Source: Rhodospirillales bacterium
GTDB taxonomy: Bacteria; Pseudomonadota; Alphaproteobacteria; Reyranellales; Reyranellaceae
DNA: 64,000 nt
Direction: 5' to 3'
NCBI GenBank assembly: GCA_016185145.1
Contig: JACPOB010000018.1
Coordinates: forward strand, 152,288-216,287
Shown here piece by piece: positions 1 to 64,000 of this stretch. The first letter of the stretch is position 1; each line of letters starts with the position of its first letter. The position numbers were made by a program, and so were the translations under genes. Under the pieces are notes generated by a model. It saw only the letters and a list, made by a program, of their open reading frames with translations. It searched no databases and was not told the origin of the DNA.

Positions 1-484
1 GCGGGCCGACATCGCGCACCGGGCGGACATCGACCTGGCTGCCCGGCAGGAAGGCCACGGCGCCCGACAGGTCGACCGTGAAGCCGCCCTTCACGCGGCC
101 GAAGATCGTACCCATGACACGTTCCTGGTCGTTGAACGCCTTCTCGAGCAAGGTCCAGGCTTCCTCACGGCGAGCCTTGTCACGCGACAGGACGGCTTCG
201 CCGTCCTTGTTCTCCATACGGTCGACGAAGATGTCGACGGTGTCGCCTTCGCGCACTTCAGGAGCGCCGGTGCCGCCATTGGCGAATTCACGAAGGGCGA
301 CGCGGCCTTCGGACTTCAGTCCGACATCGACCACGACGAAATCATTGGCGATACGAACGACGCGGCCCTTGACGACCGTGCCTTCGAAGCTCGCGGAACC
401 GCCGAGCGATTCCTCGAGGAGTGCTGCGAACTCCGCGCTGGCGGCGTCGTTCGGCTGTTTACGCAGGGCGCTGCCCTTGGCCAT
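1..484 (-). CDS. rpsA: 30S ribosomal protein S1, N-terminal part (runs off the window)
   Basis: This is the first ~161 residues of ribosomal protein S1, which binds mRNA on the 30S subunit during initiation. The minus-strand ATG at 484 opens [13 protein letters not shown], followed by acidic helix text ([10 protein letters not shown]). The first S1/OB repeat then starts with [23 protein letters not shown], split here only by the frame of description. A second repeat begins near residue 120 ([15 protein letters not shown]). The frame is open to base 1, so the C-terminus lies outside. It sits downstream of cmk and aroA on the same strand, the usual alphaproteobacterial order. The 150 bases between cmk and rpsA are long enough for its own promoter, but I could not pick one confidently. 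Confidence 0.96.
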
Positions 485-634
485 TCAATACCTCTTCCTT
501 CATCGATCCCGGGCGAAACGCTGCCGCCCGTCGGCCAACCGGTTAAGTCCGGCGGATCCACTGCCTATAGAACCGCGCCCGGGTGCCCCCGATCGCAGTC
601 GCCGCTAAGTAGTCTGCGATCCGCCGGCGGCGAC

Positions 635-1264
635 TTACGGCCCGGAGGAGCGAAAGCCCTTGCTCGAAATGAATGCCACAGCGGCGGCGAAGGCCGCATC
701 GGCATCCATGTCGCTGGTATCGAGGTGGTAAGCATCGGGTGCGGCTTTCAAAGGTGCAGCCGCCCGTTCGCTGTCGCGACGGTCCCGCTCCGCCATCTCG
801 GCAAGAACGCGCGGTCTTATAGTGTCGGCACCCCGCTCGCGCAACTCCTGGTACCGGCGCTCGACCCGCGCATCCAGACTCGCCGTGACGAACAATTTCA
901 CCGGCGCATCGGGGCAGATCACCGTCCCGATGTCGCGCCCGTCGAGCACGGCGCCCGATGCCTGATGTGCGAATTCTTTTTGAAATTTCAAGAGGTTGGC
1001 CCGGACCTCCGGGATCGCGGCCACCTTCGAGGCGGCCTGGCCCGCTTCGTCGCCGCGCAGCGCCGGATTGTCGAGGTCGGCCGCCTGCAGGGCGGCGGCG
1101 GCTTCTGCCGGCGTCCGGCTGGTATGCGTGGCTGCCCAGCCGACCGCCCGGTAGAGCAGGCCGGTATCGAGGTGGGGCAGCCTGAAATGGCCGGCGAGCC
1201 GCTTGGCGAGGGTGCCCTTGCCGGAGGCCGCCGGACCGTCGATCGCGATGAGCAGGGGTTTCAC
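635..1264 (-). CDS. cmk: Cytidylate kinase
   Basis: Phosphorylates CMP and dCMP with ATP in the cytosol, feeding CTP and dCTP synthesis. The 209-residue length is normal for bacterial Cmk. The P-loop GPAASGKGT lies at residues 10-18, and the CMP-binding region LDGRDIGTVICPDAPVKLF is near residues 107-125. The start is GTG at 1264. It overlaps the aroA stop by four bases (GTGA on the minus strand), so translation is probably coupled to aroA. The aroA-cmk-rpsA order is conserved in this class. Confidence 0.96.
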   Translation of the reverse strand: MKPLLIAIDGPAASGKGTLAKRLAGHFRLPHLDTGLLYRAVGWAATHTSRTPAEAAAALQAADLDNPALRGDEAGQAASKVAAIPEVRANLLKFQKEFAHQASGAVLDGRDIGTVICPDAPVKLFVTASLDARVERRYQELRERGADTIRPRVLAEMAERDRRDSERAAAPLKAAPDAYHLDTSDMDADAAFAAAVAFISSKGFRSSGP

Positions 1265-2658
1265 GCCGCCTCGATACGGGCGCCCAAGCCGTTCATCAAC
1301 TGCGCAAAGCCCGGGAAGCTGGTGTCGATCGCCGAACCATCGTCGATCGCCACCGGCTCGCGCGCCGCGAGCCCCAGCACCAGGAACGACATGGCGATGC
1401 GATGGTCGAGCTGGGCTGCGACCAGGCCGCCGCCGGCGGGCGGCACGCCGGTGCCATGAACGACCAGGTCCGCCGCGCCCATCTCATGCTTCACGCCGTT
1501 GGCCGAAAGGCCGGCCGAGACGCTGGCCAGCCGGTCGCTTTCCTTGGCGCGCAGCTCCGCCAAGCCCAGCATGCGCGTCGTACCCTTCGCGCAGGCGGCG
1601 GCGATGGCCAGGATGGGATATTCGTCGATCATCGATGGCGCGCGCTCGGCCGGCACCTCGATGCCCTTCAGCCCGCCGCCTTTGACATGCAGGTCCGCCA
1701 CCGGCTCGCCGCCCAGCTCGCGCTGGTTCTCGAAGGCGATATCGGCGCCCATGTCGCGCAGCGTCTCGTAGAGCCCGGCGCGCAAGGGATTGACGCCGAC
1801 ATTCTCGACGGTGACGTCGCTGCCCGGCCGGATCGCGGCGGCGACGACGGCAAAGGCGGCCGACGAGGGATCGCCGGGGACGACGATGTCGCGGCCCAGA
1901 AGCTCGGGCCAGCCGACGACGGTGATGTGCCTGACGCCGTCGTCGGCTGCCATCACGCGCACCTCGGCGCCGAAATGGCGCAGCATGCGCTCGGTATGGT
2001 CGCGCGTGGCCTCGGGTTCGATCACCGTGGTCTCGCCCGCCGTGTTGAGGCCGGCCAGCAGGATGGCGCTCTTCACCTGCGCCGAGGCCACAGGCAGGCG
2101 GTACTCGATCGACACCATCTCGTCGGTGCCGATGACGGCGAGCGGCAGGCGGCCACCGGCGCGCCCCTCGAAACGGGCGCCCATCCTCGTGAGCGGCTCG
2201 ATCACCCGCTGCATCGGCCGACGCCGCAGCGAGGCGTCGCCGGTCATGATGCTGGTGAAGGGATGGCTGGCGAGGATGCCGGCGAGCAGGCGCGCCGAGG
2301 TGCCGGAGTTGCCGAGCTCGAGCACGTCAGCGGGCTCACGGCCGCCGCCCACGCCGAAACCGCGCACGCGCCAGAGGCTGGCATCGCGCTCATGCGTCAC
2401 TTCCGCGCCCAGCGCCCGCAGCGCCGCGGCGGTCGCCAGCACGTCCTCGCCTTCGAGCAGCCCCCGCACCGTGGTCTCGCCCAGGGCCAGGGCGCCGAAC
2501 ATCAGGGCGCGATGGGAGATCGATTTGTCACCCGGTGCACGCGCCCGGCCCTGCAAATAGCCGACCGGACGGGCGACGAGCTTGGCCGAATGGGCTGGCG
2601 ATGGCAGGACAACCTCCTGAAAAGGCGGCGGAAATGCGACGCCGCGTTCTCGTACCAT
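1261..2658 (-). CDS. aroA: 3-phosphoshikimate 1-carboxyvinyltransferase (EPSP synthase)
   Basis: Transfers the enolpyruvyl group of PEP to shikimate-3-phosphate, the sixth step of the shikimate pathway. Family signatures are visible: GDKSISHRAL at about residues 43-52 (PEP/S3P-binding lysine), LGNSGTSARLL at 115-125, RPMQRVIEPL, and DEYPILA toward the C-terminus. At 465 residues it carries an N-terminal extension of ~20 residues over the usual length. The ATG at 2658 has a weak ribosome site. A good AGGAGG occurs inside the frame (minus strand of 2613-2618), but no ATG, GTG or TTG follows it in frame, so the ATG is kept. It is divergent from the zinc-ribbon gene at 2757. Confidence 0.95.
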   Translation of the reverse strand: MVRERGVAFPPPFQEVVLPSPAHSAKLVARPVGYLQGRARAPGDKSISHRALMFGALALGETTVRGLLEGEDVLATAAALRALGAEVTHERDASLWRVRGFGVGGGREPADVLELGNSGTSARLLAGILASHPFTSIMTGDASLRRRPMQRVIEPLTRMGARFEGRAGGRLPLAVIGTDEMVSIEYRLPVASAQVKSAILLAGLNTAGETTVIEPEATRDHTERMLRHFGAEVRVMAADDGVRHITVVGWPELLGRDIVVPGDPSSAAFAVVAAAIRPGSDVTVENVGVNPLRAGLYETLRDMGADIAFENQRELGGEPVADLHVKGGGLKGIEVPAERAPSMIDEYPILAIAAACAKGTTRMLGLAELRAKESDRLASVSAGLSANGVKHEMGAADLVVHGTGVPPAGGGLVAAQLDHRIAMSFLVLGLAAREPVAIDDGSAIDTSFPGFAQLMNGLGARIEAA

Positions 2659-2756
2659 GGAGGAATTTGGTTTTGACAGGGTGAAAGACGCGTGACATAC
2701 GCCCTCCCTCGCGGCCGATTTGGCCGATTTCTGCGGAATTTTCCGGGAGTTTCTGC

Positions 2757-3122
2757 GTGGTGAAGGCGAGCTGGGGTACTAAGCGCACCTGCCAGAGCTG
2801 TGCTGCGCGTTTCTACGACCTGAACAAGGGGCCGATCAAATGCCCCAAGTGCGGCCGTGAGCACGATCGCGAGGACTTCGTGAAGGTCCGTCGCGGCCGC
2901 GGCGCTGCGGCCGCCACGGCGGCAGCGACGGCGGCTGCCGCAGCGGCAGCGGCCAAGGCAGCAGCGAAGAAGAAGAGCGACGAGGCGGCGCTGGCGGGAG
3001 ACGAGTTGCCCGATGTCGAAGGCGACGAGGCCTTGGAAGAGACCGACGATCTCGGCGACGACACCGAGGACCTGGAGGTCGAGGTCGAAGTCGAGGACGA
3101 CAAGGGCGAAGGCGACCGTTAA
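2757..3122 (+). CDS. TIGR02300-type FYDLN-acid zinc-ribbon protein
   Basis: A small alphaproteobacterial protein of unknown function, here 121 residues. It has three parts. An N-terminal zinc ribbon holds Cys12, Cys15, Cys29 and Cys32 around the diagnostic FYDLN motif at residues 19-23. A long alanine-rich linker covers about residues 50-72. The tail from about residue 75 is almost continuously Asp/Glu. The family is typically divergent from aroA, as here. The start is GTG at 2757 with CGGGAG eight bases upstream; the next codon is also GTG and could serve. The name of the family rests on the motif; a nucleic-acid-binding role is only inferred from the ribbon. Confidence 0.9.
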   Translation: MVKASWGTKRTCQSCAARFYDLNKGPIKCPKCGREHDREDFVKVRRGRGAAAATAAATAAAAAAAAKAAAKKKSDEAALAGDELPDVEGDEALEETDDLGDDTEDLEVEVEVEDDKGEGDR

Positions 3123-3189
3123 CCCTCCTTCGCTCCTGAGGAGCTACGGAGGGCGGAGCCCTGCGAAGCTCAGAAGGAGCGTAGCAGGG
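3123..3189. repeat. Compound intergenic inverted repeat after the FYDLN gene
   Basis: Two adjacent imperfect hairpins: CCCTCC...GGAGGG (3123-3153) and CCCTGC...GCAGGG (3159-3189). The second reuses text related to the first (CGAAGCTC / AAGGAGCG). It starts one base after the stop codon and ends where the tRNA promoter begins. It may act as an mRNA 3' end, but it lacks a T-run. Confidence 0.6.
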
Positions 3190-3218
3190 TTGCCACTTCG
3201 CGAGGCAGGAACTATACC
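3190..3218 (+). promoter_or_regulatory. Sigma-70-type promoter of tRNA-Ala
   Basis: TTGCCA (3190-3195), a 17-base spacer and TATACC (3213-3218) lie about 38 bases upstream of the tRNA 5' end, the expected distance for a short leader. Confidence 0.6.
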
Positions 3219-3255
3219 TCGCGCCGCCCGTCATACGACCCAGGGGCAGAATTTC

Positions 3256-3331
<76 letters not shown>

Positions 3332-3340
3332 AACAGGCAA

Positions 3341-3375
3341 GGGGTTAGCTGGAAACGGCTAACCCCTTCGTTTTT
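3341..3375 (+). terminator. Rho-independent terminator of tRNA-Ala
   Basis: Perfect 9-bp stem GGGGTTAGC / GCTAACCCC with an 8-base loop, followed by TTCGTTTTT. It begins 10 bases after the tRNA CCA end. Confidence 0.9.
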
Positions 3376-3717
3376 GCGGGGAAGCAGTGGGGAAGCACCT
3401 CGCCGAGTTTCGTCCCTGCACCAGCAGTCCCGCGCATCAGTCTTTGTCGTGTCGCCGCCCTAAGCGCGGGTTCGCCGCTTTCAAGGTTCGTCAGGTCCAA
3501 TGCTCGATCGATCGGCCCGATAGGCTTCACATCGTGCGCGAGCGGCTGCGGTCAATGCGGGCCTTCCCTCTGAGGATTTTGGCCGGTGGTACCATCGGGA
3601 GGATGGGCAGCCTGCCACTACCTCGAGGGCCTTCCTGCCCGCCCCCATTCTTCAACTCTTGAGCCGTTGATATCGTTAAGATCGCATTTCCTCCCGCGTG
3701 TCTCCAAGGAAATACAA
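3376..3717. other. Gene-free stretch next to the tRNA
   Basis: No convincing coding sequence on either strand. A near-tandem GGGGAAGCA pair (GGGGAAGCAGTGGGGAAGCA) follows the terminator. A tRNA-proximal junction like this is where an integration scar might lie, but I found no second copy of the tRNA 3' end in the window and no integrase remnant. Confidence 0.5.
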
Positions 3718-4671
3718 GTGCCCTACTCGAGCGTCCAATTCATTGCCTGGGCCATCAACACTGACGTCAAGAGCGACGGCGGCGCTGAAAGCTACGTTGG
3801 CTTGCTGCCGGCAGAGACCGATATCACCAAGCGGATCAACCTTCTACGTCGGGCAATGGAACAGGTACGCATTTGTCCCGAGACGAAAGCCGATCCATCG
3901 GTCTTGAAGCTGTTCATGTTTCCGGAGTTCTACTTTCGCGGGAAAGAAGGCGCCTACCGCATGGACGACACTCGCGCTGTCGTCGATGAACTACTGGTTC
4001 TCGTCAACGACAAGGCCAAGTGGGACAACTGGATCTTCGCTTTTGGCACGATCGTCAGTGCAAACTTCGACCCTGCCATCTCGCTCGCAAATCCTCTCCC
4101 TCCTGGCACGGAGATCGACGCATTCAATTACTGCGTCGTGCAAAAGGGCGGTGGCATCCAGGCAGACGGTCACGCGATCATCAAGCGCACGATGGGTGCC
4201 TCGGATTTCATAGTTGACGCGATTACCCCTGGATCGGCGCCGGTCCAGTATCCCGACCCGCTGGAGGGCGGCCGCTTTTCCGAGGTTCAGACTGCGGAAG
4301 ATCATGAGCACGGGTCAGTCTTCACTCTCGACGACCTCACATTCGGAGTAGAAGTGTGCGCTGATCACGCCGCGGGTCGCCTCTACAATGCGCGCAAGCT
4401 GCCGACCATCGATATCCACCTCATTCCTTCCTGTGGGGCGCACATCATCGATAAGTTCGTTGTCGCTAAAACGGACGGCTACGCGTTTGGCTGTGACGGC
4501 GCTTCGACTTTTGACGGAAAGCCAGGATCGAGCAGCGAATTGCTCAGAGTTGGAACGGGACGCATCACGCCGTTCAAGGTGCCCGTCGACGCCCGTGACA
4601 TACGCGTGGATGAGATATACGCGCTCGGGGCGGGAGAGCTGCACATTTATCCCGTGCAACTCCTCGGCTGA
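3718..4671 (+). CDS. Nitrilase-superfamily (carbon-nitrogen hydrolase fold) protein, divergent
   Basis: A 317-residue protein whose spacing of motifs matches the Glu-Lys-Cys triad of carbon-nitrogen hydrolases: LFMFPEFYFRG (Glu70), HAIIKRTMG (Lys156) and GVEVCADH (Cys214). The distance between the three is longer than in textbook nitrilases, so it is a divergent branch and the substrate cannot be named. I start it at GTG 3718, because AAGGA lies seven bases upstream; the open frame runs further up to 3586, but that part reads as non-coding. No signal peptide is visible, so it is probably cytosolic. Its base composition looks less GC-rich than neighbouring housekeeping genes. It converges on the next gene across 42 bases, and both sit beside a tRNA, which suggests acquisition. 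Confidence 0.7.
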   Translation: MPYSSVQFIAWAINTDVKSDGGAESYVGLLPAETDITKRINLLRRAMEQVRICPETKADPSVLKLFMFPEFYFRGKEGAYRMDDTRAVVDELLVLVNDKAKWDNWIFAFGTIVSANFDPAISLANPLPPGTEIDAFNYCVVQKGGGIQADGHAIIKRTMGASDFIVDAITPGSAPVQYPDPLEGGRFSEVQTAEDHEHGSVFTLDDLTFGVEVCADHAAGRLYNARKLPTIDIHLIPSCGAHIIDKFVVAKTDGYAFGCDGASTFDGKPGSSSELLRVGTGRITPFKVPVDARDIRVDEIYALGAGELHIYPVQLLG

Positions 4672-4713
4672 GAGTTCAACTCCGGACGCGCTGGGCGCCA
4701 ACTCCATCGTTTT

Positions 4714-5658
4714 TCATTTCGATCCGGCAAGCAGCGTGACGAACCCCTTAGCGTGACGCGCGTTGGAACAGTTCGAGCCCACGACGGTCGGTCGTCCGCC
4801 TCGCCGGCTGACGTAGATCGCCGGATCCTGGTACTCCAGGGGCGCGGCTTCTCGGGCCATCGCGCGAATTTCAAGGCTGTAGCTGTCGGATGGCATGCCC
4901 GAGCATGTGACGAAGTACGGCGTGTAGAGACCGTGAATGGATATGTCCCCTGCCTTGTAGGTCGGCGCCCATAGCCTCTTGGCGTCGGTCGCGAACGCCC
5001 AGGAGACGTACTCATGGCCGTCGACGTGGGACGCCGCCTCCGACAGCATCTGGCGAGACCGCCACTCGGTCACGAAGCCGAGCCCGGGACTGCGCCCCAG
5101 GGCGATGCGATGAAACGGAATCCAGATCGCGAAGGGGATGTCGCGGCCGACCGAGCTCGCATCCTGTATCGCCGGGAAGGCGCCGGTCTTGCCTATCGTG
5201 TGCCTCGCCACACACGCCCTGAGCAGGATGGCGATGTCGGTCGACTTGCACAGCTCCTCGACGACCGGCCACGTCCACGACTTCAGCAGCGCGACGATGA
5301 CCATCGCCGCCGGGCTGCGATTATAGTCGCGAACGACCCACGGCATGTGCTTGCTGCCGGTCTCCGTTTCGCGGTCGTCCCCCTTGGTGTCGGGCCAGTC
5401 GTCCTTCGCCAGGATGTTCTCGAAGCCGTTATGCCAGGGGGGCAGCCGCGGCTTGCCGCTCAGGTCGCCAACGAAGCGCCTGAAGATCCGATGAGACTTC
5501 GACAGCGTCCACCACGGCAGGGCGCCGCGCAGCATCACGACTCCCTGGGAATCGAGAGCAGCGGCGATTTCTGAAGGGTGGGTGCTCTTTTTGAATGAAG
5601 CCCCGGGCCGGTCTGAAAGAATATCGGGACGATCCTTGAACAGCTGGTAATGGTTCAA
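4714..5658 (-). CDS. Hypothetical protein, weakly like phytanoyl-CoA dioxygenase fold but lacking metal ligands
   Basis: I do not recognise this protein firmly. From a TTG at 5658 (AGAGG eight bases upstream) it is 314 residues; an in-frame GTG at 5733 is an alternative. Residues 160-200 (AFPAIQDASSV...WIPF...PGLGFV) and 236-266 (AGDISIH...GMPSDSYSLEIR) follow the layout of PhyH-like Fe(II)/2-oxoglutarate oxygenases. There one expects HxD, then a distal His, then an Arg. The first His is Ile164 here (Asp166 kept), and the distal His position reads Tyr248. If the resemblance is real, the metal site is gone. It may be a non-catalytic relative or something else. The gene is divergent from guaD. 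Confidence 0.5.
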   Translation of the reverse strand: MNHYQLFKDRPDILSDRPGASFKKSTHPSEIAAALDSQGVVMLRGALPWWTLSKSHRIFRRFVGDLSGKPRLPPWHNGFENILAKDDWPDTKGDDRETETGSKHMPWVVRDYNRSPAAMVIVALLKSWTWPVVEELCKSTDIAILLRACVARHTIGKTGAFPAIQDASSVGRDIPFAIWIPFHRIALGRSPGLGFVTEWRSRQMLSEAASHVDGHEYVSWAFATDAKRLWAPTYKAGDISIHGLYTPYFVTCSGMPSDSYSLEIRAMAREAAPLEYQDPAIYVSRRGGRPTVVGSNCSNARHAKGFVTLLAGSK

Positions 5659-5761
5659 CGGCGCGGCCTCTGCTGCCAGTACATGGCGACGAAGGTAGCA
5701 TGCCCGTTCCAAGCTCTTGCCGCTTTCCCACACAAACTTTCGGTGCCAACGTCGCCGGTGA

Positions 5762-7108
5762 ATGCCCGACACGCCGACCCGCGTCGCCATCCGTGGCCCC
5801 GCCCTTACCTTCACCGGAGACCCGTTTCGCGACGGCCTCGACAAGACGATGCTCCACGAGCCCGATGCCATCGTCGCCATGGACGAGGGACGCATCACGC
5901 ACTTCGGGCCGGCCAGCCGCGTGGCAAGCGAGTTGCCCGTCGATATCGAGATCCGCGACTACGGCAAGAATGCGCTGATCTCGGCGGGCTTCATCGACAC
6001 CCATGTGCATTTCCCGCAGACGCCGATGATGGCGGCCTACGGCGCGCAACTGCTCGATTGGCTGAACCAGTACACCTTCCCTGCCGAGCTGAAATTCGCC
6101 GACAAGGAATACGCCCGCACCGTCGCCCGCACGTTCCTGCGCGAGAGCCTGCGCAACGGCATCACGACGAGCTGCGTCTACTGCACCGTCCATCCGCATT
6201 CGGTCGACGTGCTGTTCGAGGAAGCCGAGAAGCTCGGTTTGAGGATCGCCGCCGGCAAGGCGATGATGGACCGCAATGCGCCCGAAGCGCTCACCGACAC
6301 GCCGCAGTCGAGCTACGACCAGTCGAAGGCGCTGATCGCCAAATGGCATGGTCGCGGCCGACTGCTCTACGCCATCACGCCGCGCTATGCCGGATCGAGT
6401 TCGCCGGAGCAACTGGCGATGGCCGGCACGCTGTGGCGCGAGCACGCCGATTGCCTGATGCAGACGCATATCGCCGAGACGCGGGCCGAAGTCGACTGGA
6501 TCAAGGAGCTGTTCCCCGACCGGAGGCACTATCTCGACGTCTACGACCATCACGGACTCTGCGGCCGGCGCGCCGTGTTCGGCCATGGCATCTGGCTCGG
6601 CGAGCCCGAGCTGCAGCGCCTGCACGATTGCGGCGCCGCCATCTCGCACTGCCCGACCTCGAACTTCTTCCTGGGCAGCGGCGCCTTCAACCTCGCGCGC
6701 GCGCTCGAGGCGGAGCGGCCGGTACGCGTCGGCATCGGCACCGACATCGGCGCCGGCACGTCGTTCTCGATCCTCGCGACGCTGGGCGAGGCCTACAAAG
6801 CCGCCCAGCTCAACCAGCAGGCCCTGTCGGCCGGTCACGCCTGGTATCTCGCCACGCGCGGCTCGGCGCGGGCGATGTATCTCGACGATCGCATCGGCAG
6901 CATCGCCCAGGGCATGGAGGCCGACCTGGTCGTGCTCGACATGCGCTCGACGCCGCTGATCGACTTCCGCATGAACTTCGCCCGCGACTTCGCCGAGCAG
7001 CTCTTCATCCAGATGACGCTCGGCGACGACCGCGCGGTGCAGGCCACCTACGTCGCCGGGCGCCTGGTCCACGATCGGACGGCCAGGGTTACAAACCCCT
7101 TTCCATAG
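5762..7108 (+). CDS. guaD: Guanine deaminase
   Basis: Hydrolyses guanine to xanthine and ammonia in purine salvage and catabolism. This 448-residue amidohydrolase shows the family set in order: GFIDTHVHFPQ at 77-86 (metal His81, His83), TPRYAGSS near 206-213, QTHIAE at 234-239, GHGIWLG at 274-280, SHCPTSNFFLGSG at 295-307 and GTDIGAGTSFS at 326-336 (Asp328). The length is typical. The ATG at 5762 has only a weak purine-rich stretch upstream. The neighbouring gene on the minus strand is divergent; no purine transporter is nearby. Confidence 0.93.
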   Translation: MPDTPTRVAIRGPALTFTGDPFRDGLDKTMLHEPDAIVAMDEGRITHFGPASRVASELPVDIEIRDYGKNALISAGFIDTHVHFPQTPMMAAYGAQLLDWLNQYTFPAELKFADKEYARTVARTFLRESLRNGITTSCVYCTVHPHSVDVLFEEAEKLGLRIAAGKAMMDRNAPEALTDTPQSSYDQSKALIAKWHGRGRLLYAITPRYAGSSSPEQLAMAGTLWREHADCLMQTHIAETRAEVDWIKELFPDRRHYLDVYDHHGLCGRRAVFGHGIWLGEPELQRLHDCGAAISHCPTSNFFLGSGAFNLARALEAERPVRVGIGTDIGAGTSFSILATLGEAYKAAQLNQQALSAGHAWYLATRGSARAMYLDDRIGSIAQGMEADLVVLDMRSTPLIDFRMNFARDFAEQLFIQMTLGDDRAVQATYVAGRLVHDRTARVTNPFP

Positions 7109-7129
7109 TGTGAATATTGCGTTCCGACA

Positions 7130-7141
7130 CACAATATTGTG
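7130..7141. promoter_or_regulatory. Perfect 12-bp AT-rich palindrome upstream of phoH
   Basis: CACAATATTGTG reads identically on both strands. A related GTGTGAATATTG lies 16 bases earlier (7118-7129). It is a plausible protein-binding site between guaD and phoH; the binder is unknown. Confidence 0.4.
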
Positions 7142-7179
7142 GCCGGGTCGCCCCAATCAGGGTACGCTTCCCTCGGTAG

Positions 7180-7325
7180 CTGAAGGAGGTGCTTATCCGT
7201 CCGAGGAGCTCGTGCCCCGACGGAAATCAGATCACCGGTGGACCCTCCACCGCGTGCCCTGTCAGCCTCACCTTCCGCCTGACCACCGATCGCCGACGCC
7301 TCCGCTTGCGGGGGCGTTTTGCTTT
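7180..7325 (+). ncRNA. Candidate structured leader or small RNA ending in a terminator, upstream of phoH
   Basis: This stretch has no plausible gene but successive hairpins: CCGTC...GACGG (about 7198-7225), CGGTGGA-CCC-TCCACCG (about 7232-7248), then the terminator at 7296-7325. A terminated leader 50 bases before phoH could be an attenuator, a riboswitch-like element or a free-standing small RNA. I do not recognise it as a named family. Confidence 0.35.
7296..7325 (+). terminator. Rho-independent terminator before phoH
   Basis: Stem ACGCCTCCG / CGGGGGCGT (one G-T pair) with a CTTG tetraloop, followed by TTTGCTTTT. Confidence 0.7.
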
Positions 7326-7372
7326 TCGGCGTTCGGTTCCCGCTCCTCTAAGCAAGCCTCCGGAGTACGAAT

Positions 7373-8098
7373 ATGGCCAAACGCGCCGCACGCCGCGCCA
7401 AGCTGCACGCCATCGATAGCGCCCGTATTCACAGCCTTGTCTTCGACCACACTCCGGCCAACGACCGAGATCAGAGCTACATCCGGAAAATCCGACCGAG
7501 AAGCGACAACCAACGTGTCCTGATGGAGGCGATAGACAGCAGGCCGCTGACCGTCGCCCTCGGCCCGGCCGGAACCGGCAAGACCTACCTCGCCATCTCG
7601 GCCGCCGTGGAAGCCCTCGAGGCCGGCACCGTCTCGCGCATCATGCTGTCGCGGCCGGCCGTGGAAGCCGGCGAAAACCTGGGCTTCCTGCCCGGCGACA
7701 TGCGCGAGAAGCTCGATCCCTACCTGCGGCCCCTGTGGGATGCCCTGAACGACCGGCTGGGCGCCAAGCGGCTGCGCCAGAACCTCGACGACGGCACGAT
7801 CGAGATCGCACCGGTGGCCTTCATGCGCGGCCGCACGCTGAACAACGCCTTCGTGCTGATCGATGAGGCGCAGAACTGCACCTACGGCCAGCTGAAGATG
7901 CTGCTGACCCGGCTGGGCTGGCATTCGACCATGGTGATGACGGGCGACCCCGACCAGACCGACCTGCTGCCCGAATTGTCGGGCCTCGCCGCCATCGCCC
8001 AGCGCCTCGAAGGGCTCGAGGACGTCGCCGTGGTGCGCCTGACGGACAAGGATGTGGTGCGCCATCCGCTGGTCGGACGCATGTTGTCGGTGCTGTAA
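7373..8098 (+). CDS. PhoH family ATPase (short form)
   Basis: A 241-residue P-loop ATPase of the PhoH group. Walker A GPAGTGKT is at 64-71, VSRIMLSRPAVEAGENLGFLPG at 87-108 (text given in parts by position), Walker B VLIDEAQN at 161-168, and TGDPDQTDLL near 195. PhoH proteins are linked to RNA metabolism, but the substrate of the short form is not settled. It lacks the PIN domain of PhoH2 and the N-terminal domain of the ybeY-linked form, and ybeY is not adjacent. GGAG lies nine bases before ATG 7373. A terminator and possible structured leader immediately upstream suggest control at transcription elongation. Confidence 0.88.
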   Translation: MAKRAARRAKLHAIDSARIHSLVFDHTPANDRDQSYIRKIRPRSDNQRVLMEAIDSRPLTVALGPAGTGKTYLAISAAVEALEAGTVSRIMLSRPAVEAGENLGFLPGDMREKLDPYLRPLWDALNDRLGAKRLRQNLDDGTIEIAPVAFMRGRTLNNAFVLIDEAQNCTYGQLKMLLTRLGWHSTMVMTGDPDQTDLLPELSGLAAIAQRLEGLEDVAVVRLTDKDVVRHPLVGRMLSVL

Positions 8099-8127
8099 AG
8101 CGACCGAACTTACCCACACATTGGAAC

Positions 8128-8165
8128 GCGGCAGACGATCGGATCAAAAAGAGAACGTCTGCCGC
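8128..8165. repeat. 10-bp hairpin in the phoH-uvrC gap
   Basis: GCGGCAGACG / CGTCTGCCGC with an 18-base loop, no T-run on either side. It is the main structure in the 252-base gap 8099-8350, which otherwise holds only a small AGGCG/CGCCT hairpin near 8216 and no gene. Confidence 0.5.
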
Positions 8166-8350
8166 CACCAGTGACATATTCAGACCGTCCCCAAGTTAAA
8201 TTCCGTATTGAAATCAGGCGATTAACGCCTAAGTAGCGGTCTGCTGCCATCGCCCCCAGATTGAGTCAATACAGTGACGATGGCGCAACGGTGAGCTGAC
8301 ACCGGGCTTGTTCACAGAGTTCCCCACATGGGCTCCCAAAAGGGCCTTTC

Positions 8351-10306
8351 GTGGCCCACTGTCTTAGCCCCCGGCGTCGGCGTAGGGATGCGGCAGAACC
8401 CGTGAGCGACGAAACCGACATCGATCTGAAGCCAGCCGAAGAGGCACCGCCCAGCGAAGGCTCGCTGGCCGACGGCATGCGCATCATCGGCGAGTTCGTG
8501 CACACCCTGCCGCGCAAGCCGGGCGTCTATCGCATGATCGCGGCCGACGGCGAGGTCCTCTATGTCGGCAAGGCGCGCTCGCTGCGCAGCCGCGTCGCCG
8601 CCTATACCCAGCCGACGCGGCTCGACACCCGCCTGCTGCGCATGGTCTCGGGCACCAGGACCATGGAGTTCGCGGTCACCGACAGCGAGGCCGAGGCGCT
8701 CCTTCTCGAGAACAACCTCATCAAGCGCTTCAAGCCGCGCTTCAACGTGTTGCTACGCGACGACAAGTCGTTCCCCTACATCGTCATCCGCCGCGACACC
8801 GAATGGCCGCAGCTCGCCAAGCACAGGGGCGTGCGCGACCCGAAGAACGAATATTTCGGTCCGTTCGCTTCGGCCACCGCGGTCAACCGCACGCTCTACG
8901 CCTTGCAGCGCGCCTTCCCGCTGCGCTCCTGCTCGGACGGCGTCTTCTCGACGCGGACCCGGCCCTGCCTGCAGTACCAGATCAAGCGCTGCACCGCTCC
9001 TTGCGTCGGCCGCATCGACAAGCCCGAGTATGACGGCATCGTCGACGAGGTCCGCAGCTTCCTGGGCGGCCGCAACCGCGAGGTGCAGCAGGCATTATCG
9101 CAGCGTATGGAGCAGGCCTCGGTCGGTCTCGAATTCGAACGCGCCGCGGTCCTGCGCGACCGCATCCGCGCGCTCGCCCACATCCAGTCGCACCAGTCGA
9201 TCACCCTGCCGTCGATCGACGAGGCCGACATCTTCGCCGTGCACGCCGAGGGCGGTCAGGTCTGCGTAGAAGTGTTCTTCCTGCGCGCCGGCCAGAACCT
9301 CGGCAACCGCGCCTATTTCCCGAGCCACACCAAGGATCTCGACGAGCCTGCCGTACTGTCGGCTTTCATCGGCCAGTTCTACGAATCGCGACAGGCACCC
9401 AAGCTGATTCTGACCAGCCACGACGTCGTCGAGGCCGAACTGCTGGAAAGCGCGCTCGCCATGACGGCGGGCCACAAGGTCGAGATCCGCCATCCCAAGC
9501 GCGGCGACCAGAAGGACGCGCTCGACCAGGCCGTAGTCAATGCCCGCGAAGCGCTGGCGCGGCGCATGGCCGAGCGCGGCACGCAGCGCCAGCTGCTGGA
9601 GGGCGTCGCCCGCGTGTTCAATCTCGACGGTCCGCCCGAGCGCATAGAAATCTACGACAACAGCCACATCCAGGGCAGCGCGCCAATCGGCGCCATGGTG
9701 GTGGCGGGTCCGGACGGCTTCACCAAGAATTCCTATCGCAAGTTCAACATCAAGACCGAGGGTGCGGCGGGCGACGACTTCGCCATGATGCGCGAGGTGC
9801 TGACGCGCCGCTTCGGCCGCGCGCTGCGCGAAGATCCCGAGCGCGACGACGAAAGCTGGCCCGACCTCGTGCTGATCGACGGCGGCCAGGGCCAGCTCGA
9901 GGTGGCGCGGCAGGTCCTGAGCGAGCTCGGCCTGGAGGACATCGCCATCGTCGGCATCGCCAAGGGCCCCGACCGCGACGCCGGCCGCGAGCGCTTCTTC
10001 ATGCCCGGCAAGCCGCCCTTCTCGCTCGAGCCGCGCGATCCGGTGCTGTATTTCCTGCAGCGGCTGCGGGACGAGGCGCATCGCTTCGCCATCGGCACGC
10101 ATCGCACGCGGCGCGCCGCCGACATCACCAAGTCGGCGCTCGACGAGGTGCCGGGCATCGGCGCCGGCCGCAAGCGCGCCCTGCTGCATCATTTCGGCAG
10201 CGCCCGTGCAGTGGCCGTCGCCACGCTCGAGGACATCAAATCGGTACCGGGTATCTCCGACGCACTCGCCCAGAAAATCCATGACCACTTCCGGGGCGGT
10301 CGCTAA
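8351..10306 (+). CDS. uvrC: UvrABC system protein C (excinuclease subunit)
   Basis: Makes both incisions around bulky lesions in nucleotide excision repair after UvrA/UvrB loading. Visible domains: GIY-YIG nuclease (GVY...YVGKAR, about residues 58-76), a Cys cluster (CLQYQIKRCTAPCVG) near 210-225, a UVR/UvrB-binding helix pair near 240-275, an RNase-H-like endonuclease domain (EIYDNSHIQG, LVLIDGGQGQLE), and C-terminal helix-hairpin-helix motifs (VPGIGAGRKRALLHHFGS). It is 651 residues from GTG 8351; GTG 8402 is an equally possible start because the first 17 residues look non-conserved and neither has a strong ribosome site. pgsA follows 13 bases later. Confidence 0.94.
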   Translation: MAHCLSPRRRRRDAAEPVSDETDIDLKPAEEAPPSEGSLADGMRIIGEFVHTLPRKPGVYRMIAADGEVLYVGKARSLRSRVAAYTQPTRLDTRLLRMVSGTRTMEFAVTDSEAEALLLENNLIKRFKPRFNVLLRDDKSFPYIVIRRDTEWPQLAKHRGVRDPKNEYFGPFASATAVNRTLYALQRAFPLRSCSDGVFSTRTRPCLQYQIKRCTAPCVGRIDKPEYDGIVDEVRSFLGGRNREVQQALSQRMEQASVGLEFERAAVLRDRIRALAHIQSHQSITLPSIDEADIFAVHAEGGQVCVEVFFLRAGQNLGNRAYFPSHTKDLDEPAVLSAFIGQFYESRQAPKLILTSHDVVEAELLESALAMTAGHKVEIRHPKRGDQKDALDQAVVNAREALARRMAERGTQRQLLEGVARVFNLDGPPERIEIYDNSHIQGSAPIGAMVVAGPDGFTKNSYRKFNIKTEGAAGDDFAMMREVLTRRFGRALREDPERDDESWPDLVLIDGGQGQLEVARQVLSELGLEDIAIVGIAKGPDRDAGRERFFMPGKPPFSLEPRDPVLYFLQRLRDEAHRFAIGTHRTRRAADITKSALDEVPGIGAGRKRALLHHFGSARAVAVATLEDIKSVPGISDALAQKIHDHFRGGR

Positions 10307-10319
10307 GAAGGACGGGCAG

Positions 10320-10880
10320 ATGCTCAATCTCCCCAACCTGCTGACGCTATCGCGGATTGCCGCCATTCCGCTGGTCGTGGCCTGCTTCTGGCTCGACCAC
10401 GGCTGGGCGCAGTGGGTGTCGGCCAGCCTGTTCGCCATCGCCTGCATCACCGACTGGTTCGACGGCTATTTCGCCCGGCGCTATCACCAGATCTCGCGGT
10501 TCGGCCGCTTCCTCGATCCGATCGCCGACAAGCTGCTGGTGGCAGCCGCGCTCCTGATGCTGGTCGACAACAGCACGCTGAGCGGCATCAATGTGCTGGC
10601 GGCGCTGATCATCCTGGCGCGCGAGATCCTGGTGTCGGGCCTGCGCGAGTTCCTGGCCGAATTGCATGTCAGCGTTCCGGTGAGCCAGCTCGCCAAGTGG
10701 AAGACCGGTGCGCAGATGGGGGCGATCACCATCCTGCTGCTGGGCGACGCCGTGCCGCCGATCGTTCACCAGATCGGCGTGGGGCTGATCTGGATAGCCG
10801 CCGGGCTGACCTTGATCACCGGTTACGACTATCTGCGTACCGGCCTGCGCCACATGGCCGAAGAGGGACCCACGACATGA
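10320..10880 (+). CDS. pgsA: CDP-diacylglycerol--glycerol-3-phosphate 3-phosphatidyltransferase
   Basis: Inner-membrane enzyme making phosphatidylglycerophosphate, the first committed step to phosphatidylglycerol and cardiolipin. The 186-residue protein has an exact CDP-alcohol phosphotransferase motif: Asp45, Asp48, Gly49, Ala52, Arg53, Gly62, Asp66 and Asp70 in the required spacing. About five hydrophobic segments surround it. ATG 10320 has AGAAGGA upstream; the longer open frame overlaps the uvrC C-terminus and is not used. The stop overlaps the moaD start (ATGA at 10877), so pgsA, moaD and moaE are probably one transcript. Confidence 0.94.
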   Translation: MLNLPNLLTLSRIAAIPLVVACFWLDHGWAQWVSASLFAIACITDWFDGYFARRYHQISRFGRFLDPIADKLLVAAALLMLVDNSTLSGINVLAALIILAREILVSGLREFLAELHVSVPVSQLAKWKTGAQMGAITILLLGDAVPPIVHQIGVGLIWIAAGLTLITGYDYLRTGLRHMAEEGPTT

Positions 10881-11128
10881 AGGTCCGCTACTTCGCCTGG
10901 ATGAAGCGCACAGTGGGCGTGCCCGACGAGGAGGTAGCGCCGCCGGTTGACGTGAAGACCGTCGGCGACCTCGTCGTCTGGCTGCGCAGCCGCAGCGCCG
11001 GCCATGCCGAGGCGCTGGCCGAGGGCGCGGCCTTCGGCGCGGCGGTCGACCAGCGCACGGCGACCTTCGACGTGCCCATCACCGGCGCGCGCGAGGTCGC
11101 GTTCTTCCCACCCTTCACGGGGGGCTGA
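10877..11128 (+). CDS. moaD: Molybdopterin synthase sulfur-carrier subunit
   Basis: Small ubiquitin-fold protein that carries sulfur as a C-terminal thiocarboxylate for molybdopterin synthase. At 83 residues ending in FTGG it has the right size and the obligatory Gly-Gly end; FFPPFTGG is the typical MoaD terminus. ATG 10877 overlaps the pgsA stop by four bases, and moaE follows one base after its stop. Activation of the C-terminus would need a MoeB-type enzyme; the ThiF/MoeB-like gene at 13284-14249 is the only candidate in the window. Confidence 0.92.
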   Translation: MKVRYFAWMKRTVGVPDEEVAPPVDVKTVGDLVVWLRSRSAGHAEALAEGAAFGAAVDQRTATFDVPITGAREVAFFPPFTGG

Positions 11129-11129
11129 C

Positions 11130-11606
11130 ATGGCGGTGCGGGTCCAGGAAGGCGACTTCGACGTCGGCGTCGAACTCGACCGGCTGACCAAGGGCAACAA
11201 GCGCATCGGCGGCTTGGCCGTGTTCGTCGGTCTGGTGCGCGAGATGCATGTTCGCGAGGGCCTGCATCGCGACCGCATCGATGCCCTGACCCTGGAGCAC
11301 TATCCCGGCATGACCGAGAAGGCGCTCGAGGACATCGAGGCCGAGGCCAATCGGCGCTGGCCGCTCGAGGCTACACTCATTGTGCATCGCTACGGCAGGA
11401 TGGAGGCCGGCGACCGCATCGTGCTGGTCGCGGTCGGCTCGCCGCATCGCGAGGCCGCCTTCGAGGCCTGCGAATTTTTGGTAGACTGGCTCAAGACCAA
11501 GGCGCCGTTCTGGAAGCTCGAAGAGACTCCGGCCGGCGAGAAATGGGTCGGCGCCCATGAAGGCGACGATGCCGCTGCAGCGCGCTGGGAGAAGAAGCCC
11601 CAGTAG
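11130..11606 (+). CDS. moaE: Molybdopterin synthase catalytic subunit
   Basis: Catalytic partner of MoaD; converts precursor Z (cPMP) to molybdopterin by two sulfur transfers. The 158-residue protein contains GGLAVFVGLVR near 27-37, LTLEHYPGMTEK near 55-66, VHRYGRMEAGD with the conserved Arg-Gly, and the C-terminal KTKAPFWKLEE with the active-site lysines of MoaE. ATG 11130 sits one base after the moaD stop. No other molybdopterin genes are nearby. Confidence 0.93.
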   Translation: MAVRVQEGDFDVGVELDRLTKGNKRIGGLAVFVGLVREMHVREGLHRDRIDALTLEHYPGMTEKALEDIEAEANRRWPLEATLIVHRYGRMEAGDRIVLVAVGSPHREAAFEACEFLVDWLKTKAPFWKLEETPAGEKWVGAHEGDDAAAARWEKKPQ

Positions 11607-11689
11607 CTCGCAGCCACTTAGGTATGCGTCCGCGTACTTCGTCGTCCTGATAAAATTCACACAACGAAAAACCGTTGGGAGTGACGCTC

Positions 11690-12940
11690 ATGAGCTCATC
11701 GAAGCGATTCGACGACAAGGGCGGAGCGACGCTGTCGCGTCGCGCGCTCGTCGGTGTGGCAGGTGTGACCGCCGCAACAGTCGTGGCCGGACGGGCCTTC
11801 GCCCAGCAGCCGCCAGCGGCGCCCCCAGGGACGCCCAGGCCGGCAACCCCTCCTTCCACCATCACGACGCCGCCGCGCGAGTTCGGTCCGAACGCACCGC
11901 CCAATGTCTACTTCACCGATCCCGACGTCCTCACCGTGGATCCGAGCTTCGATGCGCTGCGCCAGCCCAATGCCCCCATCCAGCGCCTGTGGACCGGCGC
12001 GCTGTGGTCGGAGGGACCGGCGTGGAACGCGCAAGGTCGCTATCTCGTATGGAGCGACATCCCCAATAATCGCCAGCTGCGCTGGATCGAAGACAACGGC
12101 CGGGTCAGCACCTTCCGCAGTCCGTCGAACAACAGCAACGGCAACACCTTCGACTTCCAGGGCCGCCAGCTCTCGTGCGAGCACCTCACCCGGCGCGTCG
12201 TGCGCTACGAGCTCGACGGCTCGACGACCGTGCTGGCCGATGCGTACCAAGGCAAGAAGCTGAATTCGCCCAACGACGTTGCGGCCCATCCCGACGGCAG
12301 CTACTGGTTCACCGATCCGCCCTATGGCGGCCAGCTCTACGAGGGCGCACCCGACGCTGCGGGCGGGCCGAGCAATCCCGACGGCAAGATCAATCCGCGG
12401 CTTGGCCAGCCGCCGGGCATCGGCACGGCCAAGCGCGAGCTGCCGACCAACTGCTACCGCATCGATCCCAGCGGACGCATCGACCTCGTGGTCACCGAGG
12501 AGCAGGTGCCGGATCCGAACGGGATTTGCTTCTCGCCCGACTACAAGACGCTCTATGTCGTCAGCACCGGCAAGGGTCCGGGCGACACTGGGCCGGGCGG
12601 CAAGGGCGAGGTCTATTCCTTCACCGTCGGCACGGACAACAAGGTCTCCAACCGCAAGCTGTTCAGCGACTTCATGATCGACGGCATCAAGTGCGGTCCC
12701 GACGGCGTGCGCTGCGACGTGTTCGGCAACCTGTGGGCATCGAGCAACGCCGGTCGCAACGTCGGCTACAGCGGCGTCACGGTCTGGAATCCCGAGGGCA
12801 AGCTCATCGGCCGCATCCGCCTGCCCGAGATCTGCGGCAACATCTGCTTCGGCGGGCCCAAGCGGAACCGCCTGTTCATGGCGGCGAGCCAGTCGCTCTA
12901 CGCTCTCTACACGGGCGTGCAGGGCGCCGCGCCGGGCTGA
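11690..12940 (+). CDS. SMP-30/gluconolactonase family protein with Tat-type signal
   Basis: Six-bladed beta-propeller of the SMP-30/gluconolactonase/LRE family, 416 residues, probably periplasmic. The N-terminus SRRALVGVAGVTAATVVAGR ending in AFAQ looks like a Tat signal peptide, followed by a Pro/Ala-rich linker of about 35 residues. Propeller ligand motifs are present: WSEGPAW (about 105), NSPNDVAAHPDG (about 188), DPNGICFSPD (about 277) and DGIKCGPDG (about 334). The substrate is unknown; many relatives are lactonases. ATG 11690 has GGGAG eight bases upstream. It is probably monocistronic and converges on the thiamine operon across a long hairpin. Confidence 0.88.
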   Translation: MSSSKRFDDKGGATLSRRALVGVAGVTAATVVAGRAFAQQPPAAPPGTPRPATPPSTITTPPREFGPNAPPNVYFTDPDVLTVDPSFDALRQPNAPIQRLWTGALWSEGPAWNAQGRYLVWSDIPNNRQLRWIEDNGRVSTFRSPSNNSNGNTFDFQGRQLSCEHLTRRVVRYELDGSTTVLADAYQGKKLNSPNDVAAHPDGSYWFTDPPYGGQLYEGAPDAAGGPSNPDGKINPRLGQPPGIGTAKRELPTNCYRIDPSGRIDLVVTEEQVPDPNGICFSPDYKTLYVVSTGKGPGDTGPGGKGEVYSFTVGTDNKVSNRKLFSDFMIDGIKCGPDGVRCDVFGNLWASSNAGRNVGYSGVTVWNPEGKLIGRIRLPEICGNICFGGPKRNRLFMAASQSLYALYTGVQGAAPG

Positions 12941-12951
12941 TTTCTTTCATG

Positions 12952-13017
12952 GTCTTCCGGACCGCGCGCGTCCCCGCGCGCTCGTGAGCGCGCGGGGACG
13001 CGCGCGGTCCGGAAGAC
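12952..13017. repeat. 32-bp perfect inverted repeat, convergent gene junction
   Basis: The 32-base arms 12952-12983 and 12986-13017 are exactly complementary around a 2-base centre. The outer end is GTCTTCCGGACCGCG and the inner end GCGCTC/GAGCGC. It lies between two convergent genes (stops at 12940 and 13024). Its right half closely matches 51650-51690, so it is a member of a dispersed hairpin family. Confidence 0.9.
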
Positions 13018-13023
13018 GAAGAC

Positions 13024-13269
13024 TCAGCCCTTGTAGTTCTCCACCACGCCAGCCGAGCGCACGTCGGCCTCGTCGGGATTGCGGCCGAACTCGCGCAGCG
13101 CGCGGCGCTGGCGCAGCAGGTCCCAGCAGCGATCGAGCTCGACGTTGATCACGGCCAGGCGACGGCGCTGGTCGTCGGTCATCTCCTTCTCGGCGTAAAG
13201 CTTCTTCTCCTCGGCCACGAGATGCTCGATGTGGCCAAGAACGTTCTTGTCCGTCGTGTGCAGTGCCAT
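13024..13269 (-). CDS. DUF2630 family protein
   Basis: An 81-residue cytosolic protein matching the DUF2630 pattern: MALHTTDKNVLGHIEHLV at the start, a charged helix (EEKKLYAEKE), RRLAVINVELDRCWDLLRQR in the middle and the end GVVENYKG. The function is unknown; relatives are short, helical and found singly. ATG 13269 has GGAGG seven bases upstream. It lies 14 bases after the ThiF-like gene on the same strand, so it may be the last gene of the thiamine operon transcript, though nothing ties it to thiamine. Confidence 0.85.
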   Translation of the reverse strand: MALHTTDKNVLGHIEHLVAEEKKLYAEKEMTDDQRRRLAVINVELDRCWDLLRQRRALREFGRNPDEADVRSAGVVENYKG

Positions 13270-13283
13270 GGCGACCTCCAAGA

Positions 13284-14249
13284 CTAACCCAATGCCACCA
13301 ATGCCAAGTCGACCGCCCCACGCTCGCGCAACCGATCGGCGGCGGCAAGAGCGCGCTGGCCGCTGCGGCAACACAGGACAATGCGCGCCGAAGATGGTGG
13401 TTGCTCGAACAGGTTCTCGATGGCCTCGACACTGAGGCGTCGTCCGCCGGCGAACGGCTCGGGCGCTTCGTCGGGACCGCGCAGGTCTACCACGAGGTCG
13501 CTGGCCGTGACCGCGTCCGGCGCGATGAACGGCACGTATCGATCGGGTTCGGGACTGCCGGCAAAACCGAAACCGCCAAAGGCCAGGCGCCCGGCATCGA
13601 AAGTGACGACCCGTCCCAGCACGCTCGGCTGCAGTCCCAGCACCAGGTGCAGGGCGAGATGGGCCTGCAGGCTGCCCAAGACGGCGACGGCGGTGCCCAG
13701 CACGCCGACGCTGGCACAGGTGCCGCCATCGACCGAGACATCGGGGAACACCGCACGATAGCTCGGCCCGCCGCCGCAGAAGGCGCCGACATAGCCGGTC
13801 ATGCCGATCACCGAGGCGCTGACCAGCGGCTTGGCCACGGCATGGCAGGCGTCGCTCAAGATGTAGCTGACGGCAAAGCTGTCGGCGGCATCGATGACCA
13901 GATCGACATCGGCAACCAACGTCGCGGCATTCTGCGGCGTCAGGCGCGCGACGACGGGCGTCGCTTCGACCGACGGATTGAAACGCTTCAGCACCGCGGC
14001 CGCCGTCTCGGCCTTCGACTTGCCGATATCAGCCATCCCGTAGAGCGGCTGGCGATGGAGATTGGTCTCCTCGACCGTGTCGTGATCGACAATGGTGAGA
14101 CGGCCGATGCCGGCGCCCGCGAGATACTGCAGCACCGGGCAGCCCAGACCGCCGGCGCCGACTACCAGGACGGAAGCGGCGGCGAACTTGGCCTGCCCTT
14201 CCACGCCGACCTCCGAAAGCACCATCTGACGCGCGTAACGATCGCTCAT
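13284..14249 (-). CDS. ThiF/MoeB/HesA-type adenylyltransferase with C-terminal rhodanese domain
   Basis: Adenylates the C-terminal Gly of ubiquitin-like sulfur carriers, here most likely ThiS (operon) and perhaps MoaD. The 321-residue chain has the nucleotide loop GAGGLGCP at 31-38, ETNLHRQ at 61-67, catalytic-type TCASVGVLG with Cys178, and a rhodanese tail whose loop CCRSGQR includes Cys294. The usual zinc-binding cysteines are absent: the PCYRC box reads PSYRA at 162-166 and there is no later CxxC. ATG 14249 overlaps the thiE stop (ATGA), with GAGGAGG upstream. It could be named thiF or moeB, so no symbol is assigned. Confidence 0.9.
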   Translation of the reverse strand: MSDRYARQMVLSEVGVEGQAKFAAASVLVVGAGGLGCPVLQYLAGAGIGRLTIVDHDTVEETNLHRQPLYGMADIGKSKAETAAAVLKRFNPSVEATPVVARLTPQNAATLVADVDLVIDAADSFAVSYILSDACHAVAKPLVSASVIGMTGYVGAFCGGGPSYRAVFPDVSVDGGTCASVGVLGTAVAVLGSLQAHLALHLVLGLQPSVLGRVVTFDAGRLAFGGFGFAGSPEPDRYVPFIAPDAVTASDLVVDLRGPDEAPEPFAGGRRLSVEAIENLFEQPPSSARIVLCCRSGQRALAAADRLRERGAVDLALVALG

Positions 14250-14857
14250 GGCTTCCTCCTCGTGGCGACGATCCATGCCTTCGCCTGGCCCTCGGGATCG
14301 CGATGGTTGACGACGTCGCCGACCACGGCGGCGATGTCGGCGCCGGCCTTCAGACACGAGAGCGCCCGCTCGAGCGTGAGACCGCCGATAGCCACCAGCG
14401 GCCGATTGCCGATCAGGCGTTTCCACTCGGCCAGCCGCTCGGTGCCTTGCGGCGCCCACGGCATCTGCTTGAGCTGGGTCGGCCATATCGGACCCAACGC
14501 CACATAGTCGGGATCGACGGCCAGGCCTTTTTCAAGCTCGGCATGATCGTGCGTGCTGACGCCGATCCTGATCTCGGCGCGACGCAGCGCCTTGATGTCG
14601 GCGTCCAAAAGATCTTCCTGGCCGAGATGGACGTAGTCGCAGCCTTCATCGATCGCCGCCTGCCAGTAGTCGTTGACGATGAGCTGAGCGCCGTGGAGGA
14701 CGCAGATGTCCCGCGCCTCGCGCACTTGCCGGCCGACCTCGTCGGCCGGCTGGTCCTTGATGCGAAGCTGGATCAGCCTCGTGCCGATCGGCACGAGGCG
14801 CTTCACCCAGGTCACGTCCGGAACGACGGGATAGAAAGGATCGAGCACGCTGGACAC
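14246..14857 (-). CDS. thiE: Thiamine phosphate synthase
   Basis: Joins the pyrimidine (HMP-PP) and thiazole (cTHz-P) units into thiamine phosphate. From GTG 14857 it is 203 residues; GGGGAGG precedes this GTG by eight bases, so I prefer it to the ATG at 14887, which would overlap thiG. Motifs: LIQLRIKD near 28, LIVNDYWQAA near 60, YVHLGQEDLLDADI near 75, and VAIGGLTLERA with AGADIAAVVGDV near the C-terminus (phosphate-binding). It is fourth in the operon, coupled to the downstream adenylyltransferase by an ATGA overlap. Confidence 0.92.
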   Translation of the reverse strand: MSSVLDPFYPVVPDVTWVKRLVPIGTRLIQLRIKDQPADEVGRQVREARDICVLHGAQLIVNDYWQAAIDEGCDYVHLGQEDLLDADIKALRRAEIRIGVSTHDHAELEKGLAVDPDYVALGPIWPTQLKQMPWAPQGTERLAEWKRLIGNRPLVAIGGLTLERALSCLKAGADIAAVVGDVVNHRDPEGQAKAWIVATRRKP

Positions 14858-14873
14858 GTCAGACACCTCCCCT

Positions 14874-15647
14874 TCAGACACCCCCAAGTGCCGCCTTGCC
14901 GATCACCGGCGTCGACGGCTGGGCCATGTCGCGCGGCTCGAGCGGTCGGGCGAGATGGGCGGCCCGGCCGGCCTCGACGGCGAGCGCGAAGGCGCGCGCC
15001 ATCTCGACCGGATCGCCCGCCTCGGCCACCGCGGTGTTGAGCAGCACCGCGTCGTAGCCCAGCTCCATCGCCGCCGCGGCGTGCGAGGGCACGCCCAATC
15101 CGGCATCGACCACCAGCGGAATATCGGGGAAATGCGCACGCAGCGACTTCAGGCCGTAGACGTTGTTCAGTCCGCGCGCCGAGCCGATCGGCGCGCCCCA
15201 CGGCATCAGTACGCGGCAGCCGGCCTCGACCAGGCGGTCGGCGACCACGAGATCCTCGGTCGTGTAGGGAAACACCTCGAAGCCGTCTTGGACGAGGATG
15301 CGCGCCGCCTCGACCAGCCCGAACACGTCGGGCTGCAAGGTATCGGCATCGCCGATCACTTCCAGCTTGATCCACGGCGTGTCGAACAGCTCGCGCGCCA
15401 TGTGGGCCGTGGTGACCGCCTCCTTCACCGAATGGCAGCCCGCGGTGTTGGGCAACACGCGCAGCCCGAGCGACTGGATGAACTGCCAGAAGCTCTGGCC
15501 GGCCCGTCCCGTACCGCCTTCGCGACGCAGCGAGACGGTGACGACCTCGGCGCCCGAAGCCTTGATGGCGCGCTCGAGTATGGCCGGCGACGGGTAGCGC
15601 GCCGTGCCCAGCAGCAGGCGCGAAGAAAGGTCTACGCCGTAGAACAT
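14874..15647 (-). CDS. thiG: Thiazole synthase
   Basis: Builds the thiazole phosphate carboxylate from DXP, dehydroglycine and ThiS thiocarboxylate. The 257-residue TIM barrel keeps the Schiff-base lysine in WIKLEVIGD (Lys94), [12 protein letters not shown] at 67-78, [14 protein letters not shown] near 157 and [13 protein letters not shown] near 189. ATG 15647 has GGGAGG upstream and lies three bases past the thiS stop. Confidence 0.95.
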
Positions 15648-15650
15648 GGC

Positions 15651-15848
15651 TCAGCCTCCCTGCATCGGCGCCACGACCTCGATGCGGTCGCCGTCGGCGA
15701 GCTTGGTGGAGGGCCGGGCCGCCGCGGCGACGAAGCGGCCGTTCACCGCCGTCGCGATCTTGCGGCCGGCAAAGCCCAGCGACTCGAGGGCCGCGGCCAG
15801 GGTGGCCGCGTCGACGTCATGCGCGTCGTCGTTGAGGAAGATCCGCAT
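15651..15848 (-). CDS. thiS: Thiamine biosynthesis sulfur carrier protein
   Basis: A 65-residue beta-grasp protein that donates sulfur to the thiazole via a C-terminal thiocarboxylate. It begins MRIFLNDDAH, has the central VAVNGRFV-like segment (TAVNGRFVAAAAR) and ends DGDRIEVVAPMQGG with the required Gly-Gly. The ATG at 15848 lies inside the 3' end of thiO, a 32-base overlap in another frame, so translation is probably coupled. Confidence 0.93.
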   Translation of the reverse strand: MRIFLNDDAHDVDAATLAAALESLGFAGRKIATAVNGRFVAAAARPSTKLADGDRIEVVAPMQGG

Positions 15849-16833
15849 GCTTGGTCTCCGTTTGAAGCATCGACAGGACGGCATCCGCGGTGCGCCGTGC
15901 GAGGGCGGGCGCCAGCAGGAAGCCGTGACGGAACAGGCCGTTGGCGTGCAGCACACGGCCGCTTCGCCTGACGTCCGGCAGGTTGTCGGGGAAGGCCGGG
16001 CGCAGGTCGGCGCCCAGCTCGACGATCTCGGCCTCGCCGAATGCCGGATGCAGGGAATAGGCAGCGTTCAGCAGCTCGACGGCCGAACGCACGCTGACCG
16101 GACCGCGCCGCTCGCTTTCGATCATGGTGGCGCCGATCATGAACAGGCCGTTGCCGCGCGGCACGATGTAGAGCGGGATGCGCGGATGCAGCAGGCGCAC
16201 CGGCCGCTGCAGCGACACGTCGGGCGAGCGCACCACCACCATCTCGCCGCGCACGCCGCGCAGGTCCGGCAGGGCGTCGCGGGCGGCAAGCCCGCGGCAG
16301 TCGACGACGATGTCGGCTGGGGCGTCCTGCGGTGCCAGCTCGACCCCGAAACGGATCGCCACACCCCTGTCCTGCAGGCGCTTGGCCAGCGCCATCAACG
16401 CACGCCGCGGATCGAGATGGGCCTCGCCGGGAAAGAACAGCGCGCGCCGGAAACGGCCGGCGAGATCGGGCTCGAGGGCCGCGATGCCCTCGGCGTCCAG
16501 CCAGTCGAAGCGCTCGGTGCGCTGGGCGAAGCGCGTGAGGTCGGGCAGGTCGCGCGGCTGGGCGACCACCAGGCTGCCCTGGCGCACCGTCTCGGGAAAG
16601 CGCTCGGCCCACCAGTCGATCGATGGCGCGCCCCACTCGGCGACCTCGGGCTCGGTGGTGGCGCGCTCGCACCATGGCGCCAGCATGCCGCCCGCCATCC
16701 AGGAGCAGGCCGCCTCGCCCAGCGCGTGGCCGCACTCGACCACCTCGACGGCGATGCCAAGGTCGGACAGCTCGAGCGCCGAGGTGAGGCCGGCAACACC
16801 GGCGCCGATAACGATGATGGTTGGCTTGGCCAA
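15817..16833 (-). CDS. thiO: Glycine oxidase ThiO
   Basis: FAD-dependent oxidation of glycine to iminoacetate (dehydroglycine) for thiazole formation. The 338-residue protein has a Rossmann start IIVIGAGVAGLTSALELS, ECGHALGEAACSWMAGGML (the FAD-binding ML region), a D-amino-acid-oxidase fold core and the C-terminal NGLFRHGFLLAPALA. I start at TTG 16833 because GGGAG is seven bases upstream; the TTG at 16839 is too close to it. It is the first gene after the TPP riboswitch. Confidence 0.92.
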   Translation of the reverse strand: MAKPTIIVIGAGVAGLTSALELSDLGIAVEVVECGHALGEAACSWMAGGMLAPWCERATTEPEVAEWGAPSIDWWAERFPETVRQGSLVVAQPRDLPDLTRFAQRTERFDWLDAEGIAALEPDLAGRFRRALFFPGEAHLDPRRALMALAKRLQDRGVAIRFGVELAPQDAPADIVVDCRGLAARDALPDLRGVRGEMVVVRSPDVSLQRPVRLLHPRIPLYIVPRGNGLFMIGATMIESERRGPVSVRSAVELLNAAYSLHPAFGEAEIVELGADLRPAFPDNLPDVRRSGRVLHANGLFRHGFLLAPALARRTADAVLSMLQTETKHADLPQRRRA

Positions 16834-16847
16834 TGGCAAACTCCCGT

Positions 16848-16945
16848 TCCTTCGCCGGCATGATCCGGATCAGGTTCAAAGGGTTCAGCCCCGCTGGCTG
16901 TCTCAGCCCGGACTCCCTGGCGGAAGCCGGACACCCCTCGGACGT
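16848..16945 (-). promoter_or_regulatory. TPP riboswitch (THI element)
   Basis: On the minus strand the conserved segments occur in order: GAGGGGTG, GGGCTGAGACAG, CCCTTTGAACCTGATCCGGA and TCATGCCGGCGAAGGAA. The first and second pair as P1-P3 and the CTGAGA and CCTGATCNGGNTNATNCC boxes are the pyrimidine and pyrophosphate sensing parts of the THI element. It ends about 10 bases before the thiO ribosome site, so ligand binding probably hides that site, turning the operon off when TPP is plentiful. Confidence 0.95.
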
Positions 16946-16950
16946 CATGA

Positions 16951-16979
16951 AAGAAAGTGCCGAGAACCCCTTCTGTCAA
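16951..16979 (-). promoter_or_regulatory. Promoter of the thi operon
   Basis: Consensus TTGACA (minus strand of 16974-16979), a 17-base spacer and a weak TTTCTT -10 (16951-16956), just upstream of the riboswitch. Confidence 0.5.
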
Positions 16980-17012
16980 GGGCGCCGGCGAAGCCGTTCC
17001 CCGATGCAACCC

Positions 17013-18368
17013 TCAGATCGGAATTCTCACGGTGACGCGGAGACCGCCCAGCGCCGAGGCCGCGAGCGCCACGTCGCCGCCGTGGCTGCGCGCCACGTCG
17101 CGGGCGATGGTGAGGCCGAGGCCGACGCCGCCGGTATCGACGTTGCGCGATTCGTCGAGGCGGAAGAACGGCCGGAACACGTCCTCGTACTTGTCGGGCG
17201 GGATGCCCGGGCCGTTGTCGTCGATGGTGATCTCGACCGAGGTGCGGCCGCGAATCGCCTGGAGCTGCACCATGGTGCCGTAGCGCAGCGCATTGGACAC
17301 CAGGTTGGTCAGGCAGCGCTTGATGGCGAGCGGCCGGAGCTCGACGTCCATGTTGCCCTGCCAGGTCACCTCGACATTGGCGTTGTCGCGCCGCGCGCCC
17401 GCGGCCACGTCCTCGAGGATCTCCGAGAGATCGGTCGGGATCGGGTCCTCGTCGCCCTCGCCGCGGGCGAAGGCGAGGTAGCCTTCGATCATGCGCTCCA
17501 TGTCGGAGACGTCGTCCGAAAGCTCCTTGGTCTCGGGCGACTCGGGCAGGAGCGCCAGCGACAGCTTCATGCGCGTGAGAGGCGTCCTGAGGTCGTGGCT
17601 GACGCCGGCCAGCATCTCGGTGCGCTGCTGGAGCGAGCGGCGCAGGCGGATACGCATGGTGTGGAAGGCGGTGGCGGCGTTGCGCACCTCGCGCGTGCCG
17701 CCGGAGAAGGCGAAGTCGGGCACGTCGCGCCCCTTGCCCAGGGCGTCGGCCGCGACACCGAGGTGTGCGATCGGCACCAGCTCGCGATGCATGAACCAGA
17801 TGGCGAGGCCGAACAGCACCAGGGCGAGACCGAGCTGGGCGATGACGTAGGCGAAGCTCGAGCCGAAGGTGAGGCGCACGTGCGGCACCAGCACGTCCAT
17901 GACGTCGCCGTCGTTGAGCTGGATCTCGATCAACATCTGGCCGCCGCCGATGTTGTTGTCGATGAAGTAGGGGCGCCTGAGGTCGGCCTCGAGCGCGCCC
18001 TGGACCTCGCGGGCGGCGATGTCGAAGTATTCGGGCTCCCTGAACGGCCGCACGATGCCCTTGCGGAAGCTGACATAGAGCAGCAGGTCCTGGGCCGAGC
18101 GGCGGATGATCCAGGCGCGGTGCGCATCGTCGGGGAACTCGGCGTGCAGCGCGATCAGCATGCGCAGGTCGCGCACCAGCAGGATGGCGAGCCGGTTGGT
18201 CACGTTGTCGCCGCGCTGGCTGTAGAACCACCAGGCCGACAGCGCCTGCAGCAGCAGCATCGGCACGACGATGATGATCAACGCCCGGGCGAACAGCGTC
18301 TGCGGGGAGTGCCGGTCGGCGAAGCGCGCGATGCTTTCGAACAGATCGCGGGCGGCGGTCGCTATCAT
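17013..18368 (-). CDS. EnvZ-type sensor histidine kinase
   Basis: Membrane sensor kinase of 451 residues: TM1 about 30-49, an extracytoplasmic segment to about 172, TM2 about 174-193, HAMP about 195-245, H-box AGVSHDLRTPLTRMKL with phospho-accepting His258, N-box NLVSNALRYG (Asn359), G1 DNGPGIP, F-box FRPFFRLDE and G2 GGVGLGL. It partners the response regulator 16 bases upstream, and the MarR gene is next, so the transcript order is marR-regulator-kinase. The stimulus is unknown. Confidence 0.92.
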   Translation of the reverse strand: MIATAARDLFESIARFADRHSPQTLFARALIIIVVPMLLLQALSAWWFYSQRGDNVTNRLAILLVRDLRMLIALHAEFPDDAHRAWIIRRSAQDLLLYVSFRKGIVRPFREPEYFDIAAREVQGALEADLRRPYFIDNNIGGGQMLIEIQLNDGDVMDVLVPHVRLTFGSSFAYVIAQLGLALVLFGLAIWFMHRELVPIAHLGVAADALGKGRDVPDFAFSGGTREVRNAATAFHTMRIRLRRSLQQRTEMLAGVSHDLRTPLTRMKLSLALLPESPETKELSDDVSDMERMIEGYLAFARGEGDEDPIPTDLSEILEDVAAGARRDNANVEVTWQGNMDVELRPLAIKRCLTNLVSNALRYGTMVQLQAIRGRTSVEITIDDNGPGIPPDKYEDVFRPFFRLDESRNVDTGGVGLGLTIARDVARSHGGDVALAASALGGLRVTVRIPI

Positions 18369-18384
18369 GTGTGAACCAACGCGC

Positions 18385-19086
18385 TCATGCGTCGACCAGG
18401 CGGTAGCCCTGGCCTCGGACGGTGCGCAGATAGCGCGGGAAGGACGGGTCGGGCTCGATCTTGCGCCGCAGGCGCGTCACCTGTACGTCGATCGCCCGCT
18501 CGTTGACGGCCAAGCCGACGCTCTTGCACAGCGTCTCGCGGCTCAGCACCTCGCCCAGGCGCGCGGTGAACACGCGCAGCAACGCGGTCTCCGCGTCGGT
18601 AAGGGGCAGGCGCTTGCCCTTGTTGGTGAGCTCGCCCAGCTCGTGGTCGAACTGGAAGGGACCGAACACGACAAGGCGCTGCGGCTCGCCGGTCGGCGCC
18701 GCCACGGTGCGATTGCGCTTCAGCACGTTCTGAATGCGCAGCAGCAGCTCGCGCGGCTCGAACGGCTTGCCGAGATAGTCGTCGACGCCGGTCTCCAGGC
18801 CGGCGATGCGATCCTTGGTATCGCCCATTGCCGTCAGCATCAGGATCGGCACGTCGTCGCTGCGCCGGATCTCGGTGGCGAAGTCGAGCCCGGTCTGCCC
18901 CGGCATCATGACGTCGAGCACGATCAGGTCGAAATCGAGCACGCCCAGCCGTTCGCGCGCTTCGGCGGCCTGGCTGGCGACGGTGACGCGAAAACCGTTC
19001 TTCGACAGGAAGGTGCGCAGCAGCTCGCGCAGGCGGGTGTCGTCGTCGACGACCAGGATGTGCGGCTTGTCGGCCGAGGCATCCAT
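18385..19086 (-). CDS. OmpR/PetR-family response regulator
   Basis: A 233-residue two-domain regulator: receiver with acidic DDD at 14-16, phosphorylated Asp58 in [10 protein letters not shown] and the Lys of GKPFEP, then an OmpR-type winged helix ending RRKIEPDPS...[12 protein letters not shown] 19086 follows the MarR stop by five bases. The arrangement MarR-like gene then OmpR-like gene is that of petP-petR, first described in Rhodobacter, with an EnvZ-like kinase after it. The longer open frame upstream overlaps the MarR gene and is rejected. Confidence 0.92.
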
Positions 19087-19091
19087 GACGC

Positions 19092-19589
19092 TCACCGGTG
19101 CCCGCGCACCCGCTTGTCGACGACGGCGCGTTCGGCGGGATCGAGCAGGCCCAGCAGCACCTTGCGGAAGCCCTCGACCGAGTCGGCGCCGGTCTCGCGG
19201 TAGGCGCGGGCGAAGCGCTGGCTCTGCCGGTCGGTCAGCTCGTGCTCGAGCTTGACGCCCTTCTCGGTGAGCCACAGCAGCCGCTCGCGGCGATCGCGCG
19301 CGCCGCTCTTCTGCTCGACATAGCCCTGCTCGAGAAGATCCTTCAGCACGCGCGAGATCGACTGCTTGGTGACCTTCAGGATCGACAGCAGATGGCCGAC
19401 CGTGTGGCCGGGATGGCGGCCGATGAAGTAGAGCGCGCGATGGTGGGCGCGGCCGAGCTGGTAGCGCTTGAGCTGCTGGTCGGATTCGAACGTGAAGTCG
19501 CGATAGGCATAGAACATCAGCTCTATGCCCTGGCGCAGCTCCTCGTCGCGCAGGAACAGCGGATTAGCGGGAGTTTTCGATTCCACCAT
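19092..19589 (-). CDS. MarR-family regulator (PetP-like)
   Basis: A 165-residue winged-helix protein. The HTH is about residues 60-105 ([26 protein letters not shown], read across positions 62-87), and the wing has [17 protein letters not shown]. The N-terminal half [16 protein letters not shown] matches the PetP style. It leads the three-gene signalling operon. An extended -10 (TGCTATAGT on the minus strand, about 19636-19644) lies upstream, but I see no clear -35. Confidence 0.9.
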
Positions 19590-19704
19590 GTGATCTACGC
19601 ATTGTCGGTCTGTGCCGATTCTCGTGTGTTGCCCGACTATAGCATCCCGGGACGCCGATGTTCGCGGGCCCGGCTCCCGGTTCCGACATAATCTTGCCGT
19701 TTCT

Positions 19705-20619
19705 TTAGAGTCGCCGATGGCCTTCGGCGTCGCGCAGCGCCTGGTCCTCGATCTGGATGGTCGTGTGCGTCAGGTTGAACTTCGCCTTCATCGCCTCGTT
19801 GATCCGCACCAGCGTTTCGCGCGCCCGCGCCATGTCGTCGATGACGACATGGCAACTCATGGAATCGAAGCCCGAGGTGATGGTCCAGACATGCAGGTCG
19901 TGGACCGACACCACGCCGGGGATCTCCGTGATGGCGCCTTCCAGCAGCACGAGATCGATCTCCGGCGGCGTTCCTTCCATCAGGATATGGATCGCCTGCT
20001 TCATCAGCGACCAGGTGCGCGGCACGATGAAGAGGCCGATGCCGGCGCCGATGATCGGATCGGCCAGCCGCCAGCCCGTGAACATCACGATCAGGGCGGC
20101 AATGATGACGCCCAGCGACCCCAGCATGTCGCTCATGACCTCGAAATAGGCCCCCTTCACGTTCAGGCTTTCGCTCGATCCGGCGGCCAAAAGCTTCATG
20201 CTGCCGAGATTGACGGCGAGGCCGACCAGGGCCACCGCCAGCATCGGCCCGGCCAGGATCGGCGGCGGATTGATGAAGCGGTCGACCGCCTCGTAGAGGA
20301 TGAAGATCGTGACCACCAGCAGGACCACCGCGTTGAGCAGCGCCGACAGGATCTCCAGGCGCACGTAGCCATAGGTCTTCTGGGGCGTCGCCGCCCGCTC
20401 GGCGAAGCGGATGGCGATCAGGGCCAGCGCGAGCCCGCCGGCATCGGTCAGCATGTGCGCGGCGTCGGCGATCAGGGCGAGGCTGCCGGTGAGCCAACCG
20501 CCTACCGCCTCGACCACCATGAAGCCGGCGGTGAGCGCCAGCGCGCCTTTGAGCTTGCCCTTGTGCCGGCCCCCGGCAGTGCTGCCTGCGTGCGTATGTC
20601 CGGCGTGCGAATGGCCCAT
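19705..20619 (-). CDS. Cation diffusion facilitator (CzcD/ZitB-type zinc exporter)
   Basis: Proton-coupled exporter of Zn2+ and similar ions, inner membrane, 304 residues. A His-rich start (HSHAGHTHAG) is followed by six TM helices; TM2 carries the DAAHMLTDAGG metal site (HxxxD) and TM5 the matching FEVMSDMLGS site. The C-terminal cytosolic domain contains VSVHDLHVWTIT, typical of the CzcD group. It is divergent from ilvE, sharing a 138-base region that holds a strong palindrome at 20668-20686. Confidence 0.92.
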   Translation of the reverse strand: MGHSHAGHTHAGSTAGGRHKGKLKGALALTAGFMVVEAVGGWLTGSLALIADAAHMLTDAGGLALALIAIRFAERAATPQKTYGYVRLEILSALLNAVVLLVVTIFILYEAVDRFINPPPILAGPMLAVALVGLAVNLGSMKLLAAGSSESLNVKGAYFEVMSDMLGSLGVIIAALIVMFTGWRLADPIIGAGIGLFIVPRTWSLMKQAIHILMEGTPPEIDLVLLEGAITEIPGVVSVHDLHVWTITSGFDSMSCHVVIDDMARARETLVRINEAMKAKFNLTHTTIQIEDQALRDAEGHRRL

Positions 20620-20661
20620 GGGCAGAGTCTACATCGCCCTGCGTGAAGTCCTTCAGACATA

Positions 20662-20691
20662 TTGACAAGGTCAGTATTACTGACCTATTTA
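20662..20691 (+). promoter_or_regulatory. Promoter with embedded 19-bp palindromic operator, ahead of the aminotransferase pair
   Basis: TTGACA (20662-20667) and TATTTA (20686-20691) are separated by 18 bases. A perfect palindrome AGGTCAGTA-T-TACTGACCT (20668-20686) fills that spacer, so the binding protein would sit directly on the polymerase site. Another GTCAG follows at 20692. The regulator is not identifiable from sequence; the site also lies upstream of the divergent CDF exporter. Confidence 0.65.
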
Positions 20692-20757
20692 GTCAGAACC
20701 TTGCATTTTAGTGATTTCAAACGACCGATTTGGCAAAAATCGAGAGGAGGGATAGCA

Positions 20758-21687
20758 ATGTCCTTAGGCATGGATGACCGCGACGGTTTCATCTGGCTCG
20801 ACGGCAAGCTCGTGCCCTGGCGCGACAGCCGCATGCATGTGCTGACCCATGCCCTGCATTACGGCTCGGCCGTCTTCGAGGGCGAACGTATCTATGACGG
20901 CCGCGTCTTCCGCCTGGCTGCCCACAGCCAGCGCCTGATCAACTCGGCGCGTCTGCTCGACTACGAGATCCCCTGGACGCGCCAGCAGATCGAGGAAGCC
21001 ACCCGCGCCGTGGTGAAGGCCAATGGCCTGCAGTCGGGCTACGTGCGGCCGATCGCCTGGCGCGGCTCGGAGGTGATGGGCGTGTCGGCCATCGGCACCA
21101 CCGTGCATCTCGCCATCGCGCCGTGGGCCCAGGAGGGCCGGCTGTCGGTGCAGGCGCGCGATGCCGGCATCAACGTCACCATGGCCGGATACCGCCGGCC
21201 GTCGGCCGATTTCGCGCCGGGCCACGCCAAGGTGGCGGGCCTCTACCTGATCTGCGGCATCGAGAAGGACAAGGCGCTCAGGGCGGGCTTCGACGATGCG
21301 CTGATGCTCGACTGGAAGGGCGACCTCGCGGAATCGACCGGCGCCAACATTTTCCTGGTGATCGACGGCACCCTGGTGACGCCGACGCCGGAGAATTTTC
21401 TCGACGGTATCACGCGCCGCGCGGTCATGAGCCTGGCGAAGAAGCGCGGCTGGCCGGTCGAGGAACGCACGGTGAAGCCGCAGGAGCTCAGCCTCGCGAG
21501 CGAAGTTTTCCTCTGCGGCACGGCGGCCGAGATCGTGCCCGTCGGCTCGCTCGACGGACATCACTATCAGGCCGGCCCCGTTGCACGCACCCTGATGGCG
21601 GATTTCCAGAAACTGGTGCGGACGCCCGACTGCGAAGGCTTCGGCGAATCGACGCATCTTGCGCCGCCGGTCGACCGGGCGGCCTGA
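20758..21687 (+). CDS. ilvE: Branched-chain amino acid aminotransferase (bacterial IlvE type)
   Basis: PLP enzyme interconverting Leu, Ile and Val with their 2-oxo acids using 2-oxoglutarate/glutamate. The 309-residue fold-type IV protein has ALHYGSAVFEGERIY at 32-46, the Schiff-base lysine in GHAKVAGLYL (Lys158), the pyridine-nitrogen Glu192 in DLAESTGANIF, LDGITRRAV, and phosphate-binding LCGTAAEIVPV. ATG 20758 has a very strong GAGAGGAGGGA site. A second, different BCAT follows after 39 bases. Confidence 0.93.
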   Translation: MSLGMDDRDGFIWLDGKLVPWRDSRMHVLTHALHYGSAVFEGERIYDGRVFRLAAHSQRLINSARLLDYEIPWTRQQIEEATRAVVKANGLQSGYVRPIAWRGSEVMGVSAIGTTVHLAIAPWAQEGRLSVQARDAGINVTMAGYRRPSADFAPGHAKVAGLYLICGIEKDKALRAGFDDALMLDWKGDLAESTGANIFLVIDGTLVTPTPENFLDGITRRAVMSLAKKRGWPVEERTVKPQELSLASEVFLCGTAAEIVPVGSLDGHHYQAGPVARTLMADFQKLVRTPDCEGFGESTHLAPPVDRAA

Positions 21688-21726
21688 GTTCCTGTGCTAC
21701 AGTCACGGCAAACATCCGAGAGAACA

Positions 21727-22818
21727 ATGTCCAAGACCAAGCTTCAGTTCGTTCACCACCCTCATCCGTCGCCGGTGTCGGCCGACAAGCGCGCCGAGCT
21801 CCTGAAGAATCCGGGCTTTGGCCGCGTGTTCTCCGACCACATGGTCACCATCCGCTACCACGAGTCCAAGGGCTGGTACGACGCGCGCATCGAGCCTCGG
21901 GCGCCGATCGCGATGGATCCGGCATCGGCCGTCCTGCACTACGCGCAGGAAATCTTCGAAGGGCTGAAAGCCTATCGCACCAAGGATGGCGGGGCGACCA
22001 TGTTCCGTCCGATCGAGAATGCACGCCGCTTCCAGCAGTCGGCGGAGCGGCTGGCCATGCCGAGCCTGCCGGAGGAGCTGTTCCTCGAGGCCTGCGACCT
22101 CCTGGTCAAGACAGACCGCGCGTGGATTCCGGACGGCGACGGCAGCCTCTACATCCGGCCCTTCATGTTCGCCAACGAGATCTTCCTCGGCGTGAAGCCG
22201 TCGTCGGACTACTTGTTCATCGTCATCGCTTCGTCGGTCGGCTCGTACTTCAAGACCGATGCGCCGGCGGTGTCGCTCTGGGTGTCGCAGGAGTTCACCC
22301 GCGCGGCGCCGGGCGGCACGGGTGCCGCGAAGTGCGGCGGCAACTACGCGTCGAGCCTGCTCGCCCAGGCCGAGGCGACCCGCCACGGCTGCGATCAGGT
22401 CGTGTTCCTCGATGCCGTCGAGCAGAAGTGGGTCGAGGAGCTGGGCGGCATGAACATCTTCTTCGTCTTCGACGACGGCTCGATGGTGACGCCGCCGCTC
22501 GGCGGCACGATCCTGCCCGGCATCACGCGCTCCTCGCTGCTGACGCTCGCCAAGGACAAGGGCATCAAGGTGCGCGAGGACCGTTATTCGATCGACCAGT
22601 GGCGCACCGATGCGCAGAGCGGCCGACTGCGCGAGGCCTTCGCCTGCGGCACCGCCGCCGTGGTGACGCCAATCGGCACGGTGCGCAGCAAGGACGGCGA
22701 GTTCAAGATCGGCAACGGCGGGCCCGGCACCCGGACCGAGGACCTGAAGTCGGCCCTGGTCGGCATCCAGCGCGGCACGACGGCCGACAAGCACAGCTGG
22801 CTGCACAAGGTGTTTTAG
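21727..22818 (+). CDS. ilvE: Branched-chain aminotransferase, eukaryote-like long type
   Basis: A second fold-type IV BCAT, 363 residues, of the longer class (TIGR01123-like) found in eukaryotes and many bacteria. Signs: GWYDARIEPRAPIAMDPAS near 49, LHYAQEIFEGLKAYR at 70-84, AAKCGGNYASSLLAQ with Lys202, WVEELGGMNIFFV and LPGITRSSLLTLA. It is not a recent duplicate of the upstream gene; the two belong to separate subfamilies. Having both behind one operator suggests different substrates or directions (synthesis versus breakdown). ATG 21727 is preceded by GAGAGAA. Confidence 0.93.
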   Translation: MSKTKLQFVHHPHPSPVSADKRAELLKNPGFGRVFSDHMVTIRYHESKGWYDARIEPRAPIAMDPASAVLHYAQEIFEGLKAYRTKDGGATMFRPIENARRFQQSAERLAMPSLPEELFLEACDLLVKTDRAWIPDGDGSLYIRPFMFANEIFLGVKPSSDYLFIVIASSVGSYFKTDAPAVSLWVSQEFTRAAPGGTGAAKCGGNYASSLLAQAEATRHGCDQVVFLDAVEQKWVEELGGMNIFFVFDDGSMVTPPLGGTILPGITRSSLLTLAKDKGIKVREDRYSIDQWRTDAQSGRLREAFACGTAAVVTPIGTVRSKDGEFKIGNGGPGTRTEDLKSALVGIQRGTTADKHSWLHKVF

Positions 22819-22820
22819 TT

Positions 22821-22880
22821 GGAGCGCGGACCTCCAGGTCCGCATCATGAAGCATGAGCGGACCTGGAGGTCCGCGCTCC
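22821..22880. repeat. 23-bp perfect inverted repeat with CATGA loop
   Basis: Arms 22821-22843 and 22858-22880 are exactly complementary, starting GGAGCGCGGACCTCCAGG; the loop is ATCATGAAGCATGA. It lies between convergent stops (22818 and 22882). The same arm sequence recurs at 51591-51613. Confidence 0.9.
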
Positions 22881-22881
22881 G

Positions 22882-23220
22882 CTAAAACAGCTTGCCGCCG
22901 TTGGGGATCTTCTTGTCCGGTCCAATCAGGACGACGCTGCCGTCCTCGGCGGGGAAGCCGAGCGTCAGGACTTCGGACATGAACTTGCCGATCTGGCGCG
23001 GCGGGAAGTTGACGACGCCGGCGACCTGGCGGCCGATCAGCTCTTCGGCCTTGTAGTGGATGGTGATCTGCGCCGACGACTTGCGTTGGCCGATCTCCGG
23101 CCCGAAGTCGATCAGGAGCCGGTAGGCCGGCTTGCGCGCGCCCTCGAGGGGTGCGGCTTCAAGGATGGTGCCGACGCGGATATCGACCCGCGCGAAGTCG
23201 TCGTAGATGATCGTGCTCAT
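22882..23220 (-). CDS. csaA: tRNA-binding (CsaA/EMAP-II domain) protein
   Basis: A 112-residue single OB-fold protein of the CsaA family. It begins DDFARVDIRVGTILEAAPLE, contains SAQITIHYKAEELIGRQV and VVNFPPRQIGKFMSEVLTLG, and ends IPNGGKLF. CsaA homologues bind tRNA and have been called secretion chaperones; the exact role here is inferred. ATG at 23220. A 13-bp hairpin lies in the 73-base gap before the phasin gene stop. Confidence 0.88.
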   Translation of the reverse strand: MSTIIYDDFARVDIRVGTILEAAPLEGARKPAYRLLIDFGPEIGQRKSSAQITIHYKAEELIGRQVAGVVNFPPRQIGKFMSEVLTLGFPAEDGSVVLIGPDKKIPNGGKLF

Positions 23221-23238
23221 GCCCCACCCTAAAGCACA

Positions 23239-23268
23239 ATCCGTCCGGCTGCTTCCAGCCGGACGGAT
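23239..23268. repeat. 13-bp hairpin between phasin and csaA
   Basis: ATCCGTCCGGCTG / CAGCCGGACGGAT with a CTTC loop. It follows the phasin stop on the minus strand and could end that transcript, although the T-run is poor. Its core CCGTCCGGCTG..CAGCCGGACGG recurs at 30277-30304. Confidence 0.65.
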
Positions 23269-23293
23269 GGACCGTTGGTCGGGCTGACCGAAA

Positions 23294-23728
23294 TTACTTC
23301 TTGGCGATCGCGGCCTTGACCTCTTCGGTCAGCTCGGCGACGCGGGCGCTCAGCGCCTCGAACGCCTCGGCCTGGCTCTTGCCGACGAGGTCGGTGAGCT
23401 CCTTGGCGTTGGCAATCGCCGTGTCATAGCTCTTCTTGGCGAAGTCGATCTGCTTAATGACCTTCTCCTCGACCGTGGCGGCGGCGAGCACTTCGCTGCC
23501 GTGCTTGGAGAAGTCCTCCATCGCCGCGCGGACCATGTCGCCCTGGCGCTGCGCGATGGTCTTGGCGGTCTCGACGGCGGCGGTGTTGGCCGAGGTCAGC
23601 ACCGCGAAGTTCTTGCGGGCAGTCTCGACGACGCTCTCGACGTTGACGGTCGGCAGCTTGAACTCGCCGGCGATCTTGGTGAAGTCGAAGTCGGTGAACG
23701 GGTTCTTGAAGGTGCCATTGGAATACAT
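23294..23728 (-). CDS. Phasin family protein
   Basis: A 144-residue amphipathic helical protein of the type that coats polyhydroxyalkanoate granules. The N-terminus NPFTDFDFTKIAGEFKLP and the repeated heptad-like helices (NFAVLTSANTAAVETAKTIA, then EALSARVAELTEEVKAAIAKK) fit the phasin_2 pattern. ATG 23728 has AGGAGAG upstream. No PHA synthase is in the window. Its promoter region contains three TGCACAAA half-sites, so it is probably repressed by a DNA-binding PHA sensor or similar. Confidence 0.88.
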   Translation of the reverse strand: MYSNGTFKNPFTDFDFTKIAGEFKLPTVNVESVVETARKNFAVLTSANTAAVETAKTIAQRQGDMVRAAMEDFSKHGSEVLAAATVEEKVIKQIDFAKKSYDTAIANAKELTDLVGKSQAEAFEALSARVAELTEEVKAAIAKK

Positions 23729-23803
23729 GGGGCTCTCCTGCGGGCAAACGAGAAGCTTGGAAGTCAGGGCTGCACCGCTTTGCTGCGGTGCACAACGGCG
23801 CTG

Positions 23804-23854
23804 AATTTATGCTTGCGATGCACAAAGTCAAGTGAACTTTGTGCATTGCACAAA
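23804..23854 (-). promoter_or_regulatory. Phasin promoter with three TGCACAAA operator half-sites
   Basis: Minus-strand -35 TTGACT (23826-23831), a 16-base spacer and -10 TAAATT (23804-23809). Half-sites of TGCACAAA occur at 23819-23826 (+), 23838-23845 (-) and 23847-23854 (+). Sites two and three form a perfect TTTGTGCA-T-TGCACAAA palindrome, and sites one and two an 11-bp inverted repeat with a 7-base gap. Occupancy would cover the -35. Confidence 0.65.
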
Positions 23855-23858
23855 AACT

Positions 23859-24482
23859 TCACTCTGCAGGCGAATTTGCCTCGTCGCCCGGCTTCCTGGC
23901 TTCAGGAGATTTCACATATCTTTCAAAGAGTTGGGCCCACCGCTCGGCCGTTTTCAAGCGGCTGTCCAAGGCGGCCATGGTCTTCGACAGGTCGGTGGTC
24001 TCGTCCCTATCGTATACCCGCGACACGGCGGCATGGATGGCCAGAAGCCCGTTCTGCCGCAGCGCACCCGTGAGGCCTTCGCTCGGGACCGAGGCTGCCT
24101 CGAGCATGGCGGCCATCGATCGGCGAAGCGCAGGGCCGATCGCCAGGGCGAGCATCGGATCGCGCAGGCTGGCCCGGCGGATCGCGGCCAAGGCCTCGCG
24201 GTATGGCCTCATCGCGTCGTAGCGGCGCATCATGGCGTCGAACAAACGATCGCGCGCCGTCTCCTCGGGATCGCTCTTGGTCGGCGTGCCGGCCAACACC
24301 TCGGCATCGATCTTCGCCAGGACGGCTGCCACCAGCGCCACCTTATCGGGATAGACCCGATAGAGCTCGGCGAAGCTCAGGCTCGCGGCTTCGGCGACCT
24401 CGCGCAAGGCGACGTCGGCAAACCCCTTCTCCGCGACCAGCCTGATGAAAGCGTCGAGTGCCGCTTCGTTGGCCGACGTCAT
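23859..24482 (-). CDS. TetR-family transcriptional regulator
   Basis: A 207-residue repressor-type protein. The N-terminal HTH spans about residues 8-50 (FIRLVAEKGFADVALREVA, then LSFAELYRVYPDK); the C-terminal ligand domain is not assignable. ATG 24482 overlaps the proC stop by four bases, an unusual proline-gene partner. It reads toward the phasin gene, which makes it one possible candidate for the TGCACAAA sites downstream, but this is only positional. Confidence 0.85.
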   Translation of the reverse strand: MTSANEAALDAFIRLVAEKGFADVALREVAEAASLSFAELYRVYPDKVALVAAVLAKIDAEVLAGTPTKSDPEETARDRLFDAMMRRYDAMRPYREALAAIRRASLRDPMLALAIGPALRRSMAAMLEAASVPSEGLTGALRQNGLLAIHAAVSRVYDRDETTDLSKTMAALDSRLKTAERWAQLFERYVKSPEARKPGDEANSPAE

Positions 24483-25276
24483 CCCGCAAGCTCCTTCGAT
24501 CGCCGCGAGGCTGCCGCCAATGCCTTGTCGAACACCGGCTGGATGCCGTCGGCCGCCATCAACACCTTCAATGCCTCGGCTGTGGTGCCGCCGGGGCTGG
24601 TGACGTTAACGCGCAACTGCGACGCGGGTTCGCTCGACTGCTTCAAGAGTTCGCCGCTCCCCACCACCGTGGCGCGGGCGAGCTGCATGGCCATGTCGGG
24701 CGTGAGGCCGAGCTTGGCGCCGGCCGCCGCCATGGCCTCGACCAGCAGGAAGACATAGGCCGGCCCGCTGCCCGACAGCGCCGTCACCGGATCCATCAGC
24801 GCCTCGTCGTCGACCCACACGACCTGGCCGACGGCTTCCAGGAGCTGATGGCAGCGCTTCTTCTCGGCTTCCGACACACCGCTGGCCGCCGTTGCCACCG
24901 AGATGCCCTGACGCACCGCCGCGGGCGTGTTGGGCATGGAGCGCACGATCTTGGCCGTCGAACCGAGATGGCTCGCGAAGTACTTCAGCGTCTTGCCGGC
25001 GGCGATCGACAGGAACACCGCGCCCTCGTCGGCAAAGCGCTTCAGGTCGGGCAGCACCCCGTCCATCGACTGCGGTTTGACAGCCAGGACGACGATCTCG
25101 GGCGTCTTGGCCACGTCGGAGGTCGAGGCGACGGCACGCACACCGGGCGTACGCGGCCGCAGCGCATCGACGGGTTCGGCGACGACGACGTCCGCCGCAG
25201 AAAGCCCACGCGCCAGCCAGCCTTCCAGCATGGCGCCGCCCATCTTGCCGCAGCCGACGAGGAGAAGATCGCCCAT
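24479..25276 (-). CDS. proC: Pyrroline-5-carboxylate reductase
   Basis: NAD(P)H-dependent last step of proline synthesis. The 265-residue enzyme has a Rossmann start LLLVGCGKMGGAMLEGWL, VVLAVKPQ near 63, the P5C-binding VRSMPNTPAAVRQG near 112, ALSGSGPAYVFLLVEAM near 168 and NVTSPGGTTAEAL near 228. The stop overlaps the TetR start. The enoyl-CoA hydratase gene precedes it by three bases, so the three are likely co-transcribed. Confidence 0.94.
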   Translation of the reverse strand: MGDLLLVGCGKMGGAMLEGWLARGLSAADVVVAEPVDALRPRTPGVRAVASTSDVAKTPEIVVLAVKPQSMDGVLPDLKRFADEGAVFLSIAAGKTLKYFASHLGSTAKIVRSMPNTPAAVRQGISVATAASGVSEAEKKRCHQLLEAVGQVVWVDDEALMDPVTALSGSGPAYVFLLVEAMAAAGAKLGLTPDMAMQLARATVVGSGELLKQSSEPASQLRVNVTSPGGTTAEALKVLMAADGIQPVFDKALAAASRRSKELAG

Positions 25277-25279
25277 TTC

Positions 25280-26029
25280 CTACCTGCCTTTGAAGCGCGC
25301 CGCGCGCTTCTCGCGGAAGGCGGCGGCGCCTTCCTTGCGGTCCTCGCTGTTGGCGATGCGCTCGAGCTTGTAGCGCTCGGGCACGAAGTTCTCGGCCGGA
25401 CCGCGCGGCAGGGTCTGGTTTGCGAAGTCGCGCAGGGTGCGGATCACCAGCGGCGCGGACTCGGCGATGACCTTCGCCATGCGCCGCCCCTCCTTGCGCT
25501 CATCGCCCAACGGCACGACCTTGTTGACGAAGCCGACGTCGTAGGCGCGCTTGACCGAGATCTCCTCGCCCAGCAGCAGCAGTTCCATCGCGACCTTGTG
25601 CGGCATGCGCGACACGATGCCGGGCATCAGGCCGCCGAACACGCCGACCTTGGCCTCGGGGTACATGAACTTGGTGGTGTCTGCCGAGACCATGAGATCG
25701 CAGGTCATGACCATGCAGATGGCGCCGCCGATCACCCAGCCCTGGGTGACGCCGATCACCGGCTTGCTGAGCTTGTGGCTGACATGGGGCACCGCCTTCC
25801 ACATGGCGGCTGGCGGATCTTTCAGATCGGCGCCGACGCAGAAGGCTGGGCCGTCGGCCTGCAAAATCGCGACCTGGTCAGGCCCGGCCTCGAAGGCCGC
25901 GTAGGCGTCCAAAAGCTCGTCGCAAAGCTGCTGATTCAACGCGTTGCGCTTGTCGGCGCGCGTCATGGTGATGGTGGTGATGCCTTCGCTCGACTCGACT
26001 TTGACCAGACCCACGGGCTCCTCCGGCAT
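25280..26029 (-). CDS. Enoyl-CoA hydratase/isomerase family protein
   Basis: A 249-residue crotonase-fold protein. The CoA/oxyanion segments ADKRNALNQQL (about 25), GPAFCVGADLKD (about 60) and QGWVIGGAICMVMTCDLMVS (about 95-114) are clear, and YPEAKVGVFGGLMPG (about 123-137) carries the position of a catalytic acid. The substrate is unknown. It is the first gene of the minus-strand group with proC and tetR, divergent from ubiK. Confidence 0.9.
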   Translation of the reverse strand: MPEEPVGLVKVESSEGITTITMTRADKRNALNQQLCDELLDAYAAFEAGPDQVAILQADGPAFCVGADLKDPPAAMWKAVPHVSHKLSKPVIGVTQGWVIGGAICMVMTCDLMVSADTTKFMYPEAKVGVFGGLMPGIVSRMPHKVAMELLLLGEEISVKRAYDVGFVNKVVPLGDERKEGRRMAKVIAESAPLVIRTLRDFANQTLPRGPAENFVPERYKLERIANSEDRKEGAAAFREKRAARFKGR

Positions 26030-26092
26030 ATTCGGGCGTTCTTGATGGGATGCTATCAGCCGCCCATACTTGCCGCATCAGGAGTCACAGTC

Positions 26093-26350
26093 ATGCAGAC
26101 CCGCAATCCGTTCATCGACGACCTTACGAAGATGGCCAACGGCGCCATGGGCGCGTTGACCGGCGTGAAGGACGAGGTCGAGGCCCGTGTCCGCGACCAG
26201 ATCGCCAAGATCCTGGATGGCATGGACATCCCCCGCCGCGACGAGTTCGAGGCGGTCAAGGCCATGGCCGCCAAGGCGCGCGAGGAGAACGAGGAACTGA
26301 AGAAGCAGATCGCCGAGCTGCAGGCCAAGCTCGCCGGGCCCCGGAGCTGA
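26093..26350 (+). CDS. UbiK/BMFP-type accessory factor
   Basis: An 85-residue protein: short N-terminal helix NPFIDDLTKMANGAMGAL, then RDQIAKILDGMDIPRRDEFE, then a C-terminal coiled coil AREENEELKKQIAELQAKL. This is the membrane fusogenic/UbiK pattern (DUF526), associated with ubiquinone synthesis under aerobic conditions. The true start is ATG 26093 with AGGAG upstream. The stop TGA overlaps the next ATG (TGATG), so it is joined to the hydantoinase genes, an odd pairing. Confidence 0.88.
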   Translation: MQTRNPFIDDLTKMANGAMGALTGVKDEVEARVRDQIAKILDGMDIPRRDEFEAVKAMAAKAREENEELKKQIAELQAKLAGPRS

Positions 26351-28365
26351 TGCGCGTCGGCGTCGAGGTCGGCGGCACCTTCACCGACCTGGTGGCCGTC
26401 GAAGGCGGCAAGGTCGTCGTCACCAAGGTTCCGAGCACCCCTCGGAGTCCCGACATCGGCGCCTTCGCGGCGCTCACCGCCTCGGGCATCGATCTGGCGA
26501 AGATCGAGGACCTCGGCCACGGCTCGACGGTCGCCACCAACGCCGTGCTCGAGCGCAAGGGGGCTGCGGTCGCCTTCGTGGCCACGGCCGGCTTCCGCGA
26601 TCTGCTGTTCATGCAGCGCCACGACCGGCGCAACATCTACGACCTGTTCTATGCCAAGCCGGCGCCGCCGGTGCGCCGCAAGGATTGCTTCGAGGCGCCC
26701 GAACGTCTCGGGGCCGACGGTTCGATCGAGAAGCCGCTCGACGAAGCCTTCGTCAAAAGCGAGCTGATCCCCGCCATCAAGGCCGGAGGCTATCGCGCCG
26801 TCGCGATCTGCCTGCTCAATGCCTATGCCGATCCGGTGCACGAGAAGCGGCTGGCGGCGCTGATCACCGACGCGCTGCCCGATGTGCTGGTGACGGCGAG
26901 CCACCAGGTGGCGCGCGAGTTCCGTGAATTCGAGCGCGCCTCGACGACGCTGCTGTCGGCCTACGTGCAGCCCGTGATCGACGGCTACCTGCATCGCTTC
27001 GAGAGCAAGCTTGCGGAGTCCGGCTTCAAGGGCCGTTTCACGGTGATGCAGTCCAACGGCGGACGTCTGCCGGCCGAGGCGATGCGCGAAAGCGCCATCA
27101 CCGCGCTCTATTCCGGTCCGGCCGCGGGCGTGGTCGGCGCGACGCGCCAGGCCGCCCGCTCGGGCTTCAACGATCTCATCACCTTCGACATGGGCGGCAC
27201 CTCGACCGACGTCTGCCTGGTGCAGGACGGAAGGCCCTCACTCGCCTCGGAAAGCGAGATCGACGGCCTGCCCATCCGCACGCCCGTGCTCGACATCGTT
27301 TCGGTCGGCGCGGGCGGCGGCTCGATCGCCTGGGTCGACGACGGCGGCATGCTGCGCGTCGGTCCGCAAAGCGCCGGCGCCGACCCCGGTCCGGCCTGCT
27401 ACGGCAAGGGCGGCACCGATCCCGCCACGACCGACGCGCATATCGTCATCGGCACCATCCGGCCCGGCGCCTTTTTGGGCGGCCGCATGAGCCTCGACGG
27501 CGAGGCGGCCAAGCGTGCCTTCGAGCCGCTGGCACAGCGTTTCGGCCTCAGCGTCGAGCAGGCCGCGTCGTCGGCCCTGCAGCTCGCCGACGCCAACATC
27601 GTGCGCGCCATCCAGCTCGTCTCGACCGAGCGCGGCCGCGATCCGCGTGACTATGCCCTGGTACCGTTCGGCGGCGCGGGGCCGCTGCATGCCGCGCGCA
27701 TCGCTGAGGAGCTCGGCATCTCGACCATCGTCGTGCCGCCCAATGCCGGCGTGATCTCGGCCTATGGCCTGGTCGCCTCGGACTACACCAAGTTCGACGC
27801 CGTCACGCGCAAGATGAAGCTCGACGACGTGGCGGCCAAGGAAGCCGGCCGCATTTTCAGCGAGATGCGCGCGCGGCTCGCCGCACAGTTCGCCGACATG
27901 AAGCTGCCGGGCGATCTTGTCTACACACACACGCTCGACATGCGCTTCGTCGGCCAGGCCTTCGAGGTCGGCGTGGAAGTGCCGGCCAATCGCCTCGCCT
28001 CGCTCGACGCGGCCTACCTCGCCGAGCTGTTCGCGGACGCCCATCACCGCACCTTCATGCACGGCGCCACGCTCGACCGGCCGGTCGAGATCGTGACCCT
28101 GCGCGTGGGCGCGACGCTGCCGATCGGGACGGCGCCGCGGCTCGACCGCGAGACGCTGGCCGCGCGCGGTCCGGAGAAGGCAAAGATCTTCCATGGCGAG
28201 GCCTGGATCGACTGCACCCGCCATACCGCCGAGGCCCTGACGGCGGGCCAGAAAATCGACGGCCCCGCCGTGATCGAAGGCTACACCGCCACGACCTGGG
28301 TGCCGCCCGGCTGGGCGGCGACGCTCGATCCGGCGGACAATCTCATCCTGCGGAGATCGTCATGA
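26350..28365 (+). CDS. Hydantoinase/oxoprolinase subunit A (HyuA-type)
   Basis: The ATP-using subunit of the N-methylhydantoinase/5-oxoprolinase/acetone-carboxylase group, 671 residues. Actin-like ATPase motifs: VEVGGTFTDLV at about 4-14, GSTVATNAVLER near 59, YSGPAAGVVGATRQA near 257 and ITFDMGGTSTDVCLV near 277. It acts with subunit B, whose ATG overlaps the stop by four bases. The substrate (hydantoin, 5-oxoproline or a ketone) cannot be decided from sequence; no hydantoin-specific gene is beside it. Confidence 0.92.
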   Translation: MRVGVEVGGTFTDLVAVEGGKVVVTKVPSTPRSPDIGAFAALTASGIDLAKIEDLGHGSTVATNAVLERKGAAVAFVATAGFRDLLFMQRHDRRNIYDLFYAKPAPPVRRKDCFEAPERLGADGSIEKPLDEAFVKSELIPAIKAGGYRAVAICLLNAYADPVHEKRLAALITDALPDVLVTASHQVAREFREFERASTTLLSAYVQPVIDGYLHRFESKLAESGFKGRFTVMQSNGGRLPAEAMRESAITALYSGPAAGVVGATRQAARSGFNDLITFDMGGTSTDVCLVQDGRPSLASESEIDGLPIRTPVLDIVSVGAGGGSIAWVDDGGMLRVGPQSAGADPGPACYGKGGTDPATTDAHIVIGTIRPGAFLGGRMSLDGEAAKRAFEPLAQRFGLSVEQAASSALQLADANIVRAIQLVSTERGRDPRDYALVPFGGAGPLHAARIAEELGISTIVVPPNAGVISAYGLVASDYTKFDAVTRKMKLDDVAAKEAGRIFSEMRARLAAQFADMKLPGDLVYTHTLDMRFVGQAFEVGVEVPANRLASLDAAYLAELFADAHHRTFMHGATLDRPVEIVTLRVGATLPIGTAPRLDRETLAARGPEKAKIFHGEAWIDCTRHTAEALTAGQKIDGPAVIEGYTATTWVPPGWAATLDPADNLILRRSS

Positions 28366-30029
28366 GCCAGCTGAGCGCCATCGACTATGCCGTGATCAGC
28401 CAGGCGCTGATCGCCGCCGCCCGCGAGATGGGCGTAAAACTGATCCGCTCGGCCTATTCGACGATCCTGCGCGAGGCGCGCGACGGCTCGGCCGGCCTGA
28501 TGGACCGCGACGGCAACACGGTGGCGCAGGCCGAGCTCATTCCCATGCAGCTCGGCCCGATCGGCGAGACGCTGCGCGCTTGCCTGAAGCGCCATCCCGT
28601 CGAGACCCTCGAGGAAGGCGACTTCCTGATCAACAACGACCCGTTCGAGGGCGGCCAGCACATCCCCGACGTCTTCATCTTCACGCCGATCTTCGTCAGC
28701 GGCCGGGTCGTGGGCTTCGGCGCCTCGGTGGCGCATCACCTCGATCTCGGCGGCGGCGCGCCCGGCCTCAACATCCATGCCTCCGACGTCTACCAGGAAG
28801 GCCTGCGCTTCCCGCCCAGCAAGTACGATTTTAAGCGCGACTGGAACGGCGGTGCCTTCGAACGTCTCGTCACTGCCAACGTGCGTGTGCCCGATCTCAC
28901 CATCGGCGACTTCAACGCGCAGTTCGCCGCCAATGCGATCGGCGTATTGCGCGTAAAGCAGCTTTGCGAGCGCTATGGCGCCGACAAGGTCGAAGCGGCG
29001 ATGAAGGAGATGCAGGACTACTCCGAGCGTCGCGTGCGCGCCGCCATCGCCCAGGCGCCCAAAGGCACGTTCTACGGCGAGGATGCCGTCGACGACGATG
29101 GCCTGACGGACGACCCGCTGGTGGTGAAAGCCAAGGTCACGATCGCCGACGATTCAGTGGAAATCGACTTCGAGGGCACCTGCCCGCAGGTCAAGCGCAA
29201 CCTCAACTGCCCCTACTCCTCGACCTTGTCGGCGGCGCTCTCCTGCGTGAAGTCGGTGCTGACCAGCCCGGACATTCCCTACAACGAGGGCATGGCGCGG
29301 CCGATCCGCATCAAGGTGCCCTACGGCTCGCTGCTGAACCCGCGGCCGCCGGCGCCGGTGCGCGCGCGCATGATCCCGGCCTATCGCGTGTTCAACGCCG
29401 TGATGAAGGCGATGGCCCAGGCGCTGCCCGACAAGGTGATTGCCACCGGCTACGACTGCACGACGGCCTTCTGCCTCAGCCATCTCGGCGAGAAGGGTTA
29501 TAGCGTCTACCTGGAGATCTTCGGCGGCGGCTACGGCGCTTCCAAGGACGCCGACGGCTGCGACGCGGTCGATTCGCCGCTCAGCAACTGCTCCAACGCG
29601 CCGGTCGAATCGCTCGACATCGACTACGACTTCTTTCGCATCGTCGGCTACGAGCTCGCGCCCGACTCATTCGGCCTCGGCGCCCGCCGCGGCGGCGCCG
29701 GCTTCTTCCGCCGCTGCGAGATCCTGAGGGACGACGTCCAGCTCGCGATCTACTCGGACCGCTTCCGCCTCGCACCGGAAGGCCTGCAGGGCGGCGAGGC
29801 CGGCCAACGCGGCTACTGCCGAGTCCATCGCGCCAACGGCACCGTCGAGGATCTGCGCAGCAAGGCCGCCGTCGACCTCGCCAAGGGCGACATGGTGGAA
29901 ATGTTCGTGGGCGGTGGCGGCGGCTTCGGTCGCATCTCCGAGCGCCCGGACTCGCTGATCGAGCGCGACCTTGCGGATGGCCTGCTGACACGCGATCCGA
30001 GGTCGGCACGAAAGCTGGCGGCAGAATAG
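28362..30029 (+). CDS. Hydantoinase/oxoprolinase subunit B (HyuB-type)
   Basis: The partner subunit, 555 residues. Typical HyuB text: SAYSTILREARDGSAGLMD near 25-43, LINNDPFEGGQHIPDVF near 87-103, VAHHLDLGGGAPG near 126-138, and a C-terminal LGARRGGAGFFRR and PEGLQGGEAGQ. ATGA overlap with subunit A at 28362. The last third ends before a 450-base gene-poor region. Together with HyuA it forms the catalytic complex in the cytosol. Confidence 0.92.
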   Translation: MSQLSAIDYAVISQALIAAAREMGVKLIRSAYSTILREARDGSAGLMDRDGNTVAQAELIPMQLGPIGETLRACLKRHPVETLEEGDFLINNDPFEGGQHIPDVFIFTPIFVSGRVVGFGASVAHHLDLGGGAPGLNIHASDVYQEGLRFPPSKYDFKRDWNGGAFERLVTANVRVPDLTIGDFNAQFAANAIGVLRVKQLCERYGADKVEAAMKEMQDYSERRVRAAIAQAPKGTFYGEDAVDDDGLTDDPLVVKAKVTIADDSVEIDFEGTCPQVKRNLNCPYSSTLSAALSCVKSVLTSPDIPYNEGMARPIRIKVPYGSLLNPRPPAPVRARMIPAYRVFNAVMKAMAQALPDKVIATGYDCTTAFCLSHLGEKGYSVYLEIFGGGYGASKDADGCDAVDSPLSNCSNAPVESLDIDYDFFRIVGYELAPDSFGLGARRGGAGFFRRCEILRDDVQLAIYSDRFRLAPEGLQGGEAGQRGYCRVHRANGTVEDLRSKAAVDLAKGDMVEMFVGGGGGFGRISERPDSLIERDLADGLLTRDPRSARKLAAE

Positions 30030-30481
30030 ATAGTGGCTCAGGCGCTCGGAGGCTGCCGGCGTCTGCGGTCCATCTGGCTCATGGAGCCATTCTAGTTCCG
30101 CGGCACCGGTGCATGCACTGCAGTCGCTTCGCTCGTGAATTTCTGCATTTTCTGCATATTTTTGGCAGGTCGGCCGATGTCCACCAAACCATTGAATTCA
30201 CGTCGCTTTTTGATTTTCTGCATTTAATGCATTTTCTGCCGGCCCTCCCACAGGACGGTGCCCCTTAATCGTCGCTCCCGTCCGGCTGAGCGCAGCCGGA
30301 CGGGATGACCGGCTCCAGGCTGAAGCGGTCTGGCTCATAGTCGGATAAACGATGCAAAGAGCGGAACGCGGATAAGCAGCGCAACAGCCCCAGTATTATA
30401 ACTTAAGTGCGGGATAGTCAAGCACTATAGTTAACTTCGCCAACTTCCCCGTGTCGCTCGGTCGGAGTGCCAACAATGCCT
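30030..30481. other. Gene-poor 450-base region with short repeats and a candidate minus-strand promoter
   Basis: No clear gene. TTTCTGCAT occurs exactly at 30140-30148, 30149-30157 and 30215-30223, with a TTTCTGCC variant at 30233. A minus-strand TTGACT (30416-30421), 15-base spacer and perfect TATAAT (30395-30400) would fire leftward. A 43-codon minus-strand frame (30223-30092) beginning MQKIKKRRE is possible but has no good ribosome site. An imperfect palindrome TAACTTAAGTGC/GCACTATAGTTA overlaps that promoter. Confidence 0.4.
30277..30304. repeat. 12-bp hairpin, second copy of the CCGTCCGGCTG family
   Basis: CCCGTCCGGCTG / CAGCCGGACGGG with loop AGCG. Same core as 23239-23268. Confidence 0.65.
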
Positions 30482-31396
30482 TCACAGCGCCCCGACCGAC
30501 CGCAGATAGAGGTCGCTCGCCTCCTTCGTCACCGGACCGGGCTTGCCATCAGCGATCAGCCGACCATCGATCTTCGTCACCGCCGTGACCCCGCCCAGGG
30601 TCCCTGTCACGAAGGCCTCGTCTGCCGAATAGACCTGCGCCAGGCTGAAGTCGCACTCGCGCGCGACGTTGCCGGCCTTGCGCCAGGCGTCGATCACGTT
30701 GGCCTGGGTAATGCCCTTGAAGCTGTAGAAGCCGGTCGAGGTCCAGAGCTCGCGGCCGCGCACGATGAAGAAGTTGGTCGAGTTGCAGGAGGCGACGAAG
30801 CCTCGCGGGTCGAGCATCAGGGCCTCGTCGGCGCCGGCGTTGATCGCCTGGATGAGCGCCTGGATCAGGTTCAGGCGGGAATGGGAATTCAGGCGCAGGT
30901 CGAACTGATCGGGTCCGGTGGTGCGGAAGGTCGAGGTGAAAAGCGCGTAGCCCTTGGCCTTGGCTTCGGGCAATGGCGTCTTGTACTCTGCCACGATCAC
31001 GATCGTGGCGGGGCCGATCACGAAGCGCGGGTCCTGGTTGGGTGTCTTCTTGACGCCGCGCGTCACCATGAGGCGGACATGCGCGCCGTCGGTCATGCCG
31101 TTGCGGTCGAGCGTGTCCTGCACGGCCTTGACCACGCCCTCGCGCGTGAGCCCGATGTCGAGCTGGATCGAGCGCGCGCCCTCGAACAGGCGGTCGAGAT
31201 GCGCTTCCAGGCTGATCAGCCTGCCCTTCACCAGCCGCAGCCCTTCCCACACCCCGTCGCCCAGCACGAAACCCGAATCGAACACCGAGACCCGTGCCTC
31301 GTTGCGCGACGCGAACTGCCCGTTCACATAGACCAGAACGCTGTCGTTGCGCGCGTCGGCCTTGTAGGCCTGCGCGCTCGCCTGCTCCGTCGTCAT
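30482..31396 (-). CDS. Class IV aminotransferase-fold protein without the PLP lysine
   Basis: A 304-residue fold-type IV protein: VFDSGFVLGDGVWEGLRL at 38-55, HVRLMVTRG at 106-114, GADEALMLDPRGFV at 188-201 and TGTLGGVTAV near 268. A gapless alignment with 4-amino-4-deoxychorismate lyase places the Schiff-base lysine at Asn170 (NSHSRLN); there is no Lys between 149 and 226. The Glu that contacts the PLP ring nitrogen reads Ser203 (FVASCNSTNFF). The two BCATs in this window keep both residues. So the ordinary transaminase reaction is doubtful. It is ten bases ahead of an amino-acid ABC operon on the same strand, being its last gene. Confidence 0.75.
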   Translation of the reverse strand: MTTEQASAQAYKADARNDSVLVYVNGQFASRNEARVSVFDSGFVLGDGVWEGLRLVKGRLISLEAHLDRLFEGARSIQLDIGLTREGVVKAVQDTLDRNGMTDGAHVRLMVTRGVKKTPNQDPRFVIGPATIVIVAEYKTPLPEAKAKGYALFTSTFRTTGPDQFDLRLNSHSRLNLIQALIQAINAGADEALMLDPRGFVASCNSTNFFIVRGRELWTSTGFYSFKGITQANVIDAWRKAGNVARECDFSLAQVYSADEAFVTGTLGGVTAVTKIDGRLIADGKPGPVTKEASDLYLRSVGAL

Positions 31397-31406
31397 GCTG
31401 ATGCTC

Positions 31407-32147
31407 CTAGAGACTGAATTCCTGGTGGCGGGCCAGGAAGGCCTGCGTGCGCTCGCGCCGCGGGTGCTTCAGCACTTCGTCGGGCGTGCCCTGCTCGTGG
31501 ATCGTGCCGTCGGCCAGGAAGATGACGCGCGTCGCCACGTGATAGGCGAAGCCGAGCTCGTGGGTGACCAGCAGCATGGTGCGGCCCTCCTCGGCCAGCG
31601 ACCGGATGACGCCCAGCACCTCGCCAACCAGCTCGGGATCGAGCGCGGAGGTCGGCTCGTCGAACAGCAGCAGCTCGGGATCCATGGCGAGCGCGCGGGC
31701 GATGGCGACGCGCTGCTTCTGGCCGCCCGAGAGATGTGCCGGATAGTGCGCGGCCTTGTCGGCCAGCCCGACCCGCGCCAGCTCGCGCTCGGCGCGCGCC
31801 TGGGCGTCGGGCTTGCTCATGCGGCGCACCGTGCGCAGGCCCTCCATGACGTTGCCGAGCGCCGTCATGTGCGGGAAGAGGTTGAACTGCTGGAACACCA
31901 TGCCGATGCGCTGCCGCACCTGCGCCAGCTCGGCTTCGCGACGGCCGACGACCTTGCCGTCGAGCGTGATGGTGCCGGCGTCGGGTATTTCCATGAAGTT
32001 GAGGCAACGCAGCAGCGTCGACTTGCCTGAGCCCGAAGCGCCCAGCACGGCGATGCGCTCGCCCTTCTCCACGTCGAGGTCGATGCCCCTGATGACGTCG
32101 TTGCCGCCGAAGCGCTTGATGAGCCCGCTGACCTTGAGGATGGTCAT
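31407..32147 (-). CDS. Polar amino acid ABC transporter, ATP-binding protein
   Basis: A 246-residue GlnQ/HisP-type ATPase: Walker [10 protein letters not shown] (36-44), Q-loop [18 protein letters not shown], signature [16 protein letters not shown], Walker [15 protein letters not shown] and H-loop LVTHELGFA. The true start is ATG 32147, overlapping the permease stop by four bases. It energises the two permeases upstream. The longer frame upstream belongs to another reading of the permease. Confidence 0.94.
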
Positions 32148-32806
32148 TCGTCCCTCGCCAGTCGCCGTTCCAGCACGTAGGTGAGCTGCACCAGCGGCCA
32201 GAGGAAGACGAAGAAGATCAGGGCGACGGCCGTATAGGCCTCGATGGGATTGAAGTTCAGCGAGGCGATCAGCTTGGCCTGCTGCAGCAGCTCGACATAG
32301 GCGATGGCCGAAGCCAGCGTCGACATCTTGAAGATCTCGATGGCGCGGTTGGTCAGCGCCGGCGTCATGCGCTTCAACGCCTGCGGCAGGATGATGCGTC
32401 GCATGGCCTGCAGGAAGGTCATGCCGAGCGCCCGCGCGCCGTCCCACTGGCCGCGATCGATCGACTGGATGCCGGCGCGATAGATCTCGGCCGAGAATGC
32501 CGCCGAGTTGAGCGAGATGCCGAGCGACGCCGCCGCCAGGGGACTGATCGAGAAGGGCATCAGGATCGGCAGGGCGAAGTAGAACCAGATGATCTGCACC
32601 AGCACCGGCGTGTTGCGGAAGAATTCGACGAACGCGGTCGCCGGCCAGTAGAAGACGCGCCGCTGCGAATAGCGTCCCAGCCCGACCACCAGGCCGAAGC
32701 TGAGGCCCGCGACCAGGCAGATGGCGAAGATGCGCAGCGTGCCGAGAGCACCGACGGCGAAGACGTCGGCATTGGCGAGGATAGACGCGAAGTCCCATTG
32801 GTGCAT
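32144..32806 (-). CDS. Polar amino acid ABC transporter permease
   Basis: A 220-residue inner-membrane permease of the HisM/GlnP type with about five TM helices. The N-terminal [12 protein letters not shown] is typical, and the EAA loop reads [22 protein letters not shown] near 125-146. Codes for one half of a heterodimeric channel with the paralogous permease upstream (one base apart). Confidence 0.92.
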
Positions 32807-32807
32807 G

Positions 32808-33488
32808 TCAGTGCACCGTCGATTCGCCGCTGACGGCGAGCCGCCGCTCGAGCCGGCGCGCCAGCAGGCTCATAGCCGTGATGACGACGAAGTAGATCAG
32901 CGCCGCGACGGTGAAGGTCTCGAGCGGCCTGAATGTCTTCTGGGCGATCTCGTTGGCGGCGAACAGCAGGTCGGCATAGGCGATGGTGGCGACCAGGGTC
33001 GTGGTCTTCATGAGCTCGACGGCGCGCTCCATGAAGGCCGGGATCATGCGCTTGACCGCCTGCGGCAGGACGATGCGGCGCAGCGCCTGGCTGTGCGTCA
33101 TGCCGATCGCCCGAGCGCCGTCCCACTGGCCGCGCTCGACCGAGACGATGCCGGCGCGGAACACCTCGGCGAAGAAGGCGGCCGACTGGATCGAAAAGGT
33201 GACGATCGCCGCCAGCAGCGGCGTCATCTCGATGCCCGCGATCAGCGGCAGGGCGAAGAAGAACCAGAAGAGCTGCACCAATGGCGGCGTGGTGCGGAAC
33301 ACTTCTATGACGAAGCCAGCGGGCCACGACGCCAGCCGATGCCGCGACAGCCGCATCAGGGCAAACCCCAACCCCAGCACCAGGCCACAGGCGAGCGAGG
33401 CGCCGGTGACCTTGAGCGTGTTCAACAGGCCCTGCGCCAACAGCTCGCTGTTGGCGAAGACCGGGGTGAAGTCCCACTGGTAGGCCAT
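32808..33488 (-). CDS. Polar amino acid ABC transporter permease (second)
   Basis: A 226-residue paralogue of the previous gene: begins MAYQWDFTPVFANSELLAQG, with TM segments and the EAA loop GARAIGMTHSQALRRIVLPQA near 125-145. The two permeases share the WDF start, indicating an old duplication. It lies seven bases after the binding-protein stop. Confidence 0.92.
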   Translation of the reverse strand: MAYQWDFTPVFANSELLAQGLLNTLKVTGASLACGLVLGLGFALMRLSRHRLASWPAGFVIEVFRTTPPLVQLFWFFFALPLIAGIEMTPLLAAIVTFSIQSAAFFAEVFRAGIVSVERGQWDGARAIGMTHSQALRRIVLPQAVKRMIPAFMERAVELMKTTTLVATIAYADLLFAANEIAQKTFRPLETFTVAALIYFVVITAMSLLARRLERRLAVSGESTVH

Positions 33489-33494
33489 GGAAGC

Positions 33495-34328
33495 CTACTT
33501 GATCATCTCCTTCATGACCGGCGGCGCGAGCTTCGGATCGAGCCCGAAGTCGGCGAGCGCGGCCTCGTACCATTTCTGCGTCTGGCCGCTCTTGTAGAAG
33601 CCGGCGAGCTGCTTATCGACCCAGGCCACGAACTCCGGATCGTTCTTGCGGATGGCCGCGCTGGAGGCCTGCGACTGCGCCGGCGTCGGCACCACGATCT
33701 TGCCCTTGCCGAGACGCTGGCGGGCGGCCAGCAGCGGCGGATGGAACAGGCACACGGCGTCGACACGGCCCGACTGGAACGCCGCAATGGCCGCGGCATT
33801 GTCGGGGAAGCGCTGCAGGTCGGCCTTGGCGGCATGCTCGCTGACGAAGCGGTCCATCGACGAGGCCTGCGGCACGGCGATGCGCACGCCGGGCTTGTTG
33901 AGGTCTTCCCAGGTCTTCGCCGGCAGATCATCGCGCGCCAGCACGGCCAGTGAGTAATAGAGCAGCGGCGATTCCGGGAAGTCGACGGCCTGCTTACGCT
34001 CCGGCGTAGCGTCGAGCATGAACATGATGTCGATCTTGTCGGACTGAAGGGCTGCGATGGCGTTGCCCCAGCTCACCTCGACGGTCTCGAGCTTGACGCC
34101 CAGCGCATCGGCCATCGCCTTGCCCATGGAGATGCCGAGACCCGACGACCACTGGCCGGTCTTGGGATCCTTGGAGAACCACGGCGGCGCCTGGGTGACG
34201 CCGACGCGGAAGGTGCCGCGCTTCCTGGCCTCCTCGATGGTGCCGGCGTGCGCGGGCAGCAACGGCAAGGCTGCCGCAGCGAGTCCCCAGGCGGTCCCGG
34301 CCAGGACCTTGCGGCGCTTGATCGTCAT
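33495..34328 (-). CDS. Amino acid ABC transporter substrate-binding protein
   Basis: Periplasmic family-3 solute-binding protein, 277 residues. The start MTIKRRKVLAGTAWGL has a twin-arginine-type motif and signal peptide ending near LPAHAG. Mature segments RVGVTQAPPWFSKD, SGLGISMGKAMADALG and DIMFMLDATPERKQAVDF fit the type II fold. The ligand is not identifiable. ATG 34328 overlaps the GntR stop by four bases, so regulator and transporter are one transcript. Confidence 0.92.
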   Translation of the reverse strand: MTIKRRKVLAGTAWGLAAAALPLLPAHAGTIEEARKRGTFRVGVTQAPPWFSKDPKTGQWSSGLGISMGKAMADALGVKLETVEVSWGNAIAALQSDKIDIMFMLDATPERKQAVDFPESPLLYYSLAVLARDDLPAKTWEDLNKPGVRIAVPQASSMDRFVSEHAAKADLQRFPDNAAAIAAFQSGRVDAVCLFHPPLLAARQRLGKGKIVVPTPAQSQASSAAIRKNDPEFVAWVDKQLAGFYKSGQTQKWYEAALADFGLDPKLAPPVMKEMIK

Positions 34329-35083
34329 GTCGTGTTTCCCTTCCTCGATTCCCCCGAAACGAACTTCTCCGTGACCACGGCGCCGCGGCGCATGTGGTCG
34401 GCGATCTCCAGACGCAGCGCGTCGAGATCGTCGCCCAAGGCGGCCTTGATGTAGCTGTCGTGACTGTCCCGCCTTGGGCCGCGCATGCCGTGCGCCCGGT
34501 GATGGGCCGCCCAATAGAGTTGCAGGCGGCCGCGCAGCCCATGCCATGCGCGCTGCAGCAGCTTGTGGCCGCTCGTCTCGAAGACCAGGCCGTGCAGCTC
34601 GAGCTCGGTCGAGATGCTGGTGCGGTCGTCGCCGGCATCGATGCTGGCCAACAGCGCCTCGTTGCGCCGATGGAGCTCGCGGCTGAAGCGATCGTCGCGA
34701 CGCTCCCACACCTGCTCGAAGGCGAAGATCTCCAGCGCCGTGCGCAGGGAATAGATCTCGCGCACGTCCTCGACCGAAAGCGCGGCGACGTGAGTGCCGG
34801 TGTAGGGCACCGTCACCAGCAGCCCTTCCTCGATGAGCTGACGCATCGCTTCGCGCAGCGGCCCGCGGCTGACATTGAAGCGCGTCGACAGTGCCGCCTC
34901 GGTCAACGGCGCGCCCGGGGCGACGTCGCCCGCCAGGATCGCCGCCCGCAAGCGCTCGGCGATATGGGCACGCAAAGTCGCCTTGGGGACCGGCCCAAGG
35001 CCGAGTCCCGGCGCAGAAAGGTCGGAAAGAGCCAAATCACCCTCGAAAATCTGGTTGATCGTCGATTGTTGACAATCTGGCAC
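34325..35083 (-). CDS. GntR-family regulator with FadR-type C-terminal domain
   Basis: A 252-residue regulator: winged helix about residues 35-100 (LRAAILAGDVAPGAPLTEAAL, FNVSRGPLREAMRQL), then an all-helical FCD domain with metal-ligand-type His and Asp. It is first in the transporter operon and may sense the imported amino acid. GTG 35083 is the annotated start; TTG 35035 is possible and would place the palindrome 35064-35077 in the leader rather than in codons 3-7. Confidence 0.9.
   Translation of the reverse strand: MPDCQQSTINQIFEGDLALSDLSAPGLGLGPVPKATLRAHIAERLRAAILAGDVAPGAPLTEAALSTRFNVSRGPLREAMRQLIEEGLLVTVPYTGTHVAALSVEDVREIYSLRTALEIFAFEQVWERRDDRFSRELHRRNEALLASIDAGDDRTSISTELELHGLVFETSGHKLLQRAWHGLRGRLQLYWAAHHRAHGMRGPRRDSHDSYIKAALGDDLDALRLEIADHMRRGAVVTEKFVSGESRKGNTT
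35064..35077. promoter_or_regulatory. GntR-like 14-bp palindrome at the regulator's start
   Basis: GATTGTTGACAATC is an inverted repeat (GATTGT-TG-ACAATC), similar to GntR/FCD sites built on TTGT..ACAA. Likely autoregulation. Confidence 0.5.
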
Positions 35084-35121
35084 GGGCCGACACGCCCCGG
35101 CAAGGGCGAGCGCGACTTCGC

Positions 35122-35466
35122 TTACGCAGCCTTACCTTTCGCCTTGGAGCGCGTCCTGCCGACGTTGCGCAGCAAAATCGGTTCGTGCTCAGGAAACTCC
35201 ACAATGAGGTGTAGCTGCCCGCCCATCGCGTCGATGTACTTGGTCAAAGTCGACAAGCGCGGATCTTCACGGCTCTCCAGGCGCGAGATGCTGACCTGCT
35301 TCACGCCCAGGCGCTTGGCCATGGAGACTTGGGTGCGGTTGCGTGCCTGCCGCAGTTCGCGCAGCGCCATGTGACGCTTGGCAATTCTACCGGCCGTGCG
35401 ACGGATGGCGGCACGCTCCTTCGGTGTGAACAACTCTCGCATCATGTCTTCGAACTTCACGGGCAT
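35122..35466 (-). CDS. HigA-type antitoxin (XRE-family HTH)
   Basis: A 114-residue antitoxin-like protein. The HTH is TQVSMAKRLGVKQVSISRLESRED near the middle, and the C-terminal half continues TLTKYIDAMGGQLHLIVEFPE, a common XRE antitoxin ending. ATG 35466 (AGGAGATAGGC upstream) is two bases after the toxin stop, the toxin-first HigBA order. The longer frame above it is not used. Confidence 0.85.
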   Translation of the reverse strand: MPVKFEDMMRELFTPKERAAIRRTAGRIAKRHMALRELRQARNRTQVSMAKRLGVKQVSISRLESREDPRLSTLTKYIDAMGGQLHLIVEFPEHEPILLRNVGRTRSKAKGKAA

Positions 35467-35468
35467 GC

Positions 35469-35828
35469 CTATCTCCTGTTGGCACCTCGCAAGGCGGCGA
35501 GATGCTCGTCGAGCCGAGCGTCGGCGGTCGCAATCAGCCGCCGGTAGAACCGATTCGACGCAACGCCGGACTTGCTTGCGCCGACCAGCAACATCGCTCT
35601 CCGGCGCGGATCGAAGGCATAGGCAATGCGCCATTCGCCGTCGCCTACGCTGAACCTCAACTCCTTCATGTTCTTGTGCTGCGATCCCTTCAGTGCGTCG
35701 GCGTAGGGCCGCCCCAGCATTGGACCAACCAGCTCAAGCGTCGCGATAGCCGTGGCTGCCGCCCTCTGAACATCATGCCGCCAAGTCCTGAACTCACCGG
35801 CAACGTCTCGTGGAACTCGACTGCCCAA
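35469..35828 (-). CDS. HigB/RelE-type toxin with a frameshifted 5' end
   Basis: Most of the toxin body is intact: GPMLGRPYADALKGSQHKN, MKELRFSVGDGEWRIAYAFDP and RRRAMLLVGASKSG match the Gp49/HigB mRNA-interferase core. The conserved amino terminus (WxVEFHE) is absent from this frame. It is present in the next frame: residues LTAWAVEFHE are encoded at about 35807-35836 and would join DVAGEFRTW here if one base were restored near 35804-35812 (CACGAGACG on the minus strand). In this frame only a TTG at 35828, without ribosome site, is available, and the alternative frame starts with CTG. The gene is probably inactive or a sequencing error. Confidence 0.6.
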   Translation of the reverse strand: MGSRVPRDVAGEFRTWRHDVQRAAATAIATLELVGPMLGRPYADALKGSQHKNMKELRFSVGDGEWRIAYAFDPRRRAMLLVGASKSGVASNRFYRRLIATADARLDEHLAALRGANRR

Positions 35829-35838
35829 GCCGTCAGAC

Positions 35839-35866
35839 GCAGATATAGCCTAAAAGCTATATCTGC
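35839..35866. promoter_or_regulatory. Toxin-antitoxin operator palindrome
   Basis: GCAGATATAGC / GCTATATCTGC, perfect 11-bp arms with a 6-base centre, directly before the toxin. This is the usual place for HigA autoregulation. Confidence 0.7.
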
Positions 35867-35907
35867 TCAAATGACGAGGCCGCAACCCACGACCTCGCAC
35901 TGAACCG

Positions 35908-36354
35908 TCAGTATGTCTTGTAGCCCAGGAACTTGCCCGACATCCCGATCTTCACGCGGTCGCCCTTCTGGTCGGGCTGGCGTTCCATGGTCATGTCGAA
36001 GTCGATCGCCGACATGATGCCGTCGCCGAACTCCTCCTGGATCAGCTCCTTCCAGGTCGTGCCGTAGACCTGCACCAGTTCGTAGAAGCGGTAGATCAGC
36101 GGATCGGTCGGCGGCACCTGGGGCAGCGAGCCGCGATAGGGCACCTCCTGCAGGAGCAGCGTCTCTTCCTTGCCGAGACCGAACAGCTTGGCGGCCTTGG
36201 TCGCCTGCTCCTTGGTCATCTTCATCTGGCCCATGCAGGCCGCCGTGACGACGATCTTGGAGGCACCGCCGATCTTCTTGGCGATCTCCTCCCAGGTGAG
36301 CTCCTTCAGGCGCTTGGCGGTGAGGATCTTCTCCGTGACTTCTGCCCGTTTCAT
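35908..36354 (-). CDS. cynS: Cyanate hydratase (cyanase)
   Basis: Converts cyanate and bicarbonate to ammonia and CO2 (via carbamate), giving nitrogen. The 148-residue enzyme keeps the catalytic set of the E. coli enzyme (Arg96, Glu99, Ser122): here Arg89 and Glu92 in IYRFYELVQVYGTTWKE, and Ser115 in GDGIMSAIDF. N-terminal HTH-like domain about 1-60. It is the distal gene after the transporter genes of a cyn operon; the ATPase gene stop is 22 bases upstream. Confidence 0.95.
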   Translation of the reverse strand: MKRAEVTEKILTAKRLKELTWEEIAKKIGGASKIVVTAACMGQMKMTKEQATKAAKLFGLGKEETLLLQEVPYRGSLPQVPPTDPLIYRFYELVQVYGTTWKELIQEEFGDGIMSAIDFDMTMERQPDQKGDRVKIGMSGKFLGYKTY

Positions 36355-36376
36355 TGCGTGTCTCCGTCTTGCTTGT

Positions 36377-37276
36377 TCAATGGGTGTGCCGAAGCGGCAC
36401 GACTTCGGCCGGCGGATTCACCGCCGCCAGGCCCGGCTTCACCAGCTTCAGCCGGCGCGGGTCGTAGCTGCCGCCCGCGATCTCCTGGTCGAACGCCTTG
36501 GAGCGGTTGACCAGGAACTCCACCAGGTGGTTGCGGATGGCGTAGTACTGTGGATGACGATGCAGGTCGTTCCGATGCCGCTCGTTGCGCGGCATGGTGT
36601 TGACCACGATCTCGGCGATCTTCGCCCCCGGCCCGTTGGTCATCAGCACGATCTTGTCGGCAAGCAGGATCGCCTCGTCGACGTCGTGGGTGATCATGAA
36701 CACGGTCTGCTGGGTGTCGGCGCAGATGCGTAAAACCTCGTCCTGCAGCATGCCGCGGGTCAGCGCGTCGAGGGCGCTGAACGGCTCGTCCATCAGCAGC
36801 ATCTTGGGCTGGATCGAGAGCGCGCGGGCGATGCCGACGCGCTGCTTCATCCCGCCCGAGAGCTGTGCGGGACGCTTGCTCTCCGCGCCTTTCAGTCCGA
36901 CCAGCTCGATGAACTTGCGCGAATGCTCGTGCACCTTGGCCTTGTCCCACTTGGGCCAGCGCGAGGAGACGGCGAAGGCAATGTTGCCCATCACCGTCAG
37001 CCACGGCAGCAGGGCATGGCCCTGGAAGATCACGGCGCGATCGAGGCTGGGGCCGTCGATCTCGCGGTTGTCGACGATGACGGCGCCGTCGCTCGGCTGG
37101 TCGAGACCGGCCAGCACATTGAGGATCGTGGTCTTGCCGCAGCCGGAATGGCCGATCAGGCAGACAAACTCGCCGCGGTCGATGCCGAACCAGATGTTCT
37201 CGAACACCGCGGGCTGGCGCCGGTCGTCGCCGAAGCGGCGCGCCAGGCCTTCGACGCTGATGAGAGGGCGTTCCAT
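36377..37276 (-). CDS. Cyanate/nitrate-type ABC transporter ATP-binding protein
   Basis: A 299-residue ATPase of the NrtD/CmpD/SsuB group: Walker [10 protein letters not shown] (42-50), Q-loop [13 protein letters not shown], signature [16 protein letters not shown], Walker [13 protein letters not shown] and [11 protein letters not shown]-terminal tail of about 40 residues extends beyond a typical SsuB. Sits between permease (five bases) and cynS. Cyanate is inferred from the neighbouring cyanase. Confidence 0.92.
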
Positions 37277-37280
37277 TGCA

Positions 37281-38135
37281 CTATTCCGGGTAGGTCACGA
37301 GCCTGGTGAGCCTCGCCAGCCCCTGGTCGAGCAGCAGCCCGACCACGCCGATCAGCAGGATGGCGGTGACGATGTTGGCGATCGAGAGGTTGTTCCACTC
37401 GTTCCACACGAAGTAGCCGATGCCGGTGCCGCCCACGAGCATCTCGGCCGCGACGATCACCAGCCAGGCGATGCCGATGGAGATCCTCATACCGGTCATG
37501 ATGGTGGGCGCGGCCGCCGGCAGGATCACCTTGAAGGCGGTGCGGAACGGCCCGACCTCCAGCGTGCGCGCCACGTTCAGCCACTCCTTGCGCACGCTCG
37601 CCACGCCGAACGCCGTATTGATCAACATCGGCCACACCGAGCAGATGAAGATCACGAAGATCGAGGAGATGGCGCTGTCCTTGATGGTGTAAAGCGCCAA
37701 GGGCATCCAGGCGAGCGGCGACACCGGCTTCAGGATCTGGATGAAGGGATCGAGCGCACGATACACGAGCGGCGACATGCCGATCAGGAAGCCCAGCGGC
37801 ACGGCGACCAGCGCCGCCAGCCCGAAGCCCAGAAGCACCCGGCCCAGCGAGTAGGCGAGCTGGATGCCGATACCCTTGTCGTTGGTGCCCTTCACGTAGA
37901 ACGGGTCCAGCAGGTGCTTCCAGATGGTGACGCCGATGTCGGCCGGCGTCGGCATCGCCGACTTGGACCCGGTCGCCGCCGCGGCGCCGACCAGCTTCGC
38001 GTACTCGGGATCGACCGCCGGGCCGCTGGCGGCCGGCGGTTGCGCCGCGATCTGCCACAGACCGACGATGGCGGCGAAGATCAGCAGCGACAGCAGCGCG
38101 GCGCGCAGGCCGAGCGACTTCTTCAGGGTGTCCAT
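37281..38135 (-). CDS. Cyanate/nitrate-type ABC transporter permease
   Basis: A 284-residue NrtB/CynB-type permease with about six TM helices: [18 protein letters not shown] first, a periplasmic-facing linker, then the EAA loop [20 protein letters not shown]. It is the membrane channel of the cyn operon and starts eight bases after the binding-protein stop. Confidence 0.92.
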
Positions 38136-38142
38136 CGGTAGC

Positions 38143-39501
38143 CTAGCTCCGCTTGATCGCGAAGCTTTCGACGTACTCGTTGGGCTTGGCCGGGTCGAAG
38201 GCCTTGCCCATGACCACGATGGTCTTCTTCGTGGGATCGGGCGGCGTGAGCCCCATCTCCTTCATCATGCCGGCGGTGTCGGTCGCGAGATAGACGTCGG
38301 CCGCCACCTTGGCGAAGTCGACGTCGGCCTTGAGCTGACCCCAGCGCTTCATCTGCGTCATGATCCAGATGGCGAACTGGTTCCAGGGGAACGGGTCGAA
38401 GTCGATGCGGTTGGGATCCTTCTTCACCGCACCCAGGCCGTCGGCGTAGGTGCCGGTCAGGATCTGCTCCAGCACCGTCTCGGGCTGGTTCAGGTAGTTG
38501 GCGGGCGCGATCGCCTTGGCGATCTCCTTGCGGTTCTCCTGCTTCGAGGCATAGGCGGTGGCCTCGATGATCGCCTTCAGCAGCGCCCGGTAGGCGTTGG
38601 GGTTCTGGGTCGCGAATTCCTTGCTGACGGTGAAGGCGCAGCAGGGATGACCGTCCCACAGCTCCTTGGTCAGCAGATGGATGAAGCCCACGCCGTCGAA
38701 CACGGCACGCTGGTTGAAGGGATCGGGGCCGAGGAAGCCGTCGATATTGTCGGCGCGCAGGTTAGCCACCATCTCCGGCGGCGGCACCGAGCGGATCTGG
38801 ATGTCCTTGTCGGGATCGAGCCCGTGCTCGGCCACGTAGTAGCGCAGCAGATAGTTGTGCATCGAGTAGTCGAACGGCACGGCGAAGCGGAAGCCCTTCC
38901 AGTCCTTCGGGTTGCGCTTGTCCTTGTGCTTGACGGCCAAGGTGATCGCCTGGCCGTTGATGTTCTCGATCGCCGGCATCGTCCACGGCACCGGGTTCGA
39001 GCCGACGCCCAGCGAGATCGCGATCGGCATCGGCGAGAGCATGTGCGAGGCGTCGTATTCCCTGGCCAGCGACTTGTCGCGGATCACCGCCCAGCCGGCC
39101 GTCTTGACCACTTCGACGTTCAGCCCCTGCTTGGAATAGAAGCCCATCGGATGGGCCATGATGATGGGCGTGGCGCAGGTGATGGGGATGAAGCCGACCT
39201 TGAGGTCCTTCTTCTCCGGCGCACCGCCCTGGGCGAAGGCTTCGCGGGCCACGGTCAGCGGAAACACCGATGAAATGGCGGCCATCGCCGTCGCCGCCCC
39301 GACCTTCTTCAGGAAGGCGCGTCGCTGGGCATCGACCGGGAAGACCGCGCGCAGGACCGCCGCATCGACCACCCGGCTGAAACGCTGCTCGTCTTTCGCG
39401 GGCATAGCCGTCAGGCGCGCATGATCGGCCGGCGCATGGTCGCCGCCGCAGCTACAACGCCGCCGCAGCGGACTCTTCGGATCGAACGGGTCCTTGAACA
39501 T
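38143..39501 (-). CDS. Cyanate/nitrate-type ABC substrate-binding protein
   Basis: A 452-residue NrtA/CmpA-type protein. An N-terminal cytosolic-looking stretch (MFKDPFDPKSPLRRRCSCGG) with a Cys pair precedes the twin-arginine motif RRAFLKKVGAATAMAA and signal region ending AREAFAQG. The mature part has CATPIIMAHPMGFY and a ligand-binding fold with DGFLGPDPFNQ and VSKEFATQNP. ATG 39501 has GGAGG upstream. First gene of the operon cynA-like, permease, ATPase, cynS, and just after the sigma-54 site. Confidence 0.9.
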   Translation of the reverse strand: MFKDPFDPKSPLRRRCSCGGDHAPADHARLTAMPAKDEQRFSRVVDAAVLRAVFPVDAQRRAFLKKVGAATAMAAISSVFPLTVAREAFAQGGAPEKKDLKVGFIPITCATPIIMAHPMGFYSKQGLNVEVVKTAGWAVIRDKSLAREYDASHMLSPMPIAISLGVGSNPVPWTMPAIENINGQAITLAVKHKDKRNPKDWKGFRFAVPFDYSMHNYLLRYYVAEHGLDPDKDIQIRSVPPPEMVANLRADNIDGFLGPDPFNQRAVFDGVGFIHLLTKELWDGHPCCAFTVSKEFATQNPNAYRALLKAIIEATAYASKQENRKEIAKAIAPANYLNQPETVLEQILTGTYADGLGAVKKDPNRIDFDPFPWNQFAIWIMTQMKRWGQLKADVDFAKVAADVYLATDTAGMMKEMGLTPPDPTKKTIVVMGKAFDPAKPNEYVESFAIKRS

Positions 39502-39552
39502 GAGAGCCTCCGCCTTGTTGGCGCCATGAGCGCGTCGTTGGAGGCTTGGAAG

Positions 39553-39567
39553 GCAAGCCATATGCCA
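39553..39567 (-). promoter_or_regulatory. Candidate sigma-54 promoter of the cyanate operon
   Basis: On the minus strand TGGCATATGGCTTGC gives the -24 GG and -12 GC with exactly ten bases between, matching TGGCAC-N5-TTGC except at the sixth base. It points toward the gene starting at 39501, with an expected start about 40 bases ahead of that ATG, consistent with nitrogen control of cyanate use. Confidence 0.65.
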
Positions 39568-39873
39568 AGGCGTTCTGACCTTCAGAAAGTGGCCGACGAG
39601 ACGAGGCACCTGCCCGATTTGCCTAGAATCCGGGCAGCGATGCACGATTCGACAAGCGGAATTTTGCGATTCGAATCTTAGCTCTGGGGATTAAATCAAT
39701 GGAATCCCTGACTCTTTCCCCGATTTCCGCCCGATTTCTTATTGCGGTGGGACTCACCGTTATGGCAGTCTACCGCTTGTGGGTTGTTGGGTACCCACCA
39801 CGATATGTCGGCCAACCGCCACGAGAATGGTTCATCCGGAGCCGCAAGGCGGAAATGGTTGGGGAGTGGGTCG
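39568..39873. other. Divergent gap between the cyanate operon and ybjN
   Basis: No gene on either strand. Several GATTC/GAATC/GACTC (GANTC) sites occur, and a small TGGGTACCCA palindrome near 39788. An NtrC-type enhancer is expected here but none is obvious. Confidence 0.4.
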
Positions 39874-40383
39874 ATGGCGTTAACGCGACACGAGCGGAGC
39901 AGACGAAAAGTCGATCTCAACCCGCTCGAGATGATCGAGAAGGTCGTGTCCGCCAACGATTGGCCGTTCGACCGTACATCCGACCGGGAAATCGCCGTCG
40001 AAGTGGCGGGCCGCTGGTGCGACTACCGCATGTTCTTCAGCTGGCGCGAGGACGTCGAGGCGCTGCACTTCACCTGCGCCTACGATGTGCGTATCCCGAC
40101 CGAGCGCCACAACGACATCCACGTGCTGCTGGCGCTGATCAACGAGAAGATGTGGCTGGGCCACTTCGACCTGTGGACCGACGAAGGCCTGCCGATGTTC
40201 CGCCACGCCATCCCGCTGCGCGGCACCGCGGGCCTGATGCCTGAGCAGCTCAACGACTTGGTCGAAGTGGCGATCAGCGAAAGCGAGCGCTTCTACCCCG
40301 CCTTTCAGTACGTCGTGTGGGCCGGCAAGACGCCCATCGACGCGTTGACCGCCTCGATCCTCGAGACAGTCGGCGAAGCCTGA
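39874..40383 (+). CDS. YbjN domain protein
   Basis: A 169-residue cytosolic protein of the YbjN group: PLEMIEKVVSANDWPFDR, EIAVEVAGRWCDYRMFFSW, HNDIHVLLALINEKMWLGHFDL, then ERFYPAFQYVVWAGKTP. The family is linked to membrane or type III chaperone-like folds, but the function is not known. ATG 39874 has GGGGAG upstream; an ATG 44 codons earlier has weaker context. It lies after an unrelated region and before lgt. Confidence 0.85.
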   Translation: MALTRHERSRRKVDLNPLEMIEKVVSANDWPFDRTSDREIAVEVAGRWCDYRMFFSWREDVEALHFTCAYDVRIPTERHNDIHVLLALINEKMWLGHFDLWTDEGLPMFRHAIPLRGTAGLMPEQLNDLVEVAISESERFYPAFQYVVWAGKTPIDALTASILETVGEA

Positions 40384-40457
40384 CCGGAAAAGGACCCTCC
40401 GACGCCCCCTCTCGTAAGTAAAACGACGAACAATAAGTCTTAGTTGGATAGTCCTTA

Positions 40458-40486
40458 GCGGCGCCGGTCTCCCAGACCGGCGCCGC
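40458..40486. terminator. 13-bp hairpin after ybjN
   Basis: GCGGCGCCGGTCT / AGACCGGCGCCGC with a CCC loop, 75 bases past the ybjN stop. Likely a transcript end, though the following T-run is weak. Confidence 0.6.
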
Positions 40487-40524
40487 GACGATTCTGGGTG
40501 ACGAGGTGCTATAACCCTCCCCCA

Positions 40525-41331
40525 ATGAATCCCCTCGTCATCCCCTATCCCGAGATCGACCCGGTGCTGGTCCAGCTCGGGCCGCTCGCCATCCGCTGGT
40601 ACGCCCTCGCCTACATCGCAGGCCTGGTCATCGGCTGGCAGGCCATCCGCCGCCTGTGCGAGCAGCCGCCCAAGGTGCTGACGCCGGCCAAGATCGACGA
40701 CTTCCTGCTGTGGGCGGCGCTGGGCGTCATCCTGGGCGGCCGGCTGGGCTATGTGCTGTTCTACAAGCCCGGCTTCTACCTCGCGAACCCGCTCGCCATC
40801 CTGACCCTGTGGGAAGGCGGCATGTCGTTCCATGGCGGTTTTTTGGGCGTCATCGTCGCCACCGTCGTCTTCTGCCTGCGCAACAAGACCGATCCCCTCA
40901 TGCTCGGAGACCTTCTGGCGATGGTGGCGCCGATCGGCCTGTTCTTCGGCCGGCTGGCCAACTTCATCAACGGCGAGCTGTGGGGCCGCGTGAGCGACGT
41001 CGCCTGGGCCATGGTGTTCCCGCGCGGCGGCCCGCTTCCGCGCCATCCCAGCCAGCTCTACCAGGCCTTCTTCGAGGGCATCGCGCTGTTCGCCGTCATG
41101 CTGATCGTGTGGCGCTTCACCGACGGCCGCCGTCGTCCGGGCCTGCTGACCGGCGTGTTCTTCGCAGGCTACGGCATAGCCCGCATCGTCGGTGAGCTGT
41201 TCCGCGAGCCCGACGCGCATCTCGGCTATCTGTGGGGACCGCTCACCATGGGCATGCTGCTGTCGGTGCCGCTGCTGTTCATCGGCGCCTGGCTGATCAC
41301 CCGCGCCTACGCCCGGCCTGCCGTGTCGTGA
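40525..41331 (+). CDS. lgt: Prolipoprotein diacylglyceryl transferase
   Basis: Inner-membrane enzyme that adds diacylglycerol to the lipobox Cys, first step of lipoprotein maturation. 268 residues, seven TM segments. LGGRLGYVLFYKPG, the loop with MSFHGGFLGV (catalytic His) and FFGRLANFINGELWG (Lgt signature), and RHPSQLYQA are present. ATG 40525 has no clear ribosome site. The stop overlaps the next start (GTGA at 41328). Confidence 0.95.
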   Translation: MNPLVIPYPEIDPVLVQLGPLAIRWYALAYIAGLVIGWQAIRRLCEQPPKVLTPAKIDDFLLWAALGVILGGRLGYVLFYKPGFYLANPLAILTLWEGGMSFHGGFLGVIVATVVFCLRNKTDPLMLGDLLAMVAPIGLFFGRLANFINGELWGRVSDVAWAMVFPRGGPLPRHPSQLYQAFFEGIALFAVMLIVWRFTDGRRRPGLLTGVFFAGYGIARIVGELFREPDAHLGYLWGPLTMGMLLSVPLLFIGAWLITRAYARPAVS

Positions 41332-42401
41332 CGACAGAGCTCGGCCGGCTGATCGCCCGACGCATCGCGCTCACCGGCCCGATCTCGCTCGCCGACTTCA
41401 TGGCCGAGGCGCTCAGCCACCCGCGCCTCGGCTACTACCGCAAGGCGTTGCCCGTCGGTGCCGCCGGCGATTTCACCACCGCGCCCGAAATCTCCCAGAT
41501 GTTCGGCGAGCTTTTGGGCGCGTGGCTCGCCGAGCGCTGGCTGGCGATGGGTTGTCCGTCCGGTGTGCGCCTGGTCGAGCTGGGACCGGGACGCGGCACC
41601 CTGATGGCCGATGCGCTGCGCGCCACGCGCGGCGTCGCGGGCTTCCATGCCGCTGTCGATCTGCATCTTGTCGAGATCAACGAGCAGCTGCGCGCCCTGC
41701 AGGGCCAGGCCCTCGCCGCCTACAAGCCCGCATGGCACGCGCGCTTCGACGACGTGCCGGAAGGACCGCTGCTGCTGATCGCCAACGAGTTCTTCGATGC
41801 CCTGCCGGTACGCCAGTTCGAGAAGACCGCACGCGGCTGGACCGAGCGCATGGTCGGCCTGGCCGACGACGGCACCCTGCGGCTCGCACTGGCGCCGGGC
41901 GTCTCTCCCTATGCCTCGGCCCTGCCCGATGCGGCCGAGGGTGCGCAGGCCGAGCTCTGCGAAGCGGGATTGGCACTTGCCGGCGCCGTCGGCCAGCGCC
42001 TGCAACGCCACGGCGGCTGGGCGCTGATCGTCGACTACGGCCATGACGGTGCGCTCGGCGCCTCGCTGCAGGCGGTGCGCGACCATCGCGACGCCGGCAT
42101 CCTCGACCGGCCGGGCGAGACCGATCTCAGCGCCCATGTCGACTTCGCCGCGTTGGCACAGGCGACCGGCCGGCCGACCTTCGGCCCGGTCAGACAGGGT
42201 GACTTCCTGCAGCGGCTGGGCATCGCCGAGCGCGCCAGAGCCCTGAAAGCCCGCGCCAGCGAGACCCAGCGCGCGGCGATCGATGCGGCGTCGGCTCGCT
42301 TGATCGCGCCCGACCAAATGGGCACCCTCTTCCGCGTTTTGGCCGTGGGCGACGACAGAAGCGCCGCGCCGGCCGGCTTTTCGGATACCCCCTCGGACTA
42401 G
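41328..42401 (+). CDS. SAM-dependent methyltransferase, NDUFAF7/MidA-like
   Basis: A 357-residue protein of the DUF185 group whose mitochondrial relative methylates an arginine of complex I. Motifs: FTTAPEISQMFGELLGAWL near 46, SAM loop VELGPGRGTLMADALRA near 80, NEFFDALPVRQF near 145 and LIVDYGHDGALGASLQA near 230. GTG 41328 overlaps the lgt stop. pgeF follows after three bases, so lgt, this gene and pgeF form a unit. Confidence 0.9.
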   Translation: MTTELGRLIARRIALTGPISLADFMAEALSHPRLGYYRKALPVGAAGDFTTAPEISQMFGELLGAWLAERWLAMGCPSGVRLVELGPGRGTLMADALRATRGVAGFHAAVDLHLVEINEQLRALQGQALAAYKPAWHARFDDVPEGPLLLIANEFFDALPVRQFEKTARGWTERMVGLADDGTLRLALAPGVSPYASALPDAAEGAQAELCEAGLALAGAVGQRLQRHGGWALIVDYGHDGALGASLQAVRDHRDAGILDRPGETDLSAHVDFAALAQATGRPTFGPVRQGDFLQRLGIAERARALKARASETQRAAIDAASARLIAPDQMGTLFRVLAVGDDRSAAPAGFSDTPSD

Positions 42402-42404
42402 AAC

Positions 42405-43172
42405 ATGATCCAAGCGCGCACCCTTGCCGACCTCGACGGCGTGCAGCATCGCTTCTTCACGCGCCAGGGCGGCGTGAGCGAAGGCCTGTACTCCTCGCTC
42501 AACTGCGGCTACGGCTCGGGCGACCCGCCCGACAATGTGCGCGAGAACCGCCGCCGCGCGGCTGCCGAGTTCGCGCTTGGCGAGACCGACCTTCTGACCG
42601 TGCACCAGATCCATTCGACCGACGTGCTGACCGTCGGCGCCGAGCGCTGGACCTCGCCCGGCGCCCCCAAGGGCGACGCGCTGGTGACCGACCGGCCGGG
42701 CGTCGTGCTGGGCGTGCTGGCGGCCGACTGCGCACCGGTGCTGTTCGCCGACGCCGAAGCCCAAGTGGTCGGCGCCGCCCATGCCGGCTGGAAGGGCGCG
42801 CTGGGCGGCGTCGTCGACACCACCATCGCCGCCATGGAGAAGCTCGGGGCGCGGCGCGAGCGCGTGCGCGCCGCCATAGGCCCCTGCATCGGCGCCGCGT
42901 CCTACGAGGTCGGCCCGGAGTTCCCCGCGCCGTTCCTGCAACAGGACCAGGCCAACGAGGCGTTCTTCCGTCCGGCCAGGCGGGCCGGCCATTTCATGTT
43001 CGATCTCGCGGGCTACCTGCTGAAGCGGCTGAAGCTGGCCGGCGTAACGGCAAGCGCCACCGGCCACGACACGCTGGCGGCGACCGACGATTTCTTCAGC
43101 TATCGCCGCAACACGCTTCGCGGCGTGCGCGATTACGGCCGCGGCCTGTCCGCCGTGGCGCTCAGGGGATGA
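42405..43172 (+). CDS. pgeF: Peptidoglycan editing factor / multicopper polyphenol oxidase (laccase domain)
   Basis: A 255-residue YfiH/PgeF protein. TVHQIHSTDVLTVG near 65 (metal His), VLAADCAPVLFAD near 105 with the conserved Cys, GAAHAGWKGALGG near 123 and the C-terminal FFSYRRNTLRGVRDYGR are typical. It removes or prevents L-Ser in peptidoglycan stems in E. coli; alternative reports give purine-nucleoside phosphorylase activity. Last of the lgt group. Confidence 0.92.
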   Translation: MIQARTLADLDGVQHRFFTRQGGVSEGLYSSLNCGYGSGDPPDNVRENRRRAAAEFALGETDLLTVHQIHSTDVLTVGAERWTSPGAPKGDALVTDRPGVVLGVLAADCAPVLFADAEAQVVGAAHAGWKGALGGVVDTTIAAMEKLGARRERVRAAIGPCIGAASYEVGPEFPAPFLQQDQANEAFFRPARRAGHFMFDLAGYLLKRLKLAGVTASATGHDTLAATDDFFSYRRNTLRGVRDYGRGLSAVALRG

Positions 43173-43173
43173 C

Positions 43174-43242
43174 GTGCCTTACCTGATCATCCTGATGTTC
43201 TGCTGCCTGCTCGGCGTGATCGCGACATGCGCCATGCTGTGA
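43174..43242 (+). CDS. 22-residue hydrophobic micro-ORF
   Basis: GTG 43174 follows AGGGGAT, which overlaps the pgeF stop; the product is VPYLIILMFCCLLGVIATCAM then L. It is a single membrane-spanning peptide with three cysteines and ends inside the 5' end of the next gene, whose ATG is at 43227. The overlap and good ribosome site suggest coupling to the lipoprotein gene. It could be only a translation-coupling leader. Confidence 0.4.
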   Translation: MPYLIILMFCCLLGVIATCAML

Positions 43243-44228
43243 GGCGCCTGCTGGCCGTGCTGCTCGGCATGACGGTGCTGTCGGCCTGCGCGCCGCCGCC
43301 GCGCCCCTTCGAGCACGATTCGTCGGTGACCACCAATCGCCGGATGGCAGCCGACAAGATCGAGCTCGCCATCGGTGCGCCGCGCAACATGCCGCCGGAG
43401 ATGGGCCAGCGCGTGGCCGCGGCACTCGCCATGGAGCTGCAGGCCTACGGCATCATCGCCACCGTGCAGCCGGCCGACGCGCCGATTCAGGTAGGCGGCG
43501 TCATGAGCACGCGCGACTCCGGCGAAACCGGCATCGAGATCCAGATCGACTGGCGCATCGACGGCGCACCCAAGACACAGGAGCCGCAGACCAGCCGCAC
43601 CAAGGCGCGACCCGAGGATTACGGCGAGCAGAGCGAACGGCTGGTCTCGCGCATCGCCCAGCAGGCCGCCCCGCGCGTCGCCACCCTGATCGGCAAGCCG
43701 CCCGCCTTCCTGGCGCGCTCACCCGGCCAGGTTGCAGCCGGCATGAGCGTGCCGATGGAACAGCCGATCGACCCGGTGACGGCGACGGCGATGGCGGCCG
43801 CGTCGTCCGGCGCGCCGCCACCTGCTTCCACTCAGCCGTCGCAGCAGCCGCAGGAGCCGCAGGTCAAGGTGCTGGTGGCGCCGGTGACCGGCGCGCCGTC
43901 CGACGGCAACCGCCAGCTCTACTCCGGCATGCGCCGCGCGCTGGGCTCGAGCAAGATCGTCATCGTCGACGCCGCGGGCGCCGACGTCTTCACCGTGATC
44001 GGCACGGTCAGCCTGACTGAGATCGACGACAAGCGCGGCCAGCTCGTCATCAAATGGCTGGTCAAGGACCCGGCCGGCCGCAATGTCGGCGACCTCGAGC
44101 AGTCCAATCCCGTGCCGCTCGCCGCGACCAAGGGCAGCTGGGCGGGATTCGGCGACATCGTCGCAACGGCGGCCTCGGAAGGTGTGCTGGAACTGCTGGA
44201 AAAGGCGATCAACCGACCCCGCCCCTGA
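43227..44228 (+). CDS. Hypothetical lipoprotein
   Basis: A 333-residue protein with a lipoprotein signal: RRLLAVLLGMTVLSAC, lipobox LSAC with Cys21. The mature protein has an alpha/beta part (residues 40-155), a Pro/Gln/Ser-rich linker at about 185-210, and a second part with QVKVLVAPVTGAPSDGNRQL and VFTVIGTVSLTEIDD. I do not recognise the family. Placed after pgeF and the micro-ORF and before the peptide transporter; a 124-base gap separates it from the latter. Confidence 0.7.
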   Translation: MRHAVRRLLAVLLGMTVLSACAPPPRPFEHDSSVTTNRRMAADKIELAIGAPRNMPPEMGQRVAAALAMELQAYGIIATVQPADAPIQVGGVMSTRDSGETGIEIQIDWRIDGAPKTQEPQTSRTKARPEDYGEQSERLVSRIAQQAAPRVATLIGKPPAFLARSPGQVAAGMSVPMEQPIDPVTATAMAAASSGAPPPASTQPSQQPQEPQVKVLVAPVTGAPSDGNRQLYSGMRRALGSSKIVIVDAAGADVFTVIGTVSLTEIDDKRGQLVIKWLVKDPAGRNVGDLEQSNPVPLAATKGSWAGFGDIVATAASEGVLELLEKAINRPRP

Positions 44229-44352
44229 CCATTCCGCGAACCTTACAGGGTGGCCGAATCGGCTTGTCAGAGGGGGGTCCGGGACTGCTACTGTCCCTAT
44301 GAGCGGCTCGATTCTTGCAAAGAAGGCCGCGCTTATAGGGAGACGGTTGCTT

Positions 44353-45939
44353 ATGTTCGATTTCAGGAAGTCGTTCGCGACGTTCGTTGCGGCGGCGAGC
44401 GTCGCCGGCTTGATGGGCTTTGCTCCAGCCGGCGCGCAGACTCTCAAGGTGGTGATGCATTCCGACGTCAAGATCCTCGATCCGATCTGGACCACCGCCT
44501 ACATCCAGCGCAATCACGGCTACATGGTGTGGGACACGCTCTTCGCGATGGACGAGAAGTTCGACGTGAAGCCGCAGATGGTCGACAAGTACGACGTATC
44601 GGCCGACAAGCTCACCTGGACCTTCACCCTGCGCGACGGCCTGGAATGGCACGACGGCAAGCCCGTCACCGCGGAGGACTGCATCGCTTCGATCAAGCGC
44701 TGGGCCGCGCGCGATTCGATGGGTCAGAAGATGATGGCGTCGGTCGTCGGCTTCGAGGTCGTCGATCCCAAGACTTTCAGGATGAAGATGAAGGAGCCGT
44801 ACGGTCTGGTGCTGCAGTCGCTCGGCAAGCCGTCGTCGAATGTGCCCTTCATGATGCCGAAGAAGACCGCCGAAACCGACCCGATGCAGCAGATCAAGAT
44901 CGAGGACGTGATCGGTTCGGGACCGTTCATCTTCAAGGCCGACGAATGGAAGCCGGGCGAGAAGATCGTCTACGTCAAGAATCCCAAGTACAAGCCGCGT
45001 CCGGAGGCCCCCTCCGGCCTGGCTGGCGGCAAGGTCGTGAAGCTCGACCGCGTCGAGTGGCTCGCCATGCCCGACGTGCAGACGCAGGTCGCCGCCATCC
45101 AGAACGGCGAGATCGACATGATCGAATCGCCCGGTCACGACCTGCTGCCGCTGCTCGCCAAGGACAAGAACATCAACCTGCTCAACTGGAACCCGACGGG
45201 CAACCAGTACACTTTCCGCTTCAACAGCACGGCGAAGCCCTTCGACAACCCGAAGATCCGGCACGCCGTATTTGTGGCGTTCGCCCAGGAAGACTTCCTC
45301 AAGGCCACGATCGGCGATCCGCAATGGTATAAGGTCTGCAAGGCGCCGTTCGTCTGCGGCACGCCGCTCGCGACCGACGCCGGCATGGCCGATGTGCTGA
45401 ACGGCAACGCGGCCAAGGCCAAGCAGCTCCTGCAGGAAGCCGGCTACGACGGCACGCCGATCGTGCTGATGCATTCGACCGACCTGCAGGTGCTGACCAA
45501 CCTCGCGCCGGTCGCCAAGGCGCAGATGGAGCGGGCCGGCTTCAAGGTCGACATGGTGTCGATGGACTGGCAGACGCTGGTCGCCCGCCGCGTCAAGAAG
45601 GACCCGCCGAGCCAGGGCGGCTGGCACGCCTTCCTCACCTCGTGGGTGGCGGCCGACGTCCTGAACCCGGTGATGGCCGGCTTCTTCAACGCCTCGTGCG
45701 ACAAGGCGATGTTCGGCTGGCCGTGCGACGAGACGATCGAGAAGTTCCGCGACCAGTTCGCCAAGGAGACCGACGCTGCCAAGCAGAAGGAGATCGTCGA
45801 GAACCTCCAGAAATACTGGGTGAACCATCCGACGCACATCAACGTCGGCCAGTGGTACTCGCCGCTTGCCCGCCGCAACAACATCGAGGGCAACCTGACG
45901 GCGCCGGCGCCGGTGTTCTGGAACGTCACGAAGAAGTAA
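44353..45939 (+). CDS. Dipeptide/oligopeptide-type ABC substrate-binding protein (copy 1)
   Basis: A family-5 periplasmic solute-binding protein, 528 residues. Signal peptide MFDFRKSFATFVAAASVAGL to about residue 31 (AGAQ). Mature motifs WTFTLRDGLEWHDGKPVT and FDNPKIRHAVFVAF with C-terminal WQTLVARRVKKD. Two Cys in WYKVCKAPFVCGTP are shared with copy 2. ATG 44353; TATAGGGAGACGG precedes it. Ligand is unknown; peptides are inferred. Confidence 0.9.
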   Translation: MFDFRKSFATFVAAASVAGLMGFAPAGAQTLKVVMHSDVKILDPIWTTAYIQRNHGYMVWDTLFAMDEKFDVKPQMVDKYDVSADKLTWTFTLRDGLEWHDGKPVTAEDCIASIKRWAARDSMGQKMMASVVGFEVVDPKTFRMKMKEPYGLVLQSLGKPSSNVPFMMPKKTAETDPMQQIKIEDVIGSGPFIFKADEWKPGEKIVYVKNPKYKPRPEAPSGLAGGKVVKLDRVEWLAMPDVQTQVAAIQNGEIDMIESPGHDLLPLLAKDKNINLLNWNPTGNQYTFRFNSTAKPFDNPKIRHAVFVAFAQEDFLKATIGDPQWYKVCKAPFVCGTPLATDAGMADVLNGNAAKAKQLLQEAGYDGTPIVLMHSTDLQVLTNLAPVAKAQMERAGFKVDMVSMDWQTLVARRVKKDPPSQGGWHAFLTSWVAADVLNPVMAGFFNASCDKAMFGWPCDETIEKFRDQFAKETDAAKQKEIVENLQKYWVNHPTHINVGQWYSPLARRNNIEGNLTAPAPVFWNVTKK

Positions 45940-45947
45940 GCAAACGG

Positions 45948-45986
45948 AGGGAGGCCGGAAGGGGATTCGGCCTCCCTCGTCTTTTT
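45948..45986 (+). terminator. Rho-independent terminator between the two binding-protein genes
   Basis: AGGGAGGCC / GGCCTCCCT, 9-bp stem with a 12-base loop, followed by CGTCTTTTTA. It would lower expression of downstream genes relative to copy 1. Confidence 0.8.
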
Positions 45987-46010
45987 AGGGAAGAAACCGA
46001 GGGGGTTTAG

Positions 46011-47591
46011 ATGAAGATGATGCGGCGTGCGCTCGCGGCTGCGGCTGCCGGCGCCATCCTGGCGGCGGCAAGCGGGCCGGCACTGGCCCAGGGCAAGACC
46101 CTGAAATTCGTGCAGAACGGCAACCTGACGATCCTCGATCCGATCTGGACGACGGCCTACGTCACGCGCAACCACGGCTACTTCATCTACGACACGCTCT
46201 TCGCGTCGGACGAGAACAACGCGGTCAAGCCGCAGATGGTCGACAAGTACGAAGTCTCGCCCGACAAGACGGTGTGGACCTTCACCCTGCGCGACGGCCT
46301 CGAATGGCATGACGGCAAGCCGGTCACGTCCGAGGACTGCATCGCCTCGATCCAGCGCTGGGGCAAGCGCGACGCCATGGGCCTCAAGCTCATGGACTTC
46401 GTCAAGGAGTTCAAGGCGGTCGACGCCAAGACCTTCCAGATGGTGCTGAAGGAGCCCTACGGCCTGGTGCTCGATTCGCTGGGCAAGCCGTCATCCAACG
46501 TGCCGTTCATGATGCCCAAGCGCGTCGCCGAGACCGACGCCTTCAAGCAGATCGACAGCCAGATCGGCTCGGGCCCGTTCATCTACCTCAACGCCGAGTC
46601 CAAGCCCGGCGAGAAGCACGTCTATATCAAGAACCCGAAGTACAAGCCGCGTTCGGAGGCCCCCTCGGGTCTCGCCGGCGGCAAGGTCGTCAAGGTCGAC
46701 CGCGTCGAGATCATCGAGATGCCTGACCCGCAGCAGCAGGTGAACGCCCTCGTCGCGGGCGAGATCGATCTCATCGAGCAGCCGCCGCACGACCTGATCC
46801 CGATCCTCAAGAAGGAAAAGAGCGTGCAGCTGGTCGACTGGAACCCGCTGGGTCACCAGTTCATCATCCGCTTCAACCACGTGGTGAAGCCGTTCGACAA
46901 CCCAAAGATCCGCCAGGCCGCGCTGCTGGCGATGCGCCAGGAGGACTACCTCAAGGCGACGGTCGGCGAGCCGGAGTACTACAAGGTCTGCTCGGCCGCC
47001 TTCGTCTGCGGCACGCCCAATGCCTTCGACGCGCCCAACGGGCTCCTGGTCAAGCCTGACTTCGAGAAGGCCAAGGCGCTCCTGAAGGAGGCGGGCTATG
47101 ACGGCACGCCAGTCGTGGTGATGCAGTCGACCACCCTGCCGGTGCTCACCAACACCGCGCCGGTGACCAAGCAGCTGCTCGAGCAGGCCGGCTTCAAGGT
47201 CGACATGCAGTCGATGGACTGGCAGACGCTGGTCACGCGCCGCACCAAGAAGGATCCAGCCGATAAGGGCGGCTGGAACATCCTGCACACCTTCTCGGTC
47301 GCCGCCGACATCCTGAACCCGATCGCGACATCGTACATGGTCGCCCAGGGCGACAAGTCGTGGTTCGGCTGGCCGACCGACCCGGAAATGGAGAAGCTGC
47401 GCGACGCCTACGCCAAGGAGACCGACCCAGCCAAGGGCAAGCAACTTGCCAAGGCCGTGCAGGACCGAGCGCTGGAGACCGCCCAGTACGGCTGGATCGG
47501 CCAGTGGTACGGCCCGGGCGCGGCCCGCGCCAATGTGACCGGCTGGCTCAAGGCGCCGGTGCCGGTTATGTGGAACATCGAGAAGAAATAA
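46011..47591 (+). CDS. Dipeptide/oligopeptide-type ABC substrate-binding protein (copy 2)
   Basis: A 526-residue paralogue of copy 1, easily aligned over its length: ILDPIWTTAYVTRNHGYF, YDTLFASDENNAVKPQMVDK and the shared YKVCSAAFVCGTP and WQTLVTRRTKKD. Signal peptide to about residue 27 (ALAQG). ATG 46011. The pair arose by duplication; differing ligand-pocket residues would allow two substrates with one permease. Confidence 0.9.
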   Translation: MKMMRRALAAAAAGAILAAASGPALAQGKTLKFVQNGNLTILDPIWTTAYVTRNHGYFIYDTLFASDENNAVKPQMVDKYEVSPDKTVWTFTLRDGLEWHDGKPVTSEDCIASIQRWGKRDAMGLKLMDFVKEFKAVDAKTFQMVLKEPYGLVLDSLGKPSSNVPFMMPKRVAETDAFKQIDSQIGSGPFIYLNAESKPGEKHVYIKNPKYKPRSEAPSGLAGGKVVKVDRVEIIEMPDPQQQVNALVAGEIDLIEQPPHDLIPILKKEKSVQLVDWNPLGHQFIIRFNHVVKPFDNPKIRQAALLAMRQEDYLKATVGEPEYYKVCSAAFVCGTPNAFDAPNGLLVKPDFEKAKALLKEAGYDGTPVVVMQSTTLPVLTNTAPVTKQLLEQAGFKVDMQSMDWQTLVTRRTKKDPADKGGWNILHTFSVAADILNPIATSYMVAQGDKSWFGWPTDPEMEKLRDAYAKETDPAKGKQLAKAVQDRALETAQYGWIGQWYGPGAARANVTGWLKAPVPVMWNIEKK

Positions 47592-47606
47592 CCTCGTTGG
47601 GGCCTT

Positions 47607-47661
47607 CCCCCTCCCTGCCTCCCCCCGTCTGACGGGGGAGGTGCCCGAAGGGCGGAGGGGG
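47607..47661. repeat. Nested C-rich inverted repeat before the permease
   Basis: Outer CCCCCTCC (47607-47614) / GGAGGGGG (47654-47661) and inner CCCCCGTC/GACGGGGG. It lies in the 116-base gap before the permease gene, with no T-run. Confidence 0.6.
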
Positions 47662-47707
47662 AGAGCCGCAAAGGCCATCTTTGAAGTAAAGAGGTCATCG
47701 GACCGGA

Positions 47708-48645
<938 letters not shown>

Positions 48646-48649
<4 letters not shown>

Positions 48650-49581
48650 CCGTCGCGTCCGAAGACCTCGTCGACTCCGCCTCGATCGCGGCGGCATCGA
48701 CCAAGCGCAAGAGCCTGTGGCTCGTTGCCCTTCGCAACCCAAACGTCATCATCGGCGGCACCATCCTGCTCATCATGCTGGTGATCGCCGCCCTGGCGCC
48801 TGTCCTCGGCACGGTCGACCCGACCCGCATCGATCCCGCGGCTCGCAACAAGAAGCCGGGCACCGAGATCACCATGCGCCTGGACGACGGCACGACCGTC
48901 AAGCGCGTCGCCATCATGGGCACCGACAGCCTGGGCCGCGACGTCTACAGCCGCGTGATCTACGGCACGCGCGTGTCGCTGGCGGTCGGCATCGCGGTCG
49001 CCCTGATCGCCGTCGCGATCGGCACCGTGATCGGCCTCGTCTCAGGCTACGTCCGATGGCTCGACGGCATCATCATGCGCATCATGGATGGGTTGATGGC
49101 GATTCCGGGCATCTTGCTCGCCATCGCCATGGTCTCGATCTGGCGCGCCGGCCTGATCACCGTGATCTTCGCCATCGTCGTGCCCGACGTGCCGCGCGTC
49201 GTGCGCCTGGTGCGCTCGATCGTGCTGACCGTGCGCGAGGAACCCTATGTCGAGGGCGCCATCTCGGTCGGCACGCCGACCTGGGTGCTGATGTTCCGCC
49301 ACATCCTGCCCAACACCATCGCGCCGCTGATCGTGCAGGGCACCTTCCTCGCCGCCGCCGCCATCCTGGTCGAGGCCGCGCTCTCGTTCCTGGGCATCGG
49401 CATCCCGCCGGAGATCCCGAGCTGGGGCAACATCATGGCCGAGGGCCGCACGCTGTTCCGCGTGTTCCCGCACAACATCTTCTATCCCGCCATCTTCCTC
49501 GCCGTGACCGTGCTCGCGATCAACATCATGGGCGACGGGTTGAGGGATACGCTCGATCCGAAGATGAGCAAAAAGGTGTGA
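48646..49581 (+). CDS. ABC transporter permease (DppC-type)
   Basis: A 311-residue permease with N-terminal cytosolic tail and six TM segments; GTDSLGRDVYSRVIYGTRVS is the DppC hallmark, and the EAA loop is GAISVGTPTWVLMFRHILP. TTG 48646 overlaps the DppB-type stop. The last codons (MSKKV) and stop lie within a 20-bp perfect hairpin. Confidence 0.93.
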
Positions 49582-49607
49582 TGCGAAGCATCACACCTTT
49601 TTGCTCA
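49565..49607. terminator. 20-bp perfect hairpin overlapping the permease stop codon
   Basis: Arms 49565-49584 and 49588-49607, TGAGCAAAAAGGTGTGATGC and its exact complement, loop GAA. The right arm contains TTTTT and the left arm AAAAA, so it can terminate on both strands. The permease stop (49579-49581) is inside the left arm. Confidence 0.75.
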
Positions 49608-49636
49608 CCCTGAGCGAGCGAAGCGAGCCGAAGGGT
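49607..49636. repeat. ACCCTGAG...CGAAGGGT repeat
   Basis: ACCCTGAGCGAGCGAAGCGAGCCGAAGGGT. The outer ends match the element at 58115-58159, so this is a dispersed intergenic repeat of the CACCCTGAG...CGAAGGGTG type. Confidence 0.55.
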
Positions 49637-49728
49637 CTTCTCTCCATGTTCAAGGTCTCAGTGATTGAAACAAGGTCCCTCCACTCCGCGCTACGCGCTC
49701 CGGTCGGGACGACGGATGGTTTGCATCG

Positions 49729-50133
49729 ATGAGTGACGCCAAGAAACCTGTCCTGGAAGTCCGCAACCTCTCGGTCACGCTGCCCAAGGGCGCCGACCGC
49801 GAGTTCGCCGTCGACAAGGTGAACTTCACCGTCAATCCCGGCGAGATCGTCTGCCTGGTGGGTGAATCGGGCTCGGGCAAGTCGGTGATCGCCTTCACCG
49901 TCATGGGGCTGCTCGCCAAGGCGCTGAAGCCGAGCTCGGGCGAGATCCTGCTGCAGGGCGAGAACATCCTGGCGGCGAGCGAGGACCGGCTGCGCGAGCT
50001 GCGCTGCACGCGCATGTCGATGATCTTCCAGGAGCCGATGACCGCGCTCAATCCGGTCATGACCTGCGGCGACCAGATCGACGAGGTGCTGCGCAGCACC
50101 AGCTCTCGGGCGGCCAGCGCCAGCGCATCATGA
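49729..50133 (+). pseudogene. Disrupted N-terminal half of a fused DppD/DppF-type ATPase
   Basis: The frame encodes the first half of ABC domain 1: Walker A GESGSGKS and Q-loop MIFQEPMTALNPVM. It then runs DQIDEVLRSTSSRAASAS and stops. The missing text (a helical subdomain of about 45 residues) should lead to HQLSGGQRQR, which appears from base 50097 in a different frame. So a deletion with a frameshift, or a sequence error, breaks the gene at about 50090-50097. ATG 49729 is preceded by a repeat-rich gap of 147 bases. Fragment alone cannot be functional. Confidence 0.7.
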
Positions 50134-51260
50134 TCGCCATGGCGCTGGTCCTCGATCCGGTGCTGCTGATCGCCGACGAGCCGACCACGGCGCTCGACGT
50201 CACCACGCAGGCCGAGATCCTGAAGCTGATCGCCGAGCTGCAGGAAGGCCAGGGCACCGGCGTGCTGTTCATCACCCACGATTTCGGCGTCGTCGCCGAG
50301 ATCGCCCATCGCGTGGCCGTGCTGCGCTGGGGCGAGCTGGTGGAGATGGGCCCGACCGAGCAGATCCTGTCGCGGCCGCAAGAGGCCTACACCAAGATGC
50401 TGATCTCCTCGGTGCCCTCGATCCATCCGCAGCACCGCGGGGCGCGCAAGGACGGCATCACCGTCCTGCGCACCGAGAAGCTCGGCAAGATCTACTCGGG
50501 CAGCGGCTTCTTCCAGAAGGCGCGCGTGGTGAAGGCCGCGGTCGACGTCGACCTCGACATCCGCAAGGGCGAGACCTTGGGCATCGTGGGCGAATCGGGC
50601 TCGGGCAAGTCGACGGTGGCGCGCTGCATCGCCCGCCTGATCGACCCGACCGACGGCAAGGTGTTCCTGGGCGACACCGAGATCGCCACCATGCCGCCCG
50701 GCAAGCTGCGTCCGCATCGCCGCAAGGTGCAGATCGTCTTCCAGGATCCCTACCGCTCGATGAACCCGCGCATCACGGTCGGCGACTTCATCATCGAGGG
50801 TCCGATGAATTTCGGCGTCAGCCGGCAGGAGGCGCTGGCGCGCGCCCGCAAGCTGATGGAGACGGTGCGGCTCGACCCCAATGCGCTCGACCGCTTCCCG
50901 CACCAGTTCTCGGGCGGCCAGCGCCAGCGCATCTGCATCGCCCGCGCCCTCGCCATGGAGCCCGAATTGCTGATCGCCGACGAGGCGGTGTCGGCGCTCG
51001 ACGTCTCGGTGCAGAAGCAGGTGCTGCAGCTGCTCGACGAGATCCGCACACGCCTGAACCTCGCCGTGCTGTTCATCACCCATGACCTGCGCGTCGCCGC
51101 CCAGATCTGCGACTACGTCGCCGTGATGAGCAAGGGCCGCGTCGTCGAGTACGGCTCGGCCGAGCAGGTCTTCGGCTCGCCGCGCGACGACTACACCAAG
51201 GCGCTGTTCGCCGCCGCCCCCGGGCGCCATTGGGAATTCGGCAAGTTCGCGGCGGCCTGA
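50130..51260 (+). CDS. C-terminal part of the fused ATPase (rest of ABC domain 1, complete domain 2)
   Basis: The frame continues the disrupted gene: in-frame upstream codons supply HQLSGGQRQR from 50097, then Walker B LLIADEPTTALDV and H-loop FITHDFGVV of domain 1. Domain 2 is complete: Walker A GESGSGKST, Q-loop IVFQDPYRSMNPR, signature FSGGQRQRICIARALA, Walker B LLIADEAVSALD and FITHDLRVAA. An internal ATG at 50130 overlaps the upstream stop (ATGA). A heterodimeric peptide transporter needs two working ATPase sites, so the system may be inactive or borrow another ATPase. Confidence 0.75.
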   Translation: MIAMALVLDPVLLIADEPTTALDVTTQAEILKLIAELQEGQGTGVLFITHDFGVVAEIAHRVAVLRWGELVEMGPTEQILSRPQEAYTKMLISSVPSIHPQHRGARKDGITVLRTEKLGKIYSGSGFFQKARVVKAAVDVDLDIRKGETLGIVGESGSGKSTVARCIARLIDPTDGKVFLGDTEIATMPPGKLRPHRRKVQIVFQDPYRSMNPRITVGDFIIEGPMNFGVSRQEALARARKLMETVRLDPNALDRFPHQFSGGQRQRICIARALAMEPELLIADEAVSALDVSVQKQVLQLLDEIRTRLNLAVLFITHDLRVAAQICDYVAVMSKGRVVEYGSAEQVFGSPRDDYTKALFAAAPGRHWEFGKFAAA

Positions 51261-51366
51261 TTCGGTGATAGAGTTCACGCAAGGAAAGGCCATTCAGGCA
51301 CCCGCTGCCGCGCCTCCCCTCTGACCGGCATCGGATGGACGGGAACCCGTGTCGAGGGAGGCTCAC

Positions 51367-51582
51367 ATGGCGGACAGCGTCTACAAAGTGATCGAGCTGG
51401 TCGGCACCAGCACCGACTCCTGGGAAAAGGCGGCAAAGGCAGCGGTCGATCGCGCCGCCAAGTCGCTGCGCGACCTGCGCGTCGCCGAGGTGGTCGAGCA
51501 GGACCTGGTCATCGAAGACGGCAAGGTCACGGCCTACCGCACCAAGCTGAAGCTCTCCTTCAAGTACGAAGGCGGCGGCTGA
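51367..51582 (+). CDS. Dodecin
   Basis: A 71-residue flavin-binding dodecamer subunit. VYKVIELVGTSTDSWEKAAK at 5-24, a helix to about residue 40 and DLVIEDGKVTAYRTKLKLSFKYEG match the family; the aromatic Trp20 that stacks on flavin is present. GGGAGG precedes ATG 51367. It is a single gene followed by a long inverted repeat. Confidence 0.92.
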   Translation: MADSVYKVIELVGTSTDSWEKAAKAAVDRAAKSLRDLRVAEVVEQDLVIEDGKVTAYRTKLKLSFKYEGGG

Positions 51583-51587
51583 TTCTT

Positions 51588-51723
51588 GCCGGAGCGCGGA
51601 CCTCCAGGTCCGCTCTTGTCTTCTCTCCCGGACCGCGAGCTTCCAGCTCGCTCATGAGCGCGCAGGATGCGCGCGGTCCGGAAGACGAAGAGCAAGAGCA
51701 GGCCTGGAGGCCCGCGGTCCGGC
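51588..51723. repeat. Nested composite inverted repeat between dodecin and aidB-like genes
   Basis: Outer arms 51588-51618 and 51693-51723, about 31 bases, imperfectly complementary (GCCGGAGCGCGG...CTCTTG / CAAGAGC...GGTCCGGC). Inside lies CCCGGACCGCG (51627-51637) / CGCGGTCCGG (51672-51681) around GCTCATGAGC. Right half resembles 12984-13020; the GGAGCGCGGACCTCCAGG part is identical to 22821. It starts six bases after the dodecin stop. Confidence 0.85.
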
Positions 51724-51740
51724 GAGATAGAGTCGGCCGC

Positions 51741-53366
51741 ATGTCCTCCGGCCTGCTCGAAGACGCCTCGTTCAACCAGTCGCCGGCGTTTGGCGATGTC
51801 GACCTGTTCAGCGCCGACCGGCCGCTGGCCGATGCCGCGGCGCGCGCCGGGCTCGACCTCGCGGACCTTTCCGCCTGCGGCAAGGATTACGGCGCGGCGG
51901 CGACACTCGATCTCGGCCGCGTCGCCAACGAGAACCCGCCCAAGCTCCACCTCGTCGATGGCAAAGGCAATCGGCTGGACCTGGTCGAGTTCCATCCCGC
52001 CTATCACGCCATGATGGCCAGGAGCATCGGCCACGGCATCCACGCCTCGGCGCACGACGGCAGCGACCGGCCGGGTCCGATGTCGACGCGCGCCGTGCGG
52101 CTCTATCTCGCCACCCAGGCCGAGAGCGGGCACATGTGCCCGATCACCATGACGCACGCCTGCATCGGCGCGCTGCGCTCCGAGTCCGCGCTGCTCGCCA
52201 AATGGCTGCCCAGGATCCAGACCCGCACCTACGATCCGCGGCCGCTGCCGTGGTGGGAGAAGAACGGCGTCACGCTCGGCATGGGCATGACCGAGCGCCA
52301 GGGCGGGACCGACGTGCGCGCCAACATCACCCGCGCCGTGGCGCACGGCGACCATGTCGAGATCACCGGCCACAAATGGTTCATGTCGGCGCCGATGTGC
52401 GACGCCTTCCTGGTGCTGGCGCAGGCCGAGGGTGGTTTGACCTGCTATCTGATGCCGCGCTATCGGCCCGACGGATCGAAGAACCAGATCCGCTTCCAGC
52501 GGCTGAAGGACAAGCTCGGCAACAAGTCGAACGCCTCCTCCGAGGTCGAGTTCCACGGCGCCTATGCCGAGCGCGTGGGCGCCGAGGGTGCGGGCGTGCG
52601 CACCATCATCGAGATGGTGAACCTGACGCGGTTGGATTGCGCCATCGCCTCGGCCGGCCAGTCGCGTATTGCCCTCAGCCAGGCATTGAGCCACATCCGC
52701 AATCGCTCGGTCTTCCAGAAGCGACTCGCCGACCAGCCATCGATGCGCGCCACCGTGGCCGACCTCGCCCTGGAGCTGGAGGCCCAGGTGGCGCTGGTGT
52801 TCCGCCTCTGCCGCGCCTCCGAGCGCGCTCACGACGATGCCGCCGAGGCAGCTTACGTGCGCCTGCTGACGCCCGCGGTGAAGTTCCTAGTGTGCAAGAG
52901 CACGCCGCAGCTCGTCTACGAATCGCTCGAGTGCCTGGGCGGCAACGGCTACACCGAGGACCTGCCGCTGGCGCGTTACTTCCGCGAATCGCCGCTCAAC
53001 GCCATCTGGGAGGGCTCGGGCAACGTCATGGCGCTCGACGTGCTGCGCGCCGCCGGCCGCCATCCCGACCAGGCGATGGCGACCGTGAGCGCGCTCGCCA
53101 GGACGGCGGCGGCGGCTTTCGACGTGCGTCCGCTTGCCGGAACACTGGCCATGGTGCTGCAGTCGGGCGACGCTGAGCGTCGTGCCCGTTTCCTGTGCGA
53201 GGGCCTTGCCAAGATCGCGGCACTGGCGGCGCTCGCCGAGGCGAAGTCCGAGTTCGCCACCCTGTACGGCGACACGCGACTCGGCGGCGAGAGGTTTGCG
53301 CAGTTCGGAACGGCTGATCTCGGCGATGCGGAGACGAAGTTGATGGACCGCGCCCTCGCAACGTAG
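51741..53366 (+). CDS. Acyl-CoA dehydrogenase family protein, AidB-like
   Basis: A 541-residue flavoprotein. N-terminal SFNQSPAFGDVDLFSADRPL and middle MGMTERQGGTDVRAN, C-terminal LECLGGNGYTEDLPLARYFRESPLNAIWEGSGNV are AidB-specific. AidB is tied to the adaptive response to alkylation; the reaction is unsettled. I start it at ATG 51741; the frame extends 29 codons upstream into the inverted repeat, which I treat as non-coding. Confidence 0.93.
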   Translation: MSSGLLEDASFNQSPAFGDVDLFSADRPLADAAARAGLDLADLSACGKDYGAAATLDLGRVANENPPKLHLVDGKGNRLDLVEFHPAYHAMMARSIGHGIHASAHDGSDRPGPMSTRAVRLYLATQAESGHMCPITMTHACIGALRSESALLAKWLPRIQTRTYDPRPLPWWEKNGVTLGMGMTERQGGTDVRANITRAVAHGDHVEITGHKWFMSAPMCDAFLVLAQAEGGLTCYLMPRYRPDGSKNQIRFQRLKDKLGNKSNASSEVEFHGAYAERVGAEGAGVRTIIEMVNLTRLDCAIASAGQSRIALSQALSHIRNRSVFQKRLADQPSMRATVADLALELEAQVALVFRLCRASERAHDDAAEAAYVRLLTPAVKFLVCKSTPQLVYESLECLGGNGYTEDLPLARYFRESPLNAIWEGSGNVMALDVLRAAGRHPDQAMATVSALARTAAAAFDVRPLAGTLAMVLQSGDAERRARFLCEGLAKIAALAALAEAKSEFATLYGDTRLGGERFAQFGTADLGDAETKLMDRALAT

Positions 53367-53430
53367 CGCGGACCGAGGGCGTCCCGCCCGCTCATGATTC
53401 ATGATGCGGGCGGGACGCCCGCGGTCCGGA
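53366..53430. repeat. 15-bp perfect inverted repeat with TCATGATTCATGAT loop
   Basis: Inner arms 53377-53391 and 53406-53420 (GGGCGTCCCGCCCGC and complement) exact; outer GCGCGGACC / GCGGTCC partly paired. Fourth member of the GCGGACC...GGTCCGC family. Confidence 0.85.
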
Positions 53431-53477
53431 TCATGAATGGTTGCAGCGATCTCCCTGCTCCCCCAAGATCGCCGCCC

Positions 53478-54947
53478 ATGAAAAAGATCTTCACCGCCTG
53501 CCTCGGCACCGAGACCAATACCTTCGCTTCCATCCCCACCGGCCATCAGCTTTTCGAGGAGACCTGCCTCTTCCGCAAAGGCAGCTACGGCAAGAACGTG
53601 CCGATGTTCGGTGCGCCGCTGGCCGTATGGCGCGGCCGCGCCGAGGCCAAGGGCTGGCAGGTGGTCGAAAGCCTCTGCGCCTTCGCCCAGCCGGCCGGCA
53701 GGACGGTGAAGAAGGTCTACGAATCCTTCCGCGACGAGATCCTGGCCGACCTGAAGGCGGCCCTGCCGGTCGACGGCGTGTTCCTGTCCATGCACGGCGC
53801 CATGGTCGCCGAGGGCTACGACGACTGCGAAAGCGACATCCTGGCCCATGTCCGCAAGGTCGTCGGCCCGGACGTGCCGGTCGGCGCCGAGCTCGACCTG
53901 CATTGCAACATCGGCGACGGCACCCTGCGCGACGCCACCGCCCTGGTGCTGTTCATGGAATATCCGCATGTCGACGTGCCGGAGCGCGCCGACGACCTCT
54001 TCAACGTCATGGAAGGCGCCATCGAAGGCCGCACCAAGCCGATGATGGCCGCCTGGGACTGCAGGATGATCGGCATCTTCCATACCACGCGCCAGCCCAT
54101 GCGCGGCTTCGTCGACAAGCTGCAATCCATGGAAGGCAAGGACGGCGTGCTCTCGCTGTCGATCGCGCATGGCTTCCCGTGGTCCGACATCAAGGAGATG
54201 AGCAGCAAGCTGATCGCCATCACCGACGGCGACAAGGCCAAGGCCGAGAAGCTGGCTCGCGAGCTTGGCCAGGAATTCTTCGCCATGCGCGAAGCCACCC
54301 AGCCGCCTTACGTGTCGCTCGACGCGGCGATGGCGCGCGTTTCCTCGCACAACCTGCCCAAGCCCATGGTGCTGGCCGACGTCTCGGACAATGCCGGCGG
54401 CGGGGCCGCCTCCGATTCGACCTTCATCCTGAAGGCGCTGCTCGACAAGAAGGTGAAGGACGCGGCCGTCGCCATGATCTGGGATCCTGGCGCCGTGAAG
54501 CTCGCCTTCGAGGTCGGCGAAGGCGCCGAGCTCGACATTCGCCTCGGCGGCAAGCTCGGGCCGCAATCGGGCCCGCCGATCGACGCCCGCGCCAAGGTGC
54601 TCAAGGTCGAGAAGGACGTCACCATCGAGTTCGGCGGCCAGCGCAAGGGCGTCAACCCGATCGGCGATGTCGCCGCACTGCAGATCGAGGGCGTGACGGT
54701 GATCGTCAACAGCAAGCGCAGCCAGTGCCACAGCCGCGACTGCTTCACCAAGCTCGGCGTCGACCCGTCGACCAAGAAGATCGTGGTCGTGAAGTCGATG
54801 CAGCATTTCCACGCCGCCTATGCCCCGATCGCCAGCGAAGTCGTCTATGTCGCCGCACCGGGCGCTTTGGTGCCCGACTGGTCGCTGCTGCCCTACACCA
54901 AGGTCGACAGGGCGCAGTGGCCGTTCGTCGCCAATCCGCACGCATGA
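53478..54947 (+). CDS. M81 family metallopeptidase (MlrC-like)
   Basis: A 489-residue enzyme of the family that includes MlrC, which cleaves linearised microcystin. The start MKKIFTACLGTETNTF, GAELDLHCNIGDG near 135, MEYPHVDVPERA near 158 and the C-terminal ADVSDNAGGGAASDSTF near 299 are typical. Cytosolic by lack of signal. The substrate is unknown; it follows a peptide ABC transporter cluster. ATG 53478; the stop overlaps the RidA start (ATGA). Confidence 0.9.
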   Translation: MKKIFTACLGTETNTFASIPTGHQLFEETCLFRKGSYGKNVPMFGAPLAVWRGRAEAKGWQVVESLCAFAQPAGRTVKKVYESFRDEILADLKAALPVDGVFLSMHGAMVAEGYDDCESDILAHVRKVVGPDVPVGAELDLHCNIGDGTLRDATALVLFMEYPHVDVPERADDLFNVMEGAIEGRTKPMMAAWDCRMIGIFHTTRQPMRGFVDKLQSMEGKDGVLSLSIAHGFPWSDIKEMSSKLIAITDGDKAKAEKLARELGQEFFAMREATQPPYVSLDAAMARVSSHNLPKPMVLADVSDNAGGGAASDSTFILKALLDKKVKDAAVAMIWDPGAVKLAFEVGEGAELDIRLGGKLGPQSGPPIDARAKVLKVEKDVTIEFGGQRKGVNPIGDVAALQIEGVTVIVNSKRSQCHSRDCFTKLGVDPSTKKIVVVKSMQHFHAAYAPIASEVVYVAAPGALVPDWSLLPYTKVDRAQWPFVANPHA

Positions 54948-55408
54948 GATCTCTCGTCCTCGGCGGCGCCCTGCTCGCCGCCACCGCCGGCGACGCCCTG
55001 GCCCAGTCGCCGAACGGCGTGCGCACCCTCAATCCGCCCGGCGCCATCAAGGTCGAAGGCACCTGGAGCCTGGGCGCGCGGGCTGGCGATTTCGTCTTCG
55101 TCGCCGGCATGCAGGGCGTCGATCCGGCGACCGGCAAGCTGGTCGAGGGCGACGAGGCGCGCATCCGGCAGGCGTTCCTGAACATCAGGCTGATCGCCCA
55201 GTCGGAGGGCGCCACCTTGCAGGATTGCGTCAGGCTCACCGTCTATGTCAGCGACCTGGCGCGGATCGCGCCCCTGGTCGACAAGGTACAGGCCGAGCTG
55301 TGGGGCAAGCCGCCCTATCCGCCGCGCACCATGTTCGAGGCCAAGCGGCTGTTCGACGGCGACATCATCGAGATCGACAGCGTCTTCTATTCGCCGGCGA
55401 AGAAGTAG
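54944..55408 (+). CDS. Secreted RidA/YjgF family protein
   Basis: A 154-residue Rid protein with a cleavable signal peptide (MRSLVLGGALLAATAGDALAQ). The mature part has GDFVFVAGMQGVDPATGKLVEG, the helix RQAFLNIRLIAQSEGATLQD and PPYPPRTMFEA, keeping the Arg that RidA uses to bind substrate carboxylate. Rid proteins hydrolyse reactive enamines or imines; a periplasmic form is less usual. ATG 54944 overlaps the M81 stop. Confidence 0.88.
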   Translation: MRSLVLGGALLAATAGDALAQSPNGVRTLNPPGAIKVEGTWSLGARAGDFVFVAGMQGVDPATGKLVEGDEARIRQAFLNIRLIAQSEGATLQDCVRLTVYVSDLARIAPLVDKVQAELWGKPPYPPRTMFEAKRLFDGDIIEIDSVFYSPAKK

Positions 55409-55409
55409 C

Positions 55410-55802
55410 TCACCGCCTGGCGATGCAGTCGATCTCGATCAGGGCATCGCGCACCAGGTCGGTGACGCCGACGCAGGTCCTGGTCGGCCGCGCCCCCTCC
55501 GGGAAGAAACCCGCATAGACCTCGTTCATGGCGTCGTAGTCGCGCTTGAAGCGGGTCAGGAACACCCGGACGCTCATCACCTGGCCCATCGAGAGGCCGA
55601 GCGCTTCCAGCACGCGGCGCATGTTGCGCAGGGTCTGGTCGGTCTGCGCCCGAATGCCCTCGGGCAAGGGCTTGGCCGGGTCGTCGAGGTCGCGGCCGAA
55701 CTGGCCGGTCAGGAAGACGAAGCCGTCGGCCTCGGTGGCATGGCTGCTGGGCGAGACGGACTTCGGGAGGCCGTCGAGGATGTGGAATTTAGGGGTGCTC
55801 AT
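55410..55802 (-). CDS. RidA family protein
   Basis: A 130-residue cytosolic Rid protein: GFVFLTGQFGRDLDDPAKPL, RNMRRVLEALGLSMGQVMSV and ARPTRTCVGVTDLVRDALIEID, with the conserved Arg in RPTRT. Convergent with the secreted RidA gene (one base apart at stops). ATG 55802; the frame extends eight codons upstream without a better start. Confidence 0.88.
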   Translation of the reverse strand: MSTPKFHILDGLPKSVSPSSHATEADGFVFLTGQFGRDLDDPAKPLPEGIRAQTDQTLRNMRRVLEALGLSMGQVMSVRVFLTRFKRDYDAMNEVYAGFFPEGARPTRTCVGVTDLVRDALIEIDCIARR

Positions 55803-55901
55803 GGCCGCAAGCCTAGAGCATTTCATTGAAACGGTGTCGTGGCCTTATCGCCGATCGCCCCGCATTGATATATGATTGGGTCTGGATCCGGGAACATCAT
55901 C

Positions 55902-56192
55902 ATGGCGTTACGCGACGATCTCCATAGCCGCCGTGAGCAACTCATCGCCATCGCTGCGCGTCACGGCGCAACGAACCTGCGCCTCTTCGGCTCTGTGCTG
56001 CGCCATGAAGAGCGGCCGGACAGTGATGTCGATCTTCTGATCGATATGGCGGAAGACCGTGGCTTCGGTGACTATCTGGCTTTGATCGAAGAACTGGAAG
56101 ACGCCCTCTCTCGACGAGTGGACGTCGTTATCGAGCGAAGCCTCAGCCCTCATTTCCGTCCCTACATCGAGGCTGAGGCGCAGCCTTTGTGA
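55902..56192 (+). CDS. mntA: MntA-type nucleotidyltransferase antitoxin
   Basis: A 96-residue minimal nucleotidyltransferase. FGSVLRHEERPDSDVDLLID contains the exact GSx10DxD motif. In the HepT-MntA pair of Shewanella, this enzyme AMPylates the toxin and so blocks it. ATG 55902; stop overlaps the HepT start (GTGA at 56189). Confidence 0.87.
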   Translation: MALRDDLHSRREQLIAIAARHGATNLRLFGSVLRHEERPDSDVDLLIDMAEDRGFGDYLALIEELEDALSRRVDVVIERSLSPHFRPYIEAEAQPL

Positions 56193-56527
56193 AGAGCGAC
56201 CTTCCTTATCTCGGCCACATAAACGATGCCATCGCTGCCATCGAAACCTATGTGTCTGACGGACGTGAGACGTTCCTACGGGAGCGAATGGTCCAAGACG
56301 CAGTCATTCGCAATTTCGAAGTCATCGGAGAGGCCGCCAACCGCTTGTCTCTGGCGACACGCGACCCCGCCAGCACCGTATGGCGGCGGGTCATCGCTTT
56401 CCGGAACCGCCTCATTCATGGCTATTGGAGCGTGGATCTTCTGCTCGTCTGGGATGTCATCCAGAAGGACCTGCCTGGTTTGAAACTCGAAGTTGCTCGC
56501 CTCCTCCGAGACCTTGGCAACCGTTGA
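56189..56527 (+). CDS. hepT: HepT-type HEPN toxin (DUF86)
   Basis: A 112-residue HEPN RNase-like toxin. RNRLIHGY is the RX4HXY motif: Arg and His of the RNase site and the Tyr that is AMPylated by MntA in the studied pair. The upstream VIRNFEVIGEAANRLS is typical. GTG 56189 overlaps the mntA stop. Together a type VII toxin-antitoxin module. Confidence 0.88.
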   Translation: MKSDLPYLGHINDAIAAIETYVSDGRETFLRERMVQDAVIRNFEVIGEAANRLSLATRDPASTVWRRVIAFRNRLIHGYWSVDLLLVWDVIQKDLPGLKLEVARLLRDLGNR

Positions 56528-57174
56528 TGACGCGCGCCGGCAAGGGGGGGGTGCGCCACCCGCTCACAAGGGCTGAACCTTAGTATGTAGACATTCATTG
56601 GGGTTGGCACCTCGTGGACCCTGGATAAGCCGGGACGCAGGCGGGATAAAATGCGCGCCCACGGCCCTGTCGCGCCGACGCCTGAGGAAATCGTGTTGCC
56701 GGGCATGCACGGCTCTGGCCGGTGCATACGCGGGAAGTTACGTCCCGCCGGGGCGACGCCCATCAGCTTGAGCCCTCCACAACTGATACTTGCCAGGATC
56801 GAGACGGCGGCAGTCACCTCCCGGGTCAAGGAAGTGAAGGCGGTGCACGAGCTCATCATCACCAGTCCCGGCGTCAGGCATCCAAGGAGGCGCCTTCGAT
56901 AAGGCTTCGAGGATCGGCGGCGGGGCGCTGTTCGAAAGCCCGTGGGCAGGCCTAGTCTCAGGCGATGGCACAGAAGGGCTTGTCAGGTGCCACCTATCCT
57001 CGACCTAGGCGCCAAATCAATTGCCGTGCTACAGCGTAAAAACGCGCTGTTTCAGACCGTTTACAGATTGCGGACTCATTGGTATGGTCCGCCGCGTCGC
57101 GGCCGGGGAAGGCCATTTTGTCGTTTCAGTTCAACGACTTAGAATGACCCCGCCCGGCGAGGGGTCCGCGATCT
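56528..57174. other. 650-base gap with hairpins but no assigned gene
   Basis: I see no credible protein: the short open frames are of biased composition without ribosome sites. Several hairpins occur: GCGGGA-AGTTACG-TCCCGC (about 56730-56748), GCCTTCGATAAGGC (about 56893), and ACAGCG-TAAAAACG-CGCTGT-TTC (about 57032-57053), which resembles a weak terminator. The stretch may hold an unnamed structured RNA. It is not RNase P RNA, tmRNA or SRP RNA by their signature motifs. Confidence 0.4.
57060..57088 (+). promoter_or_regulatory. Promoter of prs with a GANTC site in the spacer
   Basis: TTTACA (57060-57065), a 17-base spacer and TATGGT (57083-57088). GACTC, a CcrM methylation site, lies at 57073-57077. 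An inverted repeat GCGGAC/GTCCGC (57071-57092) overlaps it. Confidence 0.6.
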
Positions 57175-58107
57175 ATGAAGATTCTCACCGGCAACAGCAA
57201 TCGTCCGCTGGCGGAGGCCATTTCCGCCAAGCTGGCCTTGCCGTTGGTCAAGGCCAACGTCCGCCGCTTCTCCGACAACGAGATCTTCGTCGAGATCCTG
57301 GAGAACGTGCGCGGCGAGGACATGTTCGTCCTGCAGTCGACGAGCTTCCCGGCCAACGACCATCTCATGGAGCTCCTGATCACCATCGATGCGCTGCGCC
57401 GCAGCTCGGCGCGCCGCATCACGGCGGTGATCCCCTACTACGGCTACGCCCGCCAGGATCGCCGTACCGGCCCGCGCACGCCGATCTCGGCCAAGCTCGT
57501 GGCCAACCTGCTCACCCACGCCGGCGCCAGCCGCGTGCTCACCCTCGACCTGCATGCCGCCCAGATCCAGGGCTTCTTCGACATCCCGGTCGACAACCTG
57601 TTTGCCGGCCCCCTGTTTGGCAAGGACATCAAGGACACGCTCGCGAACCGCGAAATCACCGTGGTATCGCCCGACGTCGGCGGCGTGGTGCGTGCCCGCG
57701 CCGTCGCCAAGCGCATCGACGCCGACCTCGCCATCATCGACAAGCGCCGTGAGCAGGCGGGCGTCAGCGAAGTCATGAACGTCATCGGCGACGTCAAGAA
57801 CCGCGACTGCATCCTGATCGACGACATCGTCGATTCGGCCGGAACGCTCTGTAACGCGGCTGTCGCTTTGATGGACCAGGGTGCCAAGTCGGTGTCGGCC
57901 TACGTCACGCACGGCGTGCTGTCGGGCGGCGCGGTGGCCCGCGTCGCGGCCTCGCCGATGGAGAAGATGGTCATCACCGATTCGATCCAGCCGACCGAGG
58001 CGGTGCGCGTGTCGCCCAACGTGCGGCCGCTCAGCATCGCCACCTTGATGGCCGAGGCGATCAAGCGCATCTCGGAGGAGACCTCGGTATCGAGCTTGTT
58101 TGACTAG
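57175..58107 (+). CDS. prs: Ribose-phosphate pyrophosphokinase
   Basis: Makes PRPP from ribose-5-phosphate and ATP for nucleotide, His and Trp synthesis. 310 residues. The start [38 protein letters not shown] near 90, [14 protein letters not shown] near 123 and the PRPP loop [13 protein letters not shown] near 220 are diagnostic. ATG 57175, 25 bases after the rplY-side repeat-free leader. Followed by rplY after 133 bases. Confidence 0.95.
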
Positions 58108-58114
58108 GAGGTAA

Positions 58115-58159
58115 CCTCACCCTGAGGAGCGCCCGCAGGGCGCATCTCGAAGGGTGAGG
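58115..58159. repeat. CACCCTGAG...CGAAGGGTG inverted repeat
   Basis: CCTCACCCT (58115) pairs with AGGGTGAGG (58159), with inner GCGCCC/GGGCGC, in the prs-rplY gap. Second copy of the family at 49607-49636. Confidence 0.75.
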
Positions 58160-58240
58160 CAAAGGAGATCCGGCGATTGGCACCCCTGGAGGCCACGCCG
58201 TGAGTGAGAGAGAGCAACAGCAACCTTAGGAGAAGTTGAA

Positions 58241-58987
58241 ATGGCAGAGACGACAAAGGTCGTCGCGAAGAAGCGGGACCGGGCCGGTAAAGGGGGCGCC
58301 CGTTCCAGCCGTCGCGATGGACTGATTCCCGCCGTGATCTACGGCGACAAGCAGCCCCCCCTGATGATCGCGGTCGAGCCGAAATCGATCGAGCGCGAGC
58401 TGCACAAGGAGGGCTTCTTCAATCACCAGATGAAGATCGACGTCGAGGGCCAGGGCTATGATGTCCTGCCGCGCGACGTGCAGGTCGACCCGGTGACGGA
58501 CAAGCCTCTGCATCTCGACTTCCTGCGCGTCGGGCCCGACTCGATCATCAGCGTGCAGGTCCCGGTGCACTTCAGGAACGAGGCGGCAGCGCCAGGCATC
58601 AAGCGTGGCGGCGTGCTGAACGTCGTGCTGCACGAGATCACCGTGCGCACCAAGCCCGCCACCATCCCCGAGTACTTCGAGGTCGACCTGACGGGCCTCG
58701 AGATCGGTCATTCGATCCATCTGTCGGCGCTCAAGATTCCCGATGGCGTACGCGTGGTCGCTCGCGACAAGAACGCCACCGTGGCCTCGATCGCGGCTCC
58801 GACGGTGGTGCGCGAAGCGGCGGCCCAGGCGGCAGCCGATGCCGCGTCGGCGACGGGCGCTCCGGCGGCAGCCGAGGGCGCGGCTCCGGCGGCAGGTGCG
58901 GCTCCGGCTGCGGGTGCAGCCCCCGCAGCGGGTGCGGCGGCCGCTCCGGCAGCCGGCGGCAAGGCCCCGGCTCCGGCCAAGAAGTAA
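58241..58987 (+). CDS. rplY: 50S ribosomal protein L25/CTC-type general stress protein
   Basis: Binds 5S rRNA in the large subunit. 248 residues: N-terminal L25 domain about 1-93 (AGKGGARSSRRDGLIPAVIYG, with HLDFLRVG), C-terminal CTC/TL5 beta domain about 95-190, and a 50-residue Ala/Gly/Pro tail (repeats of APAAGA) ending in KK. Weak purine-rich site upstream of ATG 58241. The tail is a low-complexity extension often seen in CTC-type proteins. Confidence 0.94.
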   Translation: MAETTKVVAKKRDRAGKGGARSSRRDGLIPAVIYGDKQPPLMIAVEPKSIERELHKEGFFNHQMKIDVEGQGYDVLPRDVQVDPVTDKPLHLDFLRVGPDSIISVQVPVHFRNEAAAPGIKRGGVLNVVLHEITVRTKPATIPEYFEVDLTGLEIGHSIHLSALKIPDGVRVVARDKNATVASIAAPTVVREAAAQAAADAASATGAPAAAEGAAPAAGAAPAAGAAPAAGAAAAPAAGGKAPAPAKK

Positions 58988-59014
58988 CCGGCGGGCTTTC
59001 AGTCCATACGTTCG

Positions 59015-59635
59015 ATGCTTCTGCTGGTCGGGCTCGGCAATCCCGGGCCACGCTATGCGGGGCACCGGCACAATGTGGGATTCATGGCGGTGGACGAGAT
59101 CGTCCGCCGCCGTGTCTTCTCGTCCTGGCGTTCGCGCTTCAATGGCGAGGTGGCCGAGGGCCATCTCGGCGGCGAGCGCACGCTGGTATTGAAACCCATG
59201 ACCTTCATGAACGAGTCGAGCAAGGCCGTGGGCGAAGCCGTGCGTTTCCTGAAGATCCCACTCGACCGGGTCGTGGTGTTCCACGACGAGCTCGACCTGG
59301 CGCCGGGTCGCGTGCGCATGAAGAAAGGCGGCGGCGCCGGCGGCCACAATGGCCTGCGCGACATCGACGCCCATGTCGGCAACGACTATCGCCGGGTCCG
59401 CATCGGCATCGGTCATCCCGGCCACAAGGACCTGGTGCTGCACTGGGTCCTGCGCGACTTCGAGCCCGATGAGCGCGACCCCAGGACCGGCTGGCTGCCC
59501 AAGCTTTTGGACGCGCTCGCCGAGGAATCGGCGCTGCTGGTCGAAGGTGGCGCCAAGGCCGACGAACGCTATATGAGCCGCGTGGCGCATCTCGCGCCTC
59601 CGCCCAAACCACCTGCCGAAGAGTCGAAAGCGTAA
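59015..59635 (+). CDS. pth: Peptidyl-tRNA hydrolase
   Basis: Cleaves peptidyl-tRNA released from stalled ribosomes. 206 residues: VGLGNPGPRYAGHRHNVGFM at 5-24 with catalytic His19 and Asn20, TFMNESSKAVGEA near 61, FHDELDLAPGRVR near 88 and GGGAGGHNGLRDI near 108. A C-terminal tail of about 15 residues. Between rplY and ychF, a common neighbourhood. Confidence 0.95.
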   Translation: MLLLVGLGNPGPRYAGHRHNVGFMAVDEIVRRRVFSSWRSRFNGEVAEGHLGGERTLVLKPMTFMNESSKAVGEAVRFLKIPLDRVVVFHDELDLAPGRVRMKKGGGAGGHNGLRDIDAHVGNDYRRVRIGIGHPGHKDLVLHWVLRDFEPDERDPRTGWLPKLLDALAEESALLVEGGAKADERYMSRVAHLAPPPKPPAEESKA

Positions 59636-59636
59636 G

Positions 59637-60734
59637 ATGGGTTTCAACTGCGGAATCGTCGGCCTGCCCAATGTCGGCAAGTCGACCCTGTTCAATGCGC
59701 TCACCGCCACCCAGGCGGCCCAGGCGGCCAACTACCCGTTCTGCACCATCGAGCCGAATATCGGCCGCGTCGCCGTACCCGATCCCCGGCTGGACAAGCT
59801 CGCGGCCGTCGCAGGCTCGGCCAAGATCATCAACACCCAGCTCGAATTCGTCGACATCGCCGGCCTGGTGAAGGGCGCTTCCAGAGGCGAGGGCCTGGGC
59901 AACCAGTTCCTGGCCAACATCCGCGAGGTCGACGCCATCGCCCATGTGCTGCGCTGCTTCGAAGACGGTGACGTGACGCACGTTTCAGGCGGCGTCGACC
60001 CGGTGCGCGACGCCGAGATCGTCGAGACCGAGCTGATGCTGGCCGACCTCGACAGCCTTGAGAAGCGGCTGCCCAACCTAGAGAAGCGCGCCAAGGGCGG
60101 CGACAAGGAAGCGGCCGCCGAGGCGCCCGTCGTCAAGAAGACGCTCGACGCCCTGCGCGACGGCAAGCCGGCGCGCGAAGCGGCGCTCACCGACGAGGAG
60201 CGGCCGGTGTTCGCCCGCCTGCAGCTCATCACCGCCAAGCCCATGATGTACGTGCTGAACGTCGAGGAGGCCGCGGCCGCTACCGGCAACAAGCACAGTG
60301 CTGCCGCCGCCGAGTACGCCAAGAAGCGCGGCATGCCGTCGGTCGTGATCTCGGCCGCCATCGAGGCCGAGGTGGCGCAGTTGGCGCCCGAGGACCAGGG
60401 CGACTACCTGGCGTCGCTCGGGCTCAAGGAGACGGGCTTGGCCCGCGTCGTCCATGCCGGCTACCAGCTTCTCGACCTGGTGACGTTCTTCACCGTCGGC
60501 CCGAAGGAGGCGCGCGCCTGGACGGTGCGCCGCGAGGCCAAGGCGCCCGAGGCCGCAGGCGTGATCCACACCGACTTCGAAAAAGGCTTCATCCGCGCCG
60601 AGACCATCGCCTACGACGACTACGTCGCCCTGAACGGCGAAGCCGGCGCCCGCGACGCCGGCAAGCTGCGGTTGGAAGGCAAGGAATACCCGGTGAAGGA
60701 CGGCGACGTCTTTCATTTCCGGTTCAACGTCTGA
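59637..60734 (+). CDS. ychF: Redox-regulated ribosome-associated ATPase YchF
   Basis: OBG-family P-loop protein that prefers ATP. 365 residues: P-loop GLPNVGKST (9-17), FVDIAGLVKGASRGEGLGN near 66, altered G4 (NVEE) as in YchF, and a C-terminal TGS domain (about 270-365) ending DGDVFHFRFNV. ATG 59637, one base after the pth stop. Confidence 0.95.
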   Translation: MGFNCGIVGLPNVGKSTLFNALTATQAAQAANYPFCTIEPNIGRVAVPDPRLDKLAAVAGSAKIINTQLEFVDIAGLVKGASRGEGLGNQFLANIREVDAIAHVLRCFEDGDVTHVSGGVDPVRDAEIVETELMLADLDSLEKRLPNLEKRAKGGDKEAAAEAPVVKKTLDALRDGKPAREAALTDEERPVFARLQLITAKPMMYVLNVEEAAAATGNKHSAAAAEYAKKRGMPSVVISAAIEAEVAQLAPEDQGDYLASLGLKETGLARVVHAGYQLLDLVTFFTVGPKEARAWTVRREAKAPEAAGVIHTDFEKGFIRAETIAYDDYVALNGEAGARDAGKLRLEGKEYPVKDGDVFHFRFNV

Positions 60735-60760
60735 GAAATCCGCCTTGAACACCCGTCAGA

Positions 60761-60786
60761 CTCCTCTCCCCCTTGGGGGAGAGGAG
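60761..60786. repeat. 12-bp hairpin after ychF
   Basis: CTCCTCTCCCCC / GGGGGAGAGGAG, loop TT, 26 bases past the ychF stop. Possible transcript end, no T-run. Confidence 0.65.
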
Positions 60787-60912
60787 CTTGAGGAGAAGAG
60801 TGAGAGGAGTGTGAAGAGACGAATTCGACGATTGCGACCGTCCGGCCAGGAGCGCTAGCCTCAAATCGGTAGCAATCGCGTCAGACTGGCCGCGCCAACC
60901 GAGGGGACCGAC

Positions 60913-61437
60913 ATGAGCACCTCGATCGCTGACGAACGGCGGCTTCTCGCCGCCGACGAATACGAGCCCATCGCCCGCAGCCACTATCCGGGGCTGGCAA
61001 GCCTGCAGCGGGAAGAGCTGCTCGATCTGGTGCGCTGGCTGCGTGATCAACGCGGCAAGTTCAAAGGGCAGATCCGCCGCCGCGTCCGCCGCGCCAAGGC
61101 CGATACGCGCAACGAAGCGGACAAACCGGCCGGGGAGCGCGGGCTCGCGGCCAAGAAGCAGGTGTTCGCCCGGGCCCTCAAGCGCGTCAACTCACAGCTC
61201 GATCGAGTCCTCGCGGCCGAGAAGCGTGCGGCCATGCACGCCGGCATGCAGGCCGCGCTCGAACGCAAGCGCCGTGCGCCGCGGCATCACCCGTCGAGCG
61301 GCCGTCGCGCGGGTGGCGGTGTGCAGCCGATCGAGAACCCCAAGGGCGCCGACATCGTCCAGCCCTCGGCGATCGGCAGCATCTCGCAGGCCGGCCGCGT
61401 CGCTCAGGCCCGCCGGGACAGCAAGCCCGAGGCGTAG
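60913..61437 (+). CDS. Conserved hypothetical protein (basic, helical)
   Basis: A 174-residue protein I do not recognise by function. Residues 1-45 form a helical leader (YPGLASLQREELLDLVRWLRD), then a very basic region with GQIRRRVRRAKADTRNE, a helix, and a Pro/Arg/Gly tail (RAPRHHPSSGRRAGGGVQP). Charge and layout suggest a nucleic-acid-associated role, but this is inference. ATG 60913 lies between ychF and the third RidA gene; GAGGGGACC precedes it. Confidence 0.65.
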   Translation: MSTSIADERRLLAADEYEPIARSHYPGLASLQREELLDLVRWLRDQRGKFKGQIRRRVRRAKADTRNEADKPAGERGLAAKKQVFARALKRVNSQLDRVLAAEKRAAMHAGMQAALERKRRAPRHHPSSGRRAGGGVQPIENPKGADIVQPSAIGSISQAGRVAQARRDSKPEA

Positions 61438-61640
61438 GAAGCCCTGCTACACTGTTTTCGGGCTCCTCTCTCCCTTGCCTCGAACATCGCCTGGGTCGAC
61501 ATCTCGACCCTGCTGGTTCGACGGTCCCGTAAGGAGAGACGCTACGGTCTAGCCATGATGCGCAAGCGCTTCTTCTCGGGCGCTGGCGACAGTTGTTTCG
61601 ATCCCACCGGAATTCAGCGTCCCACCTGAGGAACCCGTTC

Positions 61641-62045
61641 ATGACCGTCAAGTTTTCCGATCCGCAGACCATGCCGCGCCGCATCGGCTATTCGCAGGTT
61701 GCCGAGGTGACCAAGGGGAAGCTCGTGCTGATCGCCGGACAGGTGCCGCACGACACCGACGACAAGCTGGTCGGCGAGGGCGACTTCGCCGCCCAGGTCG
61801 AACAGGTCTTCAAGAACGTCGACGCCGCCGTACGCGCCGCGGGCGGCACGATGAAGGACGTCGTCAAGATCAACAACTACGCGGCGGCGTCGGTCACTCC
61901 CGAACAAATGCGGGCCTTCCGCGAAGTGCGCGACCGCTACGTCAACACCGCCGCACCGCCGGTCAGCACTTTCATCTACGTCAGCCGCCTCGTGCAGCCG
62001 GGCTGGCTGTTCGAGATGGACGCGATGGCGGTCATCGATTCATAG
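61641..62045 (+). CDS. RidA family protein without the substrate Arg
   Basis: A 134-residue Rid protein: MTVKFSDPQTMPRRIGYSQV, LVLIAGQVPHDTDDKLVGEG and VEQVFKNVDAAVRAAGGTMKDV are clear. At the position where RidA has Arg105 it reads AAPPVSTFIYV, so it belongs to an Rid branch lacking the classic deaminase residue. ATG 61641 with AGGAACCC upstream. Confidence 0.85.
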   Translation: MTVKFSDPQTMPRRIGYSQVAEVTKGKLVLIAGQVPHDTDDKLVGEGDFAAQVEQVFKNVDAAVRAAGGTMKDVVKINNYAAASVTPEQMRAFREVRDRYVNTAAPPVSTFIYVSRLVQPGWLFEMDAMAVIDS

Positions 62046-62046
62046 C

Positions 62047-62171
62047 TGGGGGCGCGCCGCCCCAATGGCGCGTCATGGGCGGCAGAGCAACAAGAGCAAC
62101 ACCAGCTCCTCAGGGTGAGGTTGTCGTGTTGCATGCCGCTTGTGACGCGCCACTGGAGTGGCGTGCCCCCA
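62047..62171. repeat. 29-base imperfect inverted repeat flanking a 67-base centre
   Basis: Arms 62047-62075 and 62143-62171 (TGGGGGCGCGCC...CGCGTCA / TGACGCGCCA...GCCCCCA) are mostly complementary; inner GCAACA/TGTTGC and CTC/GAG pairs nest inside. It fills the gap between convergent stops at 62045 and 62173. Confidence 0.75.
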
Positions 62172-62172
62172 A

Positions 62173-64000
62173 CTATGACCCGATCACGCCGCCGTCCTTC
62201 TTCACGATGGCGATCACCGCCGGGCGCGGCGGCATGCCGTCCTTGAAGTCGGGCCAGCGCGTCGACGGCTTCTCGAAGGTCGAGCCGGCATCCTCGCCGG
62301 GATGCTGGACGGCCAGGAACACCGTCTTGTCGTCAGGCGCGACGAGCGGCCCACACACCTCGGCGCCGGTCGGCGCCTGGTAGAAGCAGCGCGTGAGCGC
62401 GCGGCCGTAGCCCGTTGTGTCGGCGCCATAGAGGCCGTCGGCGATGCCGGCCGCCGTCGGCGCGCCGTCGGTCGCGATCCAGATACGGCCCTTGCTGTCG
62501 AAGGTGCAATTGTCGACGCAGGACAGCCAACCGTTCTCGCTCACCGCGCGATGGTATCGCGCGGCCGGATCGATGCCGGGCCGGCCGCCGACCAGGAAGA
62601 TCGCCCAGGTGCCCTCGGTCGAGCCGTGATCGCCGTCCCTGGGCGTGATCTCGATGACATGGCCGTGGGCGTTGCGCGCCACCGGATTGGGCTTGTTCAC
62701 CTGCTGCTCGGTGCGGCTGGTGTTGTTGGTCAGCATGACATAGACGCGGCCGGTCGCCGGGTTGGTCTCGACGTCCTCGGGCCGGTCCATCGGCGTCGCC
62801 TTCAGGAGGTCGGCGGCGACGCGGGCGTAGATCACCACGTCGGCCTGGCTGGCAAAGCCGTTCTCGGCCGTCAGCGGTCCCTGGCCCTGCACCATGGGCA
62901 GCCACTCCGTCTTACCGTCGTCGCCGAAGCGGGCGACGTAGAGCGTGCCATCGTCCAGCAGGTCCTTGTTGGCGGCGCGATCGTTGGGGTTCCACGGCCT
63001 GGCCGTGACGAACTTGTAGACATAGTCGAAGCGCTCGTCGTCGCCGGTGTAGAACGCCACGCGGCCGTCCTTGGCGATGGCGTAGGTGCAGCCTTCATGC
63101 TTGAAGCGGCCGAGCGCGGTGCGCTTGATCGGCATCGAGCCCGGGTCGTAGGGATCGATCTCGACCACCCAGCCGAAGCGGTTGGGCTCGTTCGGCTCCT
63201 TCTCGACATTGAAGCGGTCGAAATACTTGGACCAGGCGTACAAGGTGGCCTTCGAGACGCCATAGCGCTTGTAGGCCTTGGCGTCCGGCATCTTCTCGGC
63301 GTCACCGCCGAAGTAGCCGTTGAAGTTCTCCTCGCAGGTCAGCCACGTGCCCCACGGCGTCGAGCCGCCGGCGCAGTTGTTCAGCATGCCGAAAACCTTG
63401 CGGCCGGTCGGATCGGCCGAGGTCTTGAGCTTGTCGTGGCCGGCCGCCGGACCCGAGATGTCGAACGCGGTGTTGGCCGAGAGGCGACGGGCGTACTTGC
63501 TGCCCGGCACCACCCTCCACGCGCCGCCCTCGCGGGCGATCTCGATGACGGAGCCGCCGTGAGCCGCCATCTCGACCTCGACCTGGGGCTCGGAGGTCTT
63601 GAGGTTGACGTCGCGGCCCGAGCCCAGCCCTGCGAACATCAGGCCGGGATCGGTGTACTCGTGGTTGACCACCATCAGGAAGCGGTCGTTCGTCGTGCTG
63701 CCGGCCGGCAGCGGATGCACGCCGATGAAGTCGTTGTTGTAGCCGAACTGCTTTTCCTGGGCGGCCGCGGTCTGGTTGTCGGGATCGAAAGCCGGCGCAT
63801 CGGCGGTGACCGGATCGCCCCAGCGGATCAGGACTTGCGCCTCGTAGCCTTCGGGAACGTGCTGGGTCTTGTCGAGGCCGTGCGCCACCTCCTTGAAAGT
63901 GAGTGTCGACGGGCCGGTCGGCTGGGCGAGCGCGGTATTGTCCAAAAGCTCGTGCGCGACGGCGGCAACAGCGCCGGCCCCGACCAGACTGCGCAGCGCG
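62173..64000 (-). CDS. PhoX-type alkaline phosphatase (DUF839), 5' end beyond the window
   Basis: A secreted beta-propeller phosphatase. The frame stays open to base 63999, where ALRSLVGAGAVAAVAHELL looks like the hydrophobic core of a Tat signal, so the start lies outside. Conserved segments: GYNNDFIGVHPL, FLMVVNHEYTDPGLMF, GSVIEIAREGG, CAGGSTPWGTWLTCEEN, RPEDVETNPATGRVYVMLTNN and GRIWIATDG. PhoX enzymes use Ca and Fe. Function as alkaline phosphatase is by family. The stop at 62173 abuts the inverted repeat. Confidence 0.9.
   Translation of the reverse strand, partial: ALRSLVGAGAVAAVAHELLDNTALAQPTGPSTLTFKEVAHGLDKTQHVPEGYEAQVLIRWGDPVTADAPAFDPDNQTAAAQEKQFGYNNDFIGVHPLPAGSTTNDRFLMVVNHEYTDPGLMFAGLGSGRDVNLKTSEPQVEVEMAAHGGSVIEIAREGGAWRVVPGSKYARRLSANTAFDISGPAAGHDKLKTSADPTGRKVFGMLNNCAGGSTPWGTWLTCEENFNGYFGGDAEKMPDAKAYKRYGVSKATLYAWSKYFDRFNVEKEPNEPNRFGWVVEIDPYDPGSMPIKRTALGRFKHEGCTYAIAKDGRVAFYTGDDERFDYVYKFVTARPWNPNDRAANKDLLDDGTLYVARFGDDGKTEWLPMVQGQGPLTAENGFASQADVVIYARVAADLLKATPMDRPEDVETNPATGRVYVMLTNNTSRTEQQVNKPNPVARNAHGHVIEITPRDGDHGSTEGTWAIFLVGGRPGIDPAARYHRAVSENGWLSCVDNCTFDSKGRIWIATDGAPTAAGIADGLYGADTTGYGRALTRCFYQAPTGAEVCGPLVAPDDKTVFLAVQHPGEDAGSTFEKPSTRWPDFKDGMPPRPAVIAIVKKDGGVIGS

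Follow-up and report, generated by a model that had tools for sequence, protein, structure and literature searches.

An aminotransferase-like protein of Variovorax paradoxus (PDB 7z79, 2022) is 62–66% identical to a 304-aa protein encoded at 30482..31396 on the minus strand of the 64,000-nucleotide stretch of a Rhodospirillales genome analysed here (the window). The window protein falls into the 7z79 family by full-length homology, by an asparagine at the position of the catalytic lysine and by the motif SCNSTNFF. Another entry, 9j32 (2025), is the N174K variant of the 7z79 protein, in which Asn174 is equivalent to Asn170 of the window protein; a lysine variant having been deposited, the missing lysine must have been noticed before. 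In the open-licence literature, which leaves most subscription papers outside its coverage, we found no paper, ligand or activity for 7z79 or 9j32 and no article on a lysine-less clade of fold type IV. The nearest lysine-bearing solved relatives, at 34–38% identity, are the archaeal branched-chain aminotransferases (BCATs) of Archaeoglobus fulgidus (5mqz) and Geoglobus acetivorans (5e25/5cm0), which have the fold and the phosphate cup in common with the window protein. However, the archaeal enzymes keep the lysine and the glutamate of the active site, whereas in the window protein these are Asn and Ser, accompanied by Trp50 and His106. The presence of a lysine also sets D-amino acid aminotransferase apart from the window protein, its E177S mutant (1g2w) included.

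A precedent for an aminotransferase fold with Lys replaced by His and PMP as the cofactor is provided by the nucleotide-sugar 3-dehydratases ColD, E1 and SpnQ (excerpt of PMC8987622). ColD and E1 are described in the same excerpt as PMP-dependent fold-type-I dehydratases in which the histidine replacing the lysine is the main difference from aminotransferases and serves as both acid and base. In contrast to these fold-type-I enzymes with sugar substrates, the window protein belongs to PF01063 and fold type IV, and it has Asn170 rather than a histidine at the lysine position. The dehydratases are closer in likeness to a His/Glu sister type, described below, than to the Asn/Ser type of the window. 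Proteins fused to PF19798 form a further comparison. In these, exemplified by P0153 of Tetrabaena socialis ('Branched-chain-amino-acid aminotransferase-like protein 2'), the aminotransferase half lies in the same lysine-less clade as the window protein, but the window genome has no PF19798 match, whether fused, adjacent or elsewhere in the genome.

The sole Pfam match of the window protein is Aminotran_4 (PF01063), at 139 bits against a cut-off of 28.5, which assigns it to the class IV aminotransferase fold. None of its 18 NCBIfam matches reaches the cut-off of these curated BCAT, DAAT and ADC-lyase families, the best being PRK08320 with 236.8 bits against 363. In the phmmer alignment with 5mqz, residues 124–226 are aligned without a gap. 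Asn170 (codon AAT, 30887..30889; this and all codons below are on the minus strand) lies opposite the Schiff-base lysine of NIKSLNYL, and Ser203 (codon TCC, 30788..30790) lies opposite the glutamate of YVSEGSGDN that contacts the pyridine nitrogen. The roles of the E. coli IlvE residues K160, E194 and T258 are as cited in a portion of PMC9309667, and a glutamate at the ring nitrogen of another aminotransferase is reported in a portion of PMC7221256. The earlier note had placed Asn170, from a gapless alignment to 4-amino-4-deoxychorismate lyase, and Ser203 at these two positions, and the comparison with 5mqz bears out both assignments. Its further statement that no lysine is found between residues 149 and 226 is also correct; lysines are at 146 and 148, and the next is at 227. 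Since the two defining residues of a fold-type-IV PLP aminotransferase were both tested and are both absent, the window protein, judged on its residues, should not be classed as an aminotransferase.

The phosphate cup (Arg, G-I/V-T, Thr) is retained in the window protein through Arg69 (31190..31192), Thr230 of the GIT motif (30707..30709) and Thr266 of the GT motif (30599..30601). Arg69 is invariant in all the family rows aligned, namely 120 of the Asn type, 118 of the His type and 15 with lysine, and both threonines are found in 120/120 Asn-type and 118/118 His-type proteins. The predicted model has a mean pLDDT of 82.5, with weak stretches at residues 1–8 and 38–46. Two BCATs encoded elsewhere in the window were said to keep both catalytic residues, and the motifs agree: GHAKVAG and LAESTG in 20662-21687, and AAKCGG and VEELGG in 21694-22818.

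Loss of the lysine extends throughout the family. Asn170, Ser203 and His172 (30881..30883) are present at all 80 other related genome loci, and each of the 120 best-matching proteins listed, out of 8000 in the database search and with the query being one of the 120, likewise has all three. Alignment of homologues, proposed earlier as a check on whether the loss is family-wide, answers in the affirmative: Asn170 is invariant in 120 of 120 distinct aligned members, as are His172, Trp50, His106, Gln121, Asn205 and Ser220, and 15 lysine-bearing rows mostly differ at these invariant positions. At position 203 there are 88 Ser and 32 Thr among the members, against Glu in 15/15 lysine-bearing rows. 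Position 174 (Arg174 codon, 30875..30877) is Arg in 88 members, including the whole branch to which the window protein belongs, and Lys in the other 32, compared with Tyr, Leu or Trp in the lysine-bearing rows. Lys116 (31049..31051) is kept in 116 members and is Arg in four.

Searching 398 genomes of the phylum with a profile, and scoring at most five candidates in each, returned 41 members with at least 330 bits, followed by a gap down to 191 bits. All 41 members above the gap have Asn at position 170; 46 matches lie below it, and the ten that were fetched all have both Lys and Glu. In a tree of 98 rows, a single branch with support of 100/100 separates the entire Asn group from the remaining rows. 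It should be mentioned that this tree and the 88-row tree discussed below were built on chosen rows, that treekit warns of long lysine-bearing branches, and that L005, L088, L007, L118, L126 and L136 were left out as copies of rows already included. Comparison with nine close orthologues gives dN/dS values of 0.05–0.19. As read from the aligned sequences, the residue loss is family-wide and a single change on the tree, with remodelled conserved positions and purifying selection.

The absence of both key residues might by itself point to a dying pseudogene, or to a sequencing or assembly error in an ordinary BCAT. We regard this as having a negligible chance of being true, and consider it ruled out by the residues shared at 80/80 loci and in the best 120 database relatives (query included) and by the low dN/dS; in addition, ABC genes adjoin the gene in alpha-, beta- and gammaproteobacterial loci. 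The gene product looks like a conserved protein and not a broken enzyme, because the residue change is common to its relatives across many bacteria and some algae. The earlier suggestion of a used protein with another role therefore holds in its first part, on the family-wide loss, the one change on the tree and the purifying selection; its narrower form, a non-PLP or ligand-sensing role, is a conjecture, since the retained cup and the His/Glu sister type leave room for non-covalent B6 binding.

Some members of the genus of the window genome may lack the gene, since another genome of that genus (G139), rated 100% complete, gave no family match at E 1e-40 with 5 of 25 candidates scored. Bins labelled Chloroflexi or Thermoflexus (L048, L050, L054 and L056) contain copies with about 80% identity to the window protein and with no ABC genes adjoining; these may represent transfer or mis-binned contigs. 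Two Arabidopsis 'BCAT-like' proteins are presumably candidates for land-plant members of the family; a literature search on their gene numbers found nothing.

As the earlier note had observed, the gene sits in an amino-acid ABC operon. Upstream on the same strand are, in order of transcription, a GntR/FCD regulator with an uncertain start codon (34325..35083), a substrate-binding protein of the SBP_bac_3 domain (33495..34328), permease 1 of the amino-acid (HEQRo) type, matching TIGR01726 above cut-off (32808..33488), permease 2 (BPD_transp_1, 32144..32806) and, directly upstream, an ATPase of the polar amino-acid type (31407..32147). In 68 of the 80 loci the ATPase (at least 60% identity) directly adjoins the gene on the same strand, and in 12 it does not; a substrate-binding protein and a permease are also near in 60. 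Variovorax-type loci have the same operon parts in a different order, the order at 7z79 being ATPase-AT4-SBP-permeases-GntR, unlike that in the window. Besides the regulator and the transporter parts, the aminotransferase-like gene is the only member of this conserved run. The substrate-binding protein resembles those for lysine/arginine/ornithine and for cystine, all below cut-off. Around the operon, scans for promoters, terminators and Rfam families produced no match clearly above chance.

Convergent with the operon are genes for hydantoinase/oxoprolinase A (26350-28365, +) and B (28362-30029, +). A close hyuB was counted in 26 of the 80 loci, some of whose contigs end early, and all 26 are those nearest the window (L008-L040 and L060); hyuAB was rejected as a general partner because hyuB is confined to these loci and is convergent with the gene. 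Several other neighbours were considered and rejected, with no recurrence across the family among the neighbours listed: MmgE/PrpD in Pseudomonas (L081, L085 and L086; Pfam was run on one copy), an FAD oxidoreductase with an aldehyde dehydrogenase in Paracoccus (L082), OCD/mu-crystallin in Alloyangia (L071), and PhoU with two-component genes in Pararhodobacter (L072). Beyond the operon, on the minus strand, we take 35122-35828 to hold what resembles a toxin-antitoxin pair (a short helix-turn-helix protein with a small gene as partner), and 35908-38135 to encode what looks like a cyanate lyase beside an ABC ATPase and permease of the nitrate/cyanate type.

A different partner is found in the more distant Asn-type members (42–58% identity), whose gene often lies beside that of a protein of about 240 aa. 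The latter is the next gene called in 13 of 20 fetched regions, and all three such neighbours that were tested belong to PF19798 (Sulfotransfer_5). Among the 398 genomes, 36 have a strong PF19798 match (at least 179 bits), and every one of these also belongs to the 41 that carry an Asn-type protein (Fisher p 4e-46, a value that presumes independence between genomes, which does not hold). In G344, a 37th genome, PF19798 matches weakly (62 bits) and the Asn-type protein is absent. The two genes are adjacent in 27 of the 36 genomes and apart in nine, so the link is not one of mere synteny. The five of 41 Asn-type genomes that have no PF19798 are the window genome, G247, G334 and G222, all of the window branch, and G280, a distant-branch member and an exception to the link. 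The window branch is tied to the ABC transporter instead of PF19798. PF19798 itself appears as a list entry in passages of PMC12506393 and PMC11625862.

We also examined 20 genomes of our own selection from the 80 loci, each with a single family match at E 1e-60. Five of them, from Pararhodobacter and Paracoccus, have PF19798, 14 have none, and Alloyangia has a fragment with a stop. In the five, the sole family match is a window-branch copy, which would appear to have replaced the PF19798-linked one, the native state of the relatives being guessed from family f13. Such a replacement would suggest that the biochemistry of the two branches is interchangeable.

Restricting the search to long proteins yielded 66, of which 21 are fusions, defined as a sulfotransferase half first followed by a near-complete aminotransferase half. 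Many of the others are chains that begin with the aminotransferase and have incomplete halves, so that they could be frame-shifted neighbours, and in some one domain is missing; P0142, P0157, P0174, P0179 and P0183 failed the length rule and were not counted as fusions. Position 170 across the 66 is Asn in 39, His in 20, a gap in five, and Pro and Glu in one each. Nine of the 21 fusions have the Asn/Thr combination, green algae included (P0133 and P0153). The other 12 have His at the lysine position and keep the Glu, mostly in DPKIHHNNL and FVAETNATH; one of them, P0154, is the eukaryotic EG_transcript_5935, probably from Euglena. The 118 best further relatives (of 5780) of one His-type fusion all have His170 and Glu203, and nearly all are unfused. 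It is noted that proteins of the large His-type family (P0127, P0129-P0132, P0154 and P0187-P0304) are often named BCAT, and that among their source names are ones of Planctomycetes type, actinobacterial and gammaproteobacterial ones, besides the probable Euglena transcript.

Trp50, Arg108 and Asn205 are common to both lysine-less types, as is His106, from which one His-type fusion row differs, and Lys116 is nearly always so, being present in 118/118 of the His-type proteins listed. In the 88-row tree, the His and Asn types are sister groups, jointly split from 11 lysine-bearing rows (100/95). Because they are sister groups with shared residues, the lysine would most simply have been lost once, with the glutamate first kept and then lost in the Asn type; the long outgroup branches, flagged by treekit, are a caveat to this reading. 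What is added here is an Asn/Ser(Thr) type beside a His/Glu type, both of which, by their alignments, occur fused to PF19798.

The window protein is most likely a repurposed protein that would bind a phosphate-bearing, perhaps B6-type, ligand without a lysine aldimine, and several accounts of what it does have to be weighed. That a PLP enzyme has relocated its lysine, with the aldimine formed by basic residue 174 or by Lys116, perhaps of the adjacent subunit, seems improbable. The 116 loop might, as we assume from BCAT structure, reach the active site of the partner subunit, and Lys116 is kept in 116/120 Asn-type and 118/118 His-type proteins and Lys174 in 32/120. But four members have Arg116, and Arg174 runs through the entire window branch (88 members in all have Arg there), so the family has no invariant lysine and the sequences lend no support to another lysine at C4' of PLP, an observation by which the earlier note would have been overturned. 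An enzyme independent of PLP that catalyses a novel reaction, its substrate being an amino acid or sulfated compound and its cup taking a substrate or a PAPS-like phosphate in place of B6, would agree with the loss of both B6-specific residues in the Asn type and with the sulfotransferase-like partner domain. We consider it unlikely, however: the His sister type keeps the glutamate that contacts the B6 ring, and the ancestor of the clade therefore probably bound B6.

A non-catalytic binder, whose fold and cup would bind a metabolite and tune the ABC transporter or the GntR regulator, is a somewhat better but still doubtful candidate; the metabolite, at the same doubtful level within this account, could be an amino acid, a PLP-amino acid adduct or another phosphate compound. 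Retention of the cup after loss of both catalytic residues fits such a function, as does the place of the gene as the only one in the conserved run that is neither regulator nor transporter. On the other hand, distant-branch regions with the sulfotransferase-like partner have no operon-type ABC genes adjoining, the five Pararhodobacter/Paracoccus genomes have only the window-branch copy despite the presence of PF19798, the PF19798 pattern suggests shared biochemistry over transporter control, and the invariant polar residues are equally compatible with catalysis. Over the binder and the B6-free enzyme we favour, with a confidence that falls short of even, a non-covalent B6 or phosphate-ligand enzyme in a repurposed clade of fold type IV.

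According to this favoured explanation, one old fold-type-IV clade would have lost its Schiff-base lysine once and rebuilt the pocket, giving the His/Glu and Asn/Ser-Thr types. A phosphate-bearing ligand would still be bound, likeliest a B6 form (PMP or PLP) without an internal aldimine; for the window protein, binding of B6 is inferred from the phosphate cup alone, and non-covalent binding stays plausible because the cup is kept and the sister clade has His/Glu. In the window operon, the protein may handle an amino acid, or a derivative, imported by the adjoining ABC transporter. Asn170, His172, Arg174 and Lys116 could take over the acid-base or binding work of the lysine, by analogy with the histidine in the fold-type-I dehydratases ColD and E1, and ordinary ping-pong transaminase activity would not be expected. 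The His/Glu type would fit a ColD/E1-like scheme within fold type IV. Because the glutamate is lost too, the Asn/Ser type may work through B6 with a neutral ring, may rely on another phosphate ligand, or may only bind. Against the favoured explanation, B6 chemistry is made less likely by the loss, in the Asn type, of the glutamate responsible for protonation of the pyridine nitrogen, and the ColD analogy is imperfect in that the histidine lies two residues beyond the lysine position, which is itself Asn. Further, no substrate common to the ABC and sulfotransferase contexts is apparent, 12 of 80 loci do not have the adjoining ATPase, and G280 and G344 are exceptions to the PF19798 link.

A broader proposal, which we put forward as possible but unlikely to hold in full, is that the whole clade would carry out B6 (PMP/PLP) or phosphate-ligand chemistry without the Schiff-base lysine, as a fold-IV counterpart of ColD/E1, forming a unit with the PF19798 enzyme in bacteria and algae that was rewired to an amino-acid importer in the window branch. 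The names available for these proteins are mostly 'branched-chain amino acid aminotransferase', an activity that is unlikely given the loss of the catalytic lysine. A large, conserved lysine-less clade is a natural experiment in what a B6 fold is capable of without its lysine, and the question is open to direct tests through the two residue types, through the sulfotransferase-like partner, and through the solved structure together with its lysine variant.
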